Made by a program: the position numbers and the translations under genes | Notes under the pieces: generated by a model | The model's database searches: none | Told to the model about the DNA's origin: nothing | The model's input: the letters and a program-made list of their open reading frames with translations, nothing else | Assembly: GCA_003168335.1 (NCBI GenBank) | Contig: PMSM01000012.1 | Span: forward strand, 1 to 64,000 | Direction: 5' to 3' | Length of the DNA: 64,000 bases | Origin: Blastocatellia bacterium | Lineage (GTDB): Bacteria; Acidobacteriota; Blastocatellia; Pyrinomonadales; Pyrinomonadaceae | Part shown: in pieces, positions 1 through 64,000 of the stretch | Layout of the letters: each line of letters begins with the position of its first letter | Numbering within the stretch: position 1 is the first letter of the stretch

Positions 1-79
1 TAGCGACCGGGTCGCAACTTACTCATGATCCATGATCGCGATCACGAGACCCGGTCGCTATCGCTCCCGGTACTGACCT
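1..79. repeat. REP-like palindrome, left edge
   Basis: Bases 1-13 are the reverse complement of 48-60, so the edge can fold into a hairpin. Bases 49-79 match 62869-62899 in inverted orientation with a single mismatch, so this is one copy of a dispersed family. The bases up to the next gene (80-156) show no feature I recognise. Confidence 0.7.
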
Positions 80-156
80 CATCCACCCGATCCGCGCCGT
101 TCGCCTACGCCGGGCAACGGGCCTTTCCATGTTCGGGTTGTTGGACTGTTGTTGGA

Positions 157-552
157 CTAGCGGGACCGGCGCCATGGCAGACTCCACAGTCCGCGCGCCG
201 AGAGGATGGCGGAGAAGAGCCCGAGCACGCCAATCGCGAGCAGCGTCCAGACGAAAAAGAGGTGTCCGTTGGTATTGGCGAGCCTGCTGGTGACGCCGAC
301 GCCCTTCCCCCTCATGTGGACGTAGGGGACGACCAATGAAAAGAGCGACAGAAGGAGCATGATGATGTACCCCGATCGCCGTTCGGCGAGCACCAGAATA
401 CCGTACAGCCAGACGACGGAGACGACCACCATGACCACCAGGTTTGTGAGCCCTCCCGGCTCCCACCCGTACACGATGTCGCCCGCCAGGTGAAACGTAA
501 GAAAGAGGAGCAAGAGCAGAGACGTGATGGTTAACATAACGCTGTTCTTCAT
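157..552 (-). CDS. small four-helix membrane protein, unknown
   Basis: A 131-residue, strongly hydrophobic protein with about four membrane segments (near residues 5-25, 33-53, 60-80 and 98-118) and a short basic C-terminus. The ATG follows an AGGAGA ribosome site at good spacing, like the neighbouring accessory genes. I do not recognise a named family. It stands alone on the minus strand, upstream of repeat-rich sequence, and nothing in the context fixes a function. Confidence 0.75.
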   Translation of the reverse strand: MKNSVMLTITSLLLLLFLTFHLAGDIVYGWEPGGLTNLVVMVVVSVVWLYGILVLAERRSGYIIMLLLSLFSLVVPYVHMRGKGVGVTSRLANTNGHLFFVWTLLAIGVLGLFSAILSARGLWSLPWRRSR

Positions 553-650
553 TTGATATTCTCCTGTTGGATTTGCGTGTGCCTCTCAGTGAGTCACATG
601 ATCGTTGACAGACTAACGCCGCGCCTCATCGGGTCGGCTGCATGCGATTG

Positions 651-1067
651 TTAGGCCGGGGGCTCGTCGCCCCGCAGCTCGAGCGAAGAGAACGCACTAA
701 TCGTGACGTAGTATCCGTCCGGATCCCGCAGCGAGAACTCCTCTGTTCTAGTATTCGGGTTCGCATTCGGCTCCTCTTCGAGCCGGGCGACGAGCGCGCG
801 TGCCCTTTTCAGTGCCATATCGAAATCGTCGACGCGGAAGAACAAGAGGAGCCCGTTGCCAGGTGTCGCGTTGTCCCGGCTCGTCAACGACGGATGCTCG
901 TGCGCGCCCCACTGGTGGAGGCAGAGCAGGACAGTTCCATCCGAATCGAGGATCTGACCAAAGTAGTCATGGCCCGGTTGTGTCTCGGGCTGGCCGAAGA
1001 GCGACTGGTACCATTTGAAGCTACTCGGCACATCGCTTACGCCGATGATCGTCCAGGTGCGTTTCAT
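651..1067 (-). CDS. VOC (glyoxalase/bleomycin-resistance) family protein
   Basis: 138 residues with the beta-alpha-beta-beta-beta layout of the vicinal oxygen chelate fold: an N-terminal strand (WTIIGVSDVPSSFKWYQSLF), a middle GQILDSDGTVLLCLHQWG strand pair, and a C-terminal FSLRDPDGYYVTISAF, the usual VOC signature. His near residue 52 and Glu near 110 are possible metal ligands. The ATG is preceded by GGGAGAGA. Single-domain VOC proteins act on many small molecules or bind drugs; the substrate cannot be read from sequence. Confidence 0.85.
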   Translation of the reverse strand: MKRTWTIIGVSDVPSSFKWYQSLFGQPETQPGHDYFGQILDSDGTVLLCLHQWGAHEHPSLTSRDNATPGNGLLLFFRVDDFDMALKRARALVARLEEEPNANPNTRTEEFSLRDPDGYYVTISAFSSLELRGDEPPA

Positions 1068-1219
1068 GACATCTCTCCCGTCGGCCTAACAATGTAGATC
1101 TGGTTACGGTATAAACCCGGCGACCTAAGTTCTCTTCCGTATAAAACCGTGCGCTACGTTCTGTCAAGTCTTCGGGTGACCAACAAATTGTCGAATGCCG
1201 GACTCGGCCTCTCAGGTTT

Positions 1220-1733
1220 ATGCGGATCCGCATAAACCCGAATCGACGCGGTTCAGAGTGCGTCCGCCGGACCAATGATGATGCAATGCGCGCCACCGCC
1301 GCTCCGGCCCAACGGCACGACGATCCTGCCCTTGAAGTACGCCTCGTCGAAGATGCCAACGATGATGGTAATCAGGTACAGCACGCCAGCGACTCTTGCC
1401 CAAAAAGTCGGGTCCACTGAGTCCGCTCTGAGCGGACGGTTGAATGTTACAGAACCGCGAGCGGTAGCGAGCGGGATAAAGACGCAAGCTCAAGAGGTTA
1501 AATATCTGTAAGAACCTTTCTCGCAAGTTGAATCCTTATCCCGCTCGCTACCGCTCGCGGTTCTGTACCGATCATTCAGCTCCTCTCCCAGCAGTAAACT
1601 GCTGGGCTACTATCATCTGTCCGCTTTGCGGACTAATAGACCCACTTACTAATAAATCCACTTATTGGGCAAAGCCCACGTCAGCGACTCTTGCCAAAGC
1701 TCGGGGCGAAATCTCAACGTCGTGCTTTGCCAT
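1220..1733 (-). pseudogene. DUF4386 membrane protein, split by a palindromic insertion
   Basis: The start is intact: AGGAG ribosome site, ATG at 1733, then MAKHDVEISPRALARVA. Reading stops at 1662 inside inserted DNA. The next part of the family (ARVAGVLYLITIIVGIFDEA) resumes in frame at about 1400 and runs to about 1310. After that a frameshift is needed to follow a family-like A-A-x-A-R-I-A-S-S...SEPRRFGFM stretch, which ends near 1220. Most of the usual 230-250 residues are absent. The 14 bases GGCAAGAGTCGCTG (minus strand) occur at both junctions, 1387-1400 and 1682-1695, so removing the insert plus one copy rebuilds the gene exactly. Relatives lie at 1775, 56599, 59395, 60363 and 61117. 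Confidence 0.85.
1401..1681. mobile_element. 281-bp palindromic MITE/REPIN-like insertion
   Basis: Non-coding insert bounded by a 14-bp direct repeat (1387-1400 and 1682-1695) inside a DUF4386 gene. It holds a perfect 32-bp inverted repeat (1448-1479 with 1536-1567, loop 56 bp) and smaller hairpins: GTCCGC...GCGGAC near 1422-1438 and 1619-1633, and CCCAGCAG...CTGCTGGG near 1588-1607. The hairpin order (GTCCGC/GCGGAC, short spacer, TAGCCCAGC/GCTGGG) is the same as beside the transposase remnant at 40.7 kb, so the two probably belong to one family. No open reading frame is seen; mobility would need a transposase from elsewhere. Confidence 0.75.
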
Positions 1734-1774
1734 GTCAGCTCCTTTTCTGAATTTCCGTTTGAGTATGATGTCCT

Positions 1775-2539
1775 TCATGTGCTGATCGACGCCGCTGCCT
1801 TGGCCTGCTCCTTCCATCGTTGTTCGTTCACGCCGAACACGAGGAGCCAAAAGATCGTCACGGCTGAACTCAGCAGGCCGATGAGTGCGGCGAAGAGAAA
1901 GGCGCGGTAACCCAGCGGCGGATACAGAAAAGTCAGCCAACCCAAACCTGAAATCATTCCCAGTACGCCGAGGAACCGCGGCAGGAAGGTGGAGCGGAAA
2001 ATCAGATAGCCGTTCAGTACGGTCGAGAATCCGAAAAAAGCCAGAGCCATGGCGGCGCCCTGATCATTCACCTTGAAAAGTAGGAGCGCCAGGCCCTGCA
2101 ACTGCTGCGTGCTGAATCCACTCAGCACAGACACGCCGCCTGGGGCGGAGGAGTTAGTGCCTCCGAGCACGAACAAGGGCACAATGAAGAAGACGCGCGC
2201 GAAAGTCTTGATGACGCAACCAGTAAGTTCCAGGAACGCGGCGCTTAAGGCGACGCTCTTGCTCACCGGCCTCAGCAAAACATAAAACAGAGCCACTGTG
2301 GCAATCTGGCAAGCCATCTCGATCAGGTAGACGGTGAACCCCAACTGAAACAGGCCTCGGTGCGCCAGTATGTTGGTCGCCGTAGCCGCAGCATCGGCAG
2401 AGACAATCAGCCTTTCGCTGACGAAGCCCTGGGCGAATACTCCCAACAATATCGTGAGCAAAAAGAAACCACCCGCAAGCCTCGCCTTGAACTGCGGCGA
2501 TGATCTTGCGATTCGTTCTGTCATTACGATGGTGCTCAT
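1775..2539 (-). CDS. DUF4386 family membrane protein
   Basis: 254 residues from the ATG at 2539, which follows AAGGAGAACAA; the longer upstream reading (to 2707) has no ribosome site. The DUF4386 pattern is clear: membrane segment, then RLIVSADAAATATNILAH, then about five more segments and a final WLLVFGVNEQRWKEQAK. Family members are integral membrane proteins of unknown function. The closest paralog in the window is 56599-57330, with shared YLIFRSTFxPRxLGV and WLTFLxPP blocks. Both sit just downstream of a secreted MRKLTLL-type gene, so this is half of a duplicated locus. Confidence 0.88.
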   Translation of the reverse strand: MSTIVMTERIARSSPQFKARLAGGFFLLTILLGVFAQGFVSERLIVSADAAATATNILAHRGLFQLGFTVYLIEMACQIATVALFYVLLRPVSKSVALSAAFLELTGCVIKTFARVFFIVPLFVLGGTNSSAPGGVSVLSGFSTQQLQGLALLLFKVNDQGAAMALAFFGFSTVLNGYLIFRSTFLPRFLGVLGMISGLGWLTFLYPPLGYRAFLFAALIGLLSSAVTIFWLLVFGVNEQRWKEQAKAAASIST

Positions 2540-2728
2540 TTGTTCTCCTTGTATACGTCCGCAAGTTGCACGATGCCCTTCGGATTTACTCTCTAGCCCT
2601 GCCGTTTTGGGCGGGTTCTTCAGCCGCATGTAAATGACGAGGTTGCCATTCCGAAGCATGCCCCGTTGCGGGACTGCAACAGCGAAGCCGTCAGTCTGGC
2701 CCCTCACGTTACCGTAAGATCACCCCCC

Positions 2729-3250
2729 TCATTTTGTCCGCTGAAGCTGCATGCCTGGCGCACGAAATGGCGGCTTTCCGTTCACACTGTAAGTGAATGC
2801 CTCAATGTGATGATCCGCGTCCACCATTGTGAACATAACATCGTGCATGAGGAATTTCTCGGCACTCCCGGAGACGTCCAGAAAGTCGAATGTTACCGTG
2901 TTTCCGTCCGGCGACAGCTTGCCCTGCATCCGCGGCCGATTTCCGGAATCGCAAAAATGCGTCAGGAGCAAGCGGTCCCCGTCCACATAAATCATAGTGA
3001 TCGGATCGTCTGGCCTGCCGCTTGCGGTCATCTCATGAAGGATTGCGTTGCCGGTGGATGTCACCCTAATGGTTATTTTCCCGGACATGCCCATATAGGT
3101 GCCTTCCCAGGAACCTGCCAGAGTCTTCAGTTTCTCAAAAGCCTTTTGGGCGTCCGACTGTGGGCCAGACGCTTTCGGCATCTGCATCTGCTGCGGCAAC
3201 GCGACGGCGGCCGTCGCAACCAGGATGATCAGAAGTGTTAGTTTTCGCAT
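2729..3250 (-). CDS. secreted DUF1579-like protein
   Basis: 173 residues with a cleavable-looking signal peptide (residues 1-19) followed by FEKLKTLAGSWEGTY, the usual opening of DUF1579-like beta-barrel proteins, then GKITIRVTSTGNAILHEM and VDGDRLLLTHFCDSGNRPRM. The start follows AGGAGAACCAA. Function in the periplasm is unknown; small lipophilic ligand binding is a guess from the fold class. Its first 53 coding bases match those of the gene at 58164 with 5 mismatches, and its C-terminal half matches the remnant at 57423-57698. It is transcribed away from the histidine kinase, sharing the intergenic region with the direct repeats at 3326-3373. Confidence 0.82.
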   Translation of the reverse strand: MRKLTLLIILVATAAVALPQQMQMPKASGPQSDAQKAFEKLKTLAGSWEGTYMGMSGKITIRVTSTGNAILHEMTASGRPDDPITMIYVDGDRLLLTHFCDSGNRPRMQGKLSPDGNTVTFDFLDVSGSAEKFLMHDVMFTMVDADHHIEAFTYSVNGKPPFRAPGMQLQRTK

Positions 3251-3325
3251 TTGGTTCTCCTCTTGAATGGTTTGTGGAACTGCAACGATCTACGGCTATT
3301 CTAGAGCGAAAGATGCGCGTGGATG

Positions 3326-3373
3326 TGTAAAGCGTTGGTAAAGTGACCCCCGTTTTGTAAAGACGAGGTAAAG
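3326..3373. promoter_or_regulatory. four GTAAAG direct repeats, OmpR-type operator candidate
   Basis: GTAAAG occurs at 3327, 3338, 3357 and 3368: two pairs, each with an 11-bp period, the pairs 30 bp apart. Each pair reads TGTAAAG-N4-GGTAAAG. Eleven-base direct repeats are the usual target form of winged-helix OmpR/PhoB regulators. They lie between divergent genes, so the regulator at 5418 could control both. Binding is inferred, not shown. Confidence 0.55.
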
Positions 3374-3416
3374 TCCTGGTCCCGGTCGACGCCGCTGACC
3401 AAATTTGAAGGTTATA

Positions 3417-5186
3417 ATGCGAGCGATGTTCGATCGTGTCAGAACAAATTGGCTGGTGCGGGGTTGCGTGGCGGTGATGCTGCTCACGGTGCTCGCCGGC
3501 GTGCTCCAGTATCGCGGGATCAATCGCTGGAGCAACGCCGTACGGCGACAACGCCGTGAAGTCATGGAGAGGACGCTACGAAACTTCAGCGGCGATTTCC
3601 GAGCGACCCTGCTGCAACTGCTGCCTTTCTTTCGCCCTCCGCCGGACGAAAGAGCCGATGCCGCGTTCGAGCCATATATGCTCGAGAGTACCAGACGATG
3701 GCACAGCACTTCTGACCGCCCGCAACTACTCGCCTCGATCAGCATCGGCACGCAAAGCGATAAGGGAGTCGTCTTCAGACGGCTGCAGACGGGCGACAAC
3801 CAATTCAAGACTGAAGACTGGCCCAACGAGTTTGTCGTTTATCGCCGGATCCTGGAGGAGCGTCTGCGTTTGCCCGGAAGCCAATCGCCGCTTTTTCCGA
3901 ATGGATTTGCGTTTGAGTTTTTTCAAGGTAGACCGGTGTTGATATTTCCACTTGTCACGGGGGCCCCGCCCACACCAGAGTCGCAACGGCTGCGGGGCTG
4001 GTGTTTTCTTGAAGTCGAGATTGACTATCTCCGTCAGTACCTGCTTCCCGAACTAGTGGCGCGGCACTACGGTACTGGCGCCCATTCACAGGTGGCGGTC
4101 GTTGCCAGCTACCCATTGACTATGATCTATGGCTCGGATCCAACCCTGACGACTGGGTCGTTGTCACAGGTTGACGCCGGCATTGTCTTGGTCGACGCAA
4201 ACATGCCACAGAGTGGTCAAGGGCCGCCACCTCCCCCGGATGGCTTCGCGCCGGGACCACAACCGTTTGTGTCCGACCCGCCAGGGGCGCCGCTCGCTGA
4301 GATCGGCGGCAATCGAGGAGGCCCCGACGACCGGGCCTGGTTGCTGGTGGTGAAAAGCCAAGCCGGTTCGTTTGAAGCGCTGGTCGAATACTCACGCCAG
4401 CACACTGTCCGCTTGAATTTCTGGATGCTCGTGCTGTTTGCCGCGACCTCAGTGATGTTGATGTTGGCCACGTTGCGCGCGCGCCGTTTGGCGCAACAAC
4501 AGATGGAGTTCGTGGCGGGCGTCTCTCACGAATTGCGCACGCCGCTGACCGTCATTCAATCAACGAGCTACAATTTATCGCAAGGCACGATCCAGGATCC
4601 GAGCCGGGTGCGACAATACGGTGACGTGATTCAGCGTGAAGCGCGCCGGCTGATCAATCAGATCGAGCGAATGCTTAGCTTTGCGGGTATTCAATCGGGT
4701 CGTCGAGTTTATGACCCACAACCGACCAACGTCACTGAGATAGCCGAACTCTCTTTGGCCGAATACGCCGTGCCTTTCACAGAAGATGGCTGGCAAATCG
4801 AGCAGCACTTTGCAGAAGATCTGCCTCTGGTGCTCACTGATGGTCCCGCGTTGGAAAGTGCCCTGAAGAATTTGTTTGAGAATGCGCTGAAGTACGCAGC
4901 GCGAGGCAAGTGGTTGAGTGTAACCGCGTGTGCCGCGCAAGCCAGGAAGGGCCGGGAAGTGCAAATCACTGTTGCTGACCGCGGGCCCGGAATCGCGCCG
5001 AAGGATCTTCCGCATATCTTCGAACCTTTCTATCGCGGACAGAGTGTGAATGCCGCGACGACCAGCGGCACGGGACTGGGGCTGTGTCTCGTCGAGCGTA
5101 ACCTGCGGGCGCTTGGCGGCAGCGTGACGGTGCAGTCAGCGCCAGGTGACGGGACATCGTTTACGTTGCATCTGCCGGTTTCGTGA
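3417..5186 (+). CDS. membrane sensor histidine kinase
   Basis: About 589 residues. Membrane segment near residues 13-30, a large extracytoplasmic region of about 310 residues with a proline-rich stretch (near 265-295), and a second segment near 335-358. HisKA follows, with the phospho-acceptor in FVAGVSHELRTPL (His about 371). HATPase motifs: LFENALKYAARGK (N box), DRGPGIAPKD (G1) and GTGLGLCLVERNL (G2). It should autophosphorylate and pass phosphate to the OmpR-type regulator encoded next (5418), 230 bp downstream beyond two palindromes. ATG at 3417 has GAAGG five bases upstream; TTG 3405 and ATG 3426 are alternatives. I do not recognise the sensor domain, so the stimulus is unknown. Confidence 0.93.
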   Translation: MRAMFDRVRTNWLVRGCVAVMLLTVLAGVLQYRGINRWSNAVRRQRREVMERTLRNFSGDFRATLLQLLPFFRPPPDERADAAFEPYMLESTRRWHSTSDRPQLLASISIGTQSDKGVVFRRLQTGDNQFKTEDWPNEFVVYRRILEERLRLPGSQSPLFPNGFAFEFFQGRPVLIFPLVTGAPPTPESQRLRGWCFLEVEIDYLRQYLLPELVARHYGTGAHSQVAVVASYPLTMIYGSDPTLTTGSLSQVDAGIVLVDANMPQSGQGPPPPPDGFAPGPQPFVSDPPGAPLAEIGGNRGGPDDRAWLLVVKSQAGSFEALVEYSRQHTVRLNFWMLVLFAATSVMLMLATLRARRLAQQQMEFVAGVSHELRTPLTVIQSTSYNLSQGTIQDPSRVRQYGDVIQREARRLINQIERMLSFAGIQSGRRVYDPQPTNVTEIAELSLAEYAVPFTEDGWQIEQHFAEDLPLVLTDGPALESALKNLFENALKYAARGKWLSVTACAAQARKGREVQITVADRGPGIAPKDLPHIFEPFYRGQSVNAATTSGTGLGLCLVERNLRALGGSVTVQSAPGDGTSFTLHLPVS

Positions 5187-5210
5187 GTGGGTGGTGGTGC
5201 AGTTTGATTG

Positions 5211-5258
5211 TGGCACGCGCATCTTGCGCGTGATTTCACAGGCGGGACGCCCGTGCCA
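5211..5258. repeat. 48-bp dispersed palindrome, copy 1
   Basis: Two small hairpins (ACGCGC...GCGCGT and GGCGGGACGCCCG) within TGGCACGCG...CCGTGCCA, whose ends are themselves complementary. A nearly identical copy lies at 45320-45366. Both copies sit immediately after the 3' end of a gene. Confidence 0.8.
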
Positions 5259-5290
5259 GTTTTAGAATGCACCCATGACAGACTCTATTG

Positions 5291-5376
5291 GACAGGATTA
5301 ACAGAATGAACAAGATTGCCGAAATTGAAGTCGATCACGTTTTTAACGTCATCTTGTAAATCATGTTAATCCTGTC
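5291..5376. repeat. 26-bp imperfect inverted repeat before the regulator gene
   Basis: Bases 5291-5316 pair with 5351-5376 (GACAGGATTAAC...GTTAATCCTGTC at the ends) with a few mismatches, around a 34-base loop. It lies between kinase and regulator genes and could act as an attenuator or mRNA stability element, but it looks like a dispersed repeat. Confidence 0.7.
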
Positions 5377-5417
5377 TGCAGCTCTTGTTTGAGAGATCAG
5401 AACCCGAACCAAAGAAC

Positions 5418-6110
5418 ATGGCAAACAAGATCCTGCTGATTGAAGACGACTCAGGCATCACGATGGCCCTGACGGACCTGCTCAACGCGGAAGACTATCG
5501 CGTTGAGACGGCCGCCGATGGCTTGACGGGTTTGGCGGCCGCCCGCAAAGGCAACTTCGACGTGATCATTCTGGACGTCATGCTGCCGGGCAAAAACGGC
5601 TTTGATGTGTGCCGCGATCTGCGGCAACGAAGTATCACGACGCCGATTCTGATGCTGACGGCGCGGGGCCAGGTAATCGACAAAGTCCTGGGCCTGAAGC
5701 TGGGCGCGGATGACTATCTTTGCAAACCATTCGAGCCGCTCGAGCTGCTGGCGCGGTTGGAAGCGTTGCTGCGGCGCAGCCGGACCACGGCGAGCGCAGC
5801 GGAGCCGCTCGACGCGTTTAGCTTTGGTTCAGTCATGGTAAATTTTCGGAGCACCGAGGTGCATCGCAACGGTAAGCAGGTCGAACTATCTGCGCGAGAG
5901 TTTCAACTGCTGTCCTACTTTATCGCCCAACGCGGTGCTACGCTTTCGCGCGATGAACTGCTGCGCGAGGTTTGGGGCTATGAAACCGGAATGCTGACCC
6001 GCACCGTTGACGTTCACGTGGGCTGGTTGCGGCAGAAGCTGGAAGACGACGCGAAGGAGCCGCGACATTTTCTCACTATGCGCGGCCACGGCTATAAGTT
6101 TGTGGCGTAG
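5418..6110 (+). CDS. OmpR/PhoB-family response regulator
   Basis: 230 residues: receiver domain 1-120 with acidic pocket IEDD, phospho-acceptor Asp53 (VIILDVMLPG), Thr in LMLTARG and Lys in DDYLCKPFEPLELL. The winged-helix DNA-binding domain spans about 135-228 and ends RTVDVHVGWLRQKLE...RGHGYKFVA. The start at 5418 begins the canonical MANKILLIEDD; the longer reading from 5385 adds only unstructured residues. It is the obvious partner of the upstream kinase. The 11-bp repeats at 3326-3373 suit its DNA-binding class, which would make the system autoregulatory. Confidence 0.95.
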   Translation: MANKILLIEDDSGITMALTDLLNAEDYRVETAADGLTGLAAARKGNFDVIILDVMLPGKNGFDVCRDLRQRSITTPILMLTARGQVIDKVLGLKLGADDYLCKPFEPLELLARLEALLRRSRTTASAAEPLDAFSFGSVMVNFRSTEVHRNGKQVELSAREFQLLSYFIAQRGATLSRDELLREVWGYETGMLTRTVDVHVGWLRQKLEDDAKEPRHFLTMRGHGYKFVA

Positions 6111-6244
6111 CGGGCTGGCGGGCAGGAATTCAGCCGCCGCACACTCTGAACGCCTGTTCTCGACACTGATATTAGGCACACTAGAAACGACACAATCGGT
6201 TAGGGACCTCGCTGTTACAAAGCCGCAAGTCGTTGAAAAGATTA

Positions 6245-6330
6245 TGGTGCCGAGGGTGGGAGTCGAACCCACACGACCTTACGGTCAACGGATTTTAAGT
6301 CCGTAGCGTCTGCCATTCCGCCACCCCGGC
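6245..6330 (-). tRNA. tRNA-Leu (UAA)
   Basis: An 86-base class II tRNA with encoded CCA. Acceptor GCCGGGG pairs with CCTCGGC; the anticodon loop CTTAAAA gives UAA; there is a long variable arm and a GGTTCGACTCC T-arm. No integrase or attachment site is visible next to it. Confidence 0.97.
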
Positions 6331-6583
6331 ATTTCGTCAAAAGATAGCATAAAGATGCAGACAGTAGGCAGGCAGCGGTGAACGGGAAGTAGTGGCAGCA
6401 GACACTAAGCACGAGCCCACTGACTGGTACCAATAATGCGCCCCCTTTGTTTTCGAGAATAGCGACGAGTTGGACCGACCCCCCCTCCTTTGCCTCATTC
6501 CTTTGCCTCATTCCTTTGGAGGTTCAGCAGGGTGTAGAATACGTTAGTCTTTTCAAACGAATCTGCCGCCTGACGGAACATTG

Positions 6584-7084
6584 ATGACCGAAGAGCAGGA
6601 AGTCTTCCTCAAGCACATTCAGAAACAAGGTCTGAAGCGCACAGCGCAGCGTGATCTTATTCTCGCTGTTTTCCTGCGCACCGAAGGCCATGTCTCTGGC
6701 GAGGACCTTTATCGTTTGGTGCGGGCACAGGATCCGACTGTGGGCCAAACGACCGTGTATCGCACGCTCAGGCTTCTGACTGATGCCGGGCTGGCCCGCG
6801 AGGTCCGCTTCGGCGATGGGCGCGCGCACTACGAACACAATTACAAACACGAACATCACGATCATATGATCTGCTCGGAATGCGGGAAGATCATCGAGTT
6901 CTATTCGCCTGAGCTGGAGGCTATTCAGGAGGCAATGGCGGCGAAGCATAAGTTTGAACTTACTTCGCACCTGTTGCGGATGATTGGAATCTGCGCCCAC
7001 TGTCGCCGCCAGGAGCGCGAGCAAAAACGGGAAAGCGCGAAGCGGCCGGAAGTGCGGGCCGCCGCACGCGGGGCGCGTCGTTGA
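6584..7084 (+). CDS. fur: Fur-family metalloregulator
   Basis: About 166 residues. N-terminal winged helix ([20 protein letters not shown], then [16 protein letters not shown]). The metal-binding half carries [20 protein letters not shown] and a second Cys pair, CAHC, near residue 145, matching the structural zinc site of Fur. The tail is basic. Fur proteins repress iron uptake when loaded with Fe2+; zinc (Zur) or peroxide (PerR) specificity cannot be excluded. The ATG directly follows an in-frame TTG at 6581; neither has a strong ribosome site. The ferredoxin starts 18 bases downstream, so the two are probably cotranscribed. Confidence 0.93.
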
Positions 7085-7102
7085 CCTTGGAGGGAAATTA
7101 CG

Positions 7103-7624
7103 ATGAGTGTTGAGATCAAATTCGAGCCTAATGGACCGAGCGGTCTGGTCGCCGAAGGCACTTCTGTCCTGGATGCGGCCCGGCGTCTCGGGTTTCAGAT
7201 TCCGGACTGCGGAGAGTGCGATGCTACCTGTGCTGTCAGAGTCATGACCGGCGCGACGTTGCTTTCTGCTTTGACCGATGCCGAACGTAAACAGTTAAGC
7301 CCTGAACGCCTGGCCGCAGGCGAGCGGCTTGCCTGTCAGTGCAAAGCAGAGCGCGGCGGGGAACTCGTGATCAGGCTGGTGGCGCAAACCGCGCGCACCG
7401 CTGAAGAGAGGACACGCGACCTGCGCAACGAATTCACCGAGCTGCCTTTCGATCGTAAGATTGCAACCCTGATGCAGCTGGAAACCATCGCAGTGTCGCA
7501 GGCTTTTGACAAGATTGCGGACGCTTCCGTTTCGCTGGGTAAGAAGATTTTCGACAGCGTCCTGGCTGATAAACCGGCGCCGGAAAATCACAGCGGTGCA
7601 CCGGGAAACGAAAAGACAGTTTGA
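7103..7624 (+). CDS. 2Fe-2S ferredoxin with C-terminal extension
   Basis: 173 residues. The first 95 form a plant-type ferredoxin domain: VEIKFEPNG, then a cluster loop PDCGECDATCAV with Cys at about 36, 39 and 43, and the late cysteines of ACQCKAE near 76-78. The remaining 75 residues are helical and unfamiliar. ATG follows GGAGGGAAATTAC. Placement right after fur fits a cofactor- or iron-responsive role. An electron-transfer function follows from the family; the partner is unknown. Confidence 0.88.
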   Translation: MSVEIKFEPNGPSGLVAEGTSVLDAARRLGFQIPDCGECDATCAVRVMTGATLLSALTDAERKQLSPERLAAGERLACQCKAERGGELVIRLVAQTARTAEERTRDLRNEFTELPFDRKIATLMQLETIAVSQAFDKIADASVSLGKKIFDSVLADKPAPENHSGAPGNEKTV

Positions 7625-7641
7625 ACTCAGATTCACAGACT

Positions 7642-8703
7642 ATGACTACTGACCAAAGGCCTTTGCTCGGCGACTCGCTCAAGAACCCGTCCCGCTTTTT
7701 GGCCCTGGCGTTTGTGCTGGCGTTGCTGTTTCCACTGCTCGGCTGTCCCAGCAGTGGCAACAAACCTGCCGACATTTCATCAACACCGCTTGCGTCTGCG
7801 GCGAAGTCGGCCTTTGATGGTGATCGGGCGTTCGAACACGTGCGCAAGCAGGTTGAGTTCGGCCCGAGACCACCTGGCTCACCGGAGCTGGAGAAAACGC
7901 GCGGCTACATTATCGATCAATTGAAATCGTACGGGTTGGCAGTCACGACCGACGAGTTTCAAGCGACCACGCCGGTCGGCGAGCGAAAGATGGTCAACGT
8001 CACGGCCGAGCTGCCCGGCGAATCCAGCGACGTGATTATCATCTCCAGCCATTACGACACGAAACTGATCAAAGACTTCAAGTTTGTGGGCGCGAATGAC
8101 GCCGGCGCTTCGACCGGCGCGCTAATCGAGCTGGCCCGCGTGATGGCTGCGAACAAAACGAAGCCGCGCCTGACGTACTGGTTCATCTTCTTCGATGGCG
8201 AAGAGGCCTTTTGCTTCGATTGGGAGCAGTGCCACAACCCGAATCCGGCCGATCCGAAAACGCCGCTGCCGGATAACACTTATGGCAGCCGTCGATACGT
8301 CGCGCAGCTTACTGAGAAGAACGAGTTGAAACGCGTGCGCGCGATGATTCTGTTCGACATGATGGGTTACAAGAACCTGCGGCTTGGTCGTGACGAAATG
8401 AGTACGACCTGGCTGCTTGATACTGTCTGGCAGACCGCGAAACAGCTTGGCTATGGCGCGCAGTTTGTGGATGCTCGCGAGGGTGTCGGCGACGATGATC
8501 ATGCACCATTCCTGCGCGCGGGCGTCGACGCGCTGGATATCATTCAGTTGAGTACGTACAGATCAGACGGAACCGATTACTGGCACACGAAAGAAGACAC
8601 GCTGGATAAGATCTCGGCTAAGAGTTTAAAAATCGTCGGGGATGCTGTGTTGATAAGTTTGCCGAAGATTGAAGAGCGGTTGGTGAGTAAGAGTACCAAA
8701 TAA
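7642..8703 (+). CDS. M28-family zinc peptidase lipoprotein (QPCT-like)
   Basis: About 353 residues with an N-terminal hydrophobic segment ending in a lipobox (LLFPLLGC), so probably lipid-anchored outside the inner membrane. Zinc and catalytic residues of M28 are present: SSHYDTK (His), GANDAGAS (Asp), FFDGEEAF (Glu pair), LFDMMG (Asp) and YWHTKEDT (His). The FDGEEAF and WHTKEDTLDK blocks resemble bacterial glutaminyl-peptide cyclotransferases, so either aminopeptidase or cyclotransferase activity is possible. An alternative TTG at 7621 overlaps the ferredoxin stop; ATG 7642 is chosen by codon preference. Probably the third gene of the fur operon. Confidence 0.88.
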   Translation: MTTDQRPLLGDSLKNPSRFLALAFVLALLFPLLGCPSSGNKPADISSTPLASAAKSAFDGDRAFEHVRKQVEFGPRPPGSPELEKTRGYIIDQLKSYGLAVTTDEFQATTPVGERKMVNVTAELPGESSDVIIISSHYDTKLIKDFKFVGANDAGASTGALIELARVMAANKTKPRLTYWFIFFDGEEAFCFDWEQCHNPNPADPKTPLPDNTYGSRRYVAQLTEKNELKRVRAMILFDMMGYKNLRLGRDEMSTTWLLDTVWQTAKQLGYGAQFVDAREGVGDDDHAPFLRAGVDALDIIQLSTYRSDGTDYWHTKEDTLDKISAKSLKIVGDAVLISLPKIEERLVSKSTK

Positions 8704-8710
8704 GAGTGTA

Positions 8711-8869
8711 GCGGCTTTGCCGCCTGATGTGCGGAAAGCCTCCGGCTTTCCGTTACGAGGTCTCTTTCATCAACTGCTTTGGCGAGGCTCAGCCTCGCCA
8801 AAGCGACTGTGGTAATGCAACTCGCACCGGAAAGGCAGAGCCTTTCCGCACATCGGGCGGCAAAGCCGC
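8711..8869. repeat. large nested palindrome between convergent genes
   Basis: Bases 8711-8752 pair with 8828-8869 (about 42-base arms with few mismatches) and a further hairpin, CTTTGGCGAGG...CCTCGCCAAAG, fills 8777-8803. The arms themselves contain GCGGCTTTGCCGC and GGAAAG...CTTTCC hairpins. It lies between the 3' ends of the convergent peptidase and dehydrogenase genes, where it could terminate both transcripts. Confidence 0.85.
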
Positions 8870-8877
8870 ATTAGCAA

Positions 8878-10017
8878 TCAGGCCATCGCTCGCAGCTTCT
8901 CTTCGACTGCGGCGCCTACTTCGCTGCAGCGGGCCGCCTGTTCCTCGCCAATCAAATCGTAGGTCAATGTTTTGCCCTCGCTCAGGAGTGCCGCCACCGC
9001 AGCTTCGACTTGCTGCGCGGCCCGGTGCAAACGCGAATCTTCATGTCGCGTGCCCAGCCAGTCCAGCATCATCTGCACCGCGAGAATTGCCGCCATGGGA
9101 TTCGCCTTGTCCTTGCCGGCATGTTTGGGCGCGCTGCCATGAATCGGTTCAAACATCGCGTGTTCATCGCCGATATTGCCGCCGGCCGCCAGTCCTAATC
9201 CACCTGCCGTCGTCGCTCCATTGTCGCTGATGATGTCCCCCACGAGATTCGGACCAACGACCACGTCGTACCATTCGGGGTTCCGAATCTGCCACTGACA
9301 GAAGGCGTCTACATAAGCATAGTCGAGCTTAATATCCGGGAACTCGCGCCCACCGACTTCGCGGAACACATCGCGAAAGAAGCGATGTGCGCCAATGATA
9401 TTTGACTTGTCCACGCACGTTACCTTGTGCTGCTTGCCGCGGCGTCGCGCCAGATTGAAGGCGTAACGCACGACGCGTTCAGTCGCTGTGCGCGTAATTC
9501 TTATCGGCGTGACCTGGCCGTCGGGAATTGAATTGGTCTCGCCCGTGTAAGCGTCCTCGGTATTCTCGCGGATCACCACATAGTCGACTTTGTCCGCGTC
9601 CCAAACCTGTTTCAATACGCCATGAATCTTGTGCTTGACGCCCGGGTACAGTTTCACCGGACGGACATTGGCGTAAAGACCGAGCTTCTGTCGATTGAGA
9701 ATCACCTGAGCGAACCCGGCCAACTGCGGCTCGGGATAGGGCTTGCCTGGCTTGGTGAAAACCGTCTTGCCGTCAACCTCATGACCAACTGCCCCCAGCA
9801 AGATAGCGTCGGCCTTCTCGCACTTTTCAAAAGAACCCTCGGGCCATTCGGTCTCGTGCTCGGCGTAGTAATGGCCCCCACACGGAATCTCTTCGACCTG
9901 GAAATCGATTCGAAACAACTGGCCTGCGGTGCTCAAAACGTCCAGAGCACACGACAAGACCTCGGGCCCGATTCCATCACCCGGCAGCGCTACGATGTAA
10001 TAGGATTGCTTTGGCAT
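8878..10017 (-). CDS. isocitrate/isopropylmalate dehydrogenase family protein
   Basis: 379 residues from the ATG at 10017, which has GGGAGC eight bases upstream (an in-frame ATG at 10029 is less well placed). The beta-decarboxylating dehydrogenase pattern is clear: VALPGDGIGPEV at the start, VIRENTEDAYTGE in the active-site region, DKSNIIGAHRFFRDVF, the metal-binding NLVGDIISDNGATTAGGLG and a nucleotide site, FEPIHGSAPKHAGK. RENTED rather than RELTGG argues for an isocitrate-type or tartrate/homoisocitrate-type enzyme rather than LeuB. Citrate synthase lies 35 kb away in this window, so NAD-type isocitrate oxidation is plausible, but substrate is not settled. Confidence 0.88.
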   Translation of the reverse strand: MPKQSYYIVALPGDGIGPEVLSCALDVLSTAGQLFRIDFQVEEIPCGGHYYAEHETEWPEGSFEKCEKADAILLGAVGHEVDGKTVFTKPGKPYPEPQLAGFAQVILNRQKLGLYANVRPVKLYPGVKHKIHGVLKQVWDADKVDYVVIRENTEDAYTGETNSIPDGQVTPIRITRTATERVVRYAFNLARRRGKQHKVTCVDKSNIIGAHRFFRDVFREVGGREFPDIKLDYAYVDAFCQWQIRNPEWYDVVVGPNLVGDIISDNGATTAGGLGLAAGGNIGDEHAMFEPIHGSAPKHAGKDKANPMAAILAVQMMLDWLGTRHEDSRLHRAAQQVEAAVAALLSEGKTLTYDLIGEEQAARCSEVGAAVEEKLRAMA

Positions 10018-10106
10018 GATTGCTCCCATTTGACGAAGGTTGACTATAAGCGACTTGGCGAAGAATCGACAACGTCATAATATGCTGTCTGCTTCAGAAC
10101 AGAACT

Positions 10107-10177
10107 CTTCGTGACTCTTCGTGTGTTTTGGTGGATCGTATTCCGCGCCCGACAACGATCCACGAAGTCACACGAAA
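10107..10177. repeat. GATCCACGAA palindrome family, copy 1
   Basis: CTTCGTGTG...GTGGATCGT pairs with ACGATCCACGAAGTCACACGAA (10155-10176). Related copies lie at 14791-14861 and 41751-41820. It fills most of the gap upstream of cinA. Confidence 0.78.
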
Positions 10178-10185
10178 CCGGACAA

Positions 10186-11424
10186 ATGATGCTCTCCGCT
10201 GAAATCATCGCCATCGGCTCGGAACTTCTCGCCGCCGATCGCACCGACACCAACAGCCTCTGGCTGACTGAACAGCTTAATCGCATGGGCATTGACGTGA
10301 AGCTCAAGACCGTGGTGGGCGACGATGATGCGCGCCTTGAAGAGGTAGTCAAAGATGCAGTGAAGCGATCACGAGTGGTCATCACCACGGGCGGCCTCGG
10401 GCCAACTGAAGATGACATCACGCGCAAAGTTGTAGCCCGCGCACTGAAGCGCCGGCTGTCGCTTAACGAGTCGGTGCTCGCGGAAATCCGCGAGCGGTTC
10501 AAGAGCTTTGGCATGAACATGCCGGAGCGAAACTCGCGTCAGGCGATGGTGATCGACGGCTCAGAGGTGCTGCCGAATCCCAACGGGAGTGCACCCGGCC
10601 TCTATCTCGAGCACGAAGGCTGCGCGGTTGCTTTGTTCCCGGGCCCGCCGCGTGAGATGAAGCCGATGTTTGAAAATCACGTGCAGTCGCGTCTGGAAAA
10701 GCTGGCCGGCGACATCCGCTTTGCGCGGCGAGTCTTGCGCGTGGCCGGCATGGGCGAATCAGCCGTCGATGAAAAGATCGCACCTATTTATACGAAGTAC
10801 GAAAATCCGCAGACGACGATTCTTTTCAACAGCAGCGAAATCGAAGTTCACCTCCGCGCCCACGGACGGACCGAAGCAGACGCTGAAGCTTTGCTTGACG
10901 ACTTGTCTCTGAAGATAGAGAAGGAATTAGGCAATGCCGTCTTTTCATTTCGCGGCGAGAAGATGGAAGAGGTCGTCGGGCGCCGGCTGGCGATCACCGG
11001 TTTTACGCTCTCGGTGGCCGAGAGCTGCACCGGCGGTTTGATTGCGGAGCGACTGACGAACGTTCCCGGCTCGTCAAAATATTTCGTTGAAGGGCTGGTC
11101 ACTTACTCAAACGAATCAAAGACGCGCCTGCTCGGCGTCGACAAGAAACTGATTCGCGAATTCGGCGCAGTCAGCCAGCAGGTCGCGCGAGACATGGCGC
11201 GCGGCGTCCGCCATCGCGCCAAGACTGATTTCGGATTGGCAGTCACGGGAATCGCCGGCCCGGATGGCGGCACTGAAGAAAAGCCGGTCGGTTTGGTCTT
11301 CATCGCGCTTGCCGACGGCGCGCACACTGAGCATAAGCGTTTCGTCCTGCCCGGCGATCGTGAATTGATTCGCTGGCGCGCATCGCAGGCGGCGTTGGAT
11401 ATGTTGCGGAGGCGGTTGATCTAA
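10186..11424 (+). CDS. cinA: CinA-type nicotinamide-nucleotide amidase
   Basis: 412 residues, the usual length. The N-terminal COG1058 (MoCF-like) domain starts AEIIAIGSELLAADRTDTNS and contains TTGGLGPTEDDITR and ALFPGPPREMKPMF. The C-terminal CinA domain (about 255-412) has the signature VAESCTGGLIAERLTNVPGSS and TGIAGPDGGTEEKPVGLVF. The C-terminal domain deamidates NMN in NAD recycling; the N-terminal domain hydrolyses ADP-ribose in characterised homologs. Two adjacent ATG codons (10186, 10189) could start it. It is followed by a foreign-looking minus-strand island. Confidence 0.96.
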   Translation: MMLSAEIIAIGSELLAADRTDTNSLWLTEQLNRMGIDVKLKTVVGDDDARLEEVVKDAVKRSRVVITTGGLGPTEDDITRKVVARALKRRLSLNESVLAEIRERFKSFGMNMPERNSRQAMVIDGSEVLPNPNGSAPGLYLEHEGCAVALFPGPPREMKPMFENHVQSRLEKLAGDIRFARRVLRVAGMGESAVDEKIAPIYTKYENPQTTILFNSSEIEVHLRAHGRTEADAEALLDDLSLKIEKELGNAVFSFRGEKMEEVVGRRLAITGFTLSVAESCTGGLIAERLTNVPGSSKYFVEGLVTYSNESKTRLLGVDKKLIREFGAVSQQVARDMARGVRHRAKTDFGLAVTGIAGPDGGTEEKPVGLVFIALADGAHTEHKRFVLPGDRELIRWRASQAALDMLRRRLI

Positions 11425-11472
11425 GCGGGTTTGATACGGGTTCGCCTTCGAAGGAGTGATTGCCGTGAGTTG

Positions 11473-12540
11473 TTATGCCCGTCCTCGAAGAGTAACTGCT
11501 TTTAGTTTCATGCCCGGCTTGACCCCCATCGAAGATAGTGGGCGATCATCGAAGTCCTTATTCGTATTTTGTGTGGCCCACGTTCGTCCCGCGTCCTTAA
11601 GAACTCTGCCTGATTCTGCATTAACTAACGCCCACTTCACGCCATAAGCATACGCTTCAATTTCAGGCCACATCGATCGAAAGACATAATCAAGTAGACT
11701 CGACACTGACGGGAATGAATCGTAGGGAAGCTGCAAGATCTCACCTTTTTTACCAATCAATGGGCGCGTATCTATTGTGAGAAAACCTTCTTCCCTAATT
11801 GCTTCCATGGTTTTATCGGCAACGTTAGCCAGCAGCTTTGAAATTTCTTTCTTGCTGCCACGTCTCTTACCAGCTGTTGTCACCTCAGTTATCGTGTCAC
11901 TAGATGCAAGCGAGGCGCGAACGGATCTTTCAATTCGCGTATATGTGAGATGTTGACCGATCTGATTTAGTAGCGAACCCAGCTGGAATGCATAGCTTGG
12001 CAGCACGTCTGTTATTCGTAATACAAGGGCCTGCGGATTCTTATTCTTGTGCCAGTCATCACAGATATCCTGAGCGCGTTGCCAAAGGTAGTCAGAAACC
12101 GGATTATCTGATTTGGGCTCTTCGGAGTCCAACTGGGCTAGTCGCTTTTGAATTACTTTTGCAAGTCTGTCTCTTCCTTGCTTGGTCTTAATTGAATAGC
12201 TCAAAGCGATGAAAGAGCTAAGGTCGCTGGGAATAAAGCTTCCTTTCTCAGCCAACATAATTGTCCGTTTTCGGAGAGCATTGCGAACTCCCAATTCATA
12301 CATAACATTCGGACGCAGTTCCGTCAGCACAGCAATGACCACTTCCGCGTTAGCAAGGTGAGTCACAATGTCCTGCATGAAATTGCCGTGAGGATCAAGT
12401 GAGCGAAGACAGGTATAGCCGAGGTTGGTGTCTTCAACGGCAGGCTTTAGATTATTCTCGAATAACTCATCCCACCTATTGTCCGCGGGATCGTCGTCAT
12501 CCGAGAACGGCATGATCACAAAACATTCTTTCTTTCTCAT
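11473..12540 (-). CDS. TIR/deoxyribosyltransferase-like N-terminal domain protein, possible defence effector
   Basis: 355 residues from the ATG at 12540. Residues 1-110 carry KECFVIMPFSDD, DIVTHLANAEVVIAVLT and RPNVMYELGVRNALRKRTI. This is the pattern of a Rossmann-like superfamily that includes nucleoside 2-deoxyribosyltransferases and TIR-like NAD-cleaving domains; Glu82 in MYELG aligns with the catalytic glutamate. Residues about 220-355 form a second domain I do not recognise (FPSVSSLLDYVFRSMW, YGVKWALVNAESGRVL, DRPLSSMGVKPGM). The DNA is visibly more AT-rich than neighbouring genes, and it lies between housekeeping genes with only a DUF2442 gene alongside. A nucleotide-degrading antiphage effector is a reasonable guess, not a demonstrated role. 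The upstream 12541-12711 extension lacks family sequence. Confidence 0.72.
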   Translation of the reverse strand: MRKKECFVIMPFSDDDDPADNRWDELFENNLKPAVEDTNLGYTCLRSLDPHGNFMQDIVTHLANAEVVIAVLTELRPNVMYELGVRNALRKRTIMLAEKGSFIPSDLSSFIALSYSIKTKQGRDRLAKVIQKRLAQLDSEEPKSDNPVSDYLWQRAQDICDDWHKNKNPQALVLRITDVLPSYAFQLGSLLNQIGQHLTYTRIERSVRASLASSDTITEVTTAGKRRGSKKEISKLLANVADKTMEAIREEGFLTIDTRPLIGKKGEILQLPYDSFPSVSSLLDYVFRSMWPEIEAYAYGVKWALVNAESGRVLKDAGRTWATQNTNKDFDDRPLSSMGVKPGMKLKAVTLRGRA

Positions 12541-12664
12541 TTTGCTACCCGCTGCATGCAAGACCTGATAAGTAGTGAGCCGTAACCACGGTGTGATAGC
12601 TCGGCGCGATACGCCTTTCCAGCTTGTTATCAAGACTGAGTACGGCGCTAGTAGCGCCATCCCC

Positions 12665-12907
12665 TTATCTCGCGACGAAGAGAAATCGATTTGGATGCAC
12701 AATCGATTCAACGGCTAAGTCCACATCAAGATCAGGCCAATACAGATGATGTTTGTTCAGAAGCTCGACACTCTGAACTGCTGATACCGACGCAGTCTTG
12801 AACCAAGGGAAGTTTTCGAAGGAAAGAAAGTGTTCCTTCCCTTTAAGAAGGAGCCAAATTCCGTTGTTCGCGATCTGCGTGACTTCAACTTCTGAATTGC
12901 TCGTCAT
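12665..12907 (-). CDS. DUF2442 domain protein
   Basis: 80 residues, the normal size for DUF2442: SEVEVTQIANNGIWLLLKGK, then HFLSFENFPWFK and a closing YWPDLDVDLAVESIVHP. The ATG at 12907 is preferred for length; a TTG at 12946 would add 13 residues. DUF2442 proteins often accompany DUF4160 genes in what look like toxin-antitoxin-style pairs; no DUF4160 is present here. It lies 5' of the TIR-like gene on the same strand with a 124-base gap, so the two may be one transcription unit. Function unknown. Confidence 0.8.
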   Translation of the reverse strand: MTSNSEVEVTQIANNGIWLLLKGKEHFLSFENFPWFKTASVSAVQSVELLNKHHLYWPDLDVDLAVESIVHPNRFLFVAR

Positions 12908-12947
12908 CTCGTAGCTGATTGTATTCTCGCGAAATGAAAGACTCAAC

Positions 12948-13215
12948 CAGCCTGCGAAGCAGGCGAGAGCGTAGAGTCTAGCACCCCCAGCCGAGATGCT
13001 CAGCCGGGGACTCCGCCCCAGGGTGACGCTCGCTTATCCGGGGCTAAATTCTGCCGCCCGCTCTGCGGGCTCGCTGAGAAGTGTCTCAAAGTTGGGCGTA
13101 AGCGACGGGTTGGGACCGAACCGTTTGCGGTAAGCGGGTCATGCGACGCCACCCGCTCGCTACCGCGAGCAGTTCTGTAACCACGGCCTCCCTCACGGTC
13201 GGGCTGCTGACGGGT
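12948..13215. repeat. REP-rich gap upstream of the DUF2442 gene
   Basis: About 270 bases of short palindromes: GCCTGCGAAGCAGGC near 12953, GCCCGCTCTGCGGGC near 13053, CGCTCGCTACCGCGAGCAG near 13152. It ends in CCTCCCTCACGGTCGGGCTGC (13187-13207), which recurs with two mismatches inside thiL (33482-33502). The end of this block supplies the last codons and the stop of the next gene. No gene is seen in the block itself. Confidence 0.7.
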
Positions 13216-14689
13216 CTCGCACTCGATAGAGCCAAATATCCATCCGCAGAAACCGCGAGTTGCTATGCATCACAGGTTCAAACGGCTCAACTTGATTGCC
13301 ATTCTTCAATTCAGGAAACAGCTTCGCCGGCGTTGAGTCTCCCTTGCTTACAAACACCAGATACTCGACGTTCTTGTCTTTCAGAAAAGCCAGAAAGCCT
13401 TCGCGATCCTTGGGTGTGTCGGAGGAGGTTAGAAACTTTTCTTCCGGGATGCCGGACATGACGGACACGGTGCCTTCGTCGCTAAAGATGCGAGCATTCG
13501 AATTAGTTTTGAAGTGAGCTTGAAGGTAATCGGCGACGGCGCGCTGCGCAGATGTCTGGTTAAGCGAGCCGACTGAACCGACAAGTTGAACGCTGCCGTC
13601 GAAAATGCAGATCGCGACCACGGCTATCAGTACGCGTCGTGCCCATTGCGGCTTCTGCTGTCTTACTCTCAGAAACGTCCACGCCAGGATCGGAATGCCC
13701 AGGCTGAAAAGAAGCAGACCGTAGCGCGGGAAAATCATTGGCTGCTGATGCGTCAGATAAGCCGTAGACAGCAGGCCGAGGAAGGCGAAGAAGAAAACAA
13801 CCGGTCCCAGAATCTCGCGCAGATCTTCCGGCAGGCCTCTGCTGGTAAATCCCTGAGACAGCCATCTGATAACCCACCATCCGGCGACGAACGAAGCGAT
13901 CAGCACAGCGATGTCGGTGGAGATTATCAAAATGGCGCCGTCACGAAGCACGCTCGACAGAGAGAAGTGGGCCAACGTGGGATTCATTGCCAACAGCCAA
14001 TCGTGATAATGCTGGCGAGTCTCAAAACATTGGAGCCAGTTACCCGTCGCTTTCCGTGAGATGTAGAACCAGAACAATGGCGGAATGGCGAGTATGAGCA
14101 GCGCCGTGATCGAAATGCGGCGCTCCCAAATGAACTGAATTAACGGAATCAGGGCAATAAACATCCAGCTTTCGACGCGCGTCAGACCCGCCAGCGCGGC
14201 AAAGACTGCGGCGAACACCCAACCTCTCTGCAAAACAAAATAGAGACTGGCGAGCACGAAGAACGCATGGGGTACGTCGGTCATCGCCGAGGCGGAGTAG
14301 GTGATGTGCAGAGGGTTCAATGCGGCAAGTAAGAATCCGAAAAACGCCGCAGTGTGACTCGCCGTCAGCCGCAGAGTAATGCTGTAAATAAGGAGACAGG
14401 CTCCAACTCCGAAAATCGCGGAGACAATTTTCCCGGCATAGAAGCCGTTACGCACGAAGACGTTGATGAGGGCGGAAATGAACTGATACAGCGGCAGCCA
14501 GAATCCGTAGAGGTCAGTCAACGCAAAGGTTCCCCGCGAAAGTTTCGTGCTCATCGTGCCGATGTCGCGAATGTAAACGTAGGCATCGCCAAACGCGTTG
14601 GGGAGGAAGAAAGCTCCGGCAATTCGCGGGATTGCTGAGATGGTAACGAGTATTGGCCAGAGAGTTCGAGGATTTGTTGGCGTGCGCAT
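13193..14689 (-). CDS. polytopic glycosyltransferase (GT39/PMT-like)
   Basis: 498 residues with about 11 membrane segments. The first extracytoplasmic loop holds the acidic FGDAYVYIRD, resembling the Asp motif of GT-C enzymes; NPLHITYSASAMTDVPHAFF later fits the dolichyl-phosphate-mannose transferase superfamily. A C-terminal soluble part of about 110 residues follows. GT-C enzymes move sugars from lipid-phosphate donors to periplasmic acceptors; the acceptor is unknown. The last eight residues (RDPSAARP) and the TGA fall in a REP sequence at 13190-13215, so the native C-terminus may have been replaced. Confidence 0.82.
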   Translation of the reverse strand: MRTPTNPRTLWPILVTISAIPRIAGAFFLPNAFGDAYVYIRDIGTMSTKLSRGTFALTDLYGFWLPLYQFISALINVFVRNGFYAGKIVSAIFGVGACLLIYSITLRLTASHTAAFFGFLLAALNPLHITYSASAMTDVPHAFFVLASLYFVLQRGWVFAAVFAALAGLTRVESWMFIALIPLIQFIWERRISITALLILAIPPLFWFYISRKATGNWLQCFETRQHYHDWLLAMNPTLAHFSLSSVLRDGAILIISTDIAVLIASFVAGWWVIRWLSQGFTSRGLPEDLREILGPVVFFFAFLGLLSTAYLTHQQPMIFPRYGLLLFSLGIPILAWTFLRVRQQKPQWARRVLIAVVAICIFDGSVQLVGSVGSLNQTSAQRAVADYLQAHFKTNSNARIFSDEGTVSVMSGIPEEKFLTSSDTPKDREGFLAFLKDKNVEYLVFVSKGDSTPAKLFPELKNGNQVEPFEPVMHSNSRFLRMDIWLYRVRDPSAARP

Positions 14690-14790
14690 GTTGATTCAGG
14701 CTCTGAGAATAGCAGCAAAGACGCATGCGCTCGTAGTGATCGCTCGCTTGGGTAATGTCGTATTTTGAGAGATTGCCGCTCTCCATTAAG

Positions 14791-14861
14791 AACGATCCAC
14801 GAAGATACACGAAGCGGAACTGGCTTTGTTCGTGCGGCTTGGTGTGATTTCGTGGATCGTC
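14791..14861. repeat. GATCCACGAA palindrome family, copy 2
   Basis: AACGATCCACGAAGATACACGAA (14791-14813) pairs with GTGTGATTTCGTGGATCGT (14842-14860). Same family as 10107-10177 and 41751-41820. It lies between divergent genes (glycosyltransferase and smpB). Confidence 0.8.
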
Positions 14862-14959
14862 CTTATCTGAGCGGGGAAGACCAAATTAAGGCATTGCTCT
14901 AACTTGTTCCCGGTTCACTTGCTTGTTATAGTCAGACTTCGTTTTAGTACAACTTGATA

Positions 14960-15427
14960 ATGGCATCGGCGACGCAAGAAAAGGTCCTGGCGACGAACCG
15001 CGCCGCGTTTCACAACTATCACATCTCGGCGAAGTACGAGGCCGGTGCGGCGCTGCTGGGGACTGAAGTGAAGAGTGTCCTCGACGGTCGCATCCAGTTG
15101 AAAGAGTCATACGTGGGAGTTCGTGATGGCGAGGCGTGGCTGTTCAATGCCCATATCTCGCCCTATACGTTTGGCAACCTGGCGAATCACGAACCCTTGC
15201 GCACCCGCAAACTGTTGCTCCATCGTCGCGAGATTGAGAAGCTTGATGAAGCCGCATCGACGCAGGGAATGACCCTGGTCATCACGCGGGTCTACCTGAA
15301 GAGCCGGAAAATCAAATTCGAAGTAGGCATCGCCAAGGGGAAGAAGTTGTACGATAAGCGCGAAACCGAACTGCGTCGCATCGTCGATCGCGAGACACAG
15401 GCACAGTTGAAGGAACGGAATCGATAA
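14960..15427 (+). CDS. smpB: SsrA-binding protein SmpB
   Basis: 155 residues. Family motifs: ATNRAAFHNYHISAKYEAG at the start, LLGTEVKSVLDGRIQLKESY, AWLFNAHISPY and GKKLYDKRETELRR, followed by the basic tail. SmpB binds tmRNA and delivers it to stalled ribosomes. ATG at 14960 is preferred over TTG 14954 for codon type; neither has an obvious ribosome site. The ssrA gene is not in the window. Confidence 0.97.
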   Translation: MASATQEKVLATNRAAFHNYHISAKYEAGAALLGTEVKSVLDGRIQLKESYVGVRDGEAWLFNAHISPYTFGNLANHEPLRTRKLLLHRREIEKLDEAASTQGMTLVITRVYLKSRKIKFEVGIAKGKKLYDKRETELRRIVDRETQAQLKERNR

Positions 15428-15436
15428 GTATTTAAT

Positions 15437-15468
15437 CCGACAAACGTTTCAGTTTGTCGCGATATTTT
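15437..15468 (+). terminator. possible smpB terminator
   Basis: An 8-bp stem, CGACAAAC...GTTTGTCG, lies ten bases after the smpB stop and is followed by CGATATTTT. The T-run is short, so termination is only probable. Confidence 0.45.
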
Positions 15469-15527
15469 CAAAACTGTTTGGCAGTTAGCAATGTAACTTG
15501 TCGGACAATTTCGAGGAGAAGGTAAGC

Positions 15528-17039
15528 ATGGAAGCAATCGGAAGTTCTCAATCATGCAAACAGATTGACGCACAAGCGCTGGCCGTGGCGGTTTTCAAAG
15601 ATGAAAAGGCAGACGGGGGGCTGCTGAAAACTTTGGACGAGGCCGTAGGCGGATTGATTAGCAGCGTGATTCAAACGGAAGAATTCGCGGGGAAGGCGGG
15701 CGAGACTGCTTATTTTCATGTCTCAGGTAGCGGACTGAAGGCCCGCCGCCTGCTCTTGATCGGTTGTGGGGAGCGCGACGCCTACAAGGCAGCGCAGATA
15801 ACGCAGATGGGCGGAACCGCGTCGCGTTTTCTCAGAGGTAAGAACGCCAAGACGATTGCGATCGCACCGCGCGCGGACGGCGAGGTCGAGAAAATCGCGC
15901 AAGCGGTTATCGTGGGCGCAATCATGGGCTTGTTTGAGCCCGACAAGTATCGAACCAAAGATAAAGAGAACCGCGAACTGGATCGAATCGCCGTGGTGAT
16001 CGAGGGCGCGGACAAGAAGGCGCTACAACAGGGCGCTGAACGCGGTCGTATCATCGGCGAGGCCGTGAACTTTACCCGCGATCTCGCGAACGAGCCCGGC
16101 GGTTTTCTGACGCCGACGATCCTGGCGCAACGAGCGCAGAAAGTCGCGAAGAAGTTTGGACTCAGTATCGATGTGCTGGATCAAAGGCAGATGGAGAAGT
16201 TGGGAATGGGTTCGCTGCTGGGCGTCTCTCGCGGTTCAGATGAACCACCAAAGCTGATCGTAATGAAGTACGAACCTCGCAAAGCTACCAGGCGCAAGCA
16301 GAACGGATTGTTGGCGCTGGTCGGGAAGGGAATTACGTTTGACTCAGGCGGAATTTCCCTGAAGCCGGGCGAGAATATGGAGTTGATGAAGTACGACATG
16401 ACCGGCGCGGCAACAGTCATCGGAGCCATGCAAGCCATCGCTCAGTTGAAGCCGTCGATTCCGGTTCTCGGAGTGGCCCCATGTTCAGAGAATCTGCCTT
16501 CGGGAAAGGCGACCAAGCCGGGCGATATCCTGACAGCGATGACGGGCACGACGATCGAAGTTATCAACACCGACGCGGAGGGCCGCCTCGTGCTCGCCGA
16601 TGCGATTGCTTACGCGAAGAAACTCGGCGCCACCCAGATCATTGACATGGCGACCCTGACGGGCGCGGTTTCCATCGCGCTCGGAGATATCAATACGGCG
16701 ATCCTTGGCACTGATCAGGTTCTTATCGACAAAGTGATCGGAGCGGGCAAGGAAGTAGGCGAAAAGTTCTGGCAGCTGCCGCTCGACAACGAGTACACGA
16801 ATCAGATTAAGAGCGATATTGCCGACATCAAGAACGTGGGCGGGAAGAAAGCCGGCACAATTACCGCGGCGGCCTTCCTGAAAGAATTCGCCGTTGACAC
16901 GTCATGGGCCCATCTTGATATTGCCGGTACGGCCTGGGGCGACACTGCTCAGCCTTATCGCTCCAAAGGCCCGACAGGTGTAGCCGTGCGAACGCTGGTC
17001 GAATTCATCGAAAGTTCTGCCCGCCAAAACGGGAATTGA
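15528..17039 (+). CDS. pepA: leucyl aminopeptidase (M17)
   Basis: 503 residues from ATG 15528, which has GAGGAGAAGG upstream. An N-terminal macro-like domain (1-170) precedes the catalytic domain with VGKGITFDSGGISLKPG (metal Lys and Asp), the MKYDMTGAATVIGAM helix and the hallmark NTDAEGRLVLADAIAYA, then MATLTGAVSIALG. The enzyme is a hexameric, two-metal cytosolic exopeptidase that removes N-terminal residues; some homologs also bind DNA. All metal ligands appear present. It stands as a single gene between smpB and a J-protein. Confidence 0.96.
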   Translation: MEAIGSSQSCKQIDAQALAVAVFKDEKADGGLLKTLDEAVGGLISSVIQTEEFAGKAGETAYFHVSGSGLKARRLLLIGCGERDAYKAAQITQMGGTASRFLRGKNAKTIAIAPRADGEVEKIAQAVIVGAIMGLFEPDKYRTKDKENRELDRIAVVIEGADKKALQQGAERGRIIGEAVNFTRDLANEPGGFLTPTILAQRAQKVAKKFGLSIDVLDQRQMEKLGMGSLLGVSRGSDEPPKLIVMKYEPRKATRRKQNGLLALVGKGITFDSGGISLKPGENMELMKYDMTGAATVIGAMQAIAQLKPSIPVLGVAPCSENLPSGKATKPGDILTAMTGTTIEVINTDAEGRLVLADAIAYAKKLGATQIIDMATLTGAVSIALGDINTAILGTDQVLIDKVIGAGKEVGEKFWQLPLDNEYTNQIKSDIADIKNVGGKKAGTITAAAFLKEFAVDTSWAHLDIAGTAWGDTAQPYRSKGPTGVAVRTLVEFIESSARQNGN

Positions 17040-17149
17040 CTGGCTCGCCCTGGCCAATCCGGTAGTGCTAAGATTGCGCCCGTAGCAGTAGCGAGACGGC
17101 CTGTCGCCGCTGACATCGCCTTTGTCTTTGCGACATTATCCCCTTTTCA

Positions 17150-17992
17150 ATGACGGATTATTATCACGTTCTGGGAGTTAAGCGGAGCGCGACCGCTACC
17201 GAGATCAAGTCCGCCTATCGGAAGCTCGCGCGGAAGCACCATCCGGATGTAAATCGGGGCTCAGAGAAGGCGGCCCGCGAGTTCGCGCTCTTGTCGCTTG
17301 CTTACCACACCCTAATCGATCCTCAGGAACGAGCCTTCCACGATCAACAACTCGACGAGAGCACGCGTGAGACTCCCTTCCTTGGACTGGACAACAACCC
17401 GCACGCGAAGCGGGCCGGCAACATCGCGGCCCAGGCGCGCTGGGACCGGGTCGTCAATCAAATCCTTGAGAACGATAGGCGCGAGAACATGGAACGCCAG
17501 CGCGCCGTCTTCACAACGGTGGCACTCTTTCTTTCGACCTTTTTTGTGGCGATGATCAAGCCACCGCTCTGGCAGTCCTTTGGACTGGCGGGCAAGGCGA
17601 TTCTGGCGACACTTTTCATGATAGGGGTCTGGCATTTGGTCCGCCGGCTGCGCGAATACATCACCCATTACACCTACAAACCTGACGACATTAATTACTC
17701 AATTACGCGTGAAGAAAGAGAGCCGGATCAGCCGTTCACGCGTTTTTCGGCGTACGCTTTCATCCTCGGTGGTTATATGGTCAGCCTCGGCGTCGGACTC
17801 TTCATCGGTTGGCGGGCTCAGGATTTCTTTGCGGATTTGACCCTGCTTTTCCGGCATCACGCGACCGCGTCGGGGATAGGATCTTTCTCTCCCACGGCCC
17901 TCGTGGTTTCAGATCTTCTTTTCTATCCGCCGATCGCCGTTCTGATTATTGACACTCTTCATGCAATTGCCTCGCGGATCGATACGGGTTGA
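17150..17992 (+). CDS. membrane-anchored J-domain protein
   Basis: 280 residues. J domain at 1-65 (DYYHVLGVKRSATATEIKSA, then HHPDVN with the HPD tripeptide needed to stimulate Hsp70 ATPase). No G/F-rich or zinc-finger region follows, so this is a type III J-protein. Membrane segments lie near 122-140, 147-165, 200-222 and 245-268. It should recruit DnaK to the membrane; the client is unknown. The HEAT-repeat gene follows at once, suggesting a two-gene operon. Confidence 0.88.
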   Translation: MTDYYHVLGVKRSATATEIKSAYRKLARKHHPDVNRGSEKAAREFALLSLAYHTLIDPQERAFHDQQLDESTRETPFLGLDNNPHAKRAGNIAAQARWDRVVNQILENDRRENMERQRAVFTTVALFLSTFFVAMIKPPLWQSFGLAGKAILATLFMIGVWHLVRRLREYITHYTYKPDDINYSITREEREPDQPFTRFSAYAFILGGYMVSLGVGLFIGWRAQDFFADLTLLFRHHATASGIGSFSPTALVVSDLLFYPPIAVLIIDTLHAIASRIDTG

Positions 17993-18012
17993 ACTTCGGC
18001 CGCAGGTCGGGT

Positions 18013-18879
18013 ATGTTGCGCCAGATGAGATTGCTTCTAACCATAAATCATAACAGCGGTTCACGGGGTCTCCGGGTGGTTTCGTTTGCCTTGCTCGCGG
18101 CGGTACTTGGTTCCGGCGGAGCCACTGCCAGGCCTTTGATCGCTGGACAAAACAATGAACAGCTAACACCAATTCAGCGGGAGATCGAGCATCAGCGCCG
18201 GCGCTTGAGTTCGGCTGACATTGAAGAGCGGCGCGATGCGCTGATGCGGCTGGGTAGTCTGAAACGGCCGGATGCCTCGCGGGTCGCGGCTGTTGGACTA
18301 AGCGACGTCGCGCCGATAGTTCGGGTTACGGCGATGCACGCTATCCGATCCTTACCGCCAGCGGAAGCGACCTCGCTTTTGATTCCCCTGTTGCCGGATA
18401 AATTGGAATTTGTTCGGCGGGAGGCGGCATACGCGCTAGGCGAGACGCACAGCCGGACAGCTGTGGCCGCCCTCATAGGTTTATTAACCAGCGACAAGGA
18501 CGCGGCCGTTCGCAGCGCTGCGGCAGCGGCGCTCGGCGAAATCGGAGACGAGTCTGCGGTTCAGCCACTCTCGCAAGTGCTCGCCGGGCAGACTGAGAAA
18601 AAGAAGAAAGCGAAGACTGGAGACAATCAGTTTGTGATGCGCGCTGCGGCCCGTTCTTTGGGACAGATTAGAAGCCGCGCAGGCGTTGAGGTTCTCATTG
18701 CGACGCTGGCGAACGACGCGATCGACAATGATGTAAGGCGCGAAGCGGCGACGGCGCTGGGCCTGATCGGCGACGCGTCAGCGGGGCCGGCTCTTCAAGC
18801 AGCGTTTGCCTCAAATGATCCGTATCTGCGAGAGGCTGCCCGAGAAGCCCTGCGACTCCTCAAACTTGCCAGAAAATGA
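18013..18879 (+). CDS. secreted HEAT-repeat protein
   Basis: About 288 residues: a signal-peptide-like segment (VVSFALLAAVLGSGGATA) and then five to six HEAT/PBS-lyase-type repeats from about 55 to the end, e.g. FVRREAAYALGETHSRTAVA and AVRSAAAAALGEIGDESAVQ. A Lys-rich loop (KKKKAKTG) interrupts them near residue 195. HEAT solenoids are protein-binding scaffolds; no catalytic residue is expected. A TTG at 17989 overlapping the J-protein stop would extend the start by eight residues. Confidence 0.83.
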   Translation: MLRQMRLLLTINHNSGSRGLRVVSFALLAAVLGSGGATARPLIAGQNNEQLTPIQREIEHQRRRLSSADIEERRDALMRLGSLKRPDASRVAAVGLSDVAPIVRVTAMHAIRSLPPAEATSLLIPLLPDKLEFVRREAAYALGETHSRTAVAALIGLLTSDKDAAVRSAAAAALGEIGDESAVQPLSQVLAGQTEKKKKAKTGDNQFVMRAAARSLGQIRSRAGVEVLIATLANDAIDNDVRREAATALGLIGDASAGPALQAAFASNDPYLREAAREALRLLKLARK

Positions 18880-18939
18880 AAAGGCGCCGCAGCTCTTGCT
18901 CCGGCGCCAAAATGTGTTTCCGAAACTGGCGAAGGCTAA

Positions 18940-20202
18940 TCAACTCTCCGTCTTCTCGCCACGGCCCTGGCCCTTTCGCGCCGCCTTACTTTCTTTTGCC
19001 TGGGGAATCGGCGCACCGACACTACCTGATCGCGCCGCGAGGGGCTCTTCATCCGGAAGCGCGGAGACGATTTCGTGAATTAGCGCGCCACCCGACTTCT
19101 TCGAGAAGGTCAGCTTGTTATTGTCGAGGCCGACTTGCACCAGGTCACCCAGACCAATCTGGCCGGTCGCTACCAGACTCGACAGCGGGTAGACGAGAAA
19201 GCGTTCGATGGCGCGTTTCAAGTGCCGGGCACCATACTTGTAATCGATGCCTTCCTGCAACAGCATGTCCTTCGCTTCATCGGAGCATTGGAATACAAAC
19301 TTAGTGCCCGCGGACATCATGATGCGATCCTGCACGGATTGCAGTTCCAGATCGAGTATGGCGCGCAGGTGATGCTCTTTCAAAGAGCGGAACACTACGA
19401 CCTTGTCGATTCGGTTCATAAACTCCGGCGAGAACTTACGCCGGGCAGATTCCACGGCCGTGCGATAGATCTTCTGATCGACTTCGTTGTCATGCGGATT
19501 CTTGACGCCCTTGCCAGGGGCAAAGCCGATGCCGCCGGAAATCAACTCGGACATCTCGCGCGCGCCGAGGTTCGAAGTCATAACTATCATGCACTTCGAA
19601 AAGTCTACCCGCCGGTTGTCGCCGAGCGTTAGGGTGGCTTTGTCCAGAATTCCCAGCAGAAGTTGCCACAGCGCGTCCGAAGCTTTTTCGATTTCGTCAA
19701 AAAGCACCAGCGTGAGCTTGAGCTCTTCGTTGTGCATCCGGTCAAGATTTTCTTGCGTCAGCATCGGAGATGTCTCGCGATGACCCAGGTATCCTGGGGG
19801 CGAGCCGATCAATTTGGCAATCTCATGCGAATGCTGAAACTCAGCGCAGTCAATCTTCACCACGCCATTCGGGTCTGCGTAAAGAACCTCTGAAGCCGCC
19901 TCGATTACGCGGGTCTTGCCGGAACCGGTAGGACCGAGAAACAACATTGTGCCGATGGGGCGGTTGGGCGGATTCATGCCGGCCAGAAATATCTGGTAGA
20001 GACCGCTCACGCGGCGCACGGCACGCTCCTGGCCAACGATGCGCGCCCCCAGGCGTTCCTCAAAATCCTGTGCGCGCGGGCTTTTCTGATCCGGGTCCAG
20101 ATAAACCGTTTCGTCCATTTGCTTTTCTGGGGCGTTCATCTCTTCTTTTCTCAATTCGGCAATCATGGTCGTTTTTCCTTGCCGCGGCGATTTGTCACTC
20201 AC
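18940..20202 (-). CDS. single-ring AAA+ ATPase related to ClpB second domain
   Basis: 420 residues from a GTG with GGAGG upstream. One AAA+ module: IVGQERAV box, Walker A GPTGSGKT near residue 92, Walker B LVLFDEIEKA, sensor 1 MTSNLGA, arginine finger region FMNRIDKVVVF and sensor 2 GARHLKRAIERFL. The layout is that of a Clp/Hsp100 AAA_2 domain plus its C-terminal small domain, without the N-domain, first ring or M-domain of ClpB and without the ClpX zinc finger. I see no ClpP-docking loop. Probably an unfoldase or disaggregase-like machine with an unusual short architecture; partner unknown. The tail (380-420) is low complexity. Confidence 0.82.
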   Translation of the reverse strand: MSDKSPRQGKTTMIAELRKEEMNAPEKQMDETVYLDPDQKSPRAQDFEERLGARIVGQERAVRRVSGLYQIFLAGMNPPNRPIGTMLFLGPTGSGKTRVIEAASEVLYADPNGVVKIDCAEFQHSHEIAKLIGSPPGYLGHRETSPMLTQENLDRMHNEELKLTLVLFDEIEKASDALWQLLLGILDKATLTLGDNRRVDFSKCMIVMTSNLGAREMSELISGGIGFAPGKGVKNPHDNEVDQKIYRTAVESARRKFSPEFMNRIDKVVVFRSLKEHHLRAILDLELQSVQDRIMMSAGTKFVFQCSDEAKDMLLQEGIDYKYGARHLKRAIERFLVYPLSSLVATGQIGLGDLVQVGLDNNKLTFSKKSGGALIHEIVSALPDEEPLAARSGSVGAPIPQAKESKAARKGQGRGEKTES

Positions 20203-20557
20203 CGCTTCGGGATCCTCCGAATCAATCCCGTATGCAAAGAACGATCCGCTGCGTCAATTGATGCGAGATGGGGACTTCGAGTTTCCTCTCTCGAAAAAGC
20301 ACTAGTAATCGCCATATCCGATCGACGCATACGCTATATATACGACTCGGGAACAAATGTCACCCAAAATATTCGGGGTCAGTTGTTCTTCTGGCTGTGC
20401 AGAAATCAGAACATCATGACAATTCGTGGCACCAAACGACTGACATTTCGCGTTCGTGCTGCGAAACGTTCTGGACGAGCAGAGAAAAATACACTGAAAG
20501 GGATTGTGTCTCGCTGGAATCGTCTACCGTCTAAGAAGGAGCGGGTTGAACCTGCTT
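20203..20557. other. gene-free stretch between ino1 and the AAA+ gene
   Basis: 355 bases without a convincing gene; the short plus-strand readings have atypical composition. It must hold the minus-strand promoter of the AAA+ gene; an AT-rich TATATATAG block lies near 20335-20343. No clear terminator hairpin for the minus-strand gene at its right end was found. Confidence 0.5.
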
Positions 20558-21877
20558 CTAATCGTAATACTCCAGCCCCAGATGTGTGATCAAATCTTCG
20601 CCTCTGAGGTGACGCAGAGTATTCTTGAGCTTCATTAACTGGATGAAAATGTCGTGCTCAGGATAGAGGCCGGGCGCGGTCATGGGCGACTTGAAGTAAA
20701 ACGACAGCCATTCCTGGACGCCTTTCATGCCGGTGCGCTGGGCCAGATCCAGGAAAAGGGCCAGATCGAGCACGATGGGCGCAGCCAGGATCGAATCCCG
20801 GCAGAGAAAGTCGATCTTGATCTGCATCTTGTAGCCGAGCCAACCGAAGATGTCGATGTTGTCCCAGCCTTCTTTGTTATCACCGCGCGGCGGATAGTAG
20901 TTAATGCGGACAACGTGCGAAAAGTCTTTGTAGAGCTGCGGGTAAACATCGGGCTGCAGAATATATTCGAGCACGGACAGTTTTGATTCTTCCTTCGTCT
21001 TAAACGACTCTGGATCATCCAGCACTTCACCGTCCCGGTTGCCGAGGATGTTCGTCGAGTACCAGCCGTCCAGTCCCAGCATGCGCGACTTCAGACCAGG
21101 AGCGATGATGGTTTTCATCAGCGTCTGCCCGGTTTTAAAGTCCTTGCCGCAAACTGCCAGACCTTGCTGGTTTGCCAGGTCCATCATGGCGGGAACGTCG
21201 ACGGTGAGATTGGGCGCACCATTAGCGAAGGGCACTCCCGATTTAAGCGCGGCATAGGCATAGATCATTGAAGGCGGAATCGCCTTGTGGTTGTCGCGCA
21301 TCGCCTGCTCAAAGGACTTCAGGTCGCGATGCACGGCGTGCGGCTTCATGAAAATCTCAGTTGAAGCGGCCCAGATCATCACCAGCCGATCGCATCTATT
21401 CTTTCGCTTGAAATCGGCTATCTCGTCAATCAACTGCCGCGCCAACTGGAGCTTGTTCTTGCCCTTCTTTACATTCGTACCCGTCAAACGCTTCACGTAG
21501 GATTGATCGAAGACAGCCTTCATCGGCTTAATCTTCTGCAAAGGCTTGCGCAGCTTTGTGAGCAATTCCTTTTCCAAAACGCCCGCGTGCGTGGCTGCCT
21601 CAAAAGCCGAGTCCGGGAAAATGTCCCACGCGCCAAAGACCAAATCTTCAAGTTTAGCCAGCGGCACAAAGTCCTTGATCGCCGGTACGCGGTTGTCCGT
21701 GCGTCTTCCCAGACGTACCGTTCCCATCTGCGTCAAGCTGCCTATCGGCTCAGCCAGACCTTTCTTAATCGCCTCTACACCTGCGATGAAAGTCGTACTG
21801 ACCGCGCCAAGTCCGACCAACAACACACCGAGCTTACCTTTCGCCGGCGCGATTTCCGCGCCCTTCTGTACCGGCAT
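20558..21877 (-). CDS. ino1: myo-inositol-1-phosphate synthase
   Basis: 439 residues. Rossmann start GVLLVGLGAVSTTFIAGVEA, then VMIWAASTEIF, CGKDFKTGQTLMKT (a catalytic lysine region) and STNILGNRDGEVL, all typical of the synthase that converts glucose-6-phosphate to inositol-1-phosphate with NAD. The LCRDSILAAPIVLDLALFLD helix and the end are also typical. In bacteria this enzyme feeds inositol lipids or compatible solutes. A glycerophosphodiesterase follows downstream on the same strand 90 bases further left, consistent with phospholipid metabolism, though that link is inference. Confidence 0.95.
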   Translation of the reverse strand: MPVQKGAEIAPAKGKLGVLLVGLGAVSTTFIAGVEAIKKGLAEPIGSLTQMGTVRLGRRTDNRVPAIKDFVPLAKLEDLVFGAWDIFPDSAFEAATHAGVLEKELLTKLRKPLQKIKPMKAVFDQSYVKRLTGTNVKKGKNKLQLARQLIDEIADFKRKNRCDRLVMIWAASTEIFMKPHAVHRDLKSFEQAMRDNHKAIPPSMIYAYAALKSGVPFANGAPNLTVDVPAMMDLANQQGLAVCGKDFKTGQTLMKTIIAPGLKSRMLGLDGWYSTNILGNRDGEVLDDPESFKTKEESKLSVLEYILQPDVYPQLYKDFSHVVRINYYPPRGDNKEGWDNIDIFGWLGYKMQIKIDFLCRDSILAAPIVLDLALFLDLAQRTGMKGVQEWLSFYFKSPMTAPGLYPEHDIFIQLMKLKNTLRHLRGEDLITHLGLEYYD

Positions 21878-21968
21878 TCTTACAGTTTACCTCCGGGAAA
21901 TAATCACAGGATGAACGAGACGGACGATGATACATGAGACGTGGGTGATTCGCACGTCGCGCGCGGGC

Positions 21969-22796
21969 TTACTTCGCTTTCGCGTCAGTGCCAGCGATAT
22001 TCACTCTCAGCTCGACCGGATTGTTGGTGATCACAGCGTGAATCCCGAAGCTTGCGGCCCGGCGCATCCATTTTTGATCATCAACAGTCCATACCACCGA
22101 ACGTAGGTTGCTCTCCGTCGCCAAATCCACGAGGCGACGAGTAGCAATTAACCGGTGCAAGAGAATCTGGTCAGCACCGCATTCCAGAGCGGCGGTAATC
22201 ATCGGATGTTTGCGGATAATCTTCATGGTATTGCGCCTGGGCTCGAACAAAGCCCCGGTGGGAATAGCAGGGTCAATCGTTTTGATGTGGGCGATGGCTT
22301 TCAGATTGAAACTCACGATCACAACGCAGCTTCGAAGGCTATGATCGTTGACGAGTCGAGCCACTGAACCGGCAAGATCGACGTAAGTATCCTCGGCTTT
22401 GTCTGTTTTCATTTCCACATAGATCACATCAGGCCTGGACGGGTGGCGCTCAAAGAAATCGAAGACTTGATCGAGAGTCGGAAGAAACTGTCTGGTGTAT
22501 TCCGCGCGAGCGAGCTGTGGATGGGCGCGATTGAACCAACTGCCTACCTCTATCTGGCGAAGTTCGCGCGAAGTCATTCGCGCGATAACTCCTTCACGAA
22601 GTCCCGTGCGCCTCAAGGTCGCGTCGTGAACGACTACTGGAATCCCGTCGCCTGCCAGGCGAACGTCCAACTCGACTCCAGCGGCCCCGTCATTTAGAGC
22701 TCTCCCGAAAGCGACCAGCGTATTTTCCGGAGCCAGAGCCGAAGCGCCGCGGTGGCCGATGATCAGAGGCGAACTTTTCGAAATTCTTTTTGGCAA
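21969..22796 (-). CDS. glycerophosphodiester phosphodiesterase
   Basis: 275 residues, one GDPD TIM barrel without signal peptide. Motifs: IIGHRGASALAPENTLVAF (catalytic His, Glu), GVELDVRLAGDGIPVVVHD (metal Glu/Asp and second His) and VWTVDD near the end. It hydrolyses glycerophosphodiesters to glycerol-3-phosphate and an alcohol in the cytosol, as UgpQ does. The start MPKRISKSS is the only sensible one. Gaps to the neighbours of 44 and 91 bases leave cotranscription open. Confidence 0.93.
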   Translation of the reverse strand: MPKRISKSSPLIIGHRGASALAPENTLVAFGRALNDGAAGVELDVRLAGDGIPVVVHDATLRRTGLREGVIARMTSRELRQIEVGSWFNRAHPQLARAEYTRQFLPTLDQVFDFFERHPSRPDVIYVEMKTDKAEDTYVDLAGSVARLVNDHSLRSCVVIVSFNLKAIAHIKTIDPAIPTGALFEPRRNTMKIIRKHPMITAALECGADQILLHRLIATRRLVDLATESNLRSVVWTVDDQKWMRRAASFGIHAVITNNPVELRVNIAGTDAKAK

Positions 22797-22840
22797 GCAG
22801 CAGCGGCTATGTTGAGCCTTTGATGGGGCCAGGAAAATCC

Positions 22841-23710
22841 TTAGCGCAAACGTTTTTCGTCGTTGTAGCTAACTCGCTTCAGTTTGATGTCAAAGGTGCC
22901 GATGTCAACTTTCAACTGGGCCTTTACCGGAAGCCGGCGGCTGTCTTCCGTGATCCAAATTGAAAGCGAGCCCCGACTGCGCACCAGGCCATTTTCACCG
23001 AACAAGGCAGGATCGACTCGCACTGCGCTCACGCGGCCCAGCACGGTGTTGATTTGCTTTCGTTCGACTACCGCCACCGAGAAGCGAAACACGCGGCCCG
23101 AATCGCTCACCGGGACGTCAAATGATTTTCCCACTTCCAATTTCTGCGTCCGCAGAAAGTAGATCACGGTCAGAATGTCCTGTATCGGCTCGGAGAAATC
23201 AATCGCGCTGGTTCGCGGTGGTTGCGGCTGGTTGGGATCGCGCTCTGTCCAGGTGACCTTGCGCGCTTCGTGATCAAAGACCGCCTCGCTGGCTCGCACG
23301 CGTTTTCCTTGTTCTTCCAGCTTACTGGTCCGCAGTACAGTGAACGGACTTGGATCAACCGTCGATTCGACATGCTCATGAAAGTGGAAGCCGGCGATCC
23401 TGATAAACAGACCCTTGCTGGCGACGTCGCCAACTAAACGAAGGATAACCGGATCATCTCCCGACAACCCGCGGGTGGAAACGCGCTCTGTCTCTGCCTT
23501 GAACCGAAACTCAGCCACGTCAACTCCGTGCAACAGCCCTTTATTGAATTCAGCTTGATAAACGAGTTCTTCGCCACTCGAAAATGGCGCTGCGGTGCGC
23601 AACACCTGCTGACCCAAGGCGGCATTCATTGCCAGGGTCACGAGGAGCGACGCGACGCCTGTGCGAGCGACCGACACTAAAACTTTTCTGGAGCGATAAA
23701 TCAGAACCAA
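22841..23710 (-). CDS. secreted DUF3108 protein
   Basis: 289 residues with an N-terminal signal segment and then FSSGEELVYQAEFNKGLLHG, the typical opening of DUF3108. IDFSEPIQDILTVIYFLRTQKLEVGKSF and SRRLPVKAQLKVDIGTFDIKL complete the family pattern. These are predicted periplasmic beta-rich proteins of unknown function, often near envelope genes. It overlaps the ICMT-like gene upstream by 10 bases, so it is probably the distal gene of the heptose cluster operon. Confidence 0.87.
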   Translation of the reverse strand: MVLIYRSRKVLVSVARTGVASLLVTLAMNAALGQQVLRTAAPFSSGEELVYQAEFNKGLLHGVDVAEFRFKAETERVSTRGLSGDDPVILRLVGDVASKGLFIRIAGFHFHEHVESTVDPSPFTVLRTSKLEEQGKRVRASEAVFDHEARKVTWTERDPNQPQPPRTSAIDFSEPIQDILTVIYFLRTQKLEVGKSFDVPVSDSGRVFRFSVAVVERKQINTVLGRVSAVRVDPALFGENGLVRSRGSLSIWITEDSRRLPVKAQLKVDIGTFDIKLKRVSYNDEKRLR

Positions 23711-24279
23711 CCCTCCGTTTTGAACTTACTTGAAATATAAGCCTTCAGCGCAAGTAACCCCCACGCAATCACCAATCCCATCGCGGCCTGATACTCGCGA
23801 TACCTCTTATACAATCCGCCGTCGAACCTGGCCGTGTCTGTTGTCGTTTCGCGGTAAGGGGAAAGCCGCGGCAAAAATAATGGTACCGCTGCCACGTATC
23901 TTTGATAACTCTCGCCGAACAATTTCCCGAGTGTCGCCGATTCGACGCGCATTACGGGAACATAGATGCCCAGAAATAGTGCAGCAAAGACAATTCCCAA
24001 AACGAACCTGCCCGACGCAATAGTGAAGCCGACCCCCATTACAAAGCTGCCGAGATAGAGTGGATTGCGGGTGTAGGCATAAGGGCCGGTGATCGCCAGA
24101 GCATCGTTCTTTCTGAGGTGACCGGTTCCCCATCCACGCAAAGCAAGTCCCGGGAGTGCGATGGCGCCGCCGATGGCCAGCGTCAGCGGTCGTGGCCGGC
24201 TAAGCAAAAAGAAAAGCGCCGCGCATACGAACCCGAGTGGCACCCGCCAGCGCTGCATCCATGTGCCAGGTTTAGCCAA
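23701..24279 (-). CDS. isoprenylcysteine methyltransferase-like membrane protein
   Basis: 192 residues with about five membrane segments and the ICMT/PEMT signature GPYAYTRNPLYLGSFVMGVG followed by VESATLGKLFGESYQRYVAA. Bacterial members of this superfamily methylate small molecules or lipids with SAM; true isoprenylcysteine substrates are unlikely. It overlaps the heptosyltransferase-I-like gene by 8 bases and the DUF3108 gene by 10, indicating translational coupling. Confidence 0.85.
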   Translation of the reverse strand: MAKPGTWMQRWRVPLGFVCAALFFLLSRPRPLTLAIGGAIALPGLALRGWGTGHLRKNDALAITGPYAYTRNPLYLGSFVMGVGFTIASGRFVLGIVFAALFLGIYVPVMRVESATLGKLFGESYQRYVAAVPLFLPRLSPYRETTTDTARFDGGLYKRYREYQAAMGLVIAWGLLALKAYISSKFKTEGWF

Positions 24280-25348
24280 TCGTCACCAGTTCTGCGGGCG
24301 CGATTCGATTTGCGCGAGCCAGACGGTCCGTGACGGCGTGAAGCACACGCTCTACGTCGATGTCCATGCAGATCCATTTGGAACACGAGCGACGATGGCA
24401 ATCGACTCGACAATCGATGTCGGTCCGCTCAACACAAATGTCGTCGGAGTTGGGGCTGCCGTTGCGCCACCATTCGGTCGGACCGAACAGCCCGACAACC
24501 GGAGTACGCGCCGCCACTGCGAGGTGAGTCGGACCTGTGTCTCCACCGATATAGACCTCTGCGTCTTTTGCCAGCGCAAAAAAACCCTTTAGCGACAGAC
24601 AGACGGCCTGCGCTTTTCCCGATCTCGAGTTTGACAGGACCTGTTCCGCCAGACCCGCCTCGCCCGGACCGTATGTCACCAGTGAATGCAAACGGAATCG
24701 ATCCCACAGTTGATCGGCCAACGCTCCAAACTTGTCCGCGCTCCAGAGCTTGGTGGGCCACCCGCCGCCCGGATTCAAAATCACGTAACGGCCTTCTGTT
24801 TCGCGAGCGGCTTCTGCCGCCTCGAATTCGTCGGCTTGATTCAAGGCGATCGGAAACTCGAAATCGTCCGGGTCATCGGGAACAGAAATGCCCAACGCTG
24901 ACTTTACCAGCGTTAGGTTCTTCCGAATTACGTGCAAGCCGGTGGGAATAGAAACTGTTTCGTGAACCAGGAAGCGGCTGGCCGGCTCGCGCAAGGCGTC
25001 GCGGGCAAAGCCATAGACGCGCTGCGCACGCGAAAGGCGCGCAGCCAACGATGATTTTAATAATCCCTGGAAATCGAGCGCTAGATCGAAGGCTGAGGCG
25101 CGTAGCAGACGTAACTGCTGGCGCGGTGCCCGCAGCGTCTCCCCAGACATCAGCCCGCGCCTCAGAGCCTTCGTGTCGACTTCGATGAGGCGATCCAGAA
25201 ACGGGTTGTCCTTCAAAATTTCGGATGCGCCGTGTTCGACTACCCAGGAAATCTCGGAATCCGGCAAGGCCCGTCGCATCGCGGCGAGGGCCGGCAAAGT
25301 GTGCACTATGTCGCCGATGCTGCCGAGTTTGACGATTAGAATGCGCAT
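24272..25348 (-). CDS. glycosyltransferase family 9, heptosyltransferase I-like
   Basis: 358 residues, GT-B fold. Starts MRILIVKLGSIGDIVHTLPA as WaaC enzymes do; ALDFQGLLKSSLAARLS, VILNPGGGWPTKLW and the donor-site IGGDTGPTHLAVAARTPVVGLFGPT follow. It should transfer L-glycero-D-manno-heptose from ADP-heptose to the lipid A/Kdo core at the cytoplasmic face. The nearby hldE-type genes supply ADP-heptose, which supports the assignment. The end carries a Cys-rich DCRVDCHRRSCSKW stretch, seen in some GT9 members. Confidence 0.92.
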   Translation of the reverse strand: MRILIVKLGSIGDIVHTLPALAAMRRALPDSEISWVVEHGASEILKDNPFLDRLIEVDTKALRRGLMSGETLRAPRQQLRLLRASAFDLALDFQGLLKSSLAARLSRAQRVYGFARDALREPASRFLVHETVSIPTGLHVIRKNLTLVKSALGISVPDDPDDFEFPIALNQADEFEAAEAARETEGRYVILNPGGGWPTKLWSADKFGALADQLWDRFRLHSLVTYGPGEAGLAEQVLSNSRSGKAQAVCLSLKGFFALAKDAEVYIGGDTGPTHLAVAARTPVVGLFGPTEWWRNGSPNSDDICVERTDIDCRVDCHRRSCSKWICMDIDVERVLHAVTDRLARANRIAPAELVTIG

Positions 25349-25410
25349 GAATCAGTTAGCAGTAAGCAGTGAGCTGTGAGCAGCAAGAGCCATCAACGGC
25401 GATGATCTGC

Positions 25411-25905
25411 TTACTGCTTAGGATTCACTGCTAACTTTTCAATCATTTCAGACGACGAGTGGTCCTTGGTATCACCTACGATCGCAACTTGTCCGCCGAA
25501 GGATCGTACCACATGGCGCTCAGGAACTGAGTCTTCCGTGTAATCGGTGCCTTTGGCATGAATGTCGGGCTTGAGGGCGAGCAGCAATTCCGCCACAGTC
25601 GGTTCGTCAAAGACGGTGACAAAGTCCACCACCTCAAGCGATGAAATGATCTCAGCCCGCTGGTCCTCTGGCATGAAGGGCCGGCCTTCGCCTTTCAGCC
25701 GGCGGGTCTGCTCGTCGGAATTAATCCCGACTATCAACAGATCGCCCAGGGCCTTTGCCGCTTCGAGGTAACGAACGTGCCCGACGTGAAGGACGTCGAA
25801 GCAGCCGTTGGCGAAGACGATCCGCGCACCTTCGTTGCGGGCCAGAACAACTCGCTCGATCAGGCGATCGCGGTCAAGTATGCGTGGTGACGTGCCGGAG
25901 TTCAT
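25411..25905 (-). CDS. hldE2: heptose-1-phosphate adenylyltransferase (HldE C-domain type)
   Basis: 164 residues. Nucleotidyltransferase pattern IVFANGCFDVLHVGHVRYLE (HxGH site) and VGINSDEQTRRLKGEGRPF. Length and sequence match the stand-alone version of the C-terminal half of HldE, which makes ADP-D-glycero-beta-D-manno-heptose from heptose-1-phosphate. The kinase half is a separate gene (27135-28133), split from it by a DUF3810 gene, so the two activities are not fused here. Confidence 0.93.
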   Translation of the reverse strand: MNSGTSPRILDRDRLIERVVLARNEGARIVFANGCFDVLHVGHVRYLEAAKALGDLLIVGINSDEQTRRLKGEGRPFMPEDQRAEIISSLEVVDFVTVFDEPTVAELLLALKPDIHAKGTDYTEDSVPERHVVRSFGGQVAIVGDTKDHSSSEMIEKLAVNPKQ

Positions 25906-25933
25906 TTGCTCAAATTGCCGCGTACATTCAAAC

Positions 25934-27097
25934 TCAATTGTGGTCGTTCTTCGCCCGCATTAAGTAATAGCCGACAATGAGCGCTATGTCCTCGCCATAG
26001 CTTTGCGTCCCGGATCCAATGCGATTGGCTTTGAGATAAGAGTTGTTGATCTTATGAGCCACCGCGCTGGCGGGTCCTTCGTTGCGCGCCCAAAAGGCGG
26101 CCCGCGCTCGCAAATCGTTACGCGGGCCTTCGCCAATCCGATCAGCAAGATTCTCATAGAACTCCCGGTCCGAGGCGCCGAATGCGCCGACCACCTTCAG
26201 GGCATTCAGGTATCCGGAGTAGCGTATGTAGGGATGCGTCGAGTTAATGCACACCAGAAACGCTATGAAATTGGCTTCATCTTCGCGCGCAAAGCCGCGC
26301 TGGTGGGCCTTCTCGTGAGCGATGACATAAGGGAGATCGAAATCTGGCTGAGCGGCATTAAAATTTGGCTCACCGGTGAAAGGCATGTAGAAACCTGAAA
26401 GGCCGAGGCGGCTCATGAGCCCGGAAAAGTAGATAGGCTTGGGCGGACCATAACGTCCGTTGCCGGCGCCACCTAATAGCGGCTCGTGTTGGTATGCGGC
26501 TTCGATCAACTCATAGACTTGAGCGCGACTGGGCGGCGCTGGACGCGACCCGTCAAATGCATCACTAACGCGCGACTCTCCGTAATTGTAATTCACTTCG
26601 CTTACAATTGTTTCGCTAATCATTTTCAACTGCTCGTCACTCGCGTTTCGTCCCGCGAACCCTAGTTTACCTCCCAAAGGTTCTCGCTGATAATTCAGTC
26701 CCCAGATCAGCAGGAAGATCAACATCAATAACCCCGATAGCCACATCAGGACCAGCAAATCGGTGCGGAGCAGCTTGGCAATACGCTGGCGACCGAGATA
26801 AACCTCGCGTGCTTGATAGATCAGAGTGCCGACTAGAGCCGCGACTAGAAAATAGATCGTGAACTCGATGATTGAAAAGCCGACGACACCATTGATAAGC
26901 GAAAGAGTGTATGTAATTACCGGTGAAAGCTTACGACTGTAATAGCGTTCGACCACTTGCGAATTTCGGCTGGCCAGCGCCTGGAGGGCGAAAGCGACGG
27001 CGAGCAGCGCCAGGGGCGTGAGCCAGCGGCGCCACGCTGAGCTTTTGGCCGGAAGGCGAGGCGTGGTGATCTCGTCACTCCGGGAGGGGGTTCTCAT
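25934..27097 (-). CDS. DUF3810 membrane protein with metalloprotease-like motif
   Basis: 387 residues: three membrane segments in the first 150 residues, then a soluble domain with YVIAHEKAHQRGFAREDEAN. HExxH is modified to HEKAH, with a downstream Glu (EDEAN) as possible third ligand, the layout of gluzincin-type zinc peptidases. DUF3810 proteins are uncharacterised. Position between the two heptose enzymes suggests an envelope role, but that is inference. Confidence 0.85.
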   Translation of the reverse strand: MRTPSRSDEITTPRLPAKSSAWRRWLTPLALLAVAFALQALASRNSQVVERYYSRKLSPVITYTLSLINGVVGFSIIEFTIYFLVAALVGTLIYQAREVYLGRQRIAKLLRTDLLVLMWLSGLLMLIFLLIWGLNYQREPLGGKLGFAGRNASDEQLKMISETIVSEVNYNYGESRVSDAFDGSRPAPPSRAQVYELIEAAYQHEPLLGGAGNGRYGPPKPIYFSGLMSRLGLSGFYMPFTGEPNFNAAQPDFDLPYVIAHEKAHQRGFAREDEANFIAFLVCINSTHPYIRYSGYLNALKVVGAFGASDREFYENLADRIGEGPRNDLRARAAFWARNEGPASAVAHKINNSYLKANRIGSGTQSYGEDIALIVGYYLMRAKNDHN

Positions 27098-27134
27098 TAA
27101 GCCTGAATTTTAGCGCCTGGCCGCTGGCGGTGGC

Positions 27135-28133
27135 TCATTCGTTGTTATTGCCGAGCGCAGCAGATATTAGCTCCAGGCTGGTCACAGTGGCAGTGCCGCG
27201 CTTCATCACCACAATCCCGCCGGCGAAATTCGCCAGGCGTGCTGCGTCGGCGAACGAAGCCCCTGACGCCAGAGCTAAGGTGTAAGTCGCGATTACCGTA
27301 TCTCCGGCTCCGGTCCCGTCCACTGGCTGCCGCGAACCCACCGCGTCGATGTGAAGCGGCGCAGTGTTGGCTTCAATGAGCGTCATGCCGTGGCCGCCGC
27401 GCGTCACCAGGAGCGCTTCGTAACCGAGTCGCTGTCGCAATTGTTCCGCCGCCGATTCCAACGCAGCTTCGTCCGTCTGCTCAGCGCCGAGAAGTTCTGC
27501 AAATTCATCCTCGTTTGGAGTTGCCGAAGTGAAATTGGAAAAGCTCGAAAGCCGGAACCGAGAATCGACCAACACTGGAATCTTTCTATCGCCCACAGCT
27601 TCACGGACAAAATCTCCGATACCTGGTGCGGCAGCGCCATAGTTGTAATCAGAAATGATCACGGCGTCGGCGCCGGCTACTGCGTGGGAAATATCAGCGC
27701 GCAGCTTTTCCTGAAGTTCAGTACTCAAGGCGGATTCATTGTCGTAATCGATGCGGATTACCTGTTGGCGAGTTGAATGAATCTGGCCTGCCAGGACGCG
27801 CACCTTGGTTGTAGTTCGCCGCCTATCAGATAGTAAGACCCCGCTACAGTCGACGCCCGCCTCGCGGAGTTTGCCTGAAAGAATCTGCCCGGCCTCATCG
27901 TTACCCAGCACAGAGATCAGTGCGACCTGCGCGCCCAGCGCAGCCAGATTAGCCGCGCAGTTACCCGCGCCGCCGGGTGTGGTTTCGGTGTGTTCGTGCC
28001 GCAGAATGAAGACTGGTGCTTCGCGCGAAACGCGACTGATTTCGCCATAGATAAACTGGTCCGCAATGGCATCGCCAATTACGACGATGCGTTTCTGTGA
28101 AAAACTGTTGACGATGTTTGCCAGGCGGCTCAT
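27135..28133 (-). CDS. hldE1: heptose-7-phosphate kinase (HldE N-domain type)
   Basis: 332 residues, PfkB/ribokinase fold: IVVIGDAIADQFIYGEISRV, ETTPGGAGNCAANLAALGA and the catalytic DGTGAGDTVIATYTLALASG (Asp base, anion hole). It phosphorylates D-glycero-beta-D-manno-heptose-7-phosphate at C1. It overlaps the WaaF-like gene by four bases (ATGA), so translation is coupled. With the adenylyltransferase at 25411 it provides ADP-heptose; gmhA, gmhB and hldD are not in the window. Confidence 0.94.
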   Translation of the reverse strand: MSRLANIVNSFSQKRIVVIGDAIADQFIYGEISRVSREAPVFILRHEHTETTPGGAGNCAANLAALGAQVALISVLGNDEAGQILSGKLREAGVDCSGVLLSDRRRTTTKVRVLAGQIHSTRQQVIRIDYDNESALSTELQEKLRADISHAVAGADAVIISDYNYGAAAPGIGDFVREAVGDRKIPVLVDSRFRLSSFSNFTSATPNEDEFAELLGAEQTDEAALESAAEQLRQRLGYEALLVTRGGHGMTLIEANTAPLHIDAVGSRQPVDGTGAGDTVIATYTLALASGASFADAARLANFAGGIVVMKRGTATVTSLELISAALGNNNE

Positions 28134-29188
28134 ACGCTCACCTCTGCACGTCTTTGTGACATCAAAACGGACGCGCGTTCGAAAACATCTGCGGGCGTGA
28201 TTGCGGTCATGCAGCGGTGGTCGATCGGGCAGTCACGCAGCATGCATGGTGCGCAGTCCGGCGCGCGGCGAATGATCTCCGCACTCGCAGACAACGGATA
28301 GGTTGTCAGCGGATTTGTCGGGCCAAAGATCACCAGCGTCGGCGTGTGCAGCGCAGCGCCAATATGCGCGGGCCCCGTATCATTCGTAATCAAAACGTCG
28401 GCGATGCCGATGATTGCCATCGCCTCCGCGACAGTCGTCTTTCCAGTCAACACGATCGGTTGAATTTGTGCGTGTTTGCAAACTTCTTGCGAGACATCCA
28501 ATTCAGCCGGCGAACCTATCAAAGCCACGTCCGCGCCCGACTCAGCCAGCCGATCGGCGAGTTCGGCATAACGTTCCGCCGGCCAGCGTTTCGCGCGGCT
28601 GTTAATCGAACCGGGACAAAGCACCGTTAACGGCGCGCTGATCCTGGCGCCCTGCGCGCGGAGAAATTCGCCAGCCTTTCGCCTTCGATCGTCTGAGACG
28701 CGGAGCTCAGAACGCGCTTCAGTATTTTCGATCGAAGACGTTCCGTACAACATTCGCTCTAGTTCGCCGACAATGTGCAAGTAGTAGAAGCTCTCGTGTC
28801 TTTCATCTTTCCACGCCGGCGAGGGAAGGGGATGCGTCAGCAAGATGCCACGTCGGTCAGTGTCATAGCCCATTCGTGTCGGCACGCGAGATAGAAAAGC
28901 TATGGCCGCGGCTGCAAATGCATTCTGAAACAGCAGCGCGAGATCGAATTTCCGTCTTCGCCATTCGCGCACCTGATCCCAGGCACTAAACAGACCTGCG
29001 CGATCGTAAACTAAAACCTCATCAACAAAGTCGGCGTCGAGAAAGACGTCTGCCGCGCCCGGGCGGGAAACCAGGGCAAGGTGTGCCTCAGGCAGAACGC
29101 GTCGCAGTTTGCGCAAAGCCGGCACGGCTATTACTGCGTCACCGACCCAGTTGGGAATACGGACGACGACGCGGTGGATCCCGCTCAT
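28130..29188 (-). CDS. waaF: lipopolysaccharide heptosyltransferase II-like
   Basis: 352 residues from the ATG at 29188, which has GGGTGAG upstream (a TTG at 29209 is the alternative). GT9 features: VVVRIPNWVGDAVIAVPALR, LTVLCPGS, WPAERYAELADRL, and the donor-binding ITNDTGPAHIGAALHTPTLVIFGPTNP. PDCAPCMLRDCPIDHRCM near the end is typical of WaaF. It adds the second heptose to the inner core. It is the first gene of the minus-strand heptose cluster, with promoter presumably in 29189-29280. Confidence 0.94.
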   Translation of the reverse strand: MSGIHRVVVRIPNWVGDAVIAVPALRKLRRVLPEAHLALVSRPGAADVFLDADFVDEVLVYDRAGLFSAWDQVREWRRRKFDLALLFQNAFAAAAIAFLSRVPTRMGYDTDRRGILLTHPLPSPAWKDERHESFYYLHIVGELERMLYGTSSIENTEARSELRVSDDRRRKAGEFLRAQGARISAPLTVLCPGSINSRAKRWPAERYAELADRLAESGADVALIGSPAELDVSQEVCKHAQIQPIVLTGKTTVAEAMAIIGIADVLITNDTGPAHIGAALHTPTLVIFGPTNPLTTYPLSASAEIIRRAPDCAPCMLRDCPIDHRCMTAITPADVFERASVLMSQRRAEVSV

Positions 29189-29284
29189 TTGTAATCTCTC
29201 ACCCTTCAATTTAGATTTGGTTGGCGAGCATTTATTCGCTAAGTTACATCATTCAATCCGGCGTTAAAGCGCCGTTAGGCGCGC

Positions 29285-29403
29285 AATGTTTATAGTAGCT
29301 CTGCACAACACCGGGGTCTAAGCTCCTTTAGGAGCGAAATACCAAATGTGACTCTCCTAAAGGAGATGGGTTCCTACTTGCCAGATGCGTGGCTATAAAC
29401 ATT
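29285..29403. repeat. composite palindrome with CTCCTTTAGGAG hairpin
   Basis: AATGTTTATAG (29285-29295) pairs with CTATAAACATT (29393-29403). Inside are AGCTCCTTTAGGAGC and TCTCCTAAAGGAGA, which are themselves complementary to each other. No gene is present between the SDR gene and waaF (29210-29452). Confidence 0.7.
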
Positions 29404-29452
29404 AGGCTCCTCCGGGGCCGGAAACCAATTGGTTTCGCTGTGGGCTTAACTA

Positions 29453-30295
29453 TTAAATCAGACTCTTGAGTCCTTCCTCGACTCCTATCTCCGGCCGCCA
29501 ACCTAACTCGTCGCGCACGCGGGTCAGATCGGAAACGTAATTCAAAGGCACCGGCGCCCGCAAAGAAGCGCCGCCATCAAGCACGGGATTGCACTGAATA
29601 ATTTCGGCGACCTTGTCAATCATCTCACGCAACGACAAAGCATTTTCCCGGCCGCCCCCGAGATTATACAGCCCGCGGGTCACGACAGAGTCGATGAAAG
29701 CGCGACAGGCCCGCGAGAAATCATCCACGTGCAGGATGTCCCGCACCGGCGTGCCCTCGAGCGGCAAACGAAGCGGCCAGCCGCGCTTGACTGCTTCGAC
29801 GTAGTGCGTGACAAAGCCATTCTCGTTTCCTTCTGAAGGTCGCGCGTAGACGGTTGAGAGGCGAAAAATACACGACCGAAAGTTCCGCTGCGCGGCATAG
29901 TATTCGACATATCTTTCAGCGATCAGCTTTGACCATTCCAATGCGGAGTGGTTCGCGTAATCGGTACTACAATGCTCCGGTACTTCGCTGAAAGCGTCAG
30001 CGTGCGGACCGTAAACATCCTTGGTCGATGCAAAGATGAAAACCGAGTTCGGCTGCATTTCGCGCAGCAGGTTCACCGTGCCTTCAATGTTTGTGCGAAA
30101 GCAATTCTCGGCGTCAGCGGGATTCTTGCTCAGGTGTGCAGCGAGGTGAATTACGACTTCGTAGACTCCGACCCGCGTGGCGTCGAGCGAGCTAAGCACG
30201 TCCAGGTGCGAGCGCCGCGAGAAATCCTCAGCCTGGAAAAAACGGCGCACGTGCGCGCCGAGATACCCGCTGCCGCCGGTTACTAAGACTCTCAA
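29453..30295 (-). CDS. NAD-dependent epimerase/dehydratase-like SDR, catalytic Tyr missing
   Basis: 280 residues of the extended SDR type: VLVTGGSGYLGAH at the N-terminus, VVIHLAAHLSKNP, FIFASTKDVYG and DILHVDDFSRA in the sugar-nucleotide half. The YxxxK active site should lie in SALEWSKLIAERY, but the position four before the Lys is Leu, not Tyr. Either the enzyme uses another residue, or it only binds nucleotide-sugar or has a non-redox role. It lies next to LPS core genes, so a surface-sugar function is plausible but unproven. Confidence 0.85.
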   Translation of the reverse strand: MRVLVTGGSGYLGAHVRRFFQAEDFSRRSHLDVLSSLDATRVGVYEVVIHLAAHLSKNPADAENCFRTNIEGTVNLLREMQPNSVFIFASTKDVYGPHADAFSEVPEHCSTDYANHSALEWSKLIAERYVEYYAAQRNFRSCIFRLSTVYARPSEGNENGFVTHYVEAVKRGWPLRLPLEGTPVRDILHVDDFSRACRAFIDSVVTRGLYNLGGGRENALSLREMIDKVAEIIQCNPVLDGGASLRAPVPLNYVSDLTRVRDELGWRPEIGVEEGLKSLI

Positions 30296-30300
30296 AGCTT

Positions 30301-30378
30301 GTAGCGCAAGTTGCCAACTTGCGGACCCTAACTATTGTTCGTTTGAAAAGAAACACGCAAGTTGGCAACTTGCGCTAC
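30301..30378. repeat. perfect 23-bp inverted repeat
   Basis: Bases 30301-30323 are the exact reverse complement of 30356-30378; each arm also contains the small palindrome AAGTTGCCAACTT or AAGTTGGCAACTT. The stop codon (TAG) of the K+ channel gene lies within the right arm. Confidence 0.9.
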
Positions 30379-31400
30379 ACCGTGCCGCGCGCCAACTGAT
30401 TAAGTCCGCTCAATGAATCTGCTCGCCCGATTGCAATCAAGATGTCGCCGCTTTCAATTGTGGCATCGCCGGCGGGATTGAAAAAGATTTCGCCGCTTTG
30501 CCTGCGAATGCTCACTATCACCACATCGAGTTCAGAACGAATCGCCGTCGAGCGCAGCGCTTGGCCGACCAGAGAAGACGCCGCGTCCACCTCGACCTGT
30601 TCGAATCCCAGCCCCAGCTCGCTCGCGGTGATCGAATCCATGAACTCGCTGACTGCGGGCTTGGTCAGAGCGACGGCCATTCGGTGGCCACCGATGATCG
30701 TAGGCGCGACTACGTGATTAGCGCCGGCGCGTAACAATTTTGCTTCCGCCTGCTCCTCGGCCGCGCGCGCCACAATTCTCAAATTCGGATTCAGATCCCG
30801 CGCCGTCAGCACGACGTAAACGTTATCCGCATCGTTGGGCAGGCAGGCGGCCAATCCGCGCGCATGCTCGACGCCAACATCACGCAAGCTTTCTTCCAGC
30901 GTTGCATCGCCCACGATGACGTTAACACCACGCTGGCTGAACTCAGCGGCACGTTGCTGGTCGTTTTCGATAACGACGAAGGATTCGTTCGCGGCCAGCA
31001 GGTCACGCACAAGATGCGAGCCCACTCTCCCCGAGCCGCAAATGATGTAATGATCGCGCAACTTGCTCATCTTTTTTGACAGCCGTCGCTGGCCAAAAGT
31101 CGAAATCAGTTCTGACTGTACTACCGATTGAACTATGGTCGAGACGAAGAGCGCAACCCCGGCGACGCCGATTAGCATGACCACGACCGCAAATGCCCGG
31201 CCCGTGGCGGTGTGCGGAGGGATGTCGCCATAGCCAACCGTCGTCAGTGTCTGCACCGTTACGTACAGACTATCAGCGAGCGTCCAACGCTCGATCAGAT
31301 GAAAGCCGACGGTGCCAAACACAATCGCCGCTGCCAGGGCGATGACGGCATAGCGAATTTGAAAGCCCCATCTGGGCCGAGTTCGGGTGGCAACGGGCAT
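30375..31400 (-). CDS. two-TM potassium channel with RCK domain
   Basis: 341 residues. Membrane helix 16-36, pore loop with filter TTVGYGD near residue 57, second helix about 67-92, then a TrkA-N/RCK domain starting HYIICGSGRVGSHLVRDLL (nucleotide-binding GxGxxG) with GDATLEESLRDVGV. A TrkA-C domain fills about 250-335. The layout matches Kch/MthK-type ligand-gated K+ channels. The stop codon lies in a dispersed palindrome, so the last residues may have been replaced by the repeat. Confidence 0.93.
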   Translation of the reverse strand: MPVATRTRPRWGFQIRYAVIALAAAIVFGTVGFHLIERWTLADSLYVTVQTLTTVGYGDIPPHTATGRAFAVVVMLIGVAGVALFVSTIVQSVVQSELISTFGQRRLSKKMSKLRDHYIICGSGRVGSHLVRDLLAANESFVVIENDQQRAAEFSQRGVNVIVGDATLEESLRDVGVEHARGLAACLPNDADNVYVVLTARDLNPNLRIVARAAEEQAEAKLLRAGANHVVAPTIIGGHRMAVALTKPAVSEFMDSITASELGLGFEQVEVDAASSLVGQALRSTAIRSELDVVIVSIRRQSGEIFFNPAGDATIESGDILIAIGRADSLSGLNQLARGTV

Positions 31401-31459
31401 TAGTTTGTCGGCAAGGCCTCCAGTCTGCAGCCAGTGAGCGCCACCGTAGCGGCGTACAA

Positions 31460-31514
31460 AGTACCAACTTTAGTTGGGTTTTTTCGCAACCAAAGCCCAA
31501 CTAAAGTTGGTACT
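31460..31514. repeat. perfect 19-bp inverted repeat
   Basis: AGTACCAACTTTAGTTGGG (31460-31478) is the exact reverse complement of 31496-31514. The loop contains TTTTTT. It lies between the cysS 3' end and the K+ channel start on the minus strand. Confidence 0.85.
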
Positions 31515-31566
31515 CTAAACGCCGGAAACCCACGTTGAAGGGCTACGATCTGCGCTGGGCCTCAAG

Positions 31567-32967
31567 TCACTTCCTCTTCCAGCGCACGCCGTCTTTGGTG
31601 TCTTCCAGAATGATGCCGCGCGCGGCGAGCTGGTCGCGAATTTCATCGCCCCGATCAAAGTCGCGGCGATGACGCGCTTCCTGGCGCTCGTCGATCAGCT
31701 TTTGAATTTCGGCATCGAGAATTTGCGGCTGCGGATCGCCAAAGACATTCAATACACTGTCAATGCGTCCGATCGCAGCGATTAGTTCCCGTTTGTTTTC
31801 TTCGCGCAGCCCGCGTCCGGCCAGCACGGTATTCACTTCGCGCGTGAGATCGTGGACGGCAGCGAGCGCGACGGACGTGTTTAGATCGTCGTCCATTCCC
31901 GCTTCAAACTCAGTCAGGGCCCGCTCAGCCGCCGAGTGCAACGCGTCATCGCGGCCAGGCTCAGTCTTGGCTTCTTCCAATCGCGCGCGAAAGTCGCGCA
32001 AACTGGCGACGGTTTTCTCAGCTCCGCGCAGCGCGTCGAAAGTAAAGTTGAGCTGCTTGCGGCAGGGGACGCTCAACAGGAAATAGCGAATTCCGGTCGC
32101 GGAAAAACCCTGAGCAGTCAGATCGCGAAAGGTGTAGTAGTTGCCTTTCGATTTTGACATCGTCTCGCCTTCGACTTTCAGGTGCTCGAAATGAAGCCAG
32201 TAGCGGACGAACTGCTTACCGGTAGCGCCTTCGCTCTGGGCGATCTCGTTTTCGTGATGCGGAAAAACCAAATCGATGCCGCCCAGATGAAGGTCGAATG
32301 TCTCGCCCAGGTATTTCATCGACATCGCTGAACACTCGATGTGCCACCCGGGCCGGCCGCGGCCGATGCTCGCATCCCACGCAGTTTCTTCCGGGTTATT
32401 CGGGGCTTTCCAGAGAGCAAAGTCGCGCGCGTCTTCCTTCTCGTACTTGTCCGTGTCGACGCGTTCGCTGCCACCCTCGATGTTGCCGGCCAAATTGATC
32501 TTCGACAGTTTGCCGTATTCAGGGAACGACTTGATCCGGTAATAGATCGAGCCGTCCGACTTGTAAGCGTGATCGCGCTGTTCGAGTTTTGCGATCAGCT
32601 CAACCATCTCCGGAATGTGTTGCGTCGCTCGCGGGGCGACCTCGGGCCGTTCACAGCCGAGCGCGTCAAAGTCTTCCCAGAAGGCGTCAATGTACTTCTG
32701 AGTATAGTCGTCTATGGCTACGCCGCTCTCCTGCGCTTTCGCCATGATGCGGTCGTCGACATCGGTGAGGTTCATGACGTGCGTCACGCGCCAGCCCTTG
32801 AGCTTCAAATACCGGCGAATAACATCAGCAGCGATCGCCGAGCGAAAGTTTCCGATGTGGCCGTAATCCCAGACCGTGGGGCCGCAGTAATAAAACTTAG
32901 CTTCGCCCTCGACCATGGAGCGAAACTCTTCGAGCTGGCCGGAAAGTGTGTTGTGGATGCGGAGCAT
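31567..32967 (-). CDS. cysS: cysteinyl-tRNA synthetase
   Basis: 466 residues. Class I signatures: YYCGPTVWDYGHIGNFRS (HIGH variant and zinc Cys), DVDDRIMAKAQESG, WHIECSAMSMKYLG and HHENEIAQSE zinc ligands, and ETMSKSKGN (KMSKS). DALR-like and C-terminal helices follow, ending near GVRWKRK. It charges tRNA-Cys. Start MLRIHNTLSGQ matches the family. ThiL lies just upstream on the same strand, with a 33-base gap. Confidence 0.98.
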   Translation of the reverse strand: MLRIHNTLSGQLEEFRSMVEGEAKFYYCGPTVWDYGHIGNFRSAIAADVIRRYLKLKGWRVTHVMNLTDVDDRIMAKAQESGVAIDDYTQKYIDAFWEDFDALGCERPEVAPRATQHIPEMVELIAKLEQRDHAYKSDGSIYYRIKSFPEYGKLSKINLAGNIEGGSERVDTDKYEKEDARDFALWKAPNNPEETAWDASIGRGRPGWHIECSAMSMKYLGETFDLHLGGIDLVFPHHENEIAQSEGATGKQFVRYWLHFEHLKVEGETMSKSKGNYYTFRDLTAQGFSATGIRYFLLSVPCRKQLNFTFDALRGAEKTVASLRDFRARLEEAKTEPGRDDALHSAAERALTEFEAGMDDDLNTSVALAAVHDLTREVNTVLAGRGLREENKRELIAAIGRIDSVLNVFGDPQPQILDAEIQKLIDERQEARHRRDFDRGDEIRDQLAARGIILEDTKDGVRWKRK

Positions 32968-33000
32968 TGGATGCGAGTCTAAGAAAGGACTGAGGACGAG

Positions 33001-34134
33001 TCAAACAGCGCCTCTAAAATGCTCGAAGCCCTCCGGCCGTAAATCCCAGACGCGATTCTTTTCGGCAATGCGAATTTTGCGTGGCTGATCGGTGACTTCG
33101 CCGATGAGAGAGATGGCTACACCGTCAACTCGCTTTGGCAGACGCGCGACATTGTCGGGGTGAACGGTGAACACCAACTCGAAATCTTCGCCGCCATGCA
33201 GGGCCAGCATCAGTGGATCAAGCGCGCGCCGGCCGCAGAGATGGATTACGTCTCGATCGATCGGCACAGATGCAGAATCAATCAACACGCCGACGTGACT
33301 CTCTTCGCACAGGTGAGCAAGGTCGGAAGACAGGCCGTCGCTGATATCGATCATGGCACCGGCAAGTCTTTCTTCGCCCAGGACGATCCCCCAGCCAACG
33401 CGTGGCGAGGGGCGCAGTTGGCGCAGGAGCAAATTCTCGATCGCTTTCAACTCTGCGGTGTCCGCGCCGTCGATCTTCACGCCCTCCCTGACGGTCGGGC
33501 TACTGCCCCGTTTGGAAGCGCTCTCGCTACCACTCAAACTCCTGCCCGACTTGCCCGCTCGGGGCAGGGAAGTAACGCCGCTCGCGCCCAGGCGCGCACC
33601 CATCTCGATCAACTTCAATCCTGCCGCTGCGCCGCCGAGAGTTCCCGTAACATAAACTTGATCGCCGGCGCGCGCGCCAGAGCGCAGGATTGCCGCGCCG
33701 GAAGTGACTTCGCCCAGCCCGATCGAATCAATGACGATCCCTTCCTTTGTTTGCGATACATCTCCACCGGCCAACGTCACTCCGTACTGATCCGCCAGCT
33801 CGAAATATCCAGCGAAGAAGTCATCTTTGAAATTGTCTTGCCAGGTCTCTGCGGGCATCCCAATCGAGAGCAGAGACCAGAATGGTCGCCCGCCCATCGC
33901 CGCGATGTCTGAAAGCGAAACTGCGAGGGCCTTATGACCGAGCATCCGGGCGGGCGCAGCTTCGCGGTAGAAATCAACTCCTTCTATCAGCAAGTCAGTC
34001 GTGACGATCAGGTCGCGATCGGCTATCTGATTCACGACAGAAGCGTCATCGCCGATTCCTCTGACCAGACGAGACGAATGCTTTCGCGATCGAGTTTGTT
34101 CGCGAATGCGGCGAATGAAGTCGAATTCGTTCAT
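33001..34134 (-). CDS. thiL: thiamine-monophosphate kinase with repeat-derived insert
   Basis: 377 residues from ATG 34134. ThiL motifs: FDFIRRIREQ, RGIGDDASVV, TTDLLIEGVDF, GHKALAVSLSDIAAMGG, LAGGDVSQTKEG, AMIDISDGLSSDLAHLC and ALHGGEDFELVF. It phosphorylates thiamine monophosphate to the diphosphate cofactor. Homologs are usually 320-350 residues. The extra length sits at residues about 182-218 (GKSGRSLSGSESASKRG and nearby), where the DNA (33480-33590) is a REP-type repeat read in frame. The insert lies between secondary structure blocks, so activity may survive. A GTG at 34155 is an alternative start. Confidence 0.93.
   Translation of the reverse strand: MNEFDFIRRIREQTRSRKHSSRLVRGIGDDASVVNQIADRDLIVTTDLLIEGVDFYREAAPARMLGHKALAVSLSDIAAMGGRPFWSLLSIGMPAETWQDNFKDDFFAGYFELADQYGVTLAGGDVSQTKEGIVIDSIGLGEVTSGAAILRSGARAGDQVYVTGTLGGAAAGLKLIEMGARLGASGVTSLPRAGKSGRSLSGSESASKRGSSPTVREGVKIDGADTAELKAIENLLLRQLRPSPRVGWGIVLGEERLAGAMIDISDGLSSDLAHLCEESHVGVLIDSASVPIDRDVIHLCGRRALDPLMLALHGGEDFELVFTVHPDNVARLPKRVDGVAISLIGEVTDQPRKIRIAEKNRVWDLRPEGFEHFRGAV
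33480..33590. repeat. REP-type repeat inside thiL
   Basis: CCTCCCTGACGGTCGGGCTAC (33482-33502) matches 13187-13207 (two mismatches). It is followed by CTCTCGCTACCAC and a CTGCCCGAC/CGGGGCAGG hairpin typical of the dispersed repeats here. It encodes an in-frame segment of ThiL without stop codons. Confidence 0.7.
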
Positions 34135-34299
34135 GAGATCTACCCGCAGAAGCACTGAGACACGGAGAAAGAAACCAGAATTGAATCAAAACTCGATCTG
34201 ACAGTCGATATTTTGGGTCGCCTCCTTAAACATGCTCTGTCCGGCAAGTCCGGACCGTTCTCGGTTTTCTAACAGACTTTTCTGGCCTTGGAGGAATCG

Positions 34300-34560
34300 C
34301 TCTACCAGCCTGCAGCGCAGGCGGCATATTAGTAGCCCCGGGCGTAAGCCCGGGGAACAGGCAGCGAAAAGCTTCCGAGCCCCGTAAGGGGCGAAAGAGA
34401 TTTCATGTCGCACCTGGTTCTCAAACCAATTTCTGTCGCCCGCTTTGCGGGCTTGATCTCGGTAGTGGCGTGCGCACCCCGGGCTTACGCCCCGGGGCTA
34501 TTAACATGCCGCCCGCTATCGCGGGCTCGTTGCGCCCTTCCCTTTTGGTTTGCGGTCCTG
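34300..34560. repeat. REP-filled gap between thiL and the aminotransferase gene
   Basis: The 460 bases from 34135 to 34595 hold no gene I can support. TAGCCCCGGGCGTAAGCCCGGGG (34333-34355) pairs with 34477-34500 as a long-range inverted repeat. GCCTGCAGCGCAGGC, GCCCGCTTTGCGGGC and GCCCGCTATCGCGGGC hairpins are interspersed. Confidence 0.75.
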
Positions 34561-34595
34561 GCCGCGTGCTGTGCCGCCGGGTCTCCGTGGCAGCT

Positions 34596-35765
34596 TCAGA
34601 GATTGCGGCGCATTGATTCAAGGCCGGCTTTGATCGTCTCGATCGAAGTGGAAAATGAAAAACGTACGCGGCCTTCGCCCTGGGGACCGAAAACCACGCC
34701 GGGCACGGTGGCAACCTGAGCCCGGCTGAGCAACAGCTCTGCTGCTTCGCGGCTGTCCCGGCTGACGCTGGTGACATCCGGGAAAGCATAGAAGGCACCG
34801 GCGGGTAGCGCGCATGTCAGGCCGAGTTCATTAAGACCTGCTAACAACAAATCGCGCCGCTCACGATAAGCGACGCGCGACGTTTCCAGAAAATCTGAGG
34901 CAGTAGTAAACGCCGCCAGCGCCGCCCACTGCGTCGGCGTCGAAACACCGTTCGACGAATAAAGAGTCGTCTTGGACAGGCCGGTCATCCACGGCTCAGT
35001 CGCGACGGCGTAACCTATCCGCCAGCCGGTCATCGCAAATGATTTCGAGAGTGTAAACGTAGTGATCGTGCGCGCGAGCATTCCGTCAAGCGAAGCGATG
35101 GAAACGTGCTCGCCTTCATAGACGATGTCTTCATAAGCTTCGTCAGCAACTACGATCAAGTCGCGGTCGATAGCGAAGCGAGCGACTTCCTCGGTTTCCG
35201 ATCGAGTGAACACGACCCCCGAAGGGTTCGCAGGCGTATTGAAGTAAATCGCCCGGGTCTGTTCAGTGGAATAGCGATTCAGAGTTTCCCGAAACCCGTC
35301 GGCGCGGGCCTCGTCGGTCGGTACCAATATCAGCCGGCCCCGGCAGTGAGCGACGAGGTCCTTAATCGGCGTCCAGTAGGGAGAAAAAATCAGGACATCG
35401 TCTCCTGGATTGACCACCGATTGGAACGCTCCGAACAACCCTTGCATGCCACCGTTTACTACGATGACGTTCTCTTCACTGGCCGCGATCCGATTACGAT
35501 CTCGCAACTTGTCGGCAATCGCGCGACGTAGTTCGGGTATCCCGGACGATGGCGCATAGCGCGTTTTGTTCTCTCGCAAGGCGGAGTTGACCGCTTCTTT
35601 CACGTAATCGGGAGTAGACCGATATGGTTCGCCGCCTTCAAATTGATAGACGGTCGCGCCCCTGGCGCGCAGCTCCATCACCCGATTGCGAATTTGGACA
35701 ATATCGGAAAAGCCTACTTCGTCAAGACGGGTTGCAAGGCGAAAACCGGCTGCAGATGCTGGCAC
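34596..35765 (-). CDS. class I/II PLP-dependent aminotransferase
   Basis: 389 residues, fold type I. Substrate region YQFEGGEPYRSTPDYVKEA, cofactor contacts NTPANPSGVVF (Asn) and ADEAYEDIVYEG (Asp/Tyr), Schiff-base lysine in TLSKSFAMTGWRIGYA, and a C-terminal Arg in GRVRFSFST. The pattern fits the aspartate/aromatic aminotransferase I-gamma group; the exact substrate is not evident. A single gene between REP-rich DNA and the divergent MerR gene. Confidence 0.92.
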   Translation of the reverse strand: MPASAAGFRLATRLDEVGFSDIVQIRNRVMELRARGATVYQFEGGEPYRSTPDYVKEAVNSALRENKTRYAPSSGIPELRRAIADKLRDRNRIAASEENVIVVNGGMQGLFGAFQSVVNPGDDVLIFSPYWTPIKDLVAHCRGRLILVPTDEARADGFRETLNRYSTEQTRAIYFNTPANPSGVVFTRSETEEVARFAIDRDLIVVADEAYEDIVYEGEHVSIASLDGMLARTITTFTLSKSFAMTGWRIGYAVATEPWMTGLSKTTLYSSNGVSTPTQWAALAAFTTASDFLETSRVAYRERRDLLLAGLNELGLTCALPAGAFYAFPDVTSVSRDSREAAELLLSRAQVATVPGVVFGPQGEGRVRFSFSTSIETIKAGLESMRRNL

Positions 35766-35965
35766 TTTGGGTGTGAACCTCCGAACGGGCGCGGGTTTTT
35801 ACTGGATAACGCGCGATTATAGCTTGCGGACTTCGTTGCGTCCATCGGGGAAGACCGAAAAGAATGAGCCGGGGCGGTGTTCTGGTTCGCCAACAAATCA
35901 GAATTCGCCACCTCAGATTTCACGTTTAATCTCTCAACTTAACTCCAACGCCTTAAATGTAACTA

Positions 35966-35995
35966 TTGACACCTAAATCTTCCCACAGGTAACAT
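35966..35995 (+). promoter_or_regulatory. candidate sigma-70 promoter for the MerR gene
   Basis: TTGACA at 35966-35971 and TAACAT at 35990-35995 with an 18-base spacer, 73 bases before the MerR start. It lies in the 303-base gap 35766-36068, which holds no gene. Only the -35 box is a perfect consensus match. Confidence 0.45.
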
Positions 35996-36068
35996 GCGCC
36001 TGAGTTCGCGTTGACGCTAAAAAGTCGGCCCGGCGACGCCCAAGGAGTTTTCTTCTCTCTCTTTTCTA

Positions 36069-36581
36069 ATGAGCATGAGCCAATCTGCCGTCGCAATCCC
36101 CGAAAAGCTGTTCTTCAAGATCGGCGAAGTGTGTGATATCGCCGGCGTGCAAGCCCATGTACTGCGGTATTGGGAGACCGAGTTTCCGATGCTTCAGCCG
36201 CAAAAGAACCGCGCGGGCCAACGCACCTATCGCCGCCGGGACGTCGAGATGGCGCTCCGAATCAAAGAATTACTGTACGACGAGCAGTACACAATCGCCG
36301 GCGCGAAGAAGAAGCTGGCCGGCGAACTGCGCGGACCCAATCGCGAGAGCGGGCTGCCGGCGTCTACAAAAGCACCGGGCCGCAGCTTGCAACGACCACC
36401 GTCCCTGGCGGCACGAATCAGTTCAGCTCCAGGTTCAGCTCCGGCGCCCGCGCCGGCTGCGCGTCCTACCGACGACCAGCGCGCAACGCTGGGCCAGATT
36501 GCGAAACAGCTTCGCGAGATACTTGACCTACTGGATGAAGGCGAGGCTGCGATCGCGCCGAATCAGGCCAAGCGGAAGTGA
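36069..36581 (+). CDS. MerR-family transcription regulator
   Basis: 170 residues. N-terminal MerR helix-turn-helix and wing: [31 protein letters not shown] and [20 protein letters not shown]. Residues about 100-145 are Pro/Ala-rich linker, and a short helix ([20 protein letters not shown]) ends the protein, perhaps for dimerisation. No effector Cys cluster is seen, so it is not a classic metal sensor; the short form resembles MlrA/HspR-like regulators. An AAGGAG sits 20 bases or more upstream of the ATG, which is too far to be confident of the start. Confidence 0.87.
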
Positions 36582-36642
36582 ATAGGCTCGCGTTCGTCGC
36601 TTGGACATCGGATGCTTTCCGTTCATACTGAAATAACTTTGA

Positions 36643-36719
36643 CGGGACGTGGCGCAGCCTGGTAGCGCGCACCCTTGGGGTGGGTGAGGCCCCGAGTTCG
36701 AATCTCGGCGTCCCGACCA
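36643..36719 (+). tRNA. tRNA-Pro (GGG)
   Basis: A 77-base tRNA with encoded CCA. CGGGACG pairs with CGTCCCG; anticodon stem CACCC/GGGTG encloses TTGGGGT, anticodon GGG; the T-arm has GAGTTCGAATCTC. It is followed directly by a strong terminator. Confidence 0.97.
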
Positions 36720-36729
36720 ATAAAGAAAG

Positions 36730-36768
36730 AGCTTTCCGAGTGTAACTCGGAAAGCCTTTTTCTTTTAT
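36730..36768 (+). terminator. rho-independent terminator after tRNA-Pro
   Basis: Perfect 10-bp stem GCTTTCCGAG / CTCGGAAAGC (36731-36740, 36746-36755), 5-base loop, then CTTTTTCTTTT. Confidence 0.9.
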
Positions 36769-36836
36769 TTGACCCGGGCGGGCCCAGCTAATTGGATGAT
36801 AGGGGCGCACCGATCTCAATCAGCGCCCCGCGGCTT

Positions 36837-37604
36837 TTAGAACGAGGGAGGCTTGGTGGTTGTCTTGCTCTTATTAGTATTTTTCGCTCCGCTGTTTGAT
36901 TTGTTCTCATTGCCAGTCGGAGACTTCGCGGTGGTTAGATCTCTAAAGCCCCCGGCGAGCGTAAGCACACACATCTTGCCGAATTCGGGATGGGAGGCAC
37001 AGGCAAGGCCGGCAACATTGTAGTCCCCGCTCAACAGCCTCTTTCTATGGCCGCGACTAGCGACACCGTCGTCAATGAGCCAGGTCAAAACTCTTTCGCG
37101 CGCGGATTCGTCGCCATAGGAAAGGTTCTCACCGATTCCGCCCTGCCAGGTGCCAAAAGGCTTCACGCGTTCTTCGACCAGGCCGCTTCCCCCCTTGTGA
37201 CCTGTGGCGCCGGTTCCACTCTGTTCCATGGAGTGCGCCTGGGCGGCAAGGCGGAGGCCATTCGACAGGTTGAGTGGACCTTGTGGTTTAGCGGCGCGGA
37301 GAAACTTGATCGCGTCTTCCACAGCGCTCCAGCCTTCCTCAGTCGTGATCACTTCGTCCTGCCCCGCGACTTTATACGCTTTGCCGTTGAATAAGGGCTT
37401 TAGCTGCTCGAGGTAAGACGCATAAACCTTTGGCTGGGCCCGCGCCAGATTGATCTCGTTTAGGAGATCCTGTTCAGCTGGTGAGAGACCGTTGCTGGAA
37501 GAAACCCTGGTAGTTTGTGATCGGATCGTGGGTGAGTTCGAAAAAGAAACAATTAAGGTCAGCACGCAGCAGAGCGACGCAACTGCAGCCAGTCTAACTT
37601 TCAT
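36837..37604 (-). CDS. secreted CAP-domain (SCP/PR1) protein
   Basis: 255 residues: signal segment 1-29, CAP domain about 42-220 with LLNEINLARAQPKVYASYLE, the His-bearing AAQAHSMEQSGTGATGHKGG, and GGIGENLSYGDESARERVLTWLID, then an Asn/Lys/Thr-rich tail. Bacterial CAP proteins (YkwD type) are extracytoplasmic; some bind lipids or sterols and others act in sporulation or on peptidoglycan. The role here is unknown. The stop lies near the end of tRNA-Pro sequences on the other strand. Confidence 0.9.
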   Translation of the reverse strand: MKVRLAAVASLCCVLTLIVSFSNSPTIRSQTTRVSSSNGLSPAEQDLLNEINLARAQPKVYASYLEQLKPLFNGKAYKVAGQDEVITTEEGWSAVEDAIKFLRAAKPQGPLNLSNGLRLAAQAHSMEQSGTGATGHKGGSGLVEERVKPFGTWQGGIGENLSYGDESARERVLTWLIDDGVASRGHRKRLLSGDYNVAGLACASHPEFGKMCVLTLAGGFRDLTTAKSPTGNENKSNSGAKNTNKSKTTTKPPSF

Positions 37605-37804
37605 TTTGGGGCAATTCCTTTCACTTGGATAATTGATTCCAGCCAGCTTAATGCAACTGGCATCAGGGCGATGTCGTCGGGAAAGTCGCAGCCAAGTTAA
37701 CCAAAGTGCCGCATGGTGTCAATTGATAGTAGACAGCTTGGTCATAAGCGTTTAGCATCTGAGATGACGGCGTCCCCCCTGGCCGAGAGTGTTACCTGTT
37801 TTTC

Positions 37805-40588
37805 ATGGCAATTCGGCGTCCACCTGAAGACTCTAATCCGCGCTTTGTTCGTGGCGGCGGTGTGCCGTCGCGCGTCATTCGTTATGAAGAGCCGAAGGCC
37901 GGCTTTCTTCGCCGCTTCCTGCGATTTCTTCGGCGGCCATACTTCGTTATTCCAGTTCTGCTCTTAGGGGTGCTGGCGGTAACCGTCTTCGCCTACTACT
38001 GGATTATTTTCTCGGCTCGGATAGACAATCTTTTGAAGGGCGAGATCTACACCCGGTCGGCCGGAATTTATGCCGCACCGAAGCAAATTCGCGCGGGCCA
38101 AAATATTTCGCAAGACGACCTGCTCGCTTACTTGAAGCGCGCCGGATATGTCGAGCGAGGGCAGCAGGGCGACAGTGGGCGCGGGCGTTATGTTAGTGGC
38201 GAAGGCACGATCGAAATCGAACCCGGCCAGGATTCAGTCGTTGATAGTGCGCGATCGTTCGAATCGCTGCGAGTTCAATTCGCCCGCGGCGGAAAATCAA
38301 TCGCGGCAATTACCAGCAACGGTAACAGTCAGCGTATCGAGAAAGCACTGCTCGAGCCGGAATTGATCAGCTCTGTCACCGGCCGCGAGCGGGCCAAGCG
38401 AAGAGTGGTCGGCTATAACGACCTGCCACCTGATCTGGTTCACGCGATTACGGTCACCGAAGATCGTTCCTTTTTTGATCATTACGGCGTCAATATTCGC
38501 GGCATCATTCGCGCGTTGTTGCGACGTTACGACAGTGATCCGAATTCACCGCTGGCGCGTCAGGGCGGTTCCAGCATTACCCAACAACTCGTCAAGAACC
38601 TGCTCCTTTCACCTGAACGCACGCTGAAACGCAAAGTCGCCGAAGCCTATATGTCGGTCATCCTGGAAACGCGTCTTTCGAAGCAGGATATCTTTGCGCT
38701 CTATTGTAATCAGGTCTATCTCGGACAGCAGTCGGGTTTTTCGATTAATGGTTTTGGCGAGGCAGCCAGTGCGTACTTTAATAAGGACGTCACGAATCTA
38801 ACCCTGCCTGAGTCGGCTTTTCTTGCCGGACTGATTCGCAGTCCGAATCGCTACAATCCCTACCATGACATCGACACCGCGCGTTCACGGCGCAATCAAG
38901 TGCTCGAGTCGATGGCCGAAACCGAAGCGATCACTTCAGATCAGGCAAAACAGGCTGAAGGTATTGAGTTGAAGCTCGCGGCCGTCAAGGGTCGGATAGA
39001 CATTTCTGATGCGCCGTACTTTGCGGATTATGTGCAGAATCAACTCGGTGATTTGATCGCCGGACAGGGCGCCGATCATCTGCGCATTTACACTTCGGTA
39101 GACATGGATTTGCAACGCGCGGCCTACGCCGCGGTGACTAAACAGTTGGCAGCGCTTGATAAAATCGAAGCTAAGCGCGCTCCCGAAGGCACAGTCCAGG
39201 CGGCATTGGTGGCGATGAACGCGCACACCGGCGAGATTGTGGCGATGGTTGGCGGCCGCGACTATTCGAAGAGCCAGCTTAATCGGGCCGAGGCGTTGCG
39301 GCAGCCCGGTTCGGCTTTCAAACCGTTTGTCTATGCGACCGCACTGAACACTGCGTATGATCCCATCCCGCGCGTGATCACACCGGCAACAATTTTCAAA
39401 GACGAGCCGAAGACGTTCACCTACGACAACCAGGAATACTCGCCCGGCAACATGGGCGACAAGTATTCGATGCTACCGGTAACGTTGCGCGATGCGATGG
39501 TGCACAGTCTTAACGTTGTAACTGTCGATGTCGCGATGGAAGTGACTATCGGACGCGTGATGAACCTGGCGGCGAAAGCCGGACTGCCGCGCGTCGCGCA
39601 TGCCTATCCCGCGATGGCGCTGGGCACTGCGGAAGCCACGCCGCTCCAGGTTGCTTCCGCTTACACGGCCTTCGCCGCGAACGGAACTCGCACGACGCCA
39701 CTGGCCATCGATCGCATCACTACCGGCACCGGCACAACGATAGCTCGACCCACCGCACAAAAGAACGAAGTACTCCGTCCTGAGATCGCTTATGTCATGA
39801 CTTCGTTCATGAAGGACGTGGTCAACCGCGGGACCGGCGCGCCCATTCGCGCGCGCGGATTCAAATTCAATGTGGCCGGCAAGACCGGAACGTCTCGTGA
39901 CGGTTGGTTTGCCGGCTACACACCTGATCTGGTTTGCGTCGTCTGGGTCGGATTCGACGATGGATCGCAATTGGGTTTGACCGGTGCGGCCTCAGCGCTT
40001 CCAATCTGGGCGGACTTCATGAGCGCGGCACTTACAGTTCACCCGGAGTGGACCGGTGATTGGCAGATGCCCGAAGGTGTGCAGCAAGCCGACATCGATC
40101 CGACGACGGGCCAACTAGCCAGGGCGGACACGACCAGCAAGCGCCCGGAACTCTTTATCGGTGGGACCTTGCCGGGATCGGAAAACGCAGCCACACCTGA
40201 GGACATGGCGCAGGAAGCGCCCGCACAAACTGACAGCGAAGGAAACCGAAAAGATCCGCAGACTGAGCCGGCCAAGTTACCTGAATCTCCGCCGACTGAA
40301 CCGCCAAGGCCAAAGCCTACGCCGCCGAAGAACGATTCACGATCGAAGCTCGATTCCCGCGACTTTCATGAGGACGACGCGTCGCCCAAGTTGCAGGGCA
40401 CAATCACGCTCGACATCGATCCGACTACCGGCTTGATTGCGGTTGAGAGTTGCCCGGTGATACGCACGAAAACTTTTATCATCGGCCAGGAACCCAGGAA
40501 GTATTGCGGTCCTGAGTATCACAAGAAAGCCCAACCCTCACCGCCGGCTACACGATCGCGGTTTGCCAATCCTCAGCAATTCAAATAA
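37805..40588 (+). CDS. bifunctional penicillin-binding protein, PBP1b-like
   Basis: 927 residues. Cytoplasmic N-terminus, one membrane segment (about 47-72), UB2H-like domain (80-160), glycosyltransferase GT51 domain with catalytic Glu in VTEDRSFFDHYGVNIRG and QGGSSITQQLVKNLLL, and a transpeptidase domain with SxxK in QPGSAFKPFVYATAL, SLN in HSLNVVTV and KTG in VAGKTGTSRDGWFAG. A Pro/Glu/Lys-rich linker (780-860) and a small C-terminal domain holding two Cys (SCP, KYCGP) end it. It polymerises and cross-links peptidoglycan. The UB2H domain normally meets an outer-membrane activator such as LpoB. Confidence 0.96.
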   Translation: MAIRRPPEDSNPRFVRGGGVPSRVIRYEEPKAGFLRRFLRFLRRPYFVIPVLLLGVLAVTVFAYYWIIFSARIDNLLKGEIYTRSAGIYAAPKQIRAGQNISQDDLLAYLKRAGYVERGQQGDSGRGRYVSGEGTIEIEPGQDSVVDSARSFESLRVQFARGGKSIAAITSNGNSQRIEKALLEPELISSVTGRERAKRRVVGYNDLPPDLVHAITVTEDRSFFDHYGVNIRGIIRALLRRYDSDPNSPLARQGGSSITQQLVKNLLLSPERTLKRKVAEAYMSVILETRLSKQDIFALYCNQVYLGQQSGFSINGFGEAASAYFNKDVTNLTLPESAFLAGLIRSPNRYNPYHDIDTARSRRNQVLESMAETEAITSDQAKQAEGIELKLAAVKGRIDISDAPYFADYVQNQLGDLIAGQGADHLRIYTSVDMDLQRAAYAAVTKQLAALDKIEAKRAPEGTVQAALVAMNAHTGEIVAMVGGRDYSKSQLNRAEALRQPGSAFKPFVYATALNTAYDPIPRVITPATIFKDEPKTFTYDNQEYSPGNMGDKYSMLPVTLRDAMVHSLNVVTVDVAMEVTIGRVMNLAAKAGLPRVAHAYPAMALGTAEATPLQVASAYTAFAANGTRTTPLAIDRITTGTGTTIARPTAQKNEVLRPEIAYVMTSFMKDVVNRGTGAPIRARGFKFNVAGKTGTSRDGWFAGYTPDLVCVVWVGFDDGSQLGLTGAASALPIWADFMSAALTVHPEWTGDWQMPEGVQQADIDPTTGQLARADTTSKRPELFIGGTLPGSENAATPEDMAQEAPAQTDSEGNRKDPQTEPAKLPESPPTEPPRPKPTPPKNDSRSKLDSRDFHEDDASPKLQGTITLDIDPTTGLIAVESCPVIRTKTFIIGQEPRKYCGPEYHKKAQPSPPATRSRFANPQQFK

Positions 40589-40665
40589 CCCAGATGAAGG
40601 GTCACTGGACGTTGCGAGTTTCATAACGTTCAAGTTTCAGGCGTTCCATCTTACGATGTGCGTGA

Positions 40666-40940
40666 AGATGAGTCCGCTGCGCGGACGAATGAAAATAGCC
40701 CAGCGATTTATCGCTGGGATCAGGTTGTAAGCGAGGGACCGAGTCCGCGAAGCGGACGGCTGAAGAAAGGTACTCCCATGTCACATTGTTACGTCAGCAA
40801 CCTCATGCATTGCACCTTCAACACGAAAGACCGGTATCCATTCATCGATTCAAATCTGGAGCGTCTCAAGAAGCACGGCATTGAATACGATTCGCGTTAC
40901 GTCTTTTGAAGTTCAGCCGTCCGCTCCACGGACTACTTCT
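40666..40940. mobile_element. REP element around a deleted IS200-like (RAYT) transposase
   Basis: Hairpins AGTCCGCTGCGCGGAC (40668), CCCAGCGATTTATCGCTGGG (40693) and AGTCCGCGAAGCGGAC (40741) precede a 43-residue transposase remnant; CGTCCGCTCCACGGAC follows it (about 40919). The hairpin set matches the 1401-1681 insert. This looks like a non-autonomous REP/RAYT derivative. Confidence 0.7.
40778..40909 (+). pseudogene. internally deleted REP-associated tyrosine transposase
   Basis: 43 residues. The first 24 (MSHCYVSNLMHCTFNTKDRY and on) match the N-terminus of REP-associated IS200/IS605-like transposases. The last 17 (LERLKKHGIEYDSRYVF) match their extreme C-terminus. About 100 middle residues, including the HUH metal-binding pair and catalytic Tyr, are missing, but the reading frame is preserved across the junction. 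A weak GAAAGG site precedes the ATG. It cannot be an active transposase; whether the short peptide is made is unknown. Confidence 0.75.
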
Positions 40941-40973
40941 CCTGTATGGCATCTGATCCCACCGATAAAGAGT

Positions 40974-41235
40974 CCGTGTCAAAACTCAGCTTCCCAGCGC
41001 CAAAGGCGCGAAATGTAAAAGCCCAGGGCAACGCCCTGGGTGAGCGCGCGTATGAGTCTCCAAGCGCTGAAAGCGCGAAATGGCAACGCCGTAACCGAAA
41101 CGGTGAGCATCAAGGCGCCTTCCCGATCATTGCGCGCTTTCAGCGCTCGGAAACTTGACTGGCTTGTACCTGGGCCGATGGCCCAGGCTATTACATTTCG
41201 CGCCTTTGGCGCTGGGAAGCTGAGTTTTGACACGG
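40974..41235. repeat. 262-bp composite palindrome with perfect 45-bp arms
   Basis: Bases 40974-41018 are the exact reverse complement of 41191-41235. Inside, AGCCCAGGGCAACGCCCTGGG and CCTGGGCCGATGGCCCAGGCT form hairpins. CAAGCGCTGAAAGCGCGAAA (41058-41077) is complementary to the GCGCGCTTTCAGCGCTCGG region (41133-41151). The span 40589-41335 has no complete gene. Confidence 0.88.
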
Positions 41236-41335
41236 CCTCTAAATCGGTGGGCCATTATCATTCGTCCGCTGCGCGGACTAGTCGAGCCGGTCGGGACCAA
41301 CTCAAAATAGTCACATCTCACGATTCTAAAATGCC

Positions 41336-41698
41336 TCAGTTAACAGAATTCTGAATCGCAGCTCGCAACGTTTCGATCGCCAAAGCCGCTGCATGTTGCT
41401 TCCGAGAGGGCAGACCACCTACTGCGGTTACAATTTCCTTCCGCTCCAACTTCAAAGCGTCTGCAATCGTCATTCCCTCCAGCATCTCCGCCAGTGCGGA
41501 ACCGCAGGCAAGTGTCGGCGGACAACCATAGGCCAGAAATCGCGCGGCTTCGATGCGACCATCACGAATGCGCAGACTCAAGCGCACGCGATCGCCGCAG
41601 ACAGGGTTTGTCTGTTCGGCGACCGCGTTTGCGTTAACGAGTTCGCCCGCGTTGCGCGGATTTGCGATGTGATCTTTGAAGGCTTCTGAGTATGACAA
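41336..41698 (-). CDS. IscU/NifU-like Fe-S scaffold, third Cys replaced
   Basis: 120 residues of the IscU/NifU N-terminal fold: SEAFKDHIANPRNAGEL, NPVCGDRVRLSLRI (Cys34, Asp36) and AYGCPPTLACGSALAEML (Cys59). The third ligand normally sits in an H-C pair near the C-terminus; here the site reads KQHAAALAIETL, with His102 followed by Ala103. An extra Cys65 is present. Scaffold proteins assemble Fe-S clusters with sulfur from the desulfurase encoded upstream on the same strand (41841-43028). With one ligand changed it may be a transfer or regulatory variant, or Cys65 may compensate. Confidence 0.88.
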   Translation of the reverse strand: MSYSEAFKDHIANPRNAGELVNANAVAEQTNPVCGDRVRLSLRIRDGRIEAARFLAYGCPPTLACGSALAEMLEGMTIADALKLERKEIVTAVGGLPSRKQHAAALAIETLRAAIQNSVN

Positions 41699-41750
41699 GG
41701 TGGTTAGCTCGTCTGTTTTCGTTTTTGCGCGCTCATTCCACTTGGACAGG

Positions 41751-41820
41751 AACGATCCACGAAATCACACGAAGACCCACAAACAAGAACTAGTCCGCTT
41801 TGTGTATTTCGTGGATCGTT
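41751..41820. repeat. GATCCACGAA palindrome family, copy 3
   Basis: AACGATCCACGAAATCACACGAA (41751-41773) pairs with TGTGTATTTCGTGGATCGTT (41801-41820). It lies between the IscU-like and IscS-like genes. Confidence 0.82.
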
Positions 41821-41840
41821 TTTACCTGCTACAAGCACCA

Positions 41841-43028
41841 CTAACTTGCCGCGATCGTTTGACGAGACAAGGGCGAGAGTGCGCGCAGACTCTCAACCGC
41901 GCGCGGTAATACTTCCAACACATAATCGATATCTTCGTCGGTGTTGTCTTTGCCAAAGCTAAATCGGATCGCGCCGCGCGCCAGTTCTTCATCACGGCCC
42001 AGAGCGCGGATCACCGGCGATGGCTCGAGCGTCCCGGACGAACAAGCTGAGCCGGTAGAAACCGCGACGCCCTGCATGTCCAGATGGATCAGCAAGCCTT
42101 CGCCTTCAATGAAACGAAACGAGATGTTCGAAAGATGTGGCAGTCGCCGTTTGTGATCGCCGTTGAAGGCGAGGTCATCGATGGATGCCTTAACGGCATT
42201 CTCAAATCGATCGCGCAAGCGCCGAGTGTGTTCGTTGCGCGCAGGCATTTCGCGCTGCGCCAGTTCCGCGGCCGTGCCGAAGGCCACGATATTGGCAATT
42301 GATTCTGTGCCGGCGCGCCGTTCTCGTTCCTGATGACCGCCAACTTGTTGGGGTGTTAACCGCACGCCACGACGGAGAAAAAGCGCTCCCGATCCTTTCG
42401 GCGCATAGATCTTGTGTGCTGAGAGCGTCAGCAGATCGCAGCCCAAGTGTTCGACCTCAATCGCTATGCGGCCGGCGGCTTGCACTGCATCGGTGTGAAA
42501 CCACAGATGACGTCGGCCGCGCTGGCGCTCTTCCTTAACCAATGCGCCGATTTCTTTGATCGGTTGAATGGTGCCGATCTCGTTGTTGGCCATCATCACG
42601 CTAATCAAGACAGTGTCCGAGCGCAACGCCGAGCGCACGTCTTCCAGACGGATTATCCCATCGTCATAAACCGGCAAGCGAGTGACGACCCAGCCGCGCT
42701 TTTCAAGAGACTCGAGTGTGCCGCGAACCGATGGATGCTCAATCGACGAGGTGATGATGTGCCGGGGTTCGGCCAGCTCGCAAACACCGCGAATTGCCAG
42801 GTTGTTGGCTTCAGTACCGCCGGACGTGAAGATAATCTCGTTTGCACGGGCGCCGATGAGTGCCGCGACTTGCCGCCGGGCGCCATCGGCCGCGGCCCGC
42901 GCTTCCTGGCCGAACAGGTGGACACTGGAGGCGTTGCCGAACTTTCCAGTCAGGTACGGCAGCATTGCCTCAACGACCCGCGGGTCGACCGGCGTGGTGG
43001 CACTGTGATCGAGATAGACCCTGCGCAT
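41841..43028 (-). CDS. iscS: cysteine desulfurase (IscS/NifS)
   Basis: 395 residues from ATG 43028. MRRVYLDHSATTPVDPRVVE, IIFTSGGTEANNLAIRG, MMANNEIGTIQPI, the PLP lysine in LTLSAHKIYAPKGSGALFLR and the active-site Cys loop STGSACSSGTLEPSPVI are all intact. It removes sulfur from cysteine for Fe-S clusters and thio-modifications. It precedes the IscU-like gene on the same strand, separated by a palindrome. The longer reading to 43142 runs into a REP and is not the start. Confidence 0.96.
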   Translation of the reverse strand: MRRVYLDHSATTPVDPRVVEAMLPYLTGKFGNASSVHLFGQEARAAADGARRQVAALIGARANEIIFTSGGTEANNLAIRGVCELAEPRHIITSSIEHPSVRGTLESLEKRGWVVTRLPVYDDGIIRLEDVRSALRSDTVLISVMMANNEIGTIQPIKEIGALVKEERQRGRRHLWFHTDAVQAAGRIAIEVEHLGCDLLTLSAHKIYAPKGSGALFLRRGVRLTPQQVGGHQERERRAGTESIANIVAFGTAAELAQREMPARNEHTRRLRDRFENAVKASIDDLAFNGDHKRRLPHLSNISFRFIEGEGLLIHLDMQGVAVSTGSACSSGTLEPSPVIRALGRDEELARGAIRFSFGKDNTDEDIDYVLEVLPRAVESLRALSPLSRQTIAAS

Positions 43029-43050
43029 TATTTTGACCGTTATTAAAACG

Positions 43051-43134
43051 TTTAGAGGCGGGCTACTGCCCGCCACGTAGTGAGCCGCGGGTGCCTGCCG
43101 TTGGCACAAGGGCGGCCGGTAGCCCGCCTCTAAA
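43051..43134. repeat. 16-bp inverted repeat upstream of iscS
   Basis: TTTAGAGGCGGGCTAC (43051-43066) pairs exactly with GTAGCCCGCCTCTAAA (43119-43134). GGCGGGCTACTGCCCGCC and GTGCCTGCCGTTGGCAC give further hairpins inside. It lies within the presumed iscS promoter region. Confidence 0.82.
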
Positions 43135-43372
43135 CCTGACAACTGACTCCTTGCTTATCGCATCTGAGACCCGTGGACTCAGCGATGTCGAGTCTAGGTT
43201 GGGTGACCGTGACCGTCAAGCGCGTGGTTGTGACCGCCCGCACTCGGTGTTAGCATTTTGGAGTTAGGCACCGGAGCAATTAAGTCGAAACTCCGAGATG
43301 AACGCTCTCCCTTTCGCAAATGTCGATCTCAAACCGGCAAGAAAGGCTTGGATTGGCAGGAAAGGTTAGCAG

Positions 43373-44413
43373 ATGAAAAATTTCAGATTTGCTTTGACTC
43401 TTATTCTCGTGGCCGCGTTTTTGACTGTCCCGCTTTTAACGGTGTCGGTCGAGGCGCAAGATCCCCAGAACCAAAACCAGGCTTCCGCCATCATGCGTGG
43501 TTATCGCACCGGCTATTCCGACGGCTATCAAGCCGGGGTCAATGACCTTGCGAATAACGCTACCCGAGACTTTCGCAACAAAACAGAATTCGAGCACGGC
43601 GACCGCGCATACAATTCAACCTATGGAAGGCTCGAAGACTATCGCGATGGCTATCAGCAGGGATTTGAAGTGGGCTACAACGCGGGCTACGAGCGCAAGC
43701 CATTTGATTCGACTATCCCGCCTGACTTGAAACGCAGAAGTGAGGACTCGACGGTTAGTTATCCGACCGATCAGAACAAGAGCTCCAATCCTCAGACTCA
43801 GCCTCAACCTCAGCCTCAGACTCAGCCTGAAACTCAACCGCAGACTCAGCCCCAATCTCAGTCGGCCGGGCCGAACGCCATTCCCCGCGATACGATTATG
43901 CGGGTCGAACTGCTGAGCAGTCTCGCGACCGATGCTTCACAGAAAGGCGATCATTTTCAGGCACGCGTGATCGAGCCGAAAGAGTATGACGGCGCTACTA
44001 TCGATGGCCAGGTCATGAATGTGAAACGTCCGGGGCGAGCAAAGGGGACTGCGCAATTGCAACTCTCGTTTGACGAGATCCGATTCGCTGATGGCCGCTC
44101 GGCAAAGATGAGCGCTCAGGTCATTGAAGTCATTCCGAGCGGTGGCGGCCAGGGCGTGGGCAAGGTCGACAAGGAAGGCGGCGTGCAGGGAAAAGATTCG
44201 ACCAGGGGTGACGTGCAAAAAGTCGGCGCCGCTGCCGGCATCGGCGCGGTCATTGGCGCGATCACGGGTGGCGGAGTTGGCGCCGCAGTGGGCGCGACCA
44301 TCGGCGCCGGAATCGGAACCGCCGGAGTCCTCAGTCAACGCGGCAGCGACATTAAGCTGTATCAGGGTCAGCAACTGCGCATTCGCACGGCGGGCGACGT
44401 GGGGATTCAGTAA
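43373..44413 (+). CDS. secreted protein with Gly-Tyr repeats, PQ linker and glycine zipper
   Basis: 346 residues, not a family I can name. Signal segment 1-28; residues 40-112 repeat GY-x2-GY motifs (RGYRTGYSDGYQAGVNDLAN; DGYQQGFEVGYNAGY). A Pro/Gln/Thr linker lies at about 135-165. A folded domain with IPRDTIMRVELLSSLATDAS follows, and a glycine zipper (GAAAGIGAVIGAITGGGVGA) lies near 280-315. Glycine zippers can insert into or pack on membranes. The start has AGGTTAGCAG upstream. Confidence 0.8.
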   Translation: MKNFRFALTLILVAAFLTVPLLTVSVEAQDPQNQNQASAIMRGYRTGYSDGYQAGVNDLANNATRDFRNKTEFEHGDRAYNSTYGRLEDYRDGYQQGFEVGYNAGYERKPFDSTIPPDLKRRSEDSTVSYPTDQNKSSNPQTQPQPQPQTQPETQPQTQPQSQSAGPNAIPRDTIMRVELLSSLATDASQKGDHFQARVIEPKEYDGATIDGQVMNVKRPGRAKGTAQLQLSFDEIRFADGRSAKMSAQVIEVIPSGGGQGVGKVDKEGGVQGKDSTRGDVQKVGAAAGIGAVIGAITGGGVGAAVGATIGAGIGTAGVLSQRGSDIKLYQGQQLRIRTAGDVGIQ

Positions 44414-44435
44414 CGCGTACTTCTCGCAACCGTCA

Positions 44436-44502
44436 ACCACAAAGACACGAAGACACAAAGGAAAAATGCCTAACTAACTTTGTGGCTTTGTGACTCTGTG
44501 GT
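44436..44502. repeat. 25-bp inverted repeat before the SAM hydrolase gene
   Basis: ACCACAAAGACACGAAGACA... (44436-44460) pairs with CTTTGTGGCTTTGTGACTCT... (44478-44502) with few mismatches. It ends 11 bases before the next start codon, so it would lie in the mRNA leader. Confidence 0.75.
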
Positions 44503-44513
44503 GAACGCCAATC

Positions 44514-45317
44514 ATGCCAATCATCACTCTCCTGACTGACTTTGGCTCGCAGGATTATTTCGTTGGGGCGATGAAGGGCGCAGTCCTCTCCAACAATCCC
44601 GCCGCCAGCATCGTTGATATCACACACGAAATTTCGCCACAGGATATCCGGGCCGCCGCTTTCAATCTGCTGGCCGTCTATAAAGAGTTTCCCGCCGGCA
44701 CAATTCATGTCGTGGTTGTCGATCCAGGCGTGGGATCCATGCGCAGAGGCATCATCCTGAAATGCGCCGGGCAGCTTTTCGTCGGACCCGACAACGGGGT
44801 CTTTAGCTGGATCTGTGAACGAGAAGAGAACTCTCTGGCAGTCCATTTAACTAACGAGAAGTTCTTTCGCCACCCAGTCAGCCAAACCTTCCATGGCCGC
44901 GACATCTTTGCGCCGGTGGCGGCGGCGCTTTCAAATGGAGTTGATCTCAAAGAGTTCGGTCCCGTGATCGACGACCTGGTTCAACTCGAATCATTGCAGC
45001 CCCGGACCCTGGACGACGGAGTGACCGAGGCGTGGATAATTCATATTGATCGCTTCGGCAACTGCATAACAAGTCTTACCCTTGATTATTTTGCCGGGGG
45101 CCAAATTGCCGCGGGAGCAAAGGTGTTGGTCAATGGTCACGAAGTATCTTCGTTTCGCGAGTTCTATGCGGACGGTGGCGTAGAGCAGGATGGGTTGTTC
45201 TGTCTCTTCGGGAGCGCCGGATTTTTGGAGATCGCCGCGCAAAACTCTTCGGCCGCGAAAATCCTGGGCGCGCAGCGTGGCCAGTCCGTGATCCTGCTTG
45301 CCGGTGGCGAGAATTGA
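44514..45317 (+). CDS. SAM hydrolase / hydroxide adenosyltransferase (DUF62)
   Basis: 267 residues. N-terminal domain with ITLLTDFGSQDYFVGAMKG (SAM-binding Asp), VVVVDPGVGSMRRG and VGPDNGVFSW; FHGRDIFAPVAA; C-terminal barrel from about 165 with IHIDRFGNCITSL. Family members hydrolyse S-adenosylmethionine to adenosine and methionine; the halogenases are relatives but carry a distinctive loop not seen here. Single gene following a palindrome. Confidence 0.94.
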   Translation: MPIITLLTDFGSQDYFVGAMKGAVLSNNPAASIVDITHEISPQDIRAAAFNLLAVYKEFPAGTIHVVVVDPGVGSMRRGIILKCAGQLFVGPDNGVFSWICEREENSLAVHLTNEKFFRHPVSQTFHGRDIFAPVAAALSNGVDLKEFGPVIDDLVQLESLQPRTLDDGVTEAWIIHIDRFGNCITSLTLDYFAGGQIAAGAKVLVNGHEVSSFREFYADGGVEQDGLFCLFGSAGFLEIAAQNSSAAKILGAQRGQSVILLAGGEN

Positions 45318-45319
45318 TG

Positions 45320-45366
45320 TGGCACGCGCATCTTGCGCGTGATCCACGGGCGGGACGCCCGTGCCA
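45320..45366. repeat. 48-bp dispersed palindrome, copy 2
   Basis: TGGCACGCGCATCTTGCGCG...GACGCCCGTGCCA, starting three bases after the SAM hydrolase stop; nearly identical to 5211-5258. Confidence 0.82.
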
Positions 45367-45460
45367 CTAGCTGACCCACTTGCACGCGCGAACGCTCGCT
45401 TGTCACGCGGAAACCTCTTTGCTATCTTCAACCCATCCAAAATTTCGAGGGACGCACATA

Positions 45461-46621
45461 ATGGAAAAAGCGAAGGAGAGCGCGGCGGGAACCACAGTGT
45501 CGAGCGGACTGCGAGGCGTCATCGCTGCCAGCTCTTCAATTGGCGACGTTGACGGCGAAAAGGGCGAGCTGATTTATCAGGGCCTGAATATTCACGACCT
45601 GGCAACGAAGTCCACGTTTGAAGAAGTTGTGTTCCTGCTTTGGAATGGTCGCCTGCCAAAGCGCGCTGAGCTTGATGAACTGAAACAAAACCTCTCAGCG
45701 TCGTATGAACTCCCCTGGCAAGCCATTGAACTAATCAAAGGAATGTGTGCGCGTGTTCCCGCGAATTTCGAACCGATGGACGGCCTGCGTACTGTAGTCT
45801 CGGCGCTGGCGATGTTCGACGAGGAGTCGCGCGACCTTTCGCGTGACGCAAGCATCCGAGTTGCCACCCGCTTGACGGCCAGATTCCCGACGATCGTGGC
45901 CGCGATTGACAGAGCGCGTAACGATCTTGATCCGATCGAGCCAAATCCAGATCTCAACATCGCTACCAACTTTCTTTACATGCTCAAGGGCGAAATGCCC
46001 GACGAGTTTGACGCGCGCGTCTTTGATGTCGCGCTGATCCTGCAAGCCGATCATGAATTGAATGCTTCGACGTTTACGACGCGCGTGGTCGCCGGCACGC
46101 TGGCGGACATGTACAGCTGCGTGACCGCTGGGCTGGGTGCGCTTTCAGGGCCGCTGCACGGCGGCGCGAATACGGCCGTGATGAAGATGCTGATCGAGAT
46201 CGGCAGCGTTGACAAGGTCGAAAGCTACATCAAGGACGCGCTGGCAAAGAAGAAAAAGATTATGGGTTTTGGTCACGCGGTCTATCGCACCGACGACCCG
46301 CGAGCCACTCACCTGCGCCAGTTTTCAAAAGAGATGGGAGAGCGCAAAGGCGATACGAAGTGGTACGACATGACCGCGAAGGTCGAAGAAGTGATGAAGC
46401 GCGAGAAGGGTTTGTTGCCGAATGTCGATGCCTACTCGGCTTCGACATACTACATGATGGGAATTCCGCTGGACCTCTACACTCCGATCTTTGCGATCAG
46501 CCGCATCAGCGGCTGGACCGCGCACATCCTCGAACAGTATGCCGACAACAAGCTGATTCGCCCACGCGCCAAATACATCGGGCCGCGCAACGTGCCGTAC
46601 GTGCCGATTGATGAGAGGTGA
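45461..46621 (+). CDS. gltA: citrate synthase
   Basis: 386 residues from ATG 45461, with GAGGGA upstream. Short (type I, methylcitrate-like length) form: GLRGVIAASSSIGDVDGEKG, ILQADHELNASTFTTRVVAG, GPLHGGANTAVMKML with a catalytic His, KIMGFGHAVYRTDDPR with the second His, and PNVDAYSASTYYMMGIP with the catalytic Asp. It condenses acetyl-CoA and oxaloacetate; 2-methylcitrate synthase activity is possible for this length class. The longer reading from 45380 covers repeat-derived DNA and is not the start. Confidence 0.96.
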   Translation: MEKAKESAAGTTVSSGLRGVIAASSSIGDVDGEKGELIYQGLNIHDLATKSTFEEVVFLLWNGRLPKRAELDELKQNLSASYELPWQAIELIKGMCARVPANFEPMDGLRTVVSALAMFDEESRDLSRDASIRVATRLTARFPTIVAAIDRARNDLDPIEPNPDLNIATNFLYMLKGEMPDEFDARVFDVALILQADHELNASTFTTRVVAGTLADMYSCVTAGLGALSGPLHGGANTAVMKMLIEIGSVDKVESYIKDALAKKKKIMGFGHAVYRTDDPRATHLRQFSKEMGERKGDTKWYDMTAKVEEVMKREKGLLPNVDAYSASTYYMMGIPLDLYTPIFAISRISGWTAHILEQYADNKLIRPRAKYIGPRNVPYVPIDER

Positions 46622-46633
46622 CGAGATTCGAAC

Positions 46634-47404
46634 TCACTGATCGTCGGTCACTCGAATAAAATCGCTTTCCGGACCAAACTGATCCAATCCTTCGGCCCCG
46701 CCGGCTTCAATTATCGATCCAATCGCTGGATGAAAAGCGTGAACGTCCGGCGCCGGAATCTCAGGTAAATCGATGCATGGCGGCGGCAGCGGCGCGGGCT
46801 CAATGAATGAAGCCGGTGGTGGCGGCTGGTGCGAGACGTGCAGATCGCGCTCTTCGTACTTCATTCCGTGCGGGAATTCCTTGCGAATTTTCTCGGCAAT
46901 CTCGCCCAGATCAATGAAGCAATCCGCGACATCGATCAGTTTGGGCGCGGTGTTCGAGCGAAATCCAACTACCTCAACGCGGCAGCCTTTGTAAGCGACT
47001 GAATTGACTGCATAGACAAAGTCCTCATCGCCGGAAACCAGCACCGCAGTATCGTAGCGGCCGGCCAGAGAGAGCATGTCAACGGCAATCTCGACGTCAA
47101 GGTTGGCTTTACGCGTCCCGTCATAGAAGGTCTTGAGTTCTTTCTGCACGACCCGAAAACCGTTGCGCCTCATCCACAGCAGAAATCCCTGTTGACGTTC
47201 AGCGCCGGCATCCACGCCGGTGTAAAAGAAAGCCCGAAACAAATGACCATCGCCCAGCAGCACCCGCAGCAGCTTGTTGTAATCGATGTCGATATTGTGA
47301 AAACGCGCCGCGTGAAACAGATTGTTCCCGTCGATAAAGATCGCCACTTTGCCGCGATGGCCGAACTGCAACGAAAAATTGTTCGTCGAATCGAAGTGGT
47401 TCAA
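46634..47404 (-). CDS. NYN-domain (LabA/DUF88) nuclease-like protein
   Basis: 256 residues. NYN/PIN-like domain 18-175: KVAIFIDGNNLFHAARFHNI (acidic Asp), KANLDVEIAVDMLSLAGRYD and VLVSGDEDFVYAVNSVAYKG carry the conserved acidic residues. The C-terminal 70 residues are Pro-rich (PPPPASFIEPAPLPPP) and disordered-looking. NYN proteins are metal-dependent RNases in several systems; the target is unknown. It is transcribed divergently from the zinc-ribbon gene at 47532 and convergently with gltA. Confidence 0.9.
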   Translation of the reverse strand: MNHFDSTNNFSLQFGHRGKVAIFIDGNNLFHAARFHNIDIDYNKLLRVLLGDGHLFRAFFYTGVDAGAERQQGFLLWMRRNGFRVVQKELKTFYDGTRKANLDVEIAVDMLSLAGRYDTAVLVSGDEDFVYAVNSVAYKGCRVEVVGFRSNTAPKLIDVADCFIDLGEIAEKIRKEFPHGMKYEERDLHVSHQPPPPASFIEPAPLPPPCIDLPEIPAPDVHAFHPAIGSIIEAGGAEGLDQFGPESDFIRVTDDQ

Positions 47405-47531
47405 GTTAGTAAGCTCCGTTAAAGTTTTGTAATTGGTGCCGACTAGAATGCCGCTCAGATGTGCTCGCGGTCAAGTTAAGCTATAAGTCGCGACGGACTG
47501 CATCGTATAATCCCATGACGAGGAGAACCCA

Positions 47532-48584
47532 TTGACGGACGGCGACAAAGCAGAGTCGTTAGGTTTAGAGGTGTCGGACGCCAGGCCCCACAGCTTTGCG
47601 CCGGCCGAGATGATCACCTGCGATGCATGCCTGCGGGCAAACCCGCCGACTCGCTCGAAATGTCTTTACTGCGGGGCGGATCTGACGTTGACCGGCAATG
47701 ACCGTGAAGGCCAATCGTCCCGCGAGGTGATCAACCCGATAGGTCAGATAGGCCAGCCCGCAAGCGTCAGCGATGCGCACTATGTGGTTCTATCCCCAAA
47801 TCAAAACAAGGTGGTGGCGGAAGCGTCGCTGGGAGCGATCGCTTCGCTGTTGCATCTGCGGACAACTGAGGTGGAGATCGCTCTCGGCTCAGGCTGCGCC
47901 GTGCCTCTTGCGCGCGCCGCGTCGAGCGAACAGGCCGCGATGCTAGCTGGCAAACTGCACGCGCTGGGAATCGGGGCGGACACTTTCCGAGAGGACACGT
48001 TGAGACTCGACCTGGCGGGCAGAAAGATTCGCGCGCTGGAAATCTCAGGTGACGGCCTGGCGGCGACGCCCATGAATGGCGGATCGGCCGGAGTGCGCTG
48101 GGACGATTTGATCCTGATAGTAAATGGGCGCCTGCTGGTCAACCGCGTAGAAGTCGAAGAGAGGCAGCGGCGCGGTCGCTCGAAACCGTTGGATACTCGC
48201 GAGTTGTTCTCAGACGAGCCGGTGGTCGATCTCTACATGAGATCCGACGAACTTGGCTGGCGCATTTCTTCCAGTAGCTTTGACTTCTCGTGCCTGGGAA
48301 CTGAGAAGGCGATGACGGCGTTCGAAAACTTCACGACACTGATCAACCTGCTGCGGTTGCGCGCGCCGAAGATCGGAGTAGATGACTCTTATCGCAGTCT
48401 GCGAGCACTGCTGGCAAATGTTTGGCCGCTGGAGCCCCAGACCAGAAAAGGGGAGTGGCGTCGCAGCGGCGCCGGCAAGGTCGACGTGTCGACGGTCACG
48501 ACGATCGATAACGAAATCCAATTCAATAGCTACTCGCGGCTGCGTCAGCGTTTGAAGTTACGCGAGCTGGAAAGCGCCCAATGA
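47532..48584 (+). CDS. zinc-ribbon protein of unknown function
   Basis: 350 residues from TTG 47532; the GAGGAG site seven bases upstream decides this start over the later ATG 47610. An N-terminal zinc ribbon (CDACLRANPPTRSKCLYCG, about 30-50) is followed by an alpha/beta region with VEIALGSGCAVPLARAASSE and a C-terminal domain (RGRSKPLDTRELFSDEPVVD, SFDFSCLG). I do not recognise the main domains. The stop overlaps the rlmB start (ATGA), so it is coupled to an rRNA methyltransferase; an RNA-related or stress-related role is a guess. Confidence 0.82.
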   Translation: MTDGDKAESLGLEVSDARPHSFAPAEMITCDACLRANPPTRSKCLYCGADLTLTGNDREGQSSREVINPIGQIGQPASVSDAHYVVLSPNQNKVVAEASLGAIASLLHLRTTEVEIALGSGCAVPLARAASSEQAAMLAGKLHALGIGADTFREDTLRLDLAGRKIRALEISGDGLAATPMNGGSAGVRWDDLILIVNGRLLVNRVEVEERQRRGRSKPLDTRELFSDEPVVDLYMRSDELGWRISSSSFDFSCLGTEKAMTAFENFTTLINLLRLRAPKIGVDDSYRSLRALLANVWPLEPQTRKGEWRRSGAGKVDVSTVTTIDNEIQFNSYSRLRQRLKLRELESAQ

Positions 48585-49366
48585 AGAAGAAGACAGCAGC
48601 TCGCTCAAGCTCAGCCAATCAGGAATTACTCTACGGAGTTAATCCGTTGCTGGAAGCCCTGCGCGCCGGTGAACGAATCCCGGCGGAGATCGTCGTAGCG
48701 GAAGGCGCGCGCGATGAACGACTGCGCGAGTTGATCGAGTTGGCGCGCACCAGGAACGTGACAGTTAAGCGCGTTCCGCGGGCCAGTATCGATCGAGCGA
48801 TCGGGAATACGCATCACCAGGGCGTCATGGCCCGAGTCGCTGCGGCGCGTTATGCCGACGTCGACGATCTGGTTTCTTCGATTGCGAAGCGGGTCGGTAG
48901 TGAAAGTGAACCGCTGGTGGTCGTCCTGGACGGGGTGGAAGATCCTCGCAACCTGGGGGCGATCTTGCGCACGGCGGAATGCGCCGGCGTGGACGGCGTG
49001 TTTGTTCCGGAGCGCCGCGCTGCCGGATTAACGGACGCGGTCGCAAAGGCGGCCGCCGGCGCGGTAGAGCATGTGCCCGTCGCGCGCGCTACAAATCTTT
49101 CCCGTTTGATTGAAGAGTTGAAAGAGCGTAACGTTTGGGTCATAGGAACTGTCGCGAATGCTTCGATGAGCTACACCGAATGGGACTGGACGCGACCGTC
49201 GGCCGTGGTCCTCGGCGGCGAAGGCGCCGGACTTCATCGTCTGGTGAGTGAACACTGCGATGTCCTCGTCAGTATTCCAGTGCGGGGAAAGATTCAATCG
49301 CTAAACGTTTCGGTTGCGGCCGGCATAGTCCTTTATGAAGCGCTGCGGCAGCGAAGCCGAAACTAA
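48581..49366 (+). CDS. rlmB: 23S rRNA 2'-O-ribose methyltransferase, RlmB/TrmH family
   Basis: 261 residues. N-terminal substrate-binding domain (LLYGVNPLLEALRAGERIPA) and C-terminal SPOUT knot with VVVLDGVEDPRNLGAILRTA, VVLGGEGAGLHRLV and SIPVRGKIQSLNVSVAAGIV, the three TrmH motifs. It methylates a guanosine ribose in 23S rRNA (G2251 in E. coli); other RNA targets are possible for family members. It overlaps the upstream zinc-ribbon gene by four bases. Confidence 0.93.
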   Translation: MKKKTAARSSSANQELLYGVNPLLEALRAGERIPAEIVVAEGARDERLRELIELARTRNVTVKRVPRASIDRAIGNTHHQGVMARVAAARYADVDDLVSSIAKRVGSESEPLVVVLDGVEDPRNLGAILRTAECAGVDGVFVPERRAAGLTDAVAKAAAGAVEHVPVARATNLSRLIEELKERNVWVIGTVANASMSYTEWDWTRPSAVVLGGEGAGLHRLVSEHCDVLVSIPVRGKIQSLNVSVAAGIVLYEALRQRSRN

Positions 49367-49449
49367 AACTATGAACACCAGAGGCGGGGTGTTCGTTAAG
49401 AAAGTAGCCTGATGATGTGATTGGTTGTGACCGCCCGGAGGATTTTTAG

Positions 49450-49983
49450 ATGTTCTGTCCGAAATGCGCCACGCAGAACGTTGATGGCGCGAGTTTCTGC
49501 CGCTCTTGCGGGGCTAATATCAGCTTGGTGCCCCAGGCTTTGAGTGGCCAGTTGCCGACCGGTCCGGTGCATCAGGATATCGCTCAAAGCATCCGACGGA
49601 AGCTCCGGCGAGAGCCCAGCCTTGATAGTGGAATCAGACATTTCATGATGGGCCTGGCTTTTATCATCGTGTCAATCATGGTCGGCAAGTATAGTCCCGG
49701 CGGTTGGACGTGGTGGTACTGGCTGCTAATTCCGGCGTCCACTTTTATTGGAAGGGGAATTTCGGAGATCATTCGCGCCCCCCGCCAAATCAAGACGACG
49801 GATCCAGTTGTCGCGCAACCGCAGATGACCGCTGGGGCGCGACTGGAGAGTTTGCCTTCGTTGAGAACTGGAGAGTTAAGGTCTCCCGTGCCCAGCGTGA
49901 CCGAAGGAACCACCAGACACCTGGGCGCGGAAGCGCCCACGCGGCACTTCGATCCGGTAACCGGCGACGAAAAGTTCCCTTAA
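49450..49983 (+). CDS. zinc-ribbon membrane protein
   Basis: 177 residues. An N-terminal zinc ribbon (CPKCATQNVDGASFCRSCG) precedes a region with two hydrophobic helices near 67-82 and 88-105, then a variable, probably disordered tail ending RHFDPVTGDEKFP. Proteins of this build are common and uncharacterised; the ribbon faces the cytosol if the helices form a hairpin. ATG follows GGAGGATTTTTAG. Confidence 0.83.
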   Translation: MFCPKCATQNVDGASFCRSCGANISLVPQALSGQLPTGPVHQDIAQSIRRKLRREPSLDSGIRHFMMGLAFIIVSIMVGKYSPGGWTWWYWLLIPASTFIGRGISEIIRAPRQIKTTDPVVAQPQMTAGARLESLPSLRTGELRSPVPSVTEGTTRHLGAEAPTRHFDPVTGDEKFP

Positions 49984-50128
49984 GAGCTGGGAGCGCGGAC
50001 GTCTCGTTCGCACTCCCAGCAATAAGTAGCCTCTGGGTTCGAGGGAGTTCAGAAATATTTGAATCTGAAGTCGGGGCGATGACGTGCTTCTTGATGAAGC
50101 AAACGAACATCGCCCCGCGTCGTGTTTG

Positions 50129-51670
50129 ATGGAAACTAATTCTGTCAGAGTCTGCGTTCCGGTCTGTGTTCAGCGCGCCAGCGATCTGGCCGCGGCGATC
50201 GAGCGCGCGGCCGAAGTTGCCGACATCATCGAGTTGCGGCTGGATTGCCTCGCCGAAAATGAACGCGAGATGACGACATCATCATTACCCGGCTGTTTGA
50301 ATAGCGCGGGCACGCCGACAATTCTTACCCTGAGATCCGCCGAACAGGGTGGACACACTTCAGCCGATCATGAAGCTCGGCGTCGTTTCTGGAGTTCGCT
50401 TCATAACCTTCCCGGGAATTATTTGATCGATCTGGAACTTGATCTGGTGCTTGATTTCGCAGCGGGCCAACCCCACAAAGAATCATGGATAGATTGGAGC
50501 CGGGTTATTTGTTCGCACCATGATTTCGGCGGCGTTCCAATTGACCTGGACAGAGTCTATGGGCGGATGGCTGCGACACCTGCGCGAATCTTGAAGATAG
50601 CCGTGCAGGCTGACGATGCCACTGATTGTCTTCCGATCTTTCGCTTGCTCGAACGCGCTCGGAGCGAAGGCCGCGAGATGATTGCGATTGCGATGGGCCA
50701 GGCGGGAATCATGACACGTATTCTCGGCCCGTCGCGCGGGTCGTTTCTCACTTTTGTTTCACTTGACGAGGAGAAAGCAACTGCGCCTGGCCAGCTTACC
50801 GCGAGAGATATGCGCGAAATCTTTCGGATCGACCAGATTGATCAGGAGACCGAAGTCATTGGGCTAATGGGGAAGCCCGTTGGCCATTCGTTATCTCCGC
50901 ATATTCACAACGCCGCTTTGGCCGCCGGACAGGTAAACGCCGTCTACATTCCGTTCGAAGTGGGCGACGCAGTTCAATTCATCAGGCGCATGGCGCACCC
51001 TCGTTCGCGTGAGCTTGATTGGAAGCTGCGTGGTCTCAGCGTTACTGCGCCGCACAAATCTGTCGTGATCAACTGCCTGGACTGGATTGACCCGGCAGCC
51101 AAAGAAATTGGAGCGGTCAATACGATCCTGATTCAAAAGGACGAGTTACACGGTTATAACACCGACGCGCGGGGATTTATCGAGCCGCTCCGCCGCAAAT
51201 TTGGATCATTGAAAGATACAAGGTGCGCCATCATAGGCTGTGGTGGTGGCGCCCGAGCTGCACTATGGGGGTTGCGTAACGCAGGTGCGCAGGTCGCCTT
51301 ATTTGTCCGCGACCCTGACAAGGCCCGGCCCGTGTCAGAAGAATTCGAAATAGAGTCCTACCAACTTTCAGGCGCGTCCTTTGACGGCTTTGACATTCTG
51401 GTCAATGCCACGCCGCTGGGTACGCGCGGTGATCGGGAACCCGATACCGCCGCGACCGCCGATCAGTTTCGCGGGGTGCGGTTGGCTTACGATCTCGTTT
51501 ACAATCCAGTGGAAACGCGGTTCCTGCGCGAGGCGCGCGCCGCCGGGTGTGAAACGCTCGCCGGAATTGAGATGCTATTGGCCCAGGCTGTTGAGCAGTT
51601 CAAGCTTTGGACGGGGAATGAACCTGACGTTGAGGCCATGCGGTCGGCAGCTTTGCGCGTGCTGGGGTAG
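50129..51670 (+). CDS. aroDE: bifunctional 3-dehydroquinate dehydratase / shikimate dehydrogenase
   Basis: 513 residues in two domains, each complete. AroD type I (1-235): ADIIELRLDCLAENE, the catalytic His in VICSHHDFGG, the Schiff-base Lys in RILKIAVQADDATD and IAIAMGQAGIMTRILGP. AroE (240-513): VIGLMGKPVGHSLSPHIHNA, LSVTAPHKS (catalytic Lys), IGAVNTILIQ, YNTDARGFIEPL, NADP site AIIGCGGGARAALWGL, and AGIEMLLAQAVEQFKLW at the end. It catalyses steps 3 and 4 of the shikimate pathway. This fusion order is the one known from plants and some bacteria. Confidence 0.96.
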   Translation: METNSVRVCVPVCVQRASDLAAAIERAAEVADIIELRLDCLAENEREMTTSSLPGCLNSAGTPTILTLRSAEQGGHTSADHEARRRFWSSLHNLPGNYLIDLELDLVLDFAAGQPHKESWIDWSRVICSHHDFGGVPIDLDRVYGRMAATPARILKIAVQADDATDCLPIFRLLERARSEGREMIAIAMGQAGIMTRILGPSRGSFLTFVSLDEEKATAPGQLTARDMREIFRIDQIDQETEVIGLMGKPVGHSLSPHIHNAALAAGQVNAVYIPFEVGDAVQFIRRMAHPRSRELDWKLRGLSVTAPHKSVVINCLDWIDPAAKEIGAVNTILIQKDELHGYNTDARGFIEPLRRKFGSLKDTRCAIIGCGGGARAALWGLRNAGAQVALFVRDPDKARPVSEEFEIESYQLSGASFDGFDILVNATPLGTRGDREPDTAATADQFRGVRLAYDLVYNPVETRFLREARAAGCETLAGIEMLLAQAVEQFKLWTGNEPDVEAMRSAALRVLG

Positions 51671-51682
51671 TGATTCAGTTTA

Positions 51683-51738
51683 GAGTTCAAGCTTTAGCTT
51701 GTGTCTTGCGATCAGCAACCTAAAGGTTGAACTCTGAA
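51683..51738. repeat. dispersed GTTCAAGCTTTAGCTTG-type palindrome
   Basis: AGAGTTCAAGCTTTAGCTTG and CAACCTAAAGGTTGAACTCT form an imperfect stem around a short loop between aroDE and the ThiF-like gene. The repeat ends about 20 bases before the next start codon. Confidence 0.6.
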
Positions 51739-51760
51739 CAAGTCTCTGGATGATCTGAAT

Positions 51761-52789
51761 TTGAAATCTCAGAACGATCGCTATAGCCGCCAAATTCTTT
51801 TCGCTGGTATTGGGAGAGAAGGGCAGAGCCGTTTGCTTGAATCCCGCGCTTTGATCGTCGGCTGCGGAGCGCTCGGTTCGGCCCAGGCTGAGGCGCTGGC
51901 TCGGGCCGGTGTCGGCACGCTGCGCATTGTCGATCGGGACTTCGTTGAATCTTCGAACCTGCAACGACAAACGATGTTCACAGAGAGTGATGCAAGTGAA
52001 CGTCTGCCGAAAGCCATCGCTTGCGCCAATCACGTGCGCGAAATTAATTCAGAAATCAGAGTCGAAGCCGAGATCGCCGATGTGAATCATTCGAACATCG
52101 AGCGGCTGATTCGGGACTGTGATGTGCTGTTGGATGGCACAGACAATTTTTCGACGCGGTACTTAATCAATGACGCCTGCGTCAAACACAACGTCAAATG
52201 GATCTATGGAGCGGCGGTGGGATCGTACGGCGTGACGATGACAATACAGCCCCACGATGGACCATGCCTGCGATGTGTCTTTCCCGAGGCGCCCCCGGCC
52301 GCCAGTGCGCCCACCTGTGACACTGCCGGCGTGATCATGCCGATCATCAGCGTGGTGGCAGCGGTGCAAGTGACCGAAGCACTAAAACTTTTGACCGGGC
52401 ATACTGAGAGCCTGCACAAATCACTGATGCAGTTCGATGTGTGGCGCAACGAATGGCGGCGCATCGCTGTTGGCGAGCGAGTTCCCACCTGCCTGACCTG
52501 CGGGCTCGGCTGTTTTGAAACGCTCCAGGCTGACAGCCGCGACTTCGCGGCGGTGCTATGTGGGCGCCACGCGGTGCAGGTTTCGCCGTCCCAACCGGTG
52601 CAAGTCGATCTCCTGGCCCTGGGTCAAAGACTTCGATCAGCCGGCGAGGTCAAAGGAAACGACTATCTGCTTCGCTTTCGTACCGGCGATTACGAATTGA
52701 CGGTGTTTCAGGACGCGCGTTCGATTATTCGCGGCACAGACGACATTGCCACGGCACGTTCGCTCTACGCAAAATATGTTGGTAACTGA
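51761..52789 (+). CDS. ThiF/MoeB-family adenylyltransferase
   Basis: 342 residues. E1-like domain (1-250): DRYSRQILFAGIGREGQSRL, nucleotide loop ALIVGCGALGSAQAEALARA, RIVDRDFVESSNLQRQTMF (Arg/Asp) and VLLDGTDNFSTRYLIND. The zinc pair CLRC near residue 170 pairs with CLTCG near 248. A ~90-residue C-terminal extension has no rhodanese signature. ThiF and MoeB adenylate the Gly-Gly tail of ThiS or MoaD; which partner is used cannot be told, as no thiS or moaD is adjacent. TTG 51761 is the only plausible start found; no strong ribosome site. Confidence 0.9.
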   Translation: MKSQNDRYSRQILFAGIGREGQSRLLESRALIVGCGALGSAQAEALARAGVGTLRIVDRDFVESSNLQRQTMFTESDASERLPKAIACANHVREINSEIRVEAEIADVNHSNIERLIRDCDVLLDGTDNFSTRYLINDACVKHNVKWIYGAAVGSYGVTMTIQPHDGPCLRCVFPEAPPAASAPTCDTAGVIMPIISVVAAVQVTEALKLLTGHTESLHKSLMQFDVWRNEWRRIAVGERVPTCLTCGLGCFETLQADSRDFAAVLCGRHAVQVSPSQPVQVDLLALGQRLRSAGEVKGNDYLLRFRTGDYELTVFQDARSIIRGTDDIATARSLYAKYVGN

Positions 52790-52821
52790 ACTGTCCTAAA
52801 TCTGATAAGGTCCCTTAACGC

Positions 52822-55044
52822 ATGTACAAACAAAAATCCATCTCAGCTTTCATTTCGCTTTTGTTTCTGATTGGAAGTGGTTTTTCTGCAAACGTGTCTG
52901 CCGGCGAGCCGGTGGTCTGGGAAATTAGTTCGCGTGCGGAGCTGTTGAAAGGCGAGGCGCGCGGAGTGTCCGTGACCGACACCGGTGTTCTAACGCTCGC
53001 TCCGAATCTCAGTCAGCTCTTCAACACCGACCAGGCCTATGTCTGGTCCACGGCGATTGATGCGGCCGGCAACGTCTATCTGGGCACGGGTCATGATGGA
53101 AAACTCTTTCGCGTAGGCCCGGATGGGAAGGGAAGCCTGCTCTACAAAGCACCTGAGTTGGACGTCACTGCACTCGCGGTGGCGGGCGATGGCGCTGTTT
53201 TCGCAGCCACCTCACCCGACGGCAAAGTTTACCGCGTGACCGGGGACGGAAGGGCCGAGGTGTATTTCGATCCGGCTGATAAGTACATCTGGTCGCTGGC
53301 GATTTTGGGCGACGGCTCGTTGGCGGTCGGGACGGGTGACAATGGAAAGCTCTATCGAGTACGCGCGGCGGGGGCAAAACCGGAAAGTTCTCTGCTAATC
53401 AATACCAACCAAACTCATGTAATGTCGCTGGCGGTCACCAAACAGGGAGATCTTATTGCGGGAACGGATCCGGGCGGACTGGTTCTGCGAATTTCTCCGG
53501 ACGGCAAAGCGTTTGGTCTCTACGACGCGCCGCTGCGGGAAATTCACGCGTTGGCGTCTGCGCCCGATGGTTCAATTTATGCGCTCGCGTTGAGCGAGGC
53601 AGCTTCGACAGCTCGAGGGGGTGGTCAATCCGCAAACGTTACTCAATCTGGCGACGCTGCCGCGGTAGCTGCCGCCATAACGGCCGCCACCGGCGCTGGT
53701 GACGATGCGGCAGCGGCCCAGGCGACGCAAGCAGCCCAGCCGGCCCGCAGCCGAAATGATCTTTCGAATGTCCGCAGTGCCGTCTTCCATATTCTGCCCG
53801 ATGGGAGCAGCGATGTCGTTTGGAGTTCAACTTCGGTGACCGGTTTTGCCGTAGTTGCAACGCGAGGTGGCGTGCTGATTGGCACCTCTGATAAAGGACG
53901 GATCTATTCCGTAACGGATGACGGTCGGGACACGCTCTTGTTGCAATCGACTGAAGGGCAAATTTCTTCATTGGTCGCGCGTGGTGCGGATGTGTTCGCA
54001 GCCTCCAGTAACCAGGGAAAACTTTTTCGCTTTGGCGCATCTGCGGTAAGCGAAGGAAGCTATGAATCGGCAGTCCGTGACGCCAGGCTGGTAGCCTCGT
54101 GGGGACGAATTTGGTGGCGAGGTTCCGGGCCGATTGAGTTGCAGACGCGAAGCGGCAATAGCGAGCGGCCGGACACGACCTGGAGCGATTGGAGCGCCAC
54201 GTACACCGATGCCAGAGGCTCGCAAATTACCAGTCCGAAGGCGCGATTCATTCAATGGCGCGCTGTCCTGCGCGGGCCGGGAGGTGCTCTTCGAGGCGGA
54301 CCCGAACTGGACGACGTGAGTGTCGCGTATCTGCCGCGCAACGTGGCGCCGGAGGTGTTGGCTATAACCGTTCTGCCTCCGGGCGTCGCCCTGCTGCAAC
54401 AGCTGCAAATCCAGATGGATCCAAACATCGAATCGTCTGGCCTTGATGCTGCGATGTTCGGGGTGATTGCGCAAGCGCCACCCCGGCGGGTCTACCAACG
54501 GGGCGCGCGAGCTTTACAGTGGCAGGGAGAAGACCGCAACAGCGACACACTTGAGTATGCGGTGTATTACCGCTCGTTGAACGAAACCACTTTTCGCTTG
54601 CTCAAAGAGCACATTCGGGAAAGCTTCTACACAGTCGATGGCGCCAGCCTCGCGGACGGTCGTTACGTCTTCAAAGTCCTCGCCTCAGATGATCTGGATA
54701 ATCCTCCCGGTTATGCACTGTCAGGCGAGAGAGTCAGCGAGCCGGTAGACGTTGATAACACACCGCCGGTCGTCCGAGTTGCATCTCAACCACAAATTAC
54801 CGGTGACCACGTCCGGGTAGTTTTTGATGTCGAGGACGCGACCGGTCGGATCAAAAGGGCGGATATTAGTATCGATGGCGGAGCCTGGCATGAAGTGTTT
54901 CCGGATGATGGCATCGCCGACAGCCAGCGCGAGCGCTATTCGCTCGACCTGACGGTCGCCGGCACGGGGGAACACACGATCTCAATGCGGGCTTTTGACA
55001 ACAGTGGCAACGCAGGCAATGTGAGTGTGACGATTCGAAGATAA
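52822..55044 (+). CDS. large secreted beta-propeller protein
   Basis: 740 residues, signal peptide 1-27. Residues 70-255 and 320-420 hold repeats such as GNVYLGTGHDGKLFRVGPDG and GAVFAATSPDGKVYRVTGDG, probably blades of a propeller. An Ala-rich break (about 270-310) interrupts them. The C-terminal 300 residues look like immunoglobulin- or fibronectin-like sandwiches (LEYAVYYRSLNETTFRLLKE; HTISMRAFDNSGNAGNVSVT). No catalytic motif is apparent, so a structural or binding role outside the inner membrane is likely. Single gene. Confidence 0.85.
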   Translation: MYKQKSISAFISLLFLIGSGFSANVSAGEPVVWEISSRAELLKGEARGVSVTDTGVLTLAPNLSQLFNTDQAYVWSTAIDAAGNVYLGTGHDGKLFRVGPDGKGSLLYKAPELDVTALAVAGDGAVFAATSPDGKVYRVTGDGRAEVYFDPADKYIWSLAILGDGSLAVGTGDNGKLYRVRAAGAKPESSLLINTNQTHVMSLAVTKQGDLIAGTDPGGLVLRISPDGKAFGLYDAPLREIHALASAPDGSIYALALSEAASTARGGGQSANVTQSGDAAAVAAAITAATGAGDDAAAAQATQAAQPARSRNDLSNVRSAVFHILPDGSSDVVWSSTSVTGFAVVATRGGVLIGTSDKGRIYSVTDDGRDTLLLQSTEGQISSLVARGADVFAASSNQGKLFRFGASAVSEGSYESAVRDARLVASWGRIWWRGSGPIELQTRSGNSERPDTTWSDWSATYTDARGSQITSPKARFIQWRAVLRGPGGALRGGPELDDVSVAYLPRNVAPEVLAITVLPPGVALLQQLQIQMDPNIESSGLDAAMFGVIAQAPPRRVYQRGARALQWQGEDRNSDTLEYAVYYRSLNETTFRLLKEHIRESFYTVDGASLADGRYVFKVLASDDLDNPPGYALSGERVSEPVDVDNTPPVVRVASQPQITGDHVRVVFDVEDATGRIKRADISIDGGAWHEVFPDDGIADSQRERYSLDLTVAGTGEHTISMRAFDNSGNAGNVSVTIRR

Positions 55045-55328
55045 GACGCGTTCCCAGTGCTGGAAGTGCACGATACGGTGCGAAATTGTGCGAAAAAGAG
55101 CGCAGGCCCGTTGATAGGCTGATGGCAAAGCAGGCCCGTCAGAAGGAAAATTGCACGACGTTCGGGCGAGTACAGTGCGGAACCATGGCTATTTCTTAAC
55201 CTGGCTGGACGGATTGGGCAGCTGTTAAGGTGTTCTTGGCATCGATCTTGCTGAAAGTAGGCTGGCGCAACTCCCCGCCTCTCCCTCAAAGCGTGAATGA
55301 AGTAGGCGCAAGGAGGCGGCAAGCAGTT

Positions 55329-55508
55329 ATGAGAAAGTTAAGACGAATTTTGGTGGCTATGCTAATAGGGATGACGATCTCGGCCGGGGCATTTGGACAA
55401 AAGAACGACAATCGTCCGCCCAAGGAGAATCCGAAGGTAGTCGAGAAACCGAAGCCACCGCCGAGCAACAATAATCAGAATAACAGCAACAAGCCGAAGA
55501 AGCCGTAA
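55329..55508 (+). CDS. small secreted Pro/Asn/Lys-rich protein
   Basis: 59 residues: basic start MRKLRRILVAMLIGM, a signal peptide with likely cleavage after AGAFGQ, and a mature tail of about 35 residues made almost only of Pro, Asn and Lys (KPKPPPSNNNQNN). AAGGAGG lies 13 bases upstream, slightly far. It is followed by a good terminator, which supports a real transcript. No known family. Confidence 0.65.
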   Translation: MRKLRRILVAMLIGMTISAGAFGQKNDNRPPKENPKVVEKPKPPPSNNNQNNSNKPKKP

Positions 55509-55534
55509 GCTGTTACCAATCACTGAACAGTTCG

Positions 55535-55570
55535 AAGACCCGCTGACGTTGGAACGCTGGCGGGTCTTTT
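55535..55570. terminator. bidirectional terminator between convergent genes
   Basis: Stem AAGACCCGC (55535-55543) with GCGGGTCTT (55560-55568), then TTTGC. The A-rich left arm lets it serve the minus-strand oxidoreductase gene as well. Confidence 0.75.
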
Positions 55571-55587
55571 GCTTCTTACGCTCCGTA

Positions 55588-56544
55588 CTAAACGGTTATT
55601 ACGACTTTCCCTTGCGCATGTCCTTCTTCAAGATAACGGAGAGCTTCAGCCACCCTGCTTAACGGGTAACGTCTATCTATGACGGGTACAACCTTTCCGG
55701 CTGTAAGAAGATCTTTCAGAAGAACCAAATCCTTGCTGTGGATCTTCGCCACAGAGAAACACATCTTCTTGCTCCCAATCAGTGAAAGTAATGGCGCCAG
55801 TAACATGGCTTGGAGGATTTGAACCCCGCCACCTCCCGCGAAGACATAAATTCCATTGGGACTCAATGCACGCCGGTAATCGAGAATCGAATGATGTGCG
55901 TTCGCAGCAAGAATCAGATCGTAACGCTGCCCACTTTGCGTGAAATCTTCTCGCGTGTAATCAATTGTCTGGTCAGCGCCAATCGATCGCGCCGTGTCCA
56001 CCTTCCTCGTGCTGCACACCGCAGTGACGTCAGCCCCAAACGATTTGGCGATCTGGACCGCAAATGTACCCACACCACCTGACGCGCCATCAACCAGAAC
56101 CTTTTGGCCGGGGCTGATCCGTCCCTTATCACGAAGACCCAGCAGGGCGGTGATTGCCGCCACCGGCACGGCTGCCGCCTCCTCAAACGATATGTTGGCT
56201 GGCTTCAGTGCCAATTTATCTTCGGCAACACACGCATACTCGGCAAAGGCCCCGCGGCACGCGCCGAACACCTCGTCGCCCGGTTTGAAGTGCGTTATGT
56301 TCCCGCCGACCGCCTCGACTTGGCCGGCCACATCAATGCCGAGTCGGGTGATCTTTGGTTTGCGCAGTCCGGCCATTATGCGACCGAAGTACGGCGTGCC
56401 TCTCACCAAGCGCCAGTCAAGTGTATTGACGGAAGCCGCCCGAACTTTTATCAAGACTTCATCGTCCTTGGCAGTCGGTTTTTCAATGTCTTCACATTGA
56501 AGAACATCGGGTGAACCATAGTTGTGATAAACGATTGCTTTCAT
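55588..56544 (-). CDS. zinc-independent MDR-family NAD(P)H:quinone reductase-like
   Basis: 318 residues. MDR fold: MKAIVYHNYGSPDVLQCEDI, VLIKVRAASVNTLDWRLVRG, GIDVAGQVEAVGG, GDEVFGACRGAFAEY, and the nucleotide loop VLVDGASGGVGTFAVQIAKS (AxxGGVG type typical of quinone reductases). The structural and catalytic zinc Cys/His ligands of alcohol dehydrogenases are absent. Physiological substrate unknown. Of two in-frame ATGs, 56544 has AAGGA at better spacing than 56550. Confidence 0.92.
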   Translation of the reverse strand: MKAIVYHNYGSPDVLQCEDIEKPTAKDDEVLIKVRAASVNTLDWRLVRGTPYFGRIMAGLRKPKITRLGIDVAGQVEAVGGNITHFKPGDEVFGACRGAFAEYACVAEDKLALKPANISFEEAAAVPVAAITALLGLRDKGRISPGQKVLVDGASGGVGTFAVQIAKSFGADVTAVCSTRKVDTARSIGADQTIDYTREDFTQSGQRYDLILAANAHHSILDYRRALSPNGIYVFAGGGGVQILQAMLLAPLLSLIGSKKMCFSVAKIHSKDLVLLKDLLTAGKVVPVIDRRYPLSRVAEALRYLEEGHAQGKVVITV

Positions 56545-56598
56545 GGACATCCTTTGCAGCCCGGCGACTGAATCACTGCGCAGGTCGCTCTGCGATCG

Positions 56599-57330
56599 CT
56601 ATTGTACCGCTTCGCCAGCCTGCTCCTTCCATCGCTCGGCGTTAACGCCCATCACGAGAAGCCACAGCATCAGCGATATCTCTCCGAGTCCGGCGAGGGC
56701 CTGGTTGTACGGGGAAAGATAGTGTGCGAACGGCGGCCACAGAAAAGTCAGCCAACACACGCCCGCAAACGCCTCCATCACACCAAGAATGCGCGGCATG
56801 AAAGTCGACCGGAAAATCAGATAGCCGATCATCACGCACCACAATCCGAAGAACACGAGGTAGACGTAGAACGCTTGAGCATTCAATTTGACAAACATCA
56901 TCGCCAACGCCTGCAACTGCTCGCTCGTAAATGCCTTTAAGGGACCACTGCCTTGCAAGACAACGAGGGGGGCGATTTGAAAGAGCCCGCTAACCGCCTG
57001 CATGGCGATCGCCACGAGGCTGACAAACGCCGCGACTAAAGAAAGACTCCGGTTCACGGGCTTGAACAACTCATAGAAGAGAAGTGTCCAGATGATATGG
57101 CACGCGACTGCGACGAGGGCGGCTACGAGTGACAGCCGGACTAACAGATCGTGTGACAGGAGATTGGCCACTGTCGCCGCCGCGTCGCCAGACACAATAA
57201 GCATTGCGGGAACGATCACCTGACCGAATCCAGACGTCAGGGCCTCAAGCACTTCAAAGAGACCAGCCATCCGGGCCTTGAAACGCGGTGATACCTCTTT
57301 TTTCGGTTCCAATGTTACGGCTGTGTTCAT
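56599..57330 (-). CDS. DUF4386 family membrane protein
   Basis: 243 residues with about six membrane segments. MLIVSGDAAATVANLLSHDL is the family hallmark; YLIFRSTFMPRILGV and WLLVMGVNAERWKEQAGE complete it. Closest relative in the window is 1775-2539. AAGGAGAACGAG lies before the start. As in the first copy, secreted MRKLTLL-type sequences lie just upstream (57423-58164), so it belongs to a duplicated two-gene unit. Function unknown. Confidence 0.9.
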   Translation of the reverse strand: MNTAVTLEPKKEVSPRFKARMAGLFEVLEALTSGFGQVIVPAMLIVSGDAAATVANLLSHDLLVRLSLVAALVAVACHIIWTLLFYELFKPVNRSLSLVAAFVSLVAIAMQAVSGLFQIAPLVVLQGSGPLKAFTSEQLQALAMMFVKLNAQAFYVYLVFFGLWCVMIGYLIFRSTFMPRILGVMEAFAGVCWLTFLWPPFAHYLSPYNQALAGLGEISLMLWLLVMGVNAERWKEQAGEAVQ

Positions 57331-57422
57331 ACTCGTTCTCCTTATGCCCGCGATTGAATGAAATGTGACATGGCGGGTACGCTCGACATCCCCCGCGATA
57401 ACTTACGACGAAATACGCTCCG

Positions 57423-57698
57423 TCATTTTGTCCTCGTAAGGTCGATGTGCGCGACGAACGGCTTATTCCCGGGAAGCATGTAAGCAACCTCCTCGGTGTG
57501 ATGGTTGGCGTCAATCATGGTGAACACCAAATGGTTCATCATCCCTCTTTCCGTGCTGCCGGAGACGTCGAGGAAATCGAATTCTACCGCCTTACCATCC
57601 CGCGAGATATTGCCAACCATGCGAGGCCGATTTCCTGCATCGCAATAGTGGGACAGGAGCAAGCGATCTCCGTCCACATGAAACATGGTGATCGGATT
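57423..57698 (-). pseudogene. C-terminal half of a DUF1579-like secreted protein
   Basis: From 57698 leftward the reading NPITMFHVDGDRLLLSHYC...RTK aligns without gaps to the C-terminal ~92 residues of the protein at 2729-3250 (PITMIYVDGDRLLLTHFC). The N-terminal half, including signal peptide, is missing. The homology begins right at the stop codon of the DUF4440 gene (57700). An ATG at 57686 could open an 87-residue product, but it has no ribosome site and no signal peptide. Confidence 0.8.
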
Positions 57699-57699
57699 G

Positions 57700-58164
57700 T
57701 TACAGAGCCAGTGTCTCCTGATGAGACACCTTGAGCCATCGGTCGTGACGTTTCACGTAAACAGCGCTCGCCCACACAGTCGGAACCGCTTTGCCGGCGC
57801 AGGTCCCGTCCGTTGCACCTTTATAGGTCAGCAACGCCGTTTCGGACGTGAAAAACGTGACCTTGGAATCTGTAAGCGTGTAGGATCGAACCTCACAAGG
57901 CATCTTGGAGAACATGCCGATGACGGCGGTCTTTCCGAGAACGCCGAACATACTGATCGTCACCAGGTCGGCGGGCACACTAGCCTCCAAGAACTTGACA
58001 TCTTTGTTCTTCAACGCCTCCCAGAACTGCTGTTCTAAGCCAATTATGTTATTGGCTGCTGTCTTCTGCGCGTCTGACTGCACTGAGGCAGGTTTCGCCG
58101 GCTCCTGGGACAACGCGACGGCGGCCGTCGCCACAAGGATGATTAGAAGTGTCAATTTTCGCAT
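57700..58164 (-). CDS. secreted DUF4440/SnoaL-like protein
   Basis: 154 residues. Signal peptide 1-19 (MRKLTLLIILVATAAVALSQ), then a small cone-shaped NTF2-like domain: IIGLEQQFWEALKNKDVKFL, VPADLVTISMFGVLGK and RHDRWLKVSHQETLAL, typical of DUF4440. The family includes isomerases and binding proteins; no clear active site is seen. The first 53 bases match the DUF1579-like gene at 3250 with five mismatches although the mature proteins are unrelated. Confidence 0.87.
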   Translation of the reverse strand: MRKLTLLIILVATAAVALSQEPAKPASVQSDAQKTAANNIIGLEQQFWEALKNKDVKFLEASVPADLVTISMFGVLGKTAVIGMFSKMPCEVRSYTLTDSKVTFFTSETALLTYKGATDGTCAGKAVPTVWASAVYVKRHDRWLKVSHQETLAL

Positions 58165-58283
58165 TGGTTCTCCTTTTTCTTTTCTTCAACGGTTAGTACG
58201 CATAACCTATAGTTCGCGGAAACCAATGAACATGATGCGGCGTATCAAGAACATGACCGTAGGTTGCAAGGAGTTGACCGCAG

Positions 58284-59372
58284 ATGCCTAACCCGACGGT
58301 TGCCGCCGGCTACCCTAAAGCCCTTCTGGACTTCGCCGTCTCGAAAGGCGCCGATCGCCAGACGCTGATCGAGCGATCGCAGATCTGTCTTGACGATCTC
58401 AAGGACCAGGACAGACGCATTTCCCTGGCCAATTACATGGCCTTGCTGCAAGCGGGCATCGAATTGTGCCACGAACCAGCGCTATCGCTGCTTTTTGGCG
58501 AAGCGGTTAAGTTGCAGGACATATCACTGGTTGGGCTGATCGGCGTGGCCTTTGACAACGTGGAGTCGGTGCGCCGCCAAGTGAACCGCTACACACCTCT
58601 GGCGCTGGACGCGGATGACGGTGGAACCGCAGACGCAGTTGAGTTCGTCCGCGAGAATGGCGATGTGTGGATGAAATTCTCAGGCGACGTCTACGTCGAT
58701 AATCCGCTGCTGATTGAATCCGGCCTCGCGCGCGCTGTCTGTGGCGCCCGGGCACTGCAGGCGTCGGTGTCGGCATCAATGCCTGGTCTCGCGAAGCTGA
58801 CGTTTCCGAAAGCTATCCGCTTCACTCACGCAGAGCCGAGTTACCGCGCCGAATACGACCGCATCTTCGGCGTGCCGCTGTTCTTCGACAGCCACATGAA
58901 TGCTTTGCAGGTTGATGAGGCATTCCTGAACCTGAAGTTGCCGCGAACGAACCCCTACCTTTCCGAGGTATTGAGCGCTCGTGCGGACGAATTGCTCAAG
59001 TGTCTGGAGATGTCGAAAACCACGAGGGGCCGCGTCGAGAACCTATTGATCCCCATCCTGCACACTGGCGAAGCGAGCATGGACATGATCGCCGTCAAAT
59101 TAGGCCTCAGCCGTCAGACTCTTTTTCGCAAGTTGAAGGCGGAGGGCATCACCTTCGCAAAGGTTTTGGATGAATTGCGCCACCAGCTGGCGCTCCACTA
59201 CTTGAACGGAAAGAAAGTCCCCGTGAACCAGACGGCCTATCTGGTGGGCTTCTCCGAACCGGCCGCGTTCTCGCGCGCCTTCAAGCGTTGGACCGGATCA
59301 AGCCCACGCATGGCACGCCTCAATCAAACTGAGCACGATGCCGGGTTCTTGCGGACAATAAAAATTCCCTGA
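58284..59372 (+). CDS. AraC-family regulator with arabinose-binding-type N-domain
   Basis: 362 residues. N-terminal ligand domain of the Arabinose_bd type (about 25-210; ISLANYMALLQAGIELC, FPKAIRFTHAEPSYRAEYDR). C-terminal double helix-turn-helix: MDMIAVKLGLSRQTLFRKLK and YLVGFSEPAAFSRAFKRWTG SPR-type ending. It is divergent from the DUF4440/DUF4386 unit and convergent with another DUF4386 gene, so it may regulate the neighbours; this is inference. The ligand is unknown, and relatives often respond to hydrophobic compounds. Confidence 0.93.
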   Translation: MPNPTVAAGYPKALLDFAVSKGADRQTLIERSQICLDDLKDQDRRISLANYMALLQAGIELCHEPALSLLFGEAVKLQDISLVGLIGVAFDNVESVRRQVNRYTPLALDADDGGTADAVEFVRENGDVWMKFSGDVYVDNPLLIESGLARAVCGARALQASVSASMPGLAKLTFPKAIRFTHAEPSYRAEYDRIFGVPLFFDSHMNALQVDEAFLNLKLPRTNPYLSEVLSARADELLKCLEMSKTTRGRVENLLIPILHTGEASMDMIAVKLGLSRQTLFRKLKAEGITFAKVLDELRHQLALHYLNGKKVPVNQTAYLVGFSEPAAFSRAFKRWTGSSPRMARLNQTEHDAGFLRTIKIP

Positions 59373-59394
59373 AAGTCGCTGATCCCAAATTTGC

Positions 59395-60108
59395 TTAGGG
59401 CTCGGCCATGCGATACGGCCTTAAGCCCTTAAACAGAAGCCAAAAACTAAGCGCTAGTTCGAAGATCGCCATAGGCGAATCGAACAACCACAGGTTCACC
59501 ACCTTGGTGAAGTCGGGGAAAATGTAAAAGACGAGGGTGCAGGCGGCGCACCATCCAGACGAGATCATGCCAAAGGCAGCCAACGCTTTGGGGATGTAGT
59601 TCGACTTGAACCACAAGTAGCTGCCAACGGTGGCTCCCAAGGCCCAAAACAGCAAGCCAACGTAGTACGCGTCGTAAGCGCTGAGGTACAGCCGCGCCAG
59701 GGCCGGCAATTGGTCCGGTCCAAACGCACGCGAGTAATCAGCGTCACTCAGGAGTCGCAGAGCGGTAAAGAGATTGAGCGTCGCCAAGAGCCAGGTGAGG
59801 CCATGGACCAGTCTGCCGAATGCCGCGAGCAAGGCAAGGTTCTGGCTGACCGGCTTGAGGATCACGTAAAGCGCTGTGAGCAGTACGACAACGGCAACGC
59901 AGTAAACCATGTCGCCCACGACGCCGATACGGAATAGTGTTTCGTGCGCCAGGATATTCCGAGCAGTTTCCGCCGGATTGCCGCGGACGATGAGGCGAGC
60001 GAAGATGCCGAAATTGACTGCGACCACGGTGACGAACGAGATCAGGCAAGCGAATCCCGCGACTTTGGCAGCTTTGCGTTGTGACTCGTCGATGGTGCGG
60101 ATTGTCAT
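59395..60108 (-). CDS. DUF4386 family membrane protein
   Basis: 237 residues. KVAGFACLISFVTVVAVNFG, then ARLIVRGNPAETARNILAHE, LYVILKPVSQNLALLAAFGR and a final FELALSFWLLFKGLR. About six membrane segments. It is one of three consecutive minus-strand members between 59.4 and 61.8 kb. The start follows AGGAGCAAAGAAA. Function unknown. Confidence 0.9.
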   Translation of the reverse strand: MTIRTIDESQRKAAKVAGFACLISFVTVVAVNFGIFARLIVRGNPAETARNILAHETLFRIGVVGDMVYCVAVVVLLTALYVILKPVSQNLALLAAFGRLVHGLTWLLATLNLFTALRLLSDADYSRAFGPDQLPALARLYLSAYDAYYVGLLFWALGATVGSYLWFKSNYIPKALAAFGMISSGWCAACTLVFYIFPDFTKVVNLWLFDSPMAIFELALSFWLLFKGLRPYRMAEP

Positions 60109-60180
60109 TTTCTTTGCTCCTATATATAGATGCCTTTTCCGGAAGTGCTTACGTCTTGGGCGCTCGTCATGTTCAAGGGC

Positions 60181-60330
60181 TTGGAATCTAAGGCCCGGAG
60201 GGCCGTGAGGAAATAGCCACGACCGTCAGGTCGTGGATCGAAAGCGATTCAAAACAATCGCGGACCGAAGGGCCGATAGGTGGGACGTTCATGTCGGTCC
60301 TTCGGACCTCCTCAATCATCTCGAATACTC
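60181..60330. repeat. REP block between DUF4386 genes
   Basis: GGCCCGGAGGGCC, CCACGACCGTCAGGTCGTGG and GGTCCTTCGGACC hairpins in series. GGTCCTTCGGACCTCCTCAA (from about 60296) recurs at about 63024, with ATCAT following in both copies. No gene in 60109-60362. Confidence 0.8.
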
Positions 60331-60362
60331 CTTACTAGTCCGTTCTTTTTTACGCCGCGGGC

Positions 60363-61040
60363 TCATCGAGTCGCTGGCGCGGCGGCGCCTTTAATCAGAA
60401 GCCAAAATGCGATCGTCACTTCGAACACGAGCATTGGTAACCAGATGAGCCCGCCGAACAGGCCGCCTAAGAATCCGATGAGCTGCAGGGGAAAGCCCAC
60501 GACGAGTAGCACCGACGCGAGCACGCCGAGCCATGCCAATGCGACGGGGATCATCCGCCCGCGCAGGAGAAGGTAGGAGAAGAGCGTACTGCCGGCGGCG
60601 AAGAAGGTCGCGGAGATGATCGTGTTCCACCCTTGTACCTTAAAAAGGAACGCGCCGAGCGCATACGCTGCCGCGCCGTCCGGTGCATTCGCTCCCGCTG
60701 CCGTTCCGAGCCACAGCAGTCCCAGCGTCGCTAGTATGAAGATCGCGCCGAGCACGCCTTCGCTGACGCGACAGGTCAGGGCCAGCATTGCGAGGTCGGG
60801 ATCCTCGTCGCGCGTGATCCTGTACAGCGTCACGGCCAGCACCAGGGCCGCGAGGCACGTGAGGAGCGAGAGCACGATCGCGACACGCACATCTATCGCG
60901 TGTTGGGCGATGCTCGTGAGCTTCGCCGCGATCCCCTCTCCGCTGGTCGCTCGGCCGAACAGGACCATACCCGTGACGCCGGCAGCGATGTAGAGCAGGA
61001 ATGTGAAGCCGGCGATTCTTGCGTTCGTTGTGCGGGTCAT
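60363..61040 (-). CDS. divergent DUF4386 family membrane protein
   Basis: 225 residues from ATG 61040, which has AAGGAGAACCAG upstream; the reading to 61088 is too long. ARIAGFTFLLYIAAGVTGMV opens as in the family, but the GDAAATA-NIL motif is degraded (GEGIAAKLTSIAQHAI). Later segments include ALFLFKVQ-like FLFKVQGWNTIISATFFAAG and a terminal FEVTIAFWLLIKGAAAP. About seven hydrophobic segments. Function unknown. Confidence 0.85.
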   Translation of the reverse strand: MTRTTNARIAGFTFLLYIAAGVTGMVLFGRATSGEGIAAKLTSIAQHAIDVRVAIVLSLLTCLAALVLAVTLYRITRDEDPDLAMLALTCRVSEGVLGAIFILATLGLLWLGTAAGANAPDGAAAYALGAFLFKVQGWNTIISATFFAAGSTLFSYLLLRGRMIPVALAWLGVLASVLLVVGFPLQLIGFLGGLFGGLIWLPMLVFEVTIAFWLLIKGAAAPATR

Positions 61041-61116
61041 CTGGTTCTCCTTATGCGTAAGGATTGAAATGCGTAGCGATTCAACCAAGCGTGCATGGCG
61101 AGCCAGGACCGTTCGA

Positions 61117-61815
61117 TCAAGAGGCCGCGGCGGCCAATGGTTTGACCTTTGCTCCCATGATCAGAAGCCACAAAGTGATCGCCATCTCTCCGAAAAGAAC
61201 GGGAAAAGCGATGCGAAAGGCCATATCCAGGGGTTGCGGTAACATTAAGCCCGTAAAGCTAAGGGCCAGATAGGCGAAGCAGTTGACGATCAGCCAAATG
61301 CCCAGGATCCGCGGAAGGAAGCCCGATCTCATCACCAGCACGCCGAAGGGGAAGAGCCAGAGGCCCCAAAAAATCCCGTCGATAGTAAGTCCCTGGCGAT
61401 GCAGACCGAGGAACAACATGGCCATGGCGTCTCGCTGGGGCTTGTCGAATACCGCGAGGAAATCGGCGCCGCGGAAAAGAGTGAGGGCGGCGATGTTGTT
61501 CAGCACATTCATGAACCCGACGGCAACGGAAACCAGGACCAGGGCCACCATCAGCGAAGCATGCGTCTTGTTCACGCCGCTGAGCAAACGGTAGAGAGCC
61601 ATGACCAGAAGGATAAAAATGACCGCGGTGATCAGGTCAGCGATTATGCCGAGGCGGAAAAGCGTCTCGTGAGCGAGGATTTTGCTGGCGGTCGCAGTTG
61701 CGTCCCCGCGCACGATCAGGCGACTGGGAATATAGATCAGGCTGAAGGGAGCGGTGACGGCCAATGATAGATATATCGCGCCTGCGATGCGTGCAGCCTT
61801 TTTGGTTGGGTGCAT
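61117..61815 (-). CDS. DUF4386 family membrane protein
   Basis: 232 residues: KKAARIAGAIYLSLAVTAPF, SRLIVRGDATATASKILAHE, LFRLGIIADLITAVIFILLV, LPRILGIWLIVNCFAYLALS and a terminal GEMAITLWLLIMGAKVKPL. About six membrane segments. A clear ribosome site (AAGGAGCCAATC) precedes the ATG. It is the most promoter-proximal of the three tandem members, with a 76-base gap to the next. Confidence 0.91.
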   Translation of the reverse strand: MHPTKKAARIAGAIYLSLAVTAPFSLIYIPSRLIVRGDATATASKILAHETLFRLGIIADLITAVIFILLVMALYRLLSGVNKTHASLMVALVLVSVAVGFMNVLNNIAALTLFRGADFLAVFDKPQRDAMAMLFLGLHRQGLTIDGIFWGLWLFPFGVLVMRSGFLPRILGIWLIVNCFAYLALSFTGLMLPQPLDMAFRIAFPVLFGEMAITLWLLIMGAKVKPLAAAAS

Positions 61816-61861
61816 GATTGGCTCCTTATTTTGCGGTTAACAAAACTTCACCTACTCCCGA

Positions 61862-62206
61862 TCACGCACTGGGATTCGAATCCAGCGGTGTAGTGGGCCT
61901 CGAGCGATCATGAAGCCCCTGGCGCATTCTTTCCCGCTCCTCCGGCGTCATCGGCTTACAGCTCTCGCCCATTCGCCACCGAGAATTGGAGCGATGAGAA
62001 CCACGCACACGCATCCCAAGGTCTCCAAACAGAATCCGGCAGAGAGCGAACAGTCCGAGAGCCTGCCAGAAGGTAATTGGCCGCCATCCAAACAACGCCG
62101 GCAGATTCCAGTTCCACAAATGCATCACCACTTCGCCACCAATGGTGATGAAAATCACCATCCCCAGAATCACCGCTGGCCCCATCCAAATCATTCTCTT
62201 TCTCAT
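61862..62206 (-). CDS. small membrane protein next to the sigma factor gene
   Basis: 114 residues from ATG 62206 (AGGAA eight bases upstream); a GTG at 62221 overlapping the sigma gene is the alternative. One strong membrane helix (MGPAVILGMVIFITIGGEVV) and a second hydrophobic part (ITFWQALGLFALCRILFGDL), then a basic, charged tail (MTPEERERMRQGLHDR). It starts within or next to the sigma factor stop, so translation is probably coupled. An anti-sigma role would fit that position, but no known anti-sigma domain is visible. Confidence 0.78.
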   Translation of the reverse strand: MRKRMIWMGPAVILGMVIFITIGGEVVMHLWNWNLPALFGWRPITFWQALGLFALCRILFGDLGMRVRGSHRSNSRWRMGESCKPMTPEERERMRQGLHDRSRPTTPLDSNPSA

Positions 62207-62217
62207 GTTGTGTTTCC

Positions 62218-62799
62218 TCACTTGTTCGTAAACTCGTCGTAAATGCTCTGCAGGCGCTCGCGCAGATGAAGCACCGCGTAACGCTTGCGCGCGAGCAGTG
62301 TGTTGATGTTGATACCCGAGACTTCCGACAACTCTTTGAAGCTGCGCCCTTCCAGTTCGTGAGCGACGAATACTTCACGCTGCTCATCGGGCAGCTCGCT
62401 GAGCGCAAGCTCCAGTTCATCAAGAAGCACTCTGCGAACATAGAGCGCTTCCGGCCCGGCATCGGGCGATGGCAGAAGATCTTCCCACTGCGGCAGTTCG
62501 TCGTCCTCGTCCGCAGCGGCGGTATCGCTGAAGCTCTCCGGCTTCTTCTTGCGGAAGAGATCGGTGATGCGATTGCGCGCCACGCGAAACAGCCATCCCG
62601 TAACGTGGCCGATCGGCATCAGTAGGTTGTTCGCTTCCAACAGTTCGTAGAAGACCTCCTGCAGAATGTCCTCAGCGTCTCGCGGGTCGGCCACCCGCCG
62701 GCGGATGAAATTTCGCAGCCGGGATCTTTCTTCCGCGACGATTTCGGAGATTTGACGGTCTTGCTCGTTCATCATGCGTGTGCTCGGCAACTCATCCAT
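62218..62799 (-). CDS. ECF-type RNA polymerase sigma factor
   Basis: 193 residues. Region 2: RRRVADPRDAEDILQEVFYE and GWLFRVARNRITDLFRKKKP. Region 4: LSELPDEQREVFVAHELEGR and SFKELSEVSGININTLLARK, a helix-turn-helix. No sigma 3 or region 1 is present, as expected for ECF factors. The small membrane protein downstream may control it. Target promoters cannot be named. An ATG at 62772 is a possible alternative start. Confidence 0.92.
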   Translation of the reverse strand: MDELPSTRMMNEQDRQISEIVAEERSRLRNFIRRRVADPRDAEDILQEVFYELLEANNLLMPIGHVTGWLFRVARNRITDLFRKKKPESFSDTAAADEDDELPQWEDLLPSPDAGPEALYVRRVLLDELELALSELPDEQREVFVAHELEGRSFKELSEVSGININTLLARKRYAVLHLRERLQSIYDEFTNK

Positions 62800-62868
62800 C
62801 CATTACTGTAGACGAACGGCAGCGACAAATATTGTAGAGATGTATTGTAAGGCGGATGCGCCGCAACG

Positions 62869-63150
62869 AGGTCAGTACCGGGAGCGGTAGCGACCGGGTG
62901 AGTCCGCGGAGCGGGCTCAGATCAGGCGCGAAGCGCCGCGATGCAATAGCCCCGACCATCAGGTCGGGGTGACAATCGGCATCAACACCAACGAGGCCCG
63001 AAGAGCCGACACGTAATTCATGCCGGTCCTTCGGACCTCCTCAATCATTTCAAACACCGCAGCCACGACCTTACGGTCGTGGCTATTGAATGACGGCCCT
63101 TCGGCCCTCGTGAGTCTGCGATGCAGAATCGCAGGCCTGACCCCGATTTC
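62869..63150. repeat. REP-filled gap upstream of the sigma factor gene
   Basis: The 459 bases from 62800 to 63258 hold no gene. 62869-62899 is the inverted counterpart of 49-79. Further hairpins: CCCCGACCATCAGGTCGGGG, GGTCCTTCGGACC, CCACGACCTTACGGTCGTGG and GGCCCTTCGGCC. Bases 63024 onward match the 60296 block. The promoters of the divergent genes on both sides must also lie here. Confidence 0.82.
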
Positions 63151-63258
63151 GCCGACAACCGACCCGTCGACGCGCTCGTTTCCCAGCGTTTATCTAACTG
63201 GTATACTCACGGGCACACCCCCTAACAATTAACTTGGCAAGACGAAAGGAATATCTAC

Positions 63259-64000
63259 GTGACACCATCGTACCAATCAACACAGGAGCCGCAATGCCAA
63301 GAGTCACTGTTCCAGCTCGAGCGCCGGATCATTCGCGGTTGCGTTGTGCTTTTGCTGGCTGCAATTGTGCTCGGCAGCGTCGGTTGCTCAAAACTGAAAA
63401 ATGAAAACAGCACTCCGGGTACTGGTGGAGGTGGCCACACAGGTACCTCCGCAGACAACTCAAACACTGGCCCGTCTTCGCCTCCTGTGCCGCCATCTTC
63501 AGCCGGCACGGGAACGCCAACGACCTGGGAAGCGAACGCCACGTCGCTAAACGGCCCAGATGGACAGACGTTCACGTTGGCGTGTTCGCCGGGAGGCACA
63601 GCGCATTCGGTTTGGGGTAGCGATATCTATACGGCTGATTCATCAATCTGCACGGCTGGCGTCCATAGCGGATTGATAACTTATCAGCAAGGCGGCGCCG
63701 TCACCATCGAATTGCGCCCAGGCAAGACTATCTATGGCTGCAGTGAAAGAAACGGCGTGACGACCGGCCCTTTCGGCTCATATCAGCACAGCTTCGTTTT
63801 CAAAACTCCAAACACCGACGCGGTCGTGCGAGCAGCCGAGGACCAAACACCTGTGCTGTGGAATACGACGGCTTCAATGGTCAGCTTCGAAACCGGCAAG
63901 ACCTACAAGTTCAAATGTCCCGCCAGTGGCAAAGAAAGCGCGGTGTGGGGCACCGACATTTACACGCTCGATTCGTCGATCTGTAATGCCGCGGTCCATG
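63259..64000 (+). CDS. lipoprotein with tandem LCCL domains, cut by window end
   Basis: At least 247 residues, running off the right edge. GTG 63259 with AGGA eight bases upstream is in frame; the ATG at 63294 is not. Hydrophobic segment and lipobox (VLLLAAIVLGSVGC), a Gly/Ser/Pro-rich linker (about 55-90), then LCCL module 1: HSVWGSDIYTADSSICTAGV, IYGCSERNGVTTGPFGSYQH. Module 2 starts SAVWGTDIYTLDSSICNAAV at the edge. LCCL modules are best known from animal extracellular proteins and also occur in bacteria; the role is probably surface binding. Confidence 0.85.
   Translation, partial: MTPSYQSTQEPQCQESLFQLERRIIRGCVVLLLAAIVLGSVGCSKLKNENSTPGTGGGGHTGTSADNSNTGPSSPPVPPSSAGTGTPTTWEANATSLNGPDGQTFTLACSPGGTAHSVWGSDIYTADSSICTAGVHSGLITYQQGGAVTIELRPGKTIYGCSERNGVTTGPFGSYQHSFVFKTPNTDAVVRAAEDQTPVLWNTTASMVSFETGKTYKFKCPASGKESAVWGTDIYTLDSSICNAAVH

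Follow-up and report, generated by a model that had tools for sequence, protein, structure and literature searches.

Insertion sequences (IS) of the IS481 family are reported, in the sections of PMC10045372 that deal with them, to duplicate 2–15 bp of the target, and IS481EU elements to produce duplications of about 4, 15 and 25 bp and to end in TG..CA. REP/RAYT systems have been reported from the Acidobacteria: PMC3733652 describes tyrosine transposases flanked by terminal inverted repeats (TIR) in four species, and PMC6006769 describes, for Solibacter, class 3 enzymes together with about 600 hairpins. Acido-Lenti-1 (RF01687) is entered as 'probably' an RNA in Table 1 of Weinberg et al. 2010 (PMC2864571). 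Literature searches on Acido-Lenti-1 and on REPIN/RAYT in Acidobacteria turned up no paper in which Acido-Lenti-1 is called a REP, and searches on Acidobacteria REPIN/RAYT, IS481 MITEs and Blastocatellia repeats yielded no description of the element examined here.

That element lies in a 64-kb stretch of DNA from a Blastocatellia bacterium, hereafter the window. In the best reading it is a non-autonomous MITE, a miniature transposon that lacks a transposase of its own, and this is likely; it would have IS481-type ends, a 9 bp target site duplication and a mosaic interior of REP-like palindromes. An earlier note, made from the letters of the window, had claimed a 14 bp duplication flanking a 281 bp segment, and both copies were located: CAGCGACTCTTGCC is found at 1387–1400 and 1682–1695, is absent elsewhere on both strands of the window, and its copies are separated by 281 bp (1401–1681). 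The fuller similarity at the junctions is CACG[C/T]CAGCGACTCTTGCC, 19 bp with one mismatch, at 1382–1400 and 1677–1695. Length alone does not make the 14 bp repeat decisive; chance would give about 0.09 exact 14-mers per 64 kb at a spacing of 100–500, and the window contains one other repeat of at least 14 bp at such a spacing (15 bp, at 40090 and 40411). It becomes meaningful through its position, which coincides with the ends of an element that is itself repeated. The collinearity of the joined flanks with intact DUF4386 relatives adds further weight.

Comparison with relatives set the ends of the element, a non-coding segment of nested hairpins that is 286 bp long (1391–1676) and runs from GACTCTTGCCCAAAAAGTC to ATTGGGCAAAGCC. 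The left TIR (1391–1409, plus strand) is a variant of RGCTTTGCMCAAAAAGTC with one extra base, and the right TIR (1659–1676, minus strand) is GGCTTTGCCCAATAAGTG. They are bordered by the 9 bp target duplications CACGCCAGC (1382–1390) on the left and CACGTCAGC (1677–1685) on the right, and the likeness between the two copies extends to 1400 and 1695, respectively. No transposase is encoded inside the element, the open reading frames across it being short, mechanical and overlapping both flanks. The proposal of the earlier note that a short non-autonomous palindromic element was inserted here is supported, as relatives provide an independent definition of the ends and the duplication lies at those ends; its description of the insertion as recent, caught in a gene and flanked by a 14 bp duplication is either not supported or needs correction. 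A recent date is not supported because the 9 bp duplication already differs at one position and a close full-length copy was not seen elsewhere in this genome. Occurrence of the same 281 bp block elsewhere without a flanking duplication had been named as a finding that would count against insertion. No such occurrence came to light: with 40 of 111 candidates scored, 79 matches were listed for this genome, and the window copy alone among them extends over more than some 130 of 321 bases.

An IS481-type element in a relative (contig C56 of genome G034) has the same ends, (R)GCTTTGC(A/C)CAAAAAGT, and most two-ended elements in relatives are flanked by a 9 bp duplication. The set consisted of 18 elements, namely 21 two-ended rows minus the window (L086) and two internal rows of locus L379, and 13 of them had flanks that agreed in at least 7 of 9 positions, 6 of these 13 in all nine. 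Of 420 mismatched controls, 2.4% matched in at least 7 of 9 positions; for elements and controls alike the boundaries could be moved by up to 2 bases. No clear duplication was seen in the remaining five of the 18. The flanks of the window element match in 8 of 9 positions (CACG[C/T]CAGC). When long forms with GTCCGC/Acido-Lenti-1 interiors were bounded by hand, 3 of 15 shared at least 8 bp, compared with 0.4% of 240 controls, and this set gives weak support because those three had been noticed by eye before the boundaries were set. The 18-nt end GGCTTTGCACAAAAAGTA, counted at up to 3 mismatches, outnumbered its reversed control in the relatives G001 (34 versus 8), G061 (45 versus 7) and G074 (20 versus 3), and less so in G014 (20 versus 9). 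It was hardly in excess in G004 (8 versus 4) and showed no excess in this genome (5 versus 7), G034 (9 versus 7) or G080 (4 versus 4). The right end of the window element has 3 mismatches to the 18-nt consensus.

In the window, the right end GGGCAAAGCC stops at 1676 and is followed by CACGTCAGC; the similarity to the copy in contig C214 of G074 also ends at 1676, where the duplication starts. At the left boundary, GACTCTTGCCCAAAAAGTC comes after CACGCCAGC and corresponds to the end variant GACTTTGC.., known in G014, with one extra base. A 9 bp duplication with one mismatch would therefore be the simplest reading. The ten target bases that come next, GACTCTTGCC, are identical to the left end of the element, which is why the repeat appears to be 14 bp, or 19 bp with one mismatch; the 14 bp first proposed more likely represent 9 bp plus target bases matching the element end. 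This likeness might have arisen by chance and then been extended by local conversion, or might reflect a longer duplication. In the latter case the same element would have made a true 19 bp duplication and its left end would have lost its first nine bases. The 19 bp similarity with a single mismatch favours this, as do the reading frame, by which both copies are native gene sequence, and the discrete lengths reported for the IS481 group, 19 being 9 plus about one helical turn. A 19 bp duplication is nonetheless unlikely, as 9 bp is the length seen in the other copies that have such ends, and a truncated left end, rather than the intact GGCTTTGCC, would be required at the same time.

The intact IS481-type element with the same ends (G034:C56:261–1925) carries AGCTTTGCACAAAAAGTC at both ends and the 9 bp duplication CTCCGACGG on both sides. 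It encodes a transposase of 353 residues that scored just under the 224-bit cut-off of the NCBIfam IS481 model NF033577 (220.7 bits, E 2.7e-65) and over the cut-off of the Pfam LZ_Tnp_IS481, HTH and rve models. ISL3 and other families with 8 bp duplications were considered first and were set aside when the intact element proved to be IS481-type. The window element resembles IS481-family elements and MITEs in having TIRs and a 9 bp target duplication like those of the G034 element, and differs in lacking a transposase, in its interior of REP-like palindromes and in an apparent repeat longer than 9 bp. It also begins with RGCTTTGC.., whereas the IS481EU ends given in the passages of PMC10045372 on that group are TG..CA. 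We infer that an IS481-type transposase moved the window copy. A DDE transposase acting in trans would have joined the MITE to staggered cuts in the DUF4386 sequence, and gap repair would have left the 9 bp duplication. Homologues of the G034-type transposase were not found in this genome (G000) or in G001, G004, G014 and G080, in a search limited to relatives of the G034 transposase, and weak homologues were found in G061 and G074. Present-day mobility in this genome is thus only putative, as the G034-type transposase was not found there.

The interior is made up of two palindrome families. REP1 (1448–1567) contains the perfect 32 bp inverted repeat, which was found as the earlier note had claimed, at 1448–1479 (left arm, plus strand) and 1536–1567 (right arm, minus strand), within arms of 47 nt that are 87% complementary. 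Most of the 79 listed matches mentioned above are due to REP1, and the palindrome also occurs, with variable loops, in other elements. Rfam matches to eukaryotic microRNA families over the palindrome were below their gathering scores and were dismissed as chance matches to a long hairpin. The second family is Acido-Lenti-1. A two-hairpin module at 1587–1634 (plus strand) matches the whole RF01687 model with 31.3 bits, below the gathering score of 37, and a GTCCGC..GCGGAC hairpin at 1421–1437 is the left remnant of an Acido-Lenti-1-type end, so that the window copy has one full module and a left one reduced to its outer hairpin. Outside the Acido-Lenti-1 hairpins is a further inverted repeat, TTGCCCAAAAAGT / ACTTATTGGGCAA, which is also present in long forms of other genera. 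A 16-nt tandem duplication, ACTAATARAYCCACTT, occupies 1632–1663 and is single in the G074:C214 copy.

Both families have also spread in this genome separately from the element, the interior of which is a mosaic of these two REP-like palindromes. At least 136 Acido-Lenti-1 matches at E≤1e-3 were found here (150 of 1618 candidates scored), and none in 14 control genomes. Matches were present in at least 45 of 60 relatives, over the cut-off in at least 38 (84 candidates scored per genome); these copy numbers are lower bounds, as only part of the first-look candidates was scored. When neighbouring matches less than 700 bp apart were examined, 37 of 40 were divergent, with spacers of 89–162 bp in about 35, of 222–226 bp in two and of 555 bp in one, and the 555 bp spacer encloses a Y1 transposase gene. 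Within the window, three further matches over the gathering score, two of which form a divergent pair, are located at 40671–41213 and a fourth match lies at 60191–60236.

Palindromes of this kind flank Y1 genes elsewhere in this genome. RF01687 was found within 150 bp of 3 of 14 PF01797 hits, and the matches form several two-hairpin subfamilies, the flanks of the best-scoring Y1 genes holding further hairpin variants. A strict criterion required a perfect hairpin with TAGCC at its foot. Of the 8 best-scoring Y1 genes, 5 had such hairpins on both sides and the other 3 on neither side; they were found at none of 6 weaker PF01797 hits and in 10 of 407 background windows. The link was weaker in relatives, where a Y1 gene was found in 3 of 29 RF01687-centred loci and in 1 of 40 control loci. 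Five of six Y1 proteins scored over the cut-off of the NCBIfam IS200/IS605 model (NF033573), and one of the six matched the REP-associated model, far below its cut-off. The likeness to REPIN/BIME with RAYT (TnpA_REP) lies, for the family in this genome, in the inverted hairpin pairs, their position beside Y1 genes, the high copy number and the TAG(CC) at the hairpin foot (GTAG in the window copy). The differences are that the window copy has IS481-type ends and a target duplication, and that the Y1 proteins of this genome score as IS200/IS605, one of them as weakly REP-associated.

A Y1 transposase of the IS200/IS605 type could have placed the palindromes in the window via single-stranded DNA, as REPIN/BIME-type elements, with the direct repeat being incidental. 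The repetition of Acido-Lenti-1 and REP1 in this genome and the occurrence of such palindromes beside Y1 genes are in keeping with this. We know of no target duplication made in Y1 transposition. When 36 Acido-Lenti-1 pairs without IS481-type ends were tested in this genome, their 80 bp flanks shared no more than 8 bp, in line with mismatched controls, and the 14 bp repeat in the window is longer than any found in 1332 mismatched control pairs of Acido-Lenti-1 flanks (maximum 13). None of the 36 pairs has a duplication and the window copy has one, located at the ends of a different inverted repeat that is common to the IS481-type element. Placement by a Y1 transposase is thus very unlikely, and a 14 bp duplication as a trait of the palindromes was rejected. 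The duplication therefore goes with the outer, IS481-type ends.

The copy number of at least 136, the divergent orientation of 37 of 40 close neighbours and the position of some copies beside Y1 genes indicate that the Acido-Lenti-1 'RNA' is probably a mobile REP module, and it is probably a substrate of IS200/IS605-type Y1 transposases. The window module resembles the Acido-Lenti-1 RNA in matching the whole model and differs in scoring below the gathering score, and inverted pairs beside Y1 genes argue for a mobile DNA palindrome as opposed to an RNA gene. A broader proposal, which we make tentatively and regard as possible rather than probable, is that Acido-Lenti-1, instead of being an RNA gene, serves as the REP module for a variety of IS200/IS605-type Y1 transposases in this branch of the Acidobacteriota, and that such modules have been captured by IS481-type MITEs. 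The result would be a nested element capable of two independent moves, double-stranded via the outer ends and single-stranded, by an HUH mechanism, via the inner hairpins. What looked like an odd insertion belongs to a family for which the ends and the duplication length are defined and an intact IS481-type relative is known. Acido-Lenti-1, a probable RNA in Rfam, is worth re-examining given its well over 100 copies in this genome, the inverted pairs that most close neighbours form and its position beside Y1 genes. Its probable nature as a mobile REP module deserves testing most; if it holds, genome annotations with Acido-Lenti-1 entered as small RNA genes count mobile DNA.

The target was a DUF4386-like sequence, the leftover start of a membrane-protein gene. 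When the flanks are joined across one copy of the repeat they read MAKHDVEISPRALARVA-GVLYLITIIVGIFDEAYFKGRIVVP, an uninterrupted DUF4386-like frame with AAAAGGAGCTGACATG at its start, and the restored reading claimed earlier was thus recovered. The 5′ part is at 1686–1733 (minus strand, start codon 1731–1733) and the 3′ part, up to GRIVVP, is at 1315–1390 (minus strand). The insertion is nevertheless in a gene remnant and not in a gene, as only 42 DUF4386 residues are left, where intact family members have open frames of 163–321 residues, and the frame then enters a sequence of about 50 bp (1263–1314) that recurs elsewhere. The Pfam DUF4386 model matched the joined peptide weakly (17.3 bits, E 0.0047, cut-off 27.6 bits, profile positions 1–27) and the C-terminal piece alone at E 0.033, and did not match the N-terminal piece alone. 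Fifteen other places in 97 relatives and this genome match across the junction, the best with 54–55% identity, which indicates that the two gene parts were once continuous.

An empty DUF4386 allele, for which the earlier note proposed a search in close relatives, did not come to light. In the genome contigs searched, 593 stretches fitted a pattern of the peptide, and none was confirmed as related to the joined peptide or as the remnant's intact orthologue; an exact empty site was not found there either. Contig C283 of G074 is syntenic with the window over 148–608 and 1819–3500 and was considered as an empty site. It is uninformative on this point because the two syntenic blocks are separated by a run of N, exactly at the place of the insertion. 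That there was no insertion at all, the gene parts never having been contiguous and an intergenic repeat cluster having grown by recombination between short direct repeats, would fit the failure to find an empty allele and the patchwork character of the region, composed of a gene remnant, the repeated sequence of about 50 bp and palindromes. This is extremely improbable, given that intact relatives at 15 places align collinearly with the joined frame through the junction and that the ends of the element are defined independently.

Under the preferred reading as an inserted MITE, the origin of the copy can be considered. The closest copy seen, G074:C214, is in another genus (g9) and shares 67 of 70 bases of the right part and 40 of 43 of the left end, the interior being different; its flanks share 3 bp in the hand-bounded test of long-form duplications. 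The window at 1819–3500 is 92–95% identical to G074:C283 (L341), whereas the same-genus G001 is 72% identical over 1803–2460. That the neighbourhood is closer to another genus than to its own suggests that the segment moved between genera, and horizontal exchange is the probable cause of the similarity. The element may perhaps have travelled with that segment, and we infer that the copy came from a g9-like lineage.

The long form was at first thought to be unique to the window in this genome, a view abandoned when a second, one-ended candidate was found at C12:282369–282386. It adjoins another Acido-Lenti-1 pair, and no left end was found for it. In this region (L349, G000:C12:282350–282450) and in L304 (G074:C214), the flank GATAGCGCGCGTGACGCGATTTCGGCAAA lies beside a long-form end in the same orientation, and the two may be a single old insertion site whose element contents differ. 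L379 in G001 (contig C66, 900–3386 in the locus) is 2.5 kb long and has the same ends and the flanking repeat GAACCATAG. It carries open reading frames, none of them recognised as a transposase, and is perhaps a passenger-carrying relative.

The sequence of about 50 bp at 1263–1314, the reading of which makes up the odd tail of the joined frame, recurs at L104 (G000:C13:101643–101694), L105 (G000:C1:402–451) and L107 (G034:C52). The recurrences sit in a longer conserved stretch, from GCCGAACAAATCGTTGGACCGG to GTTGGGC-like letters, which we take to resemble an integron attC site. A glyoxalase-like gene at 651–1067 is flanked by GTTAGGC (650) and GCCTAAC (1084) within 600–1090. It is shared at 92% identity with G034, G004 and G014, where its surroundings differ, a pattern that would fit a mobile gene cassette. 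The window at 34–88 matches short repeats in many places in G034 and in some in G014 and G061.
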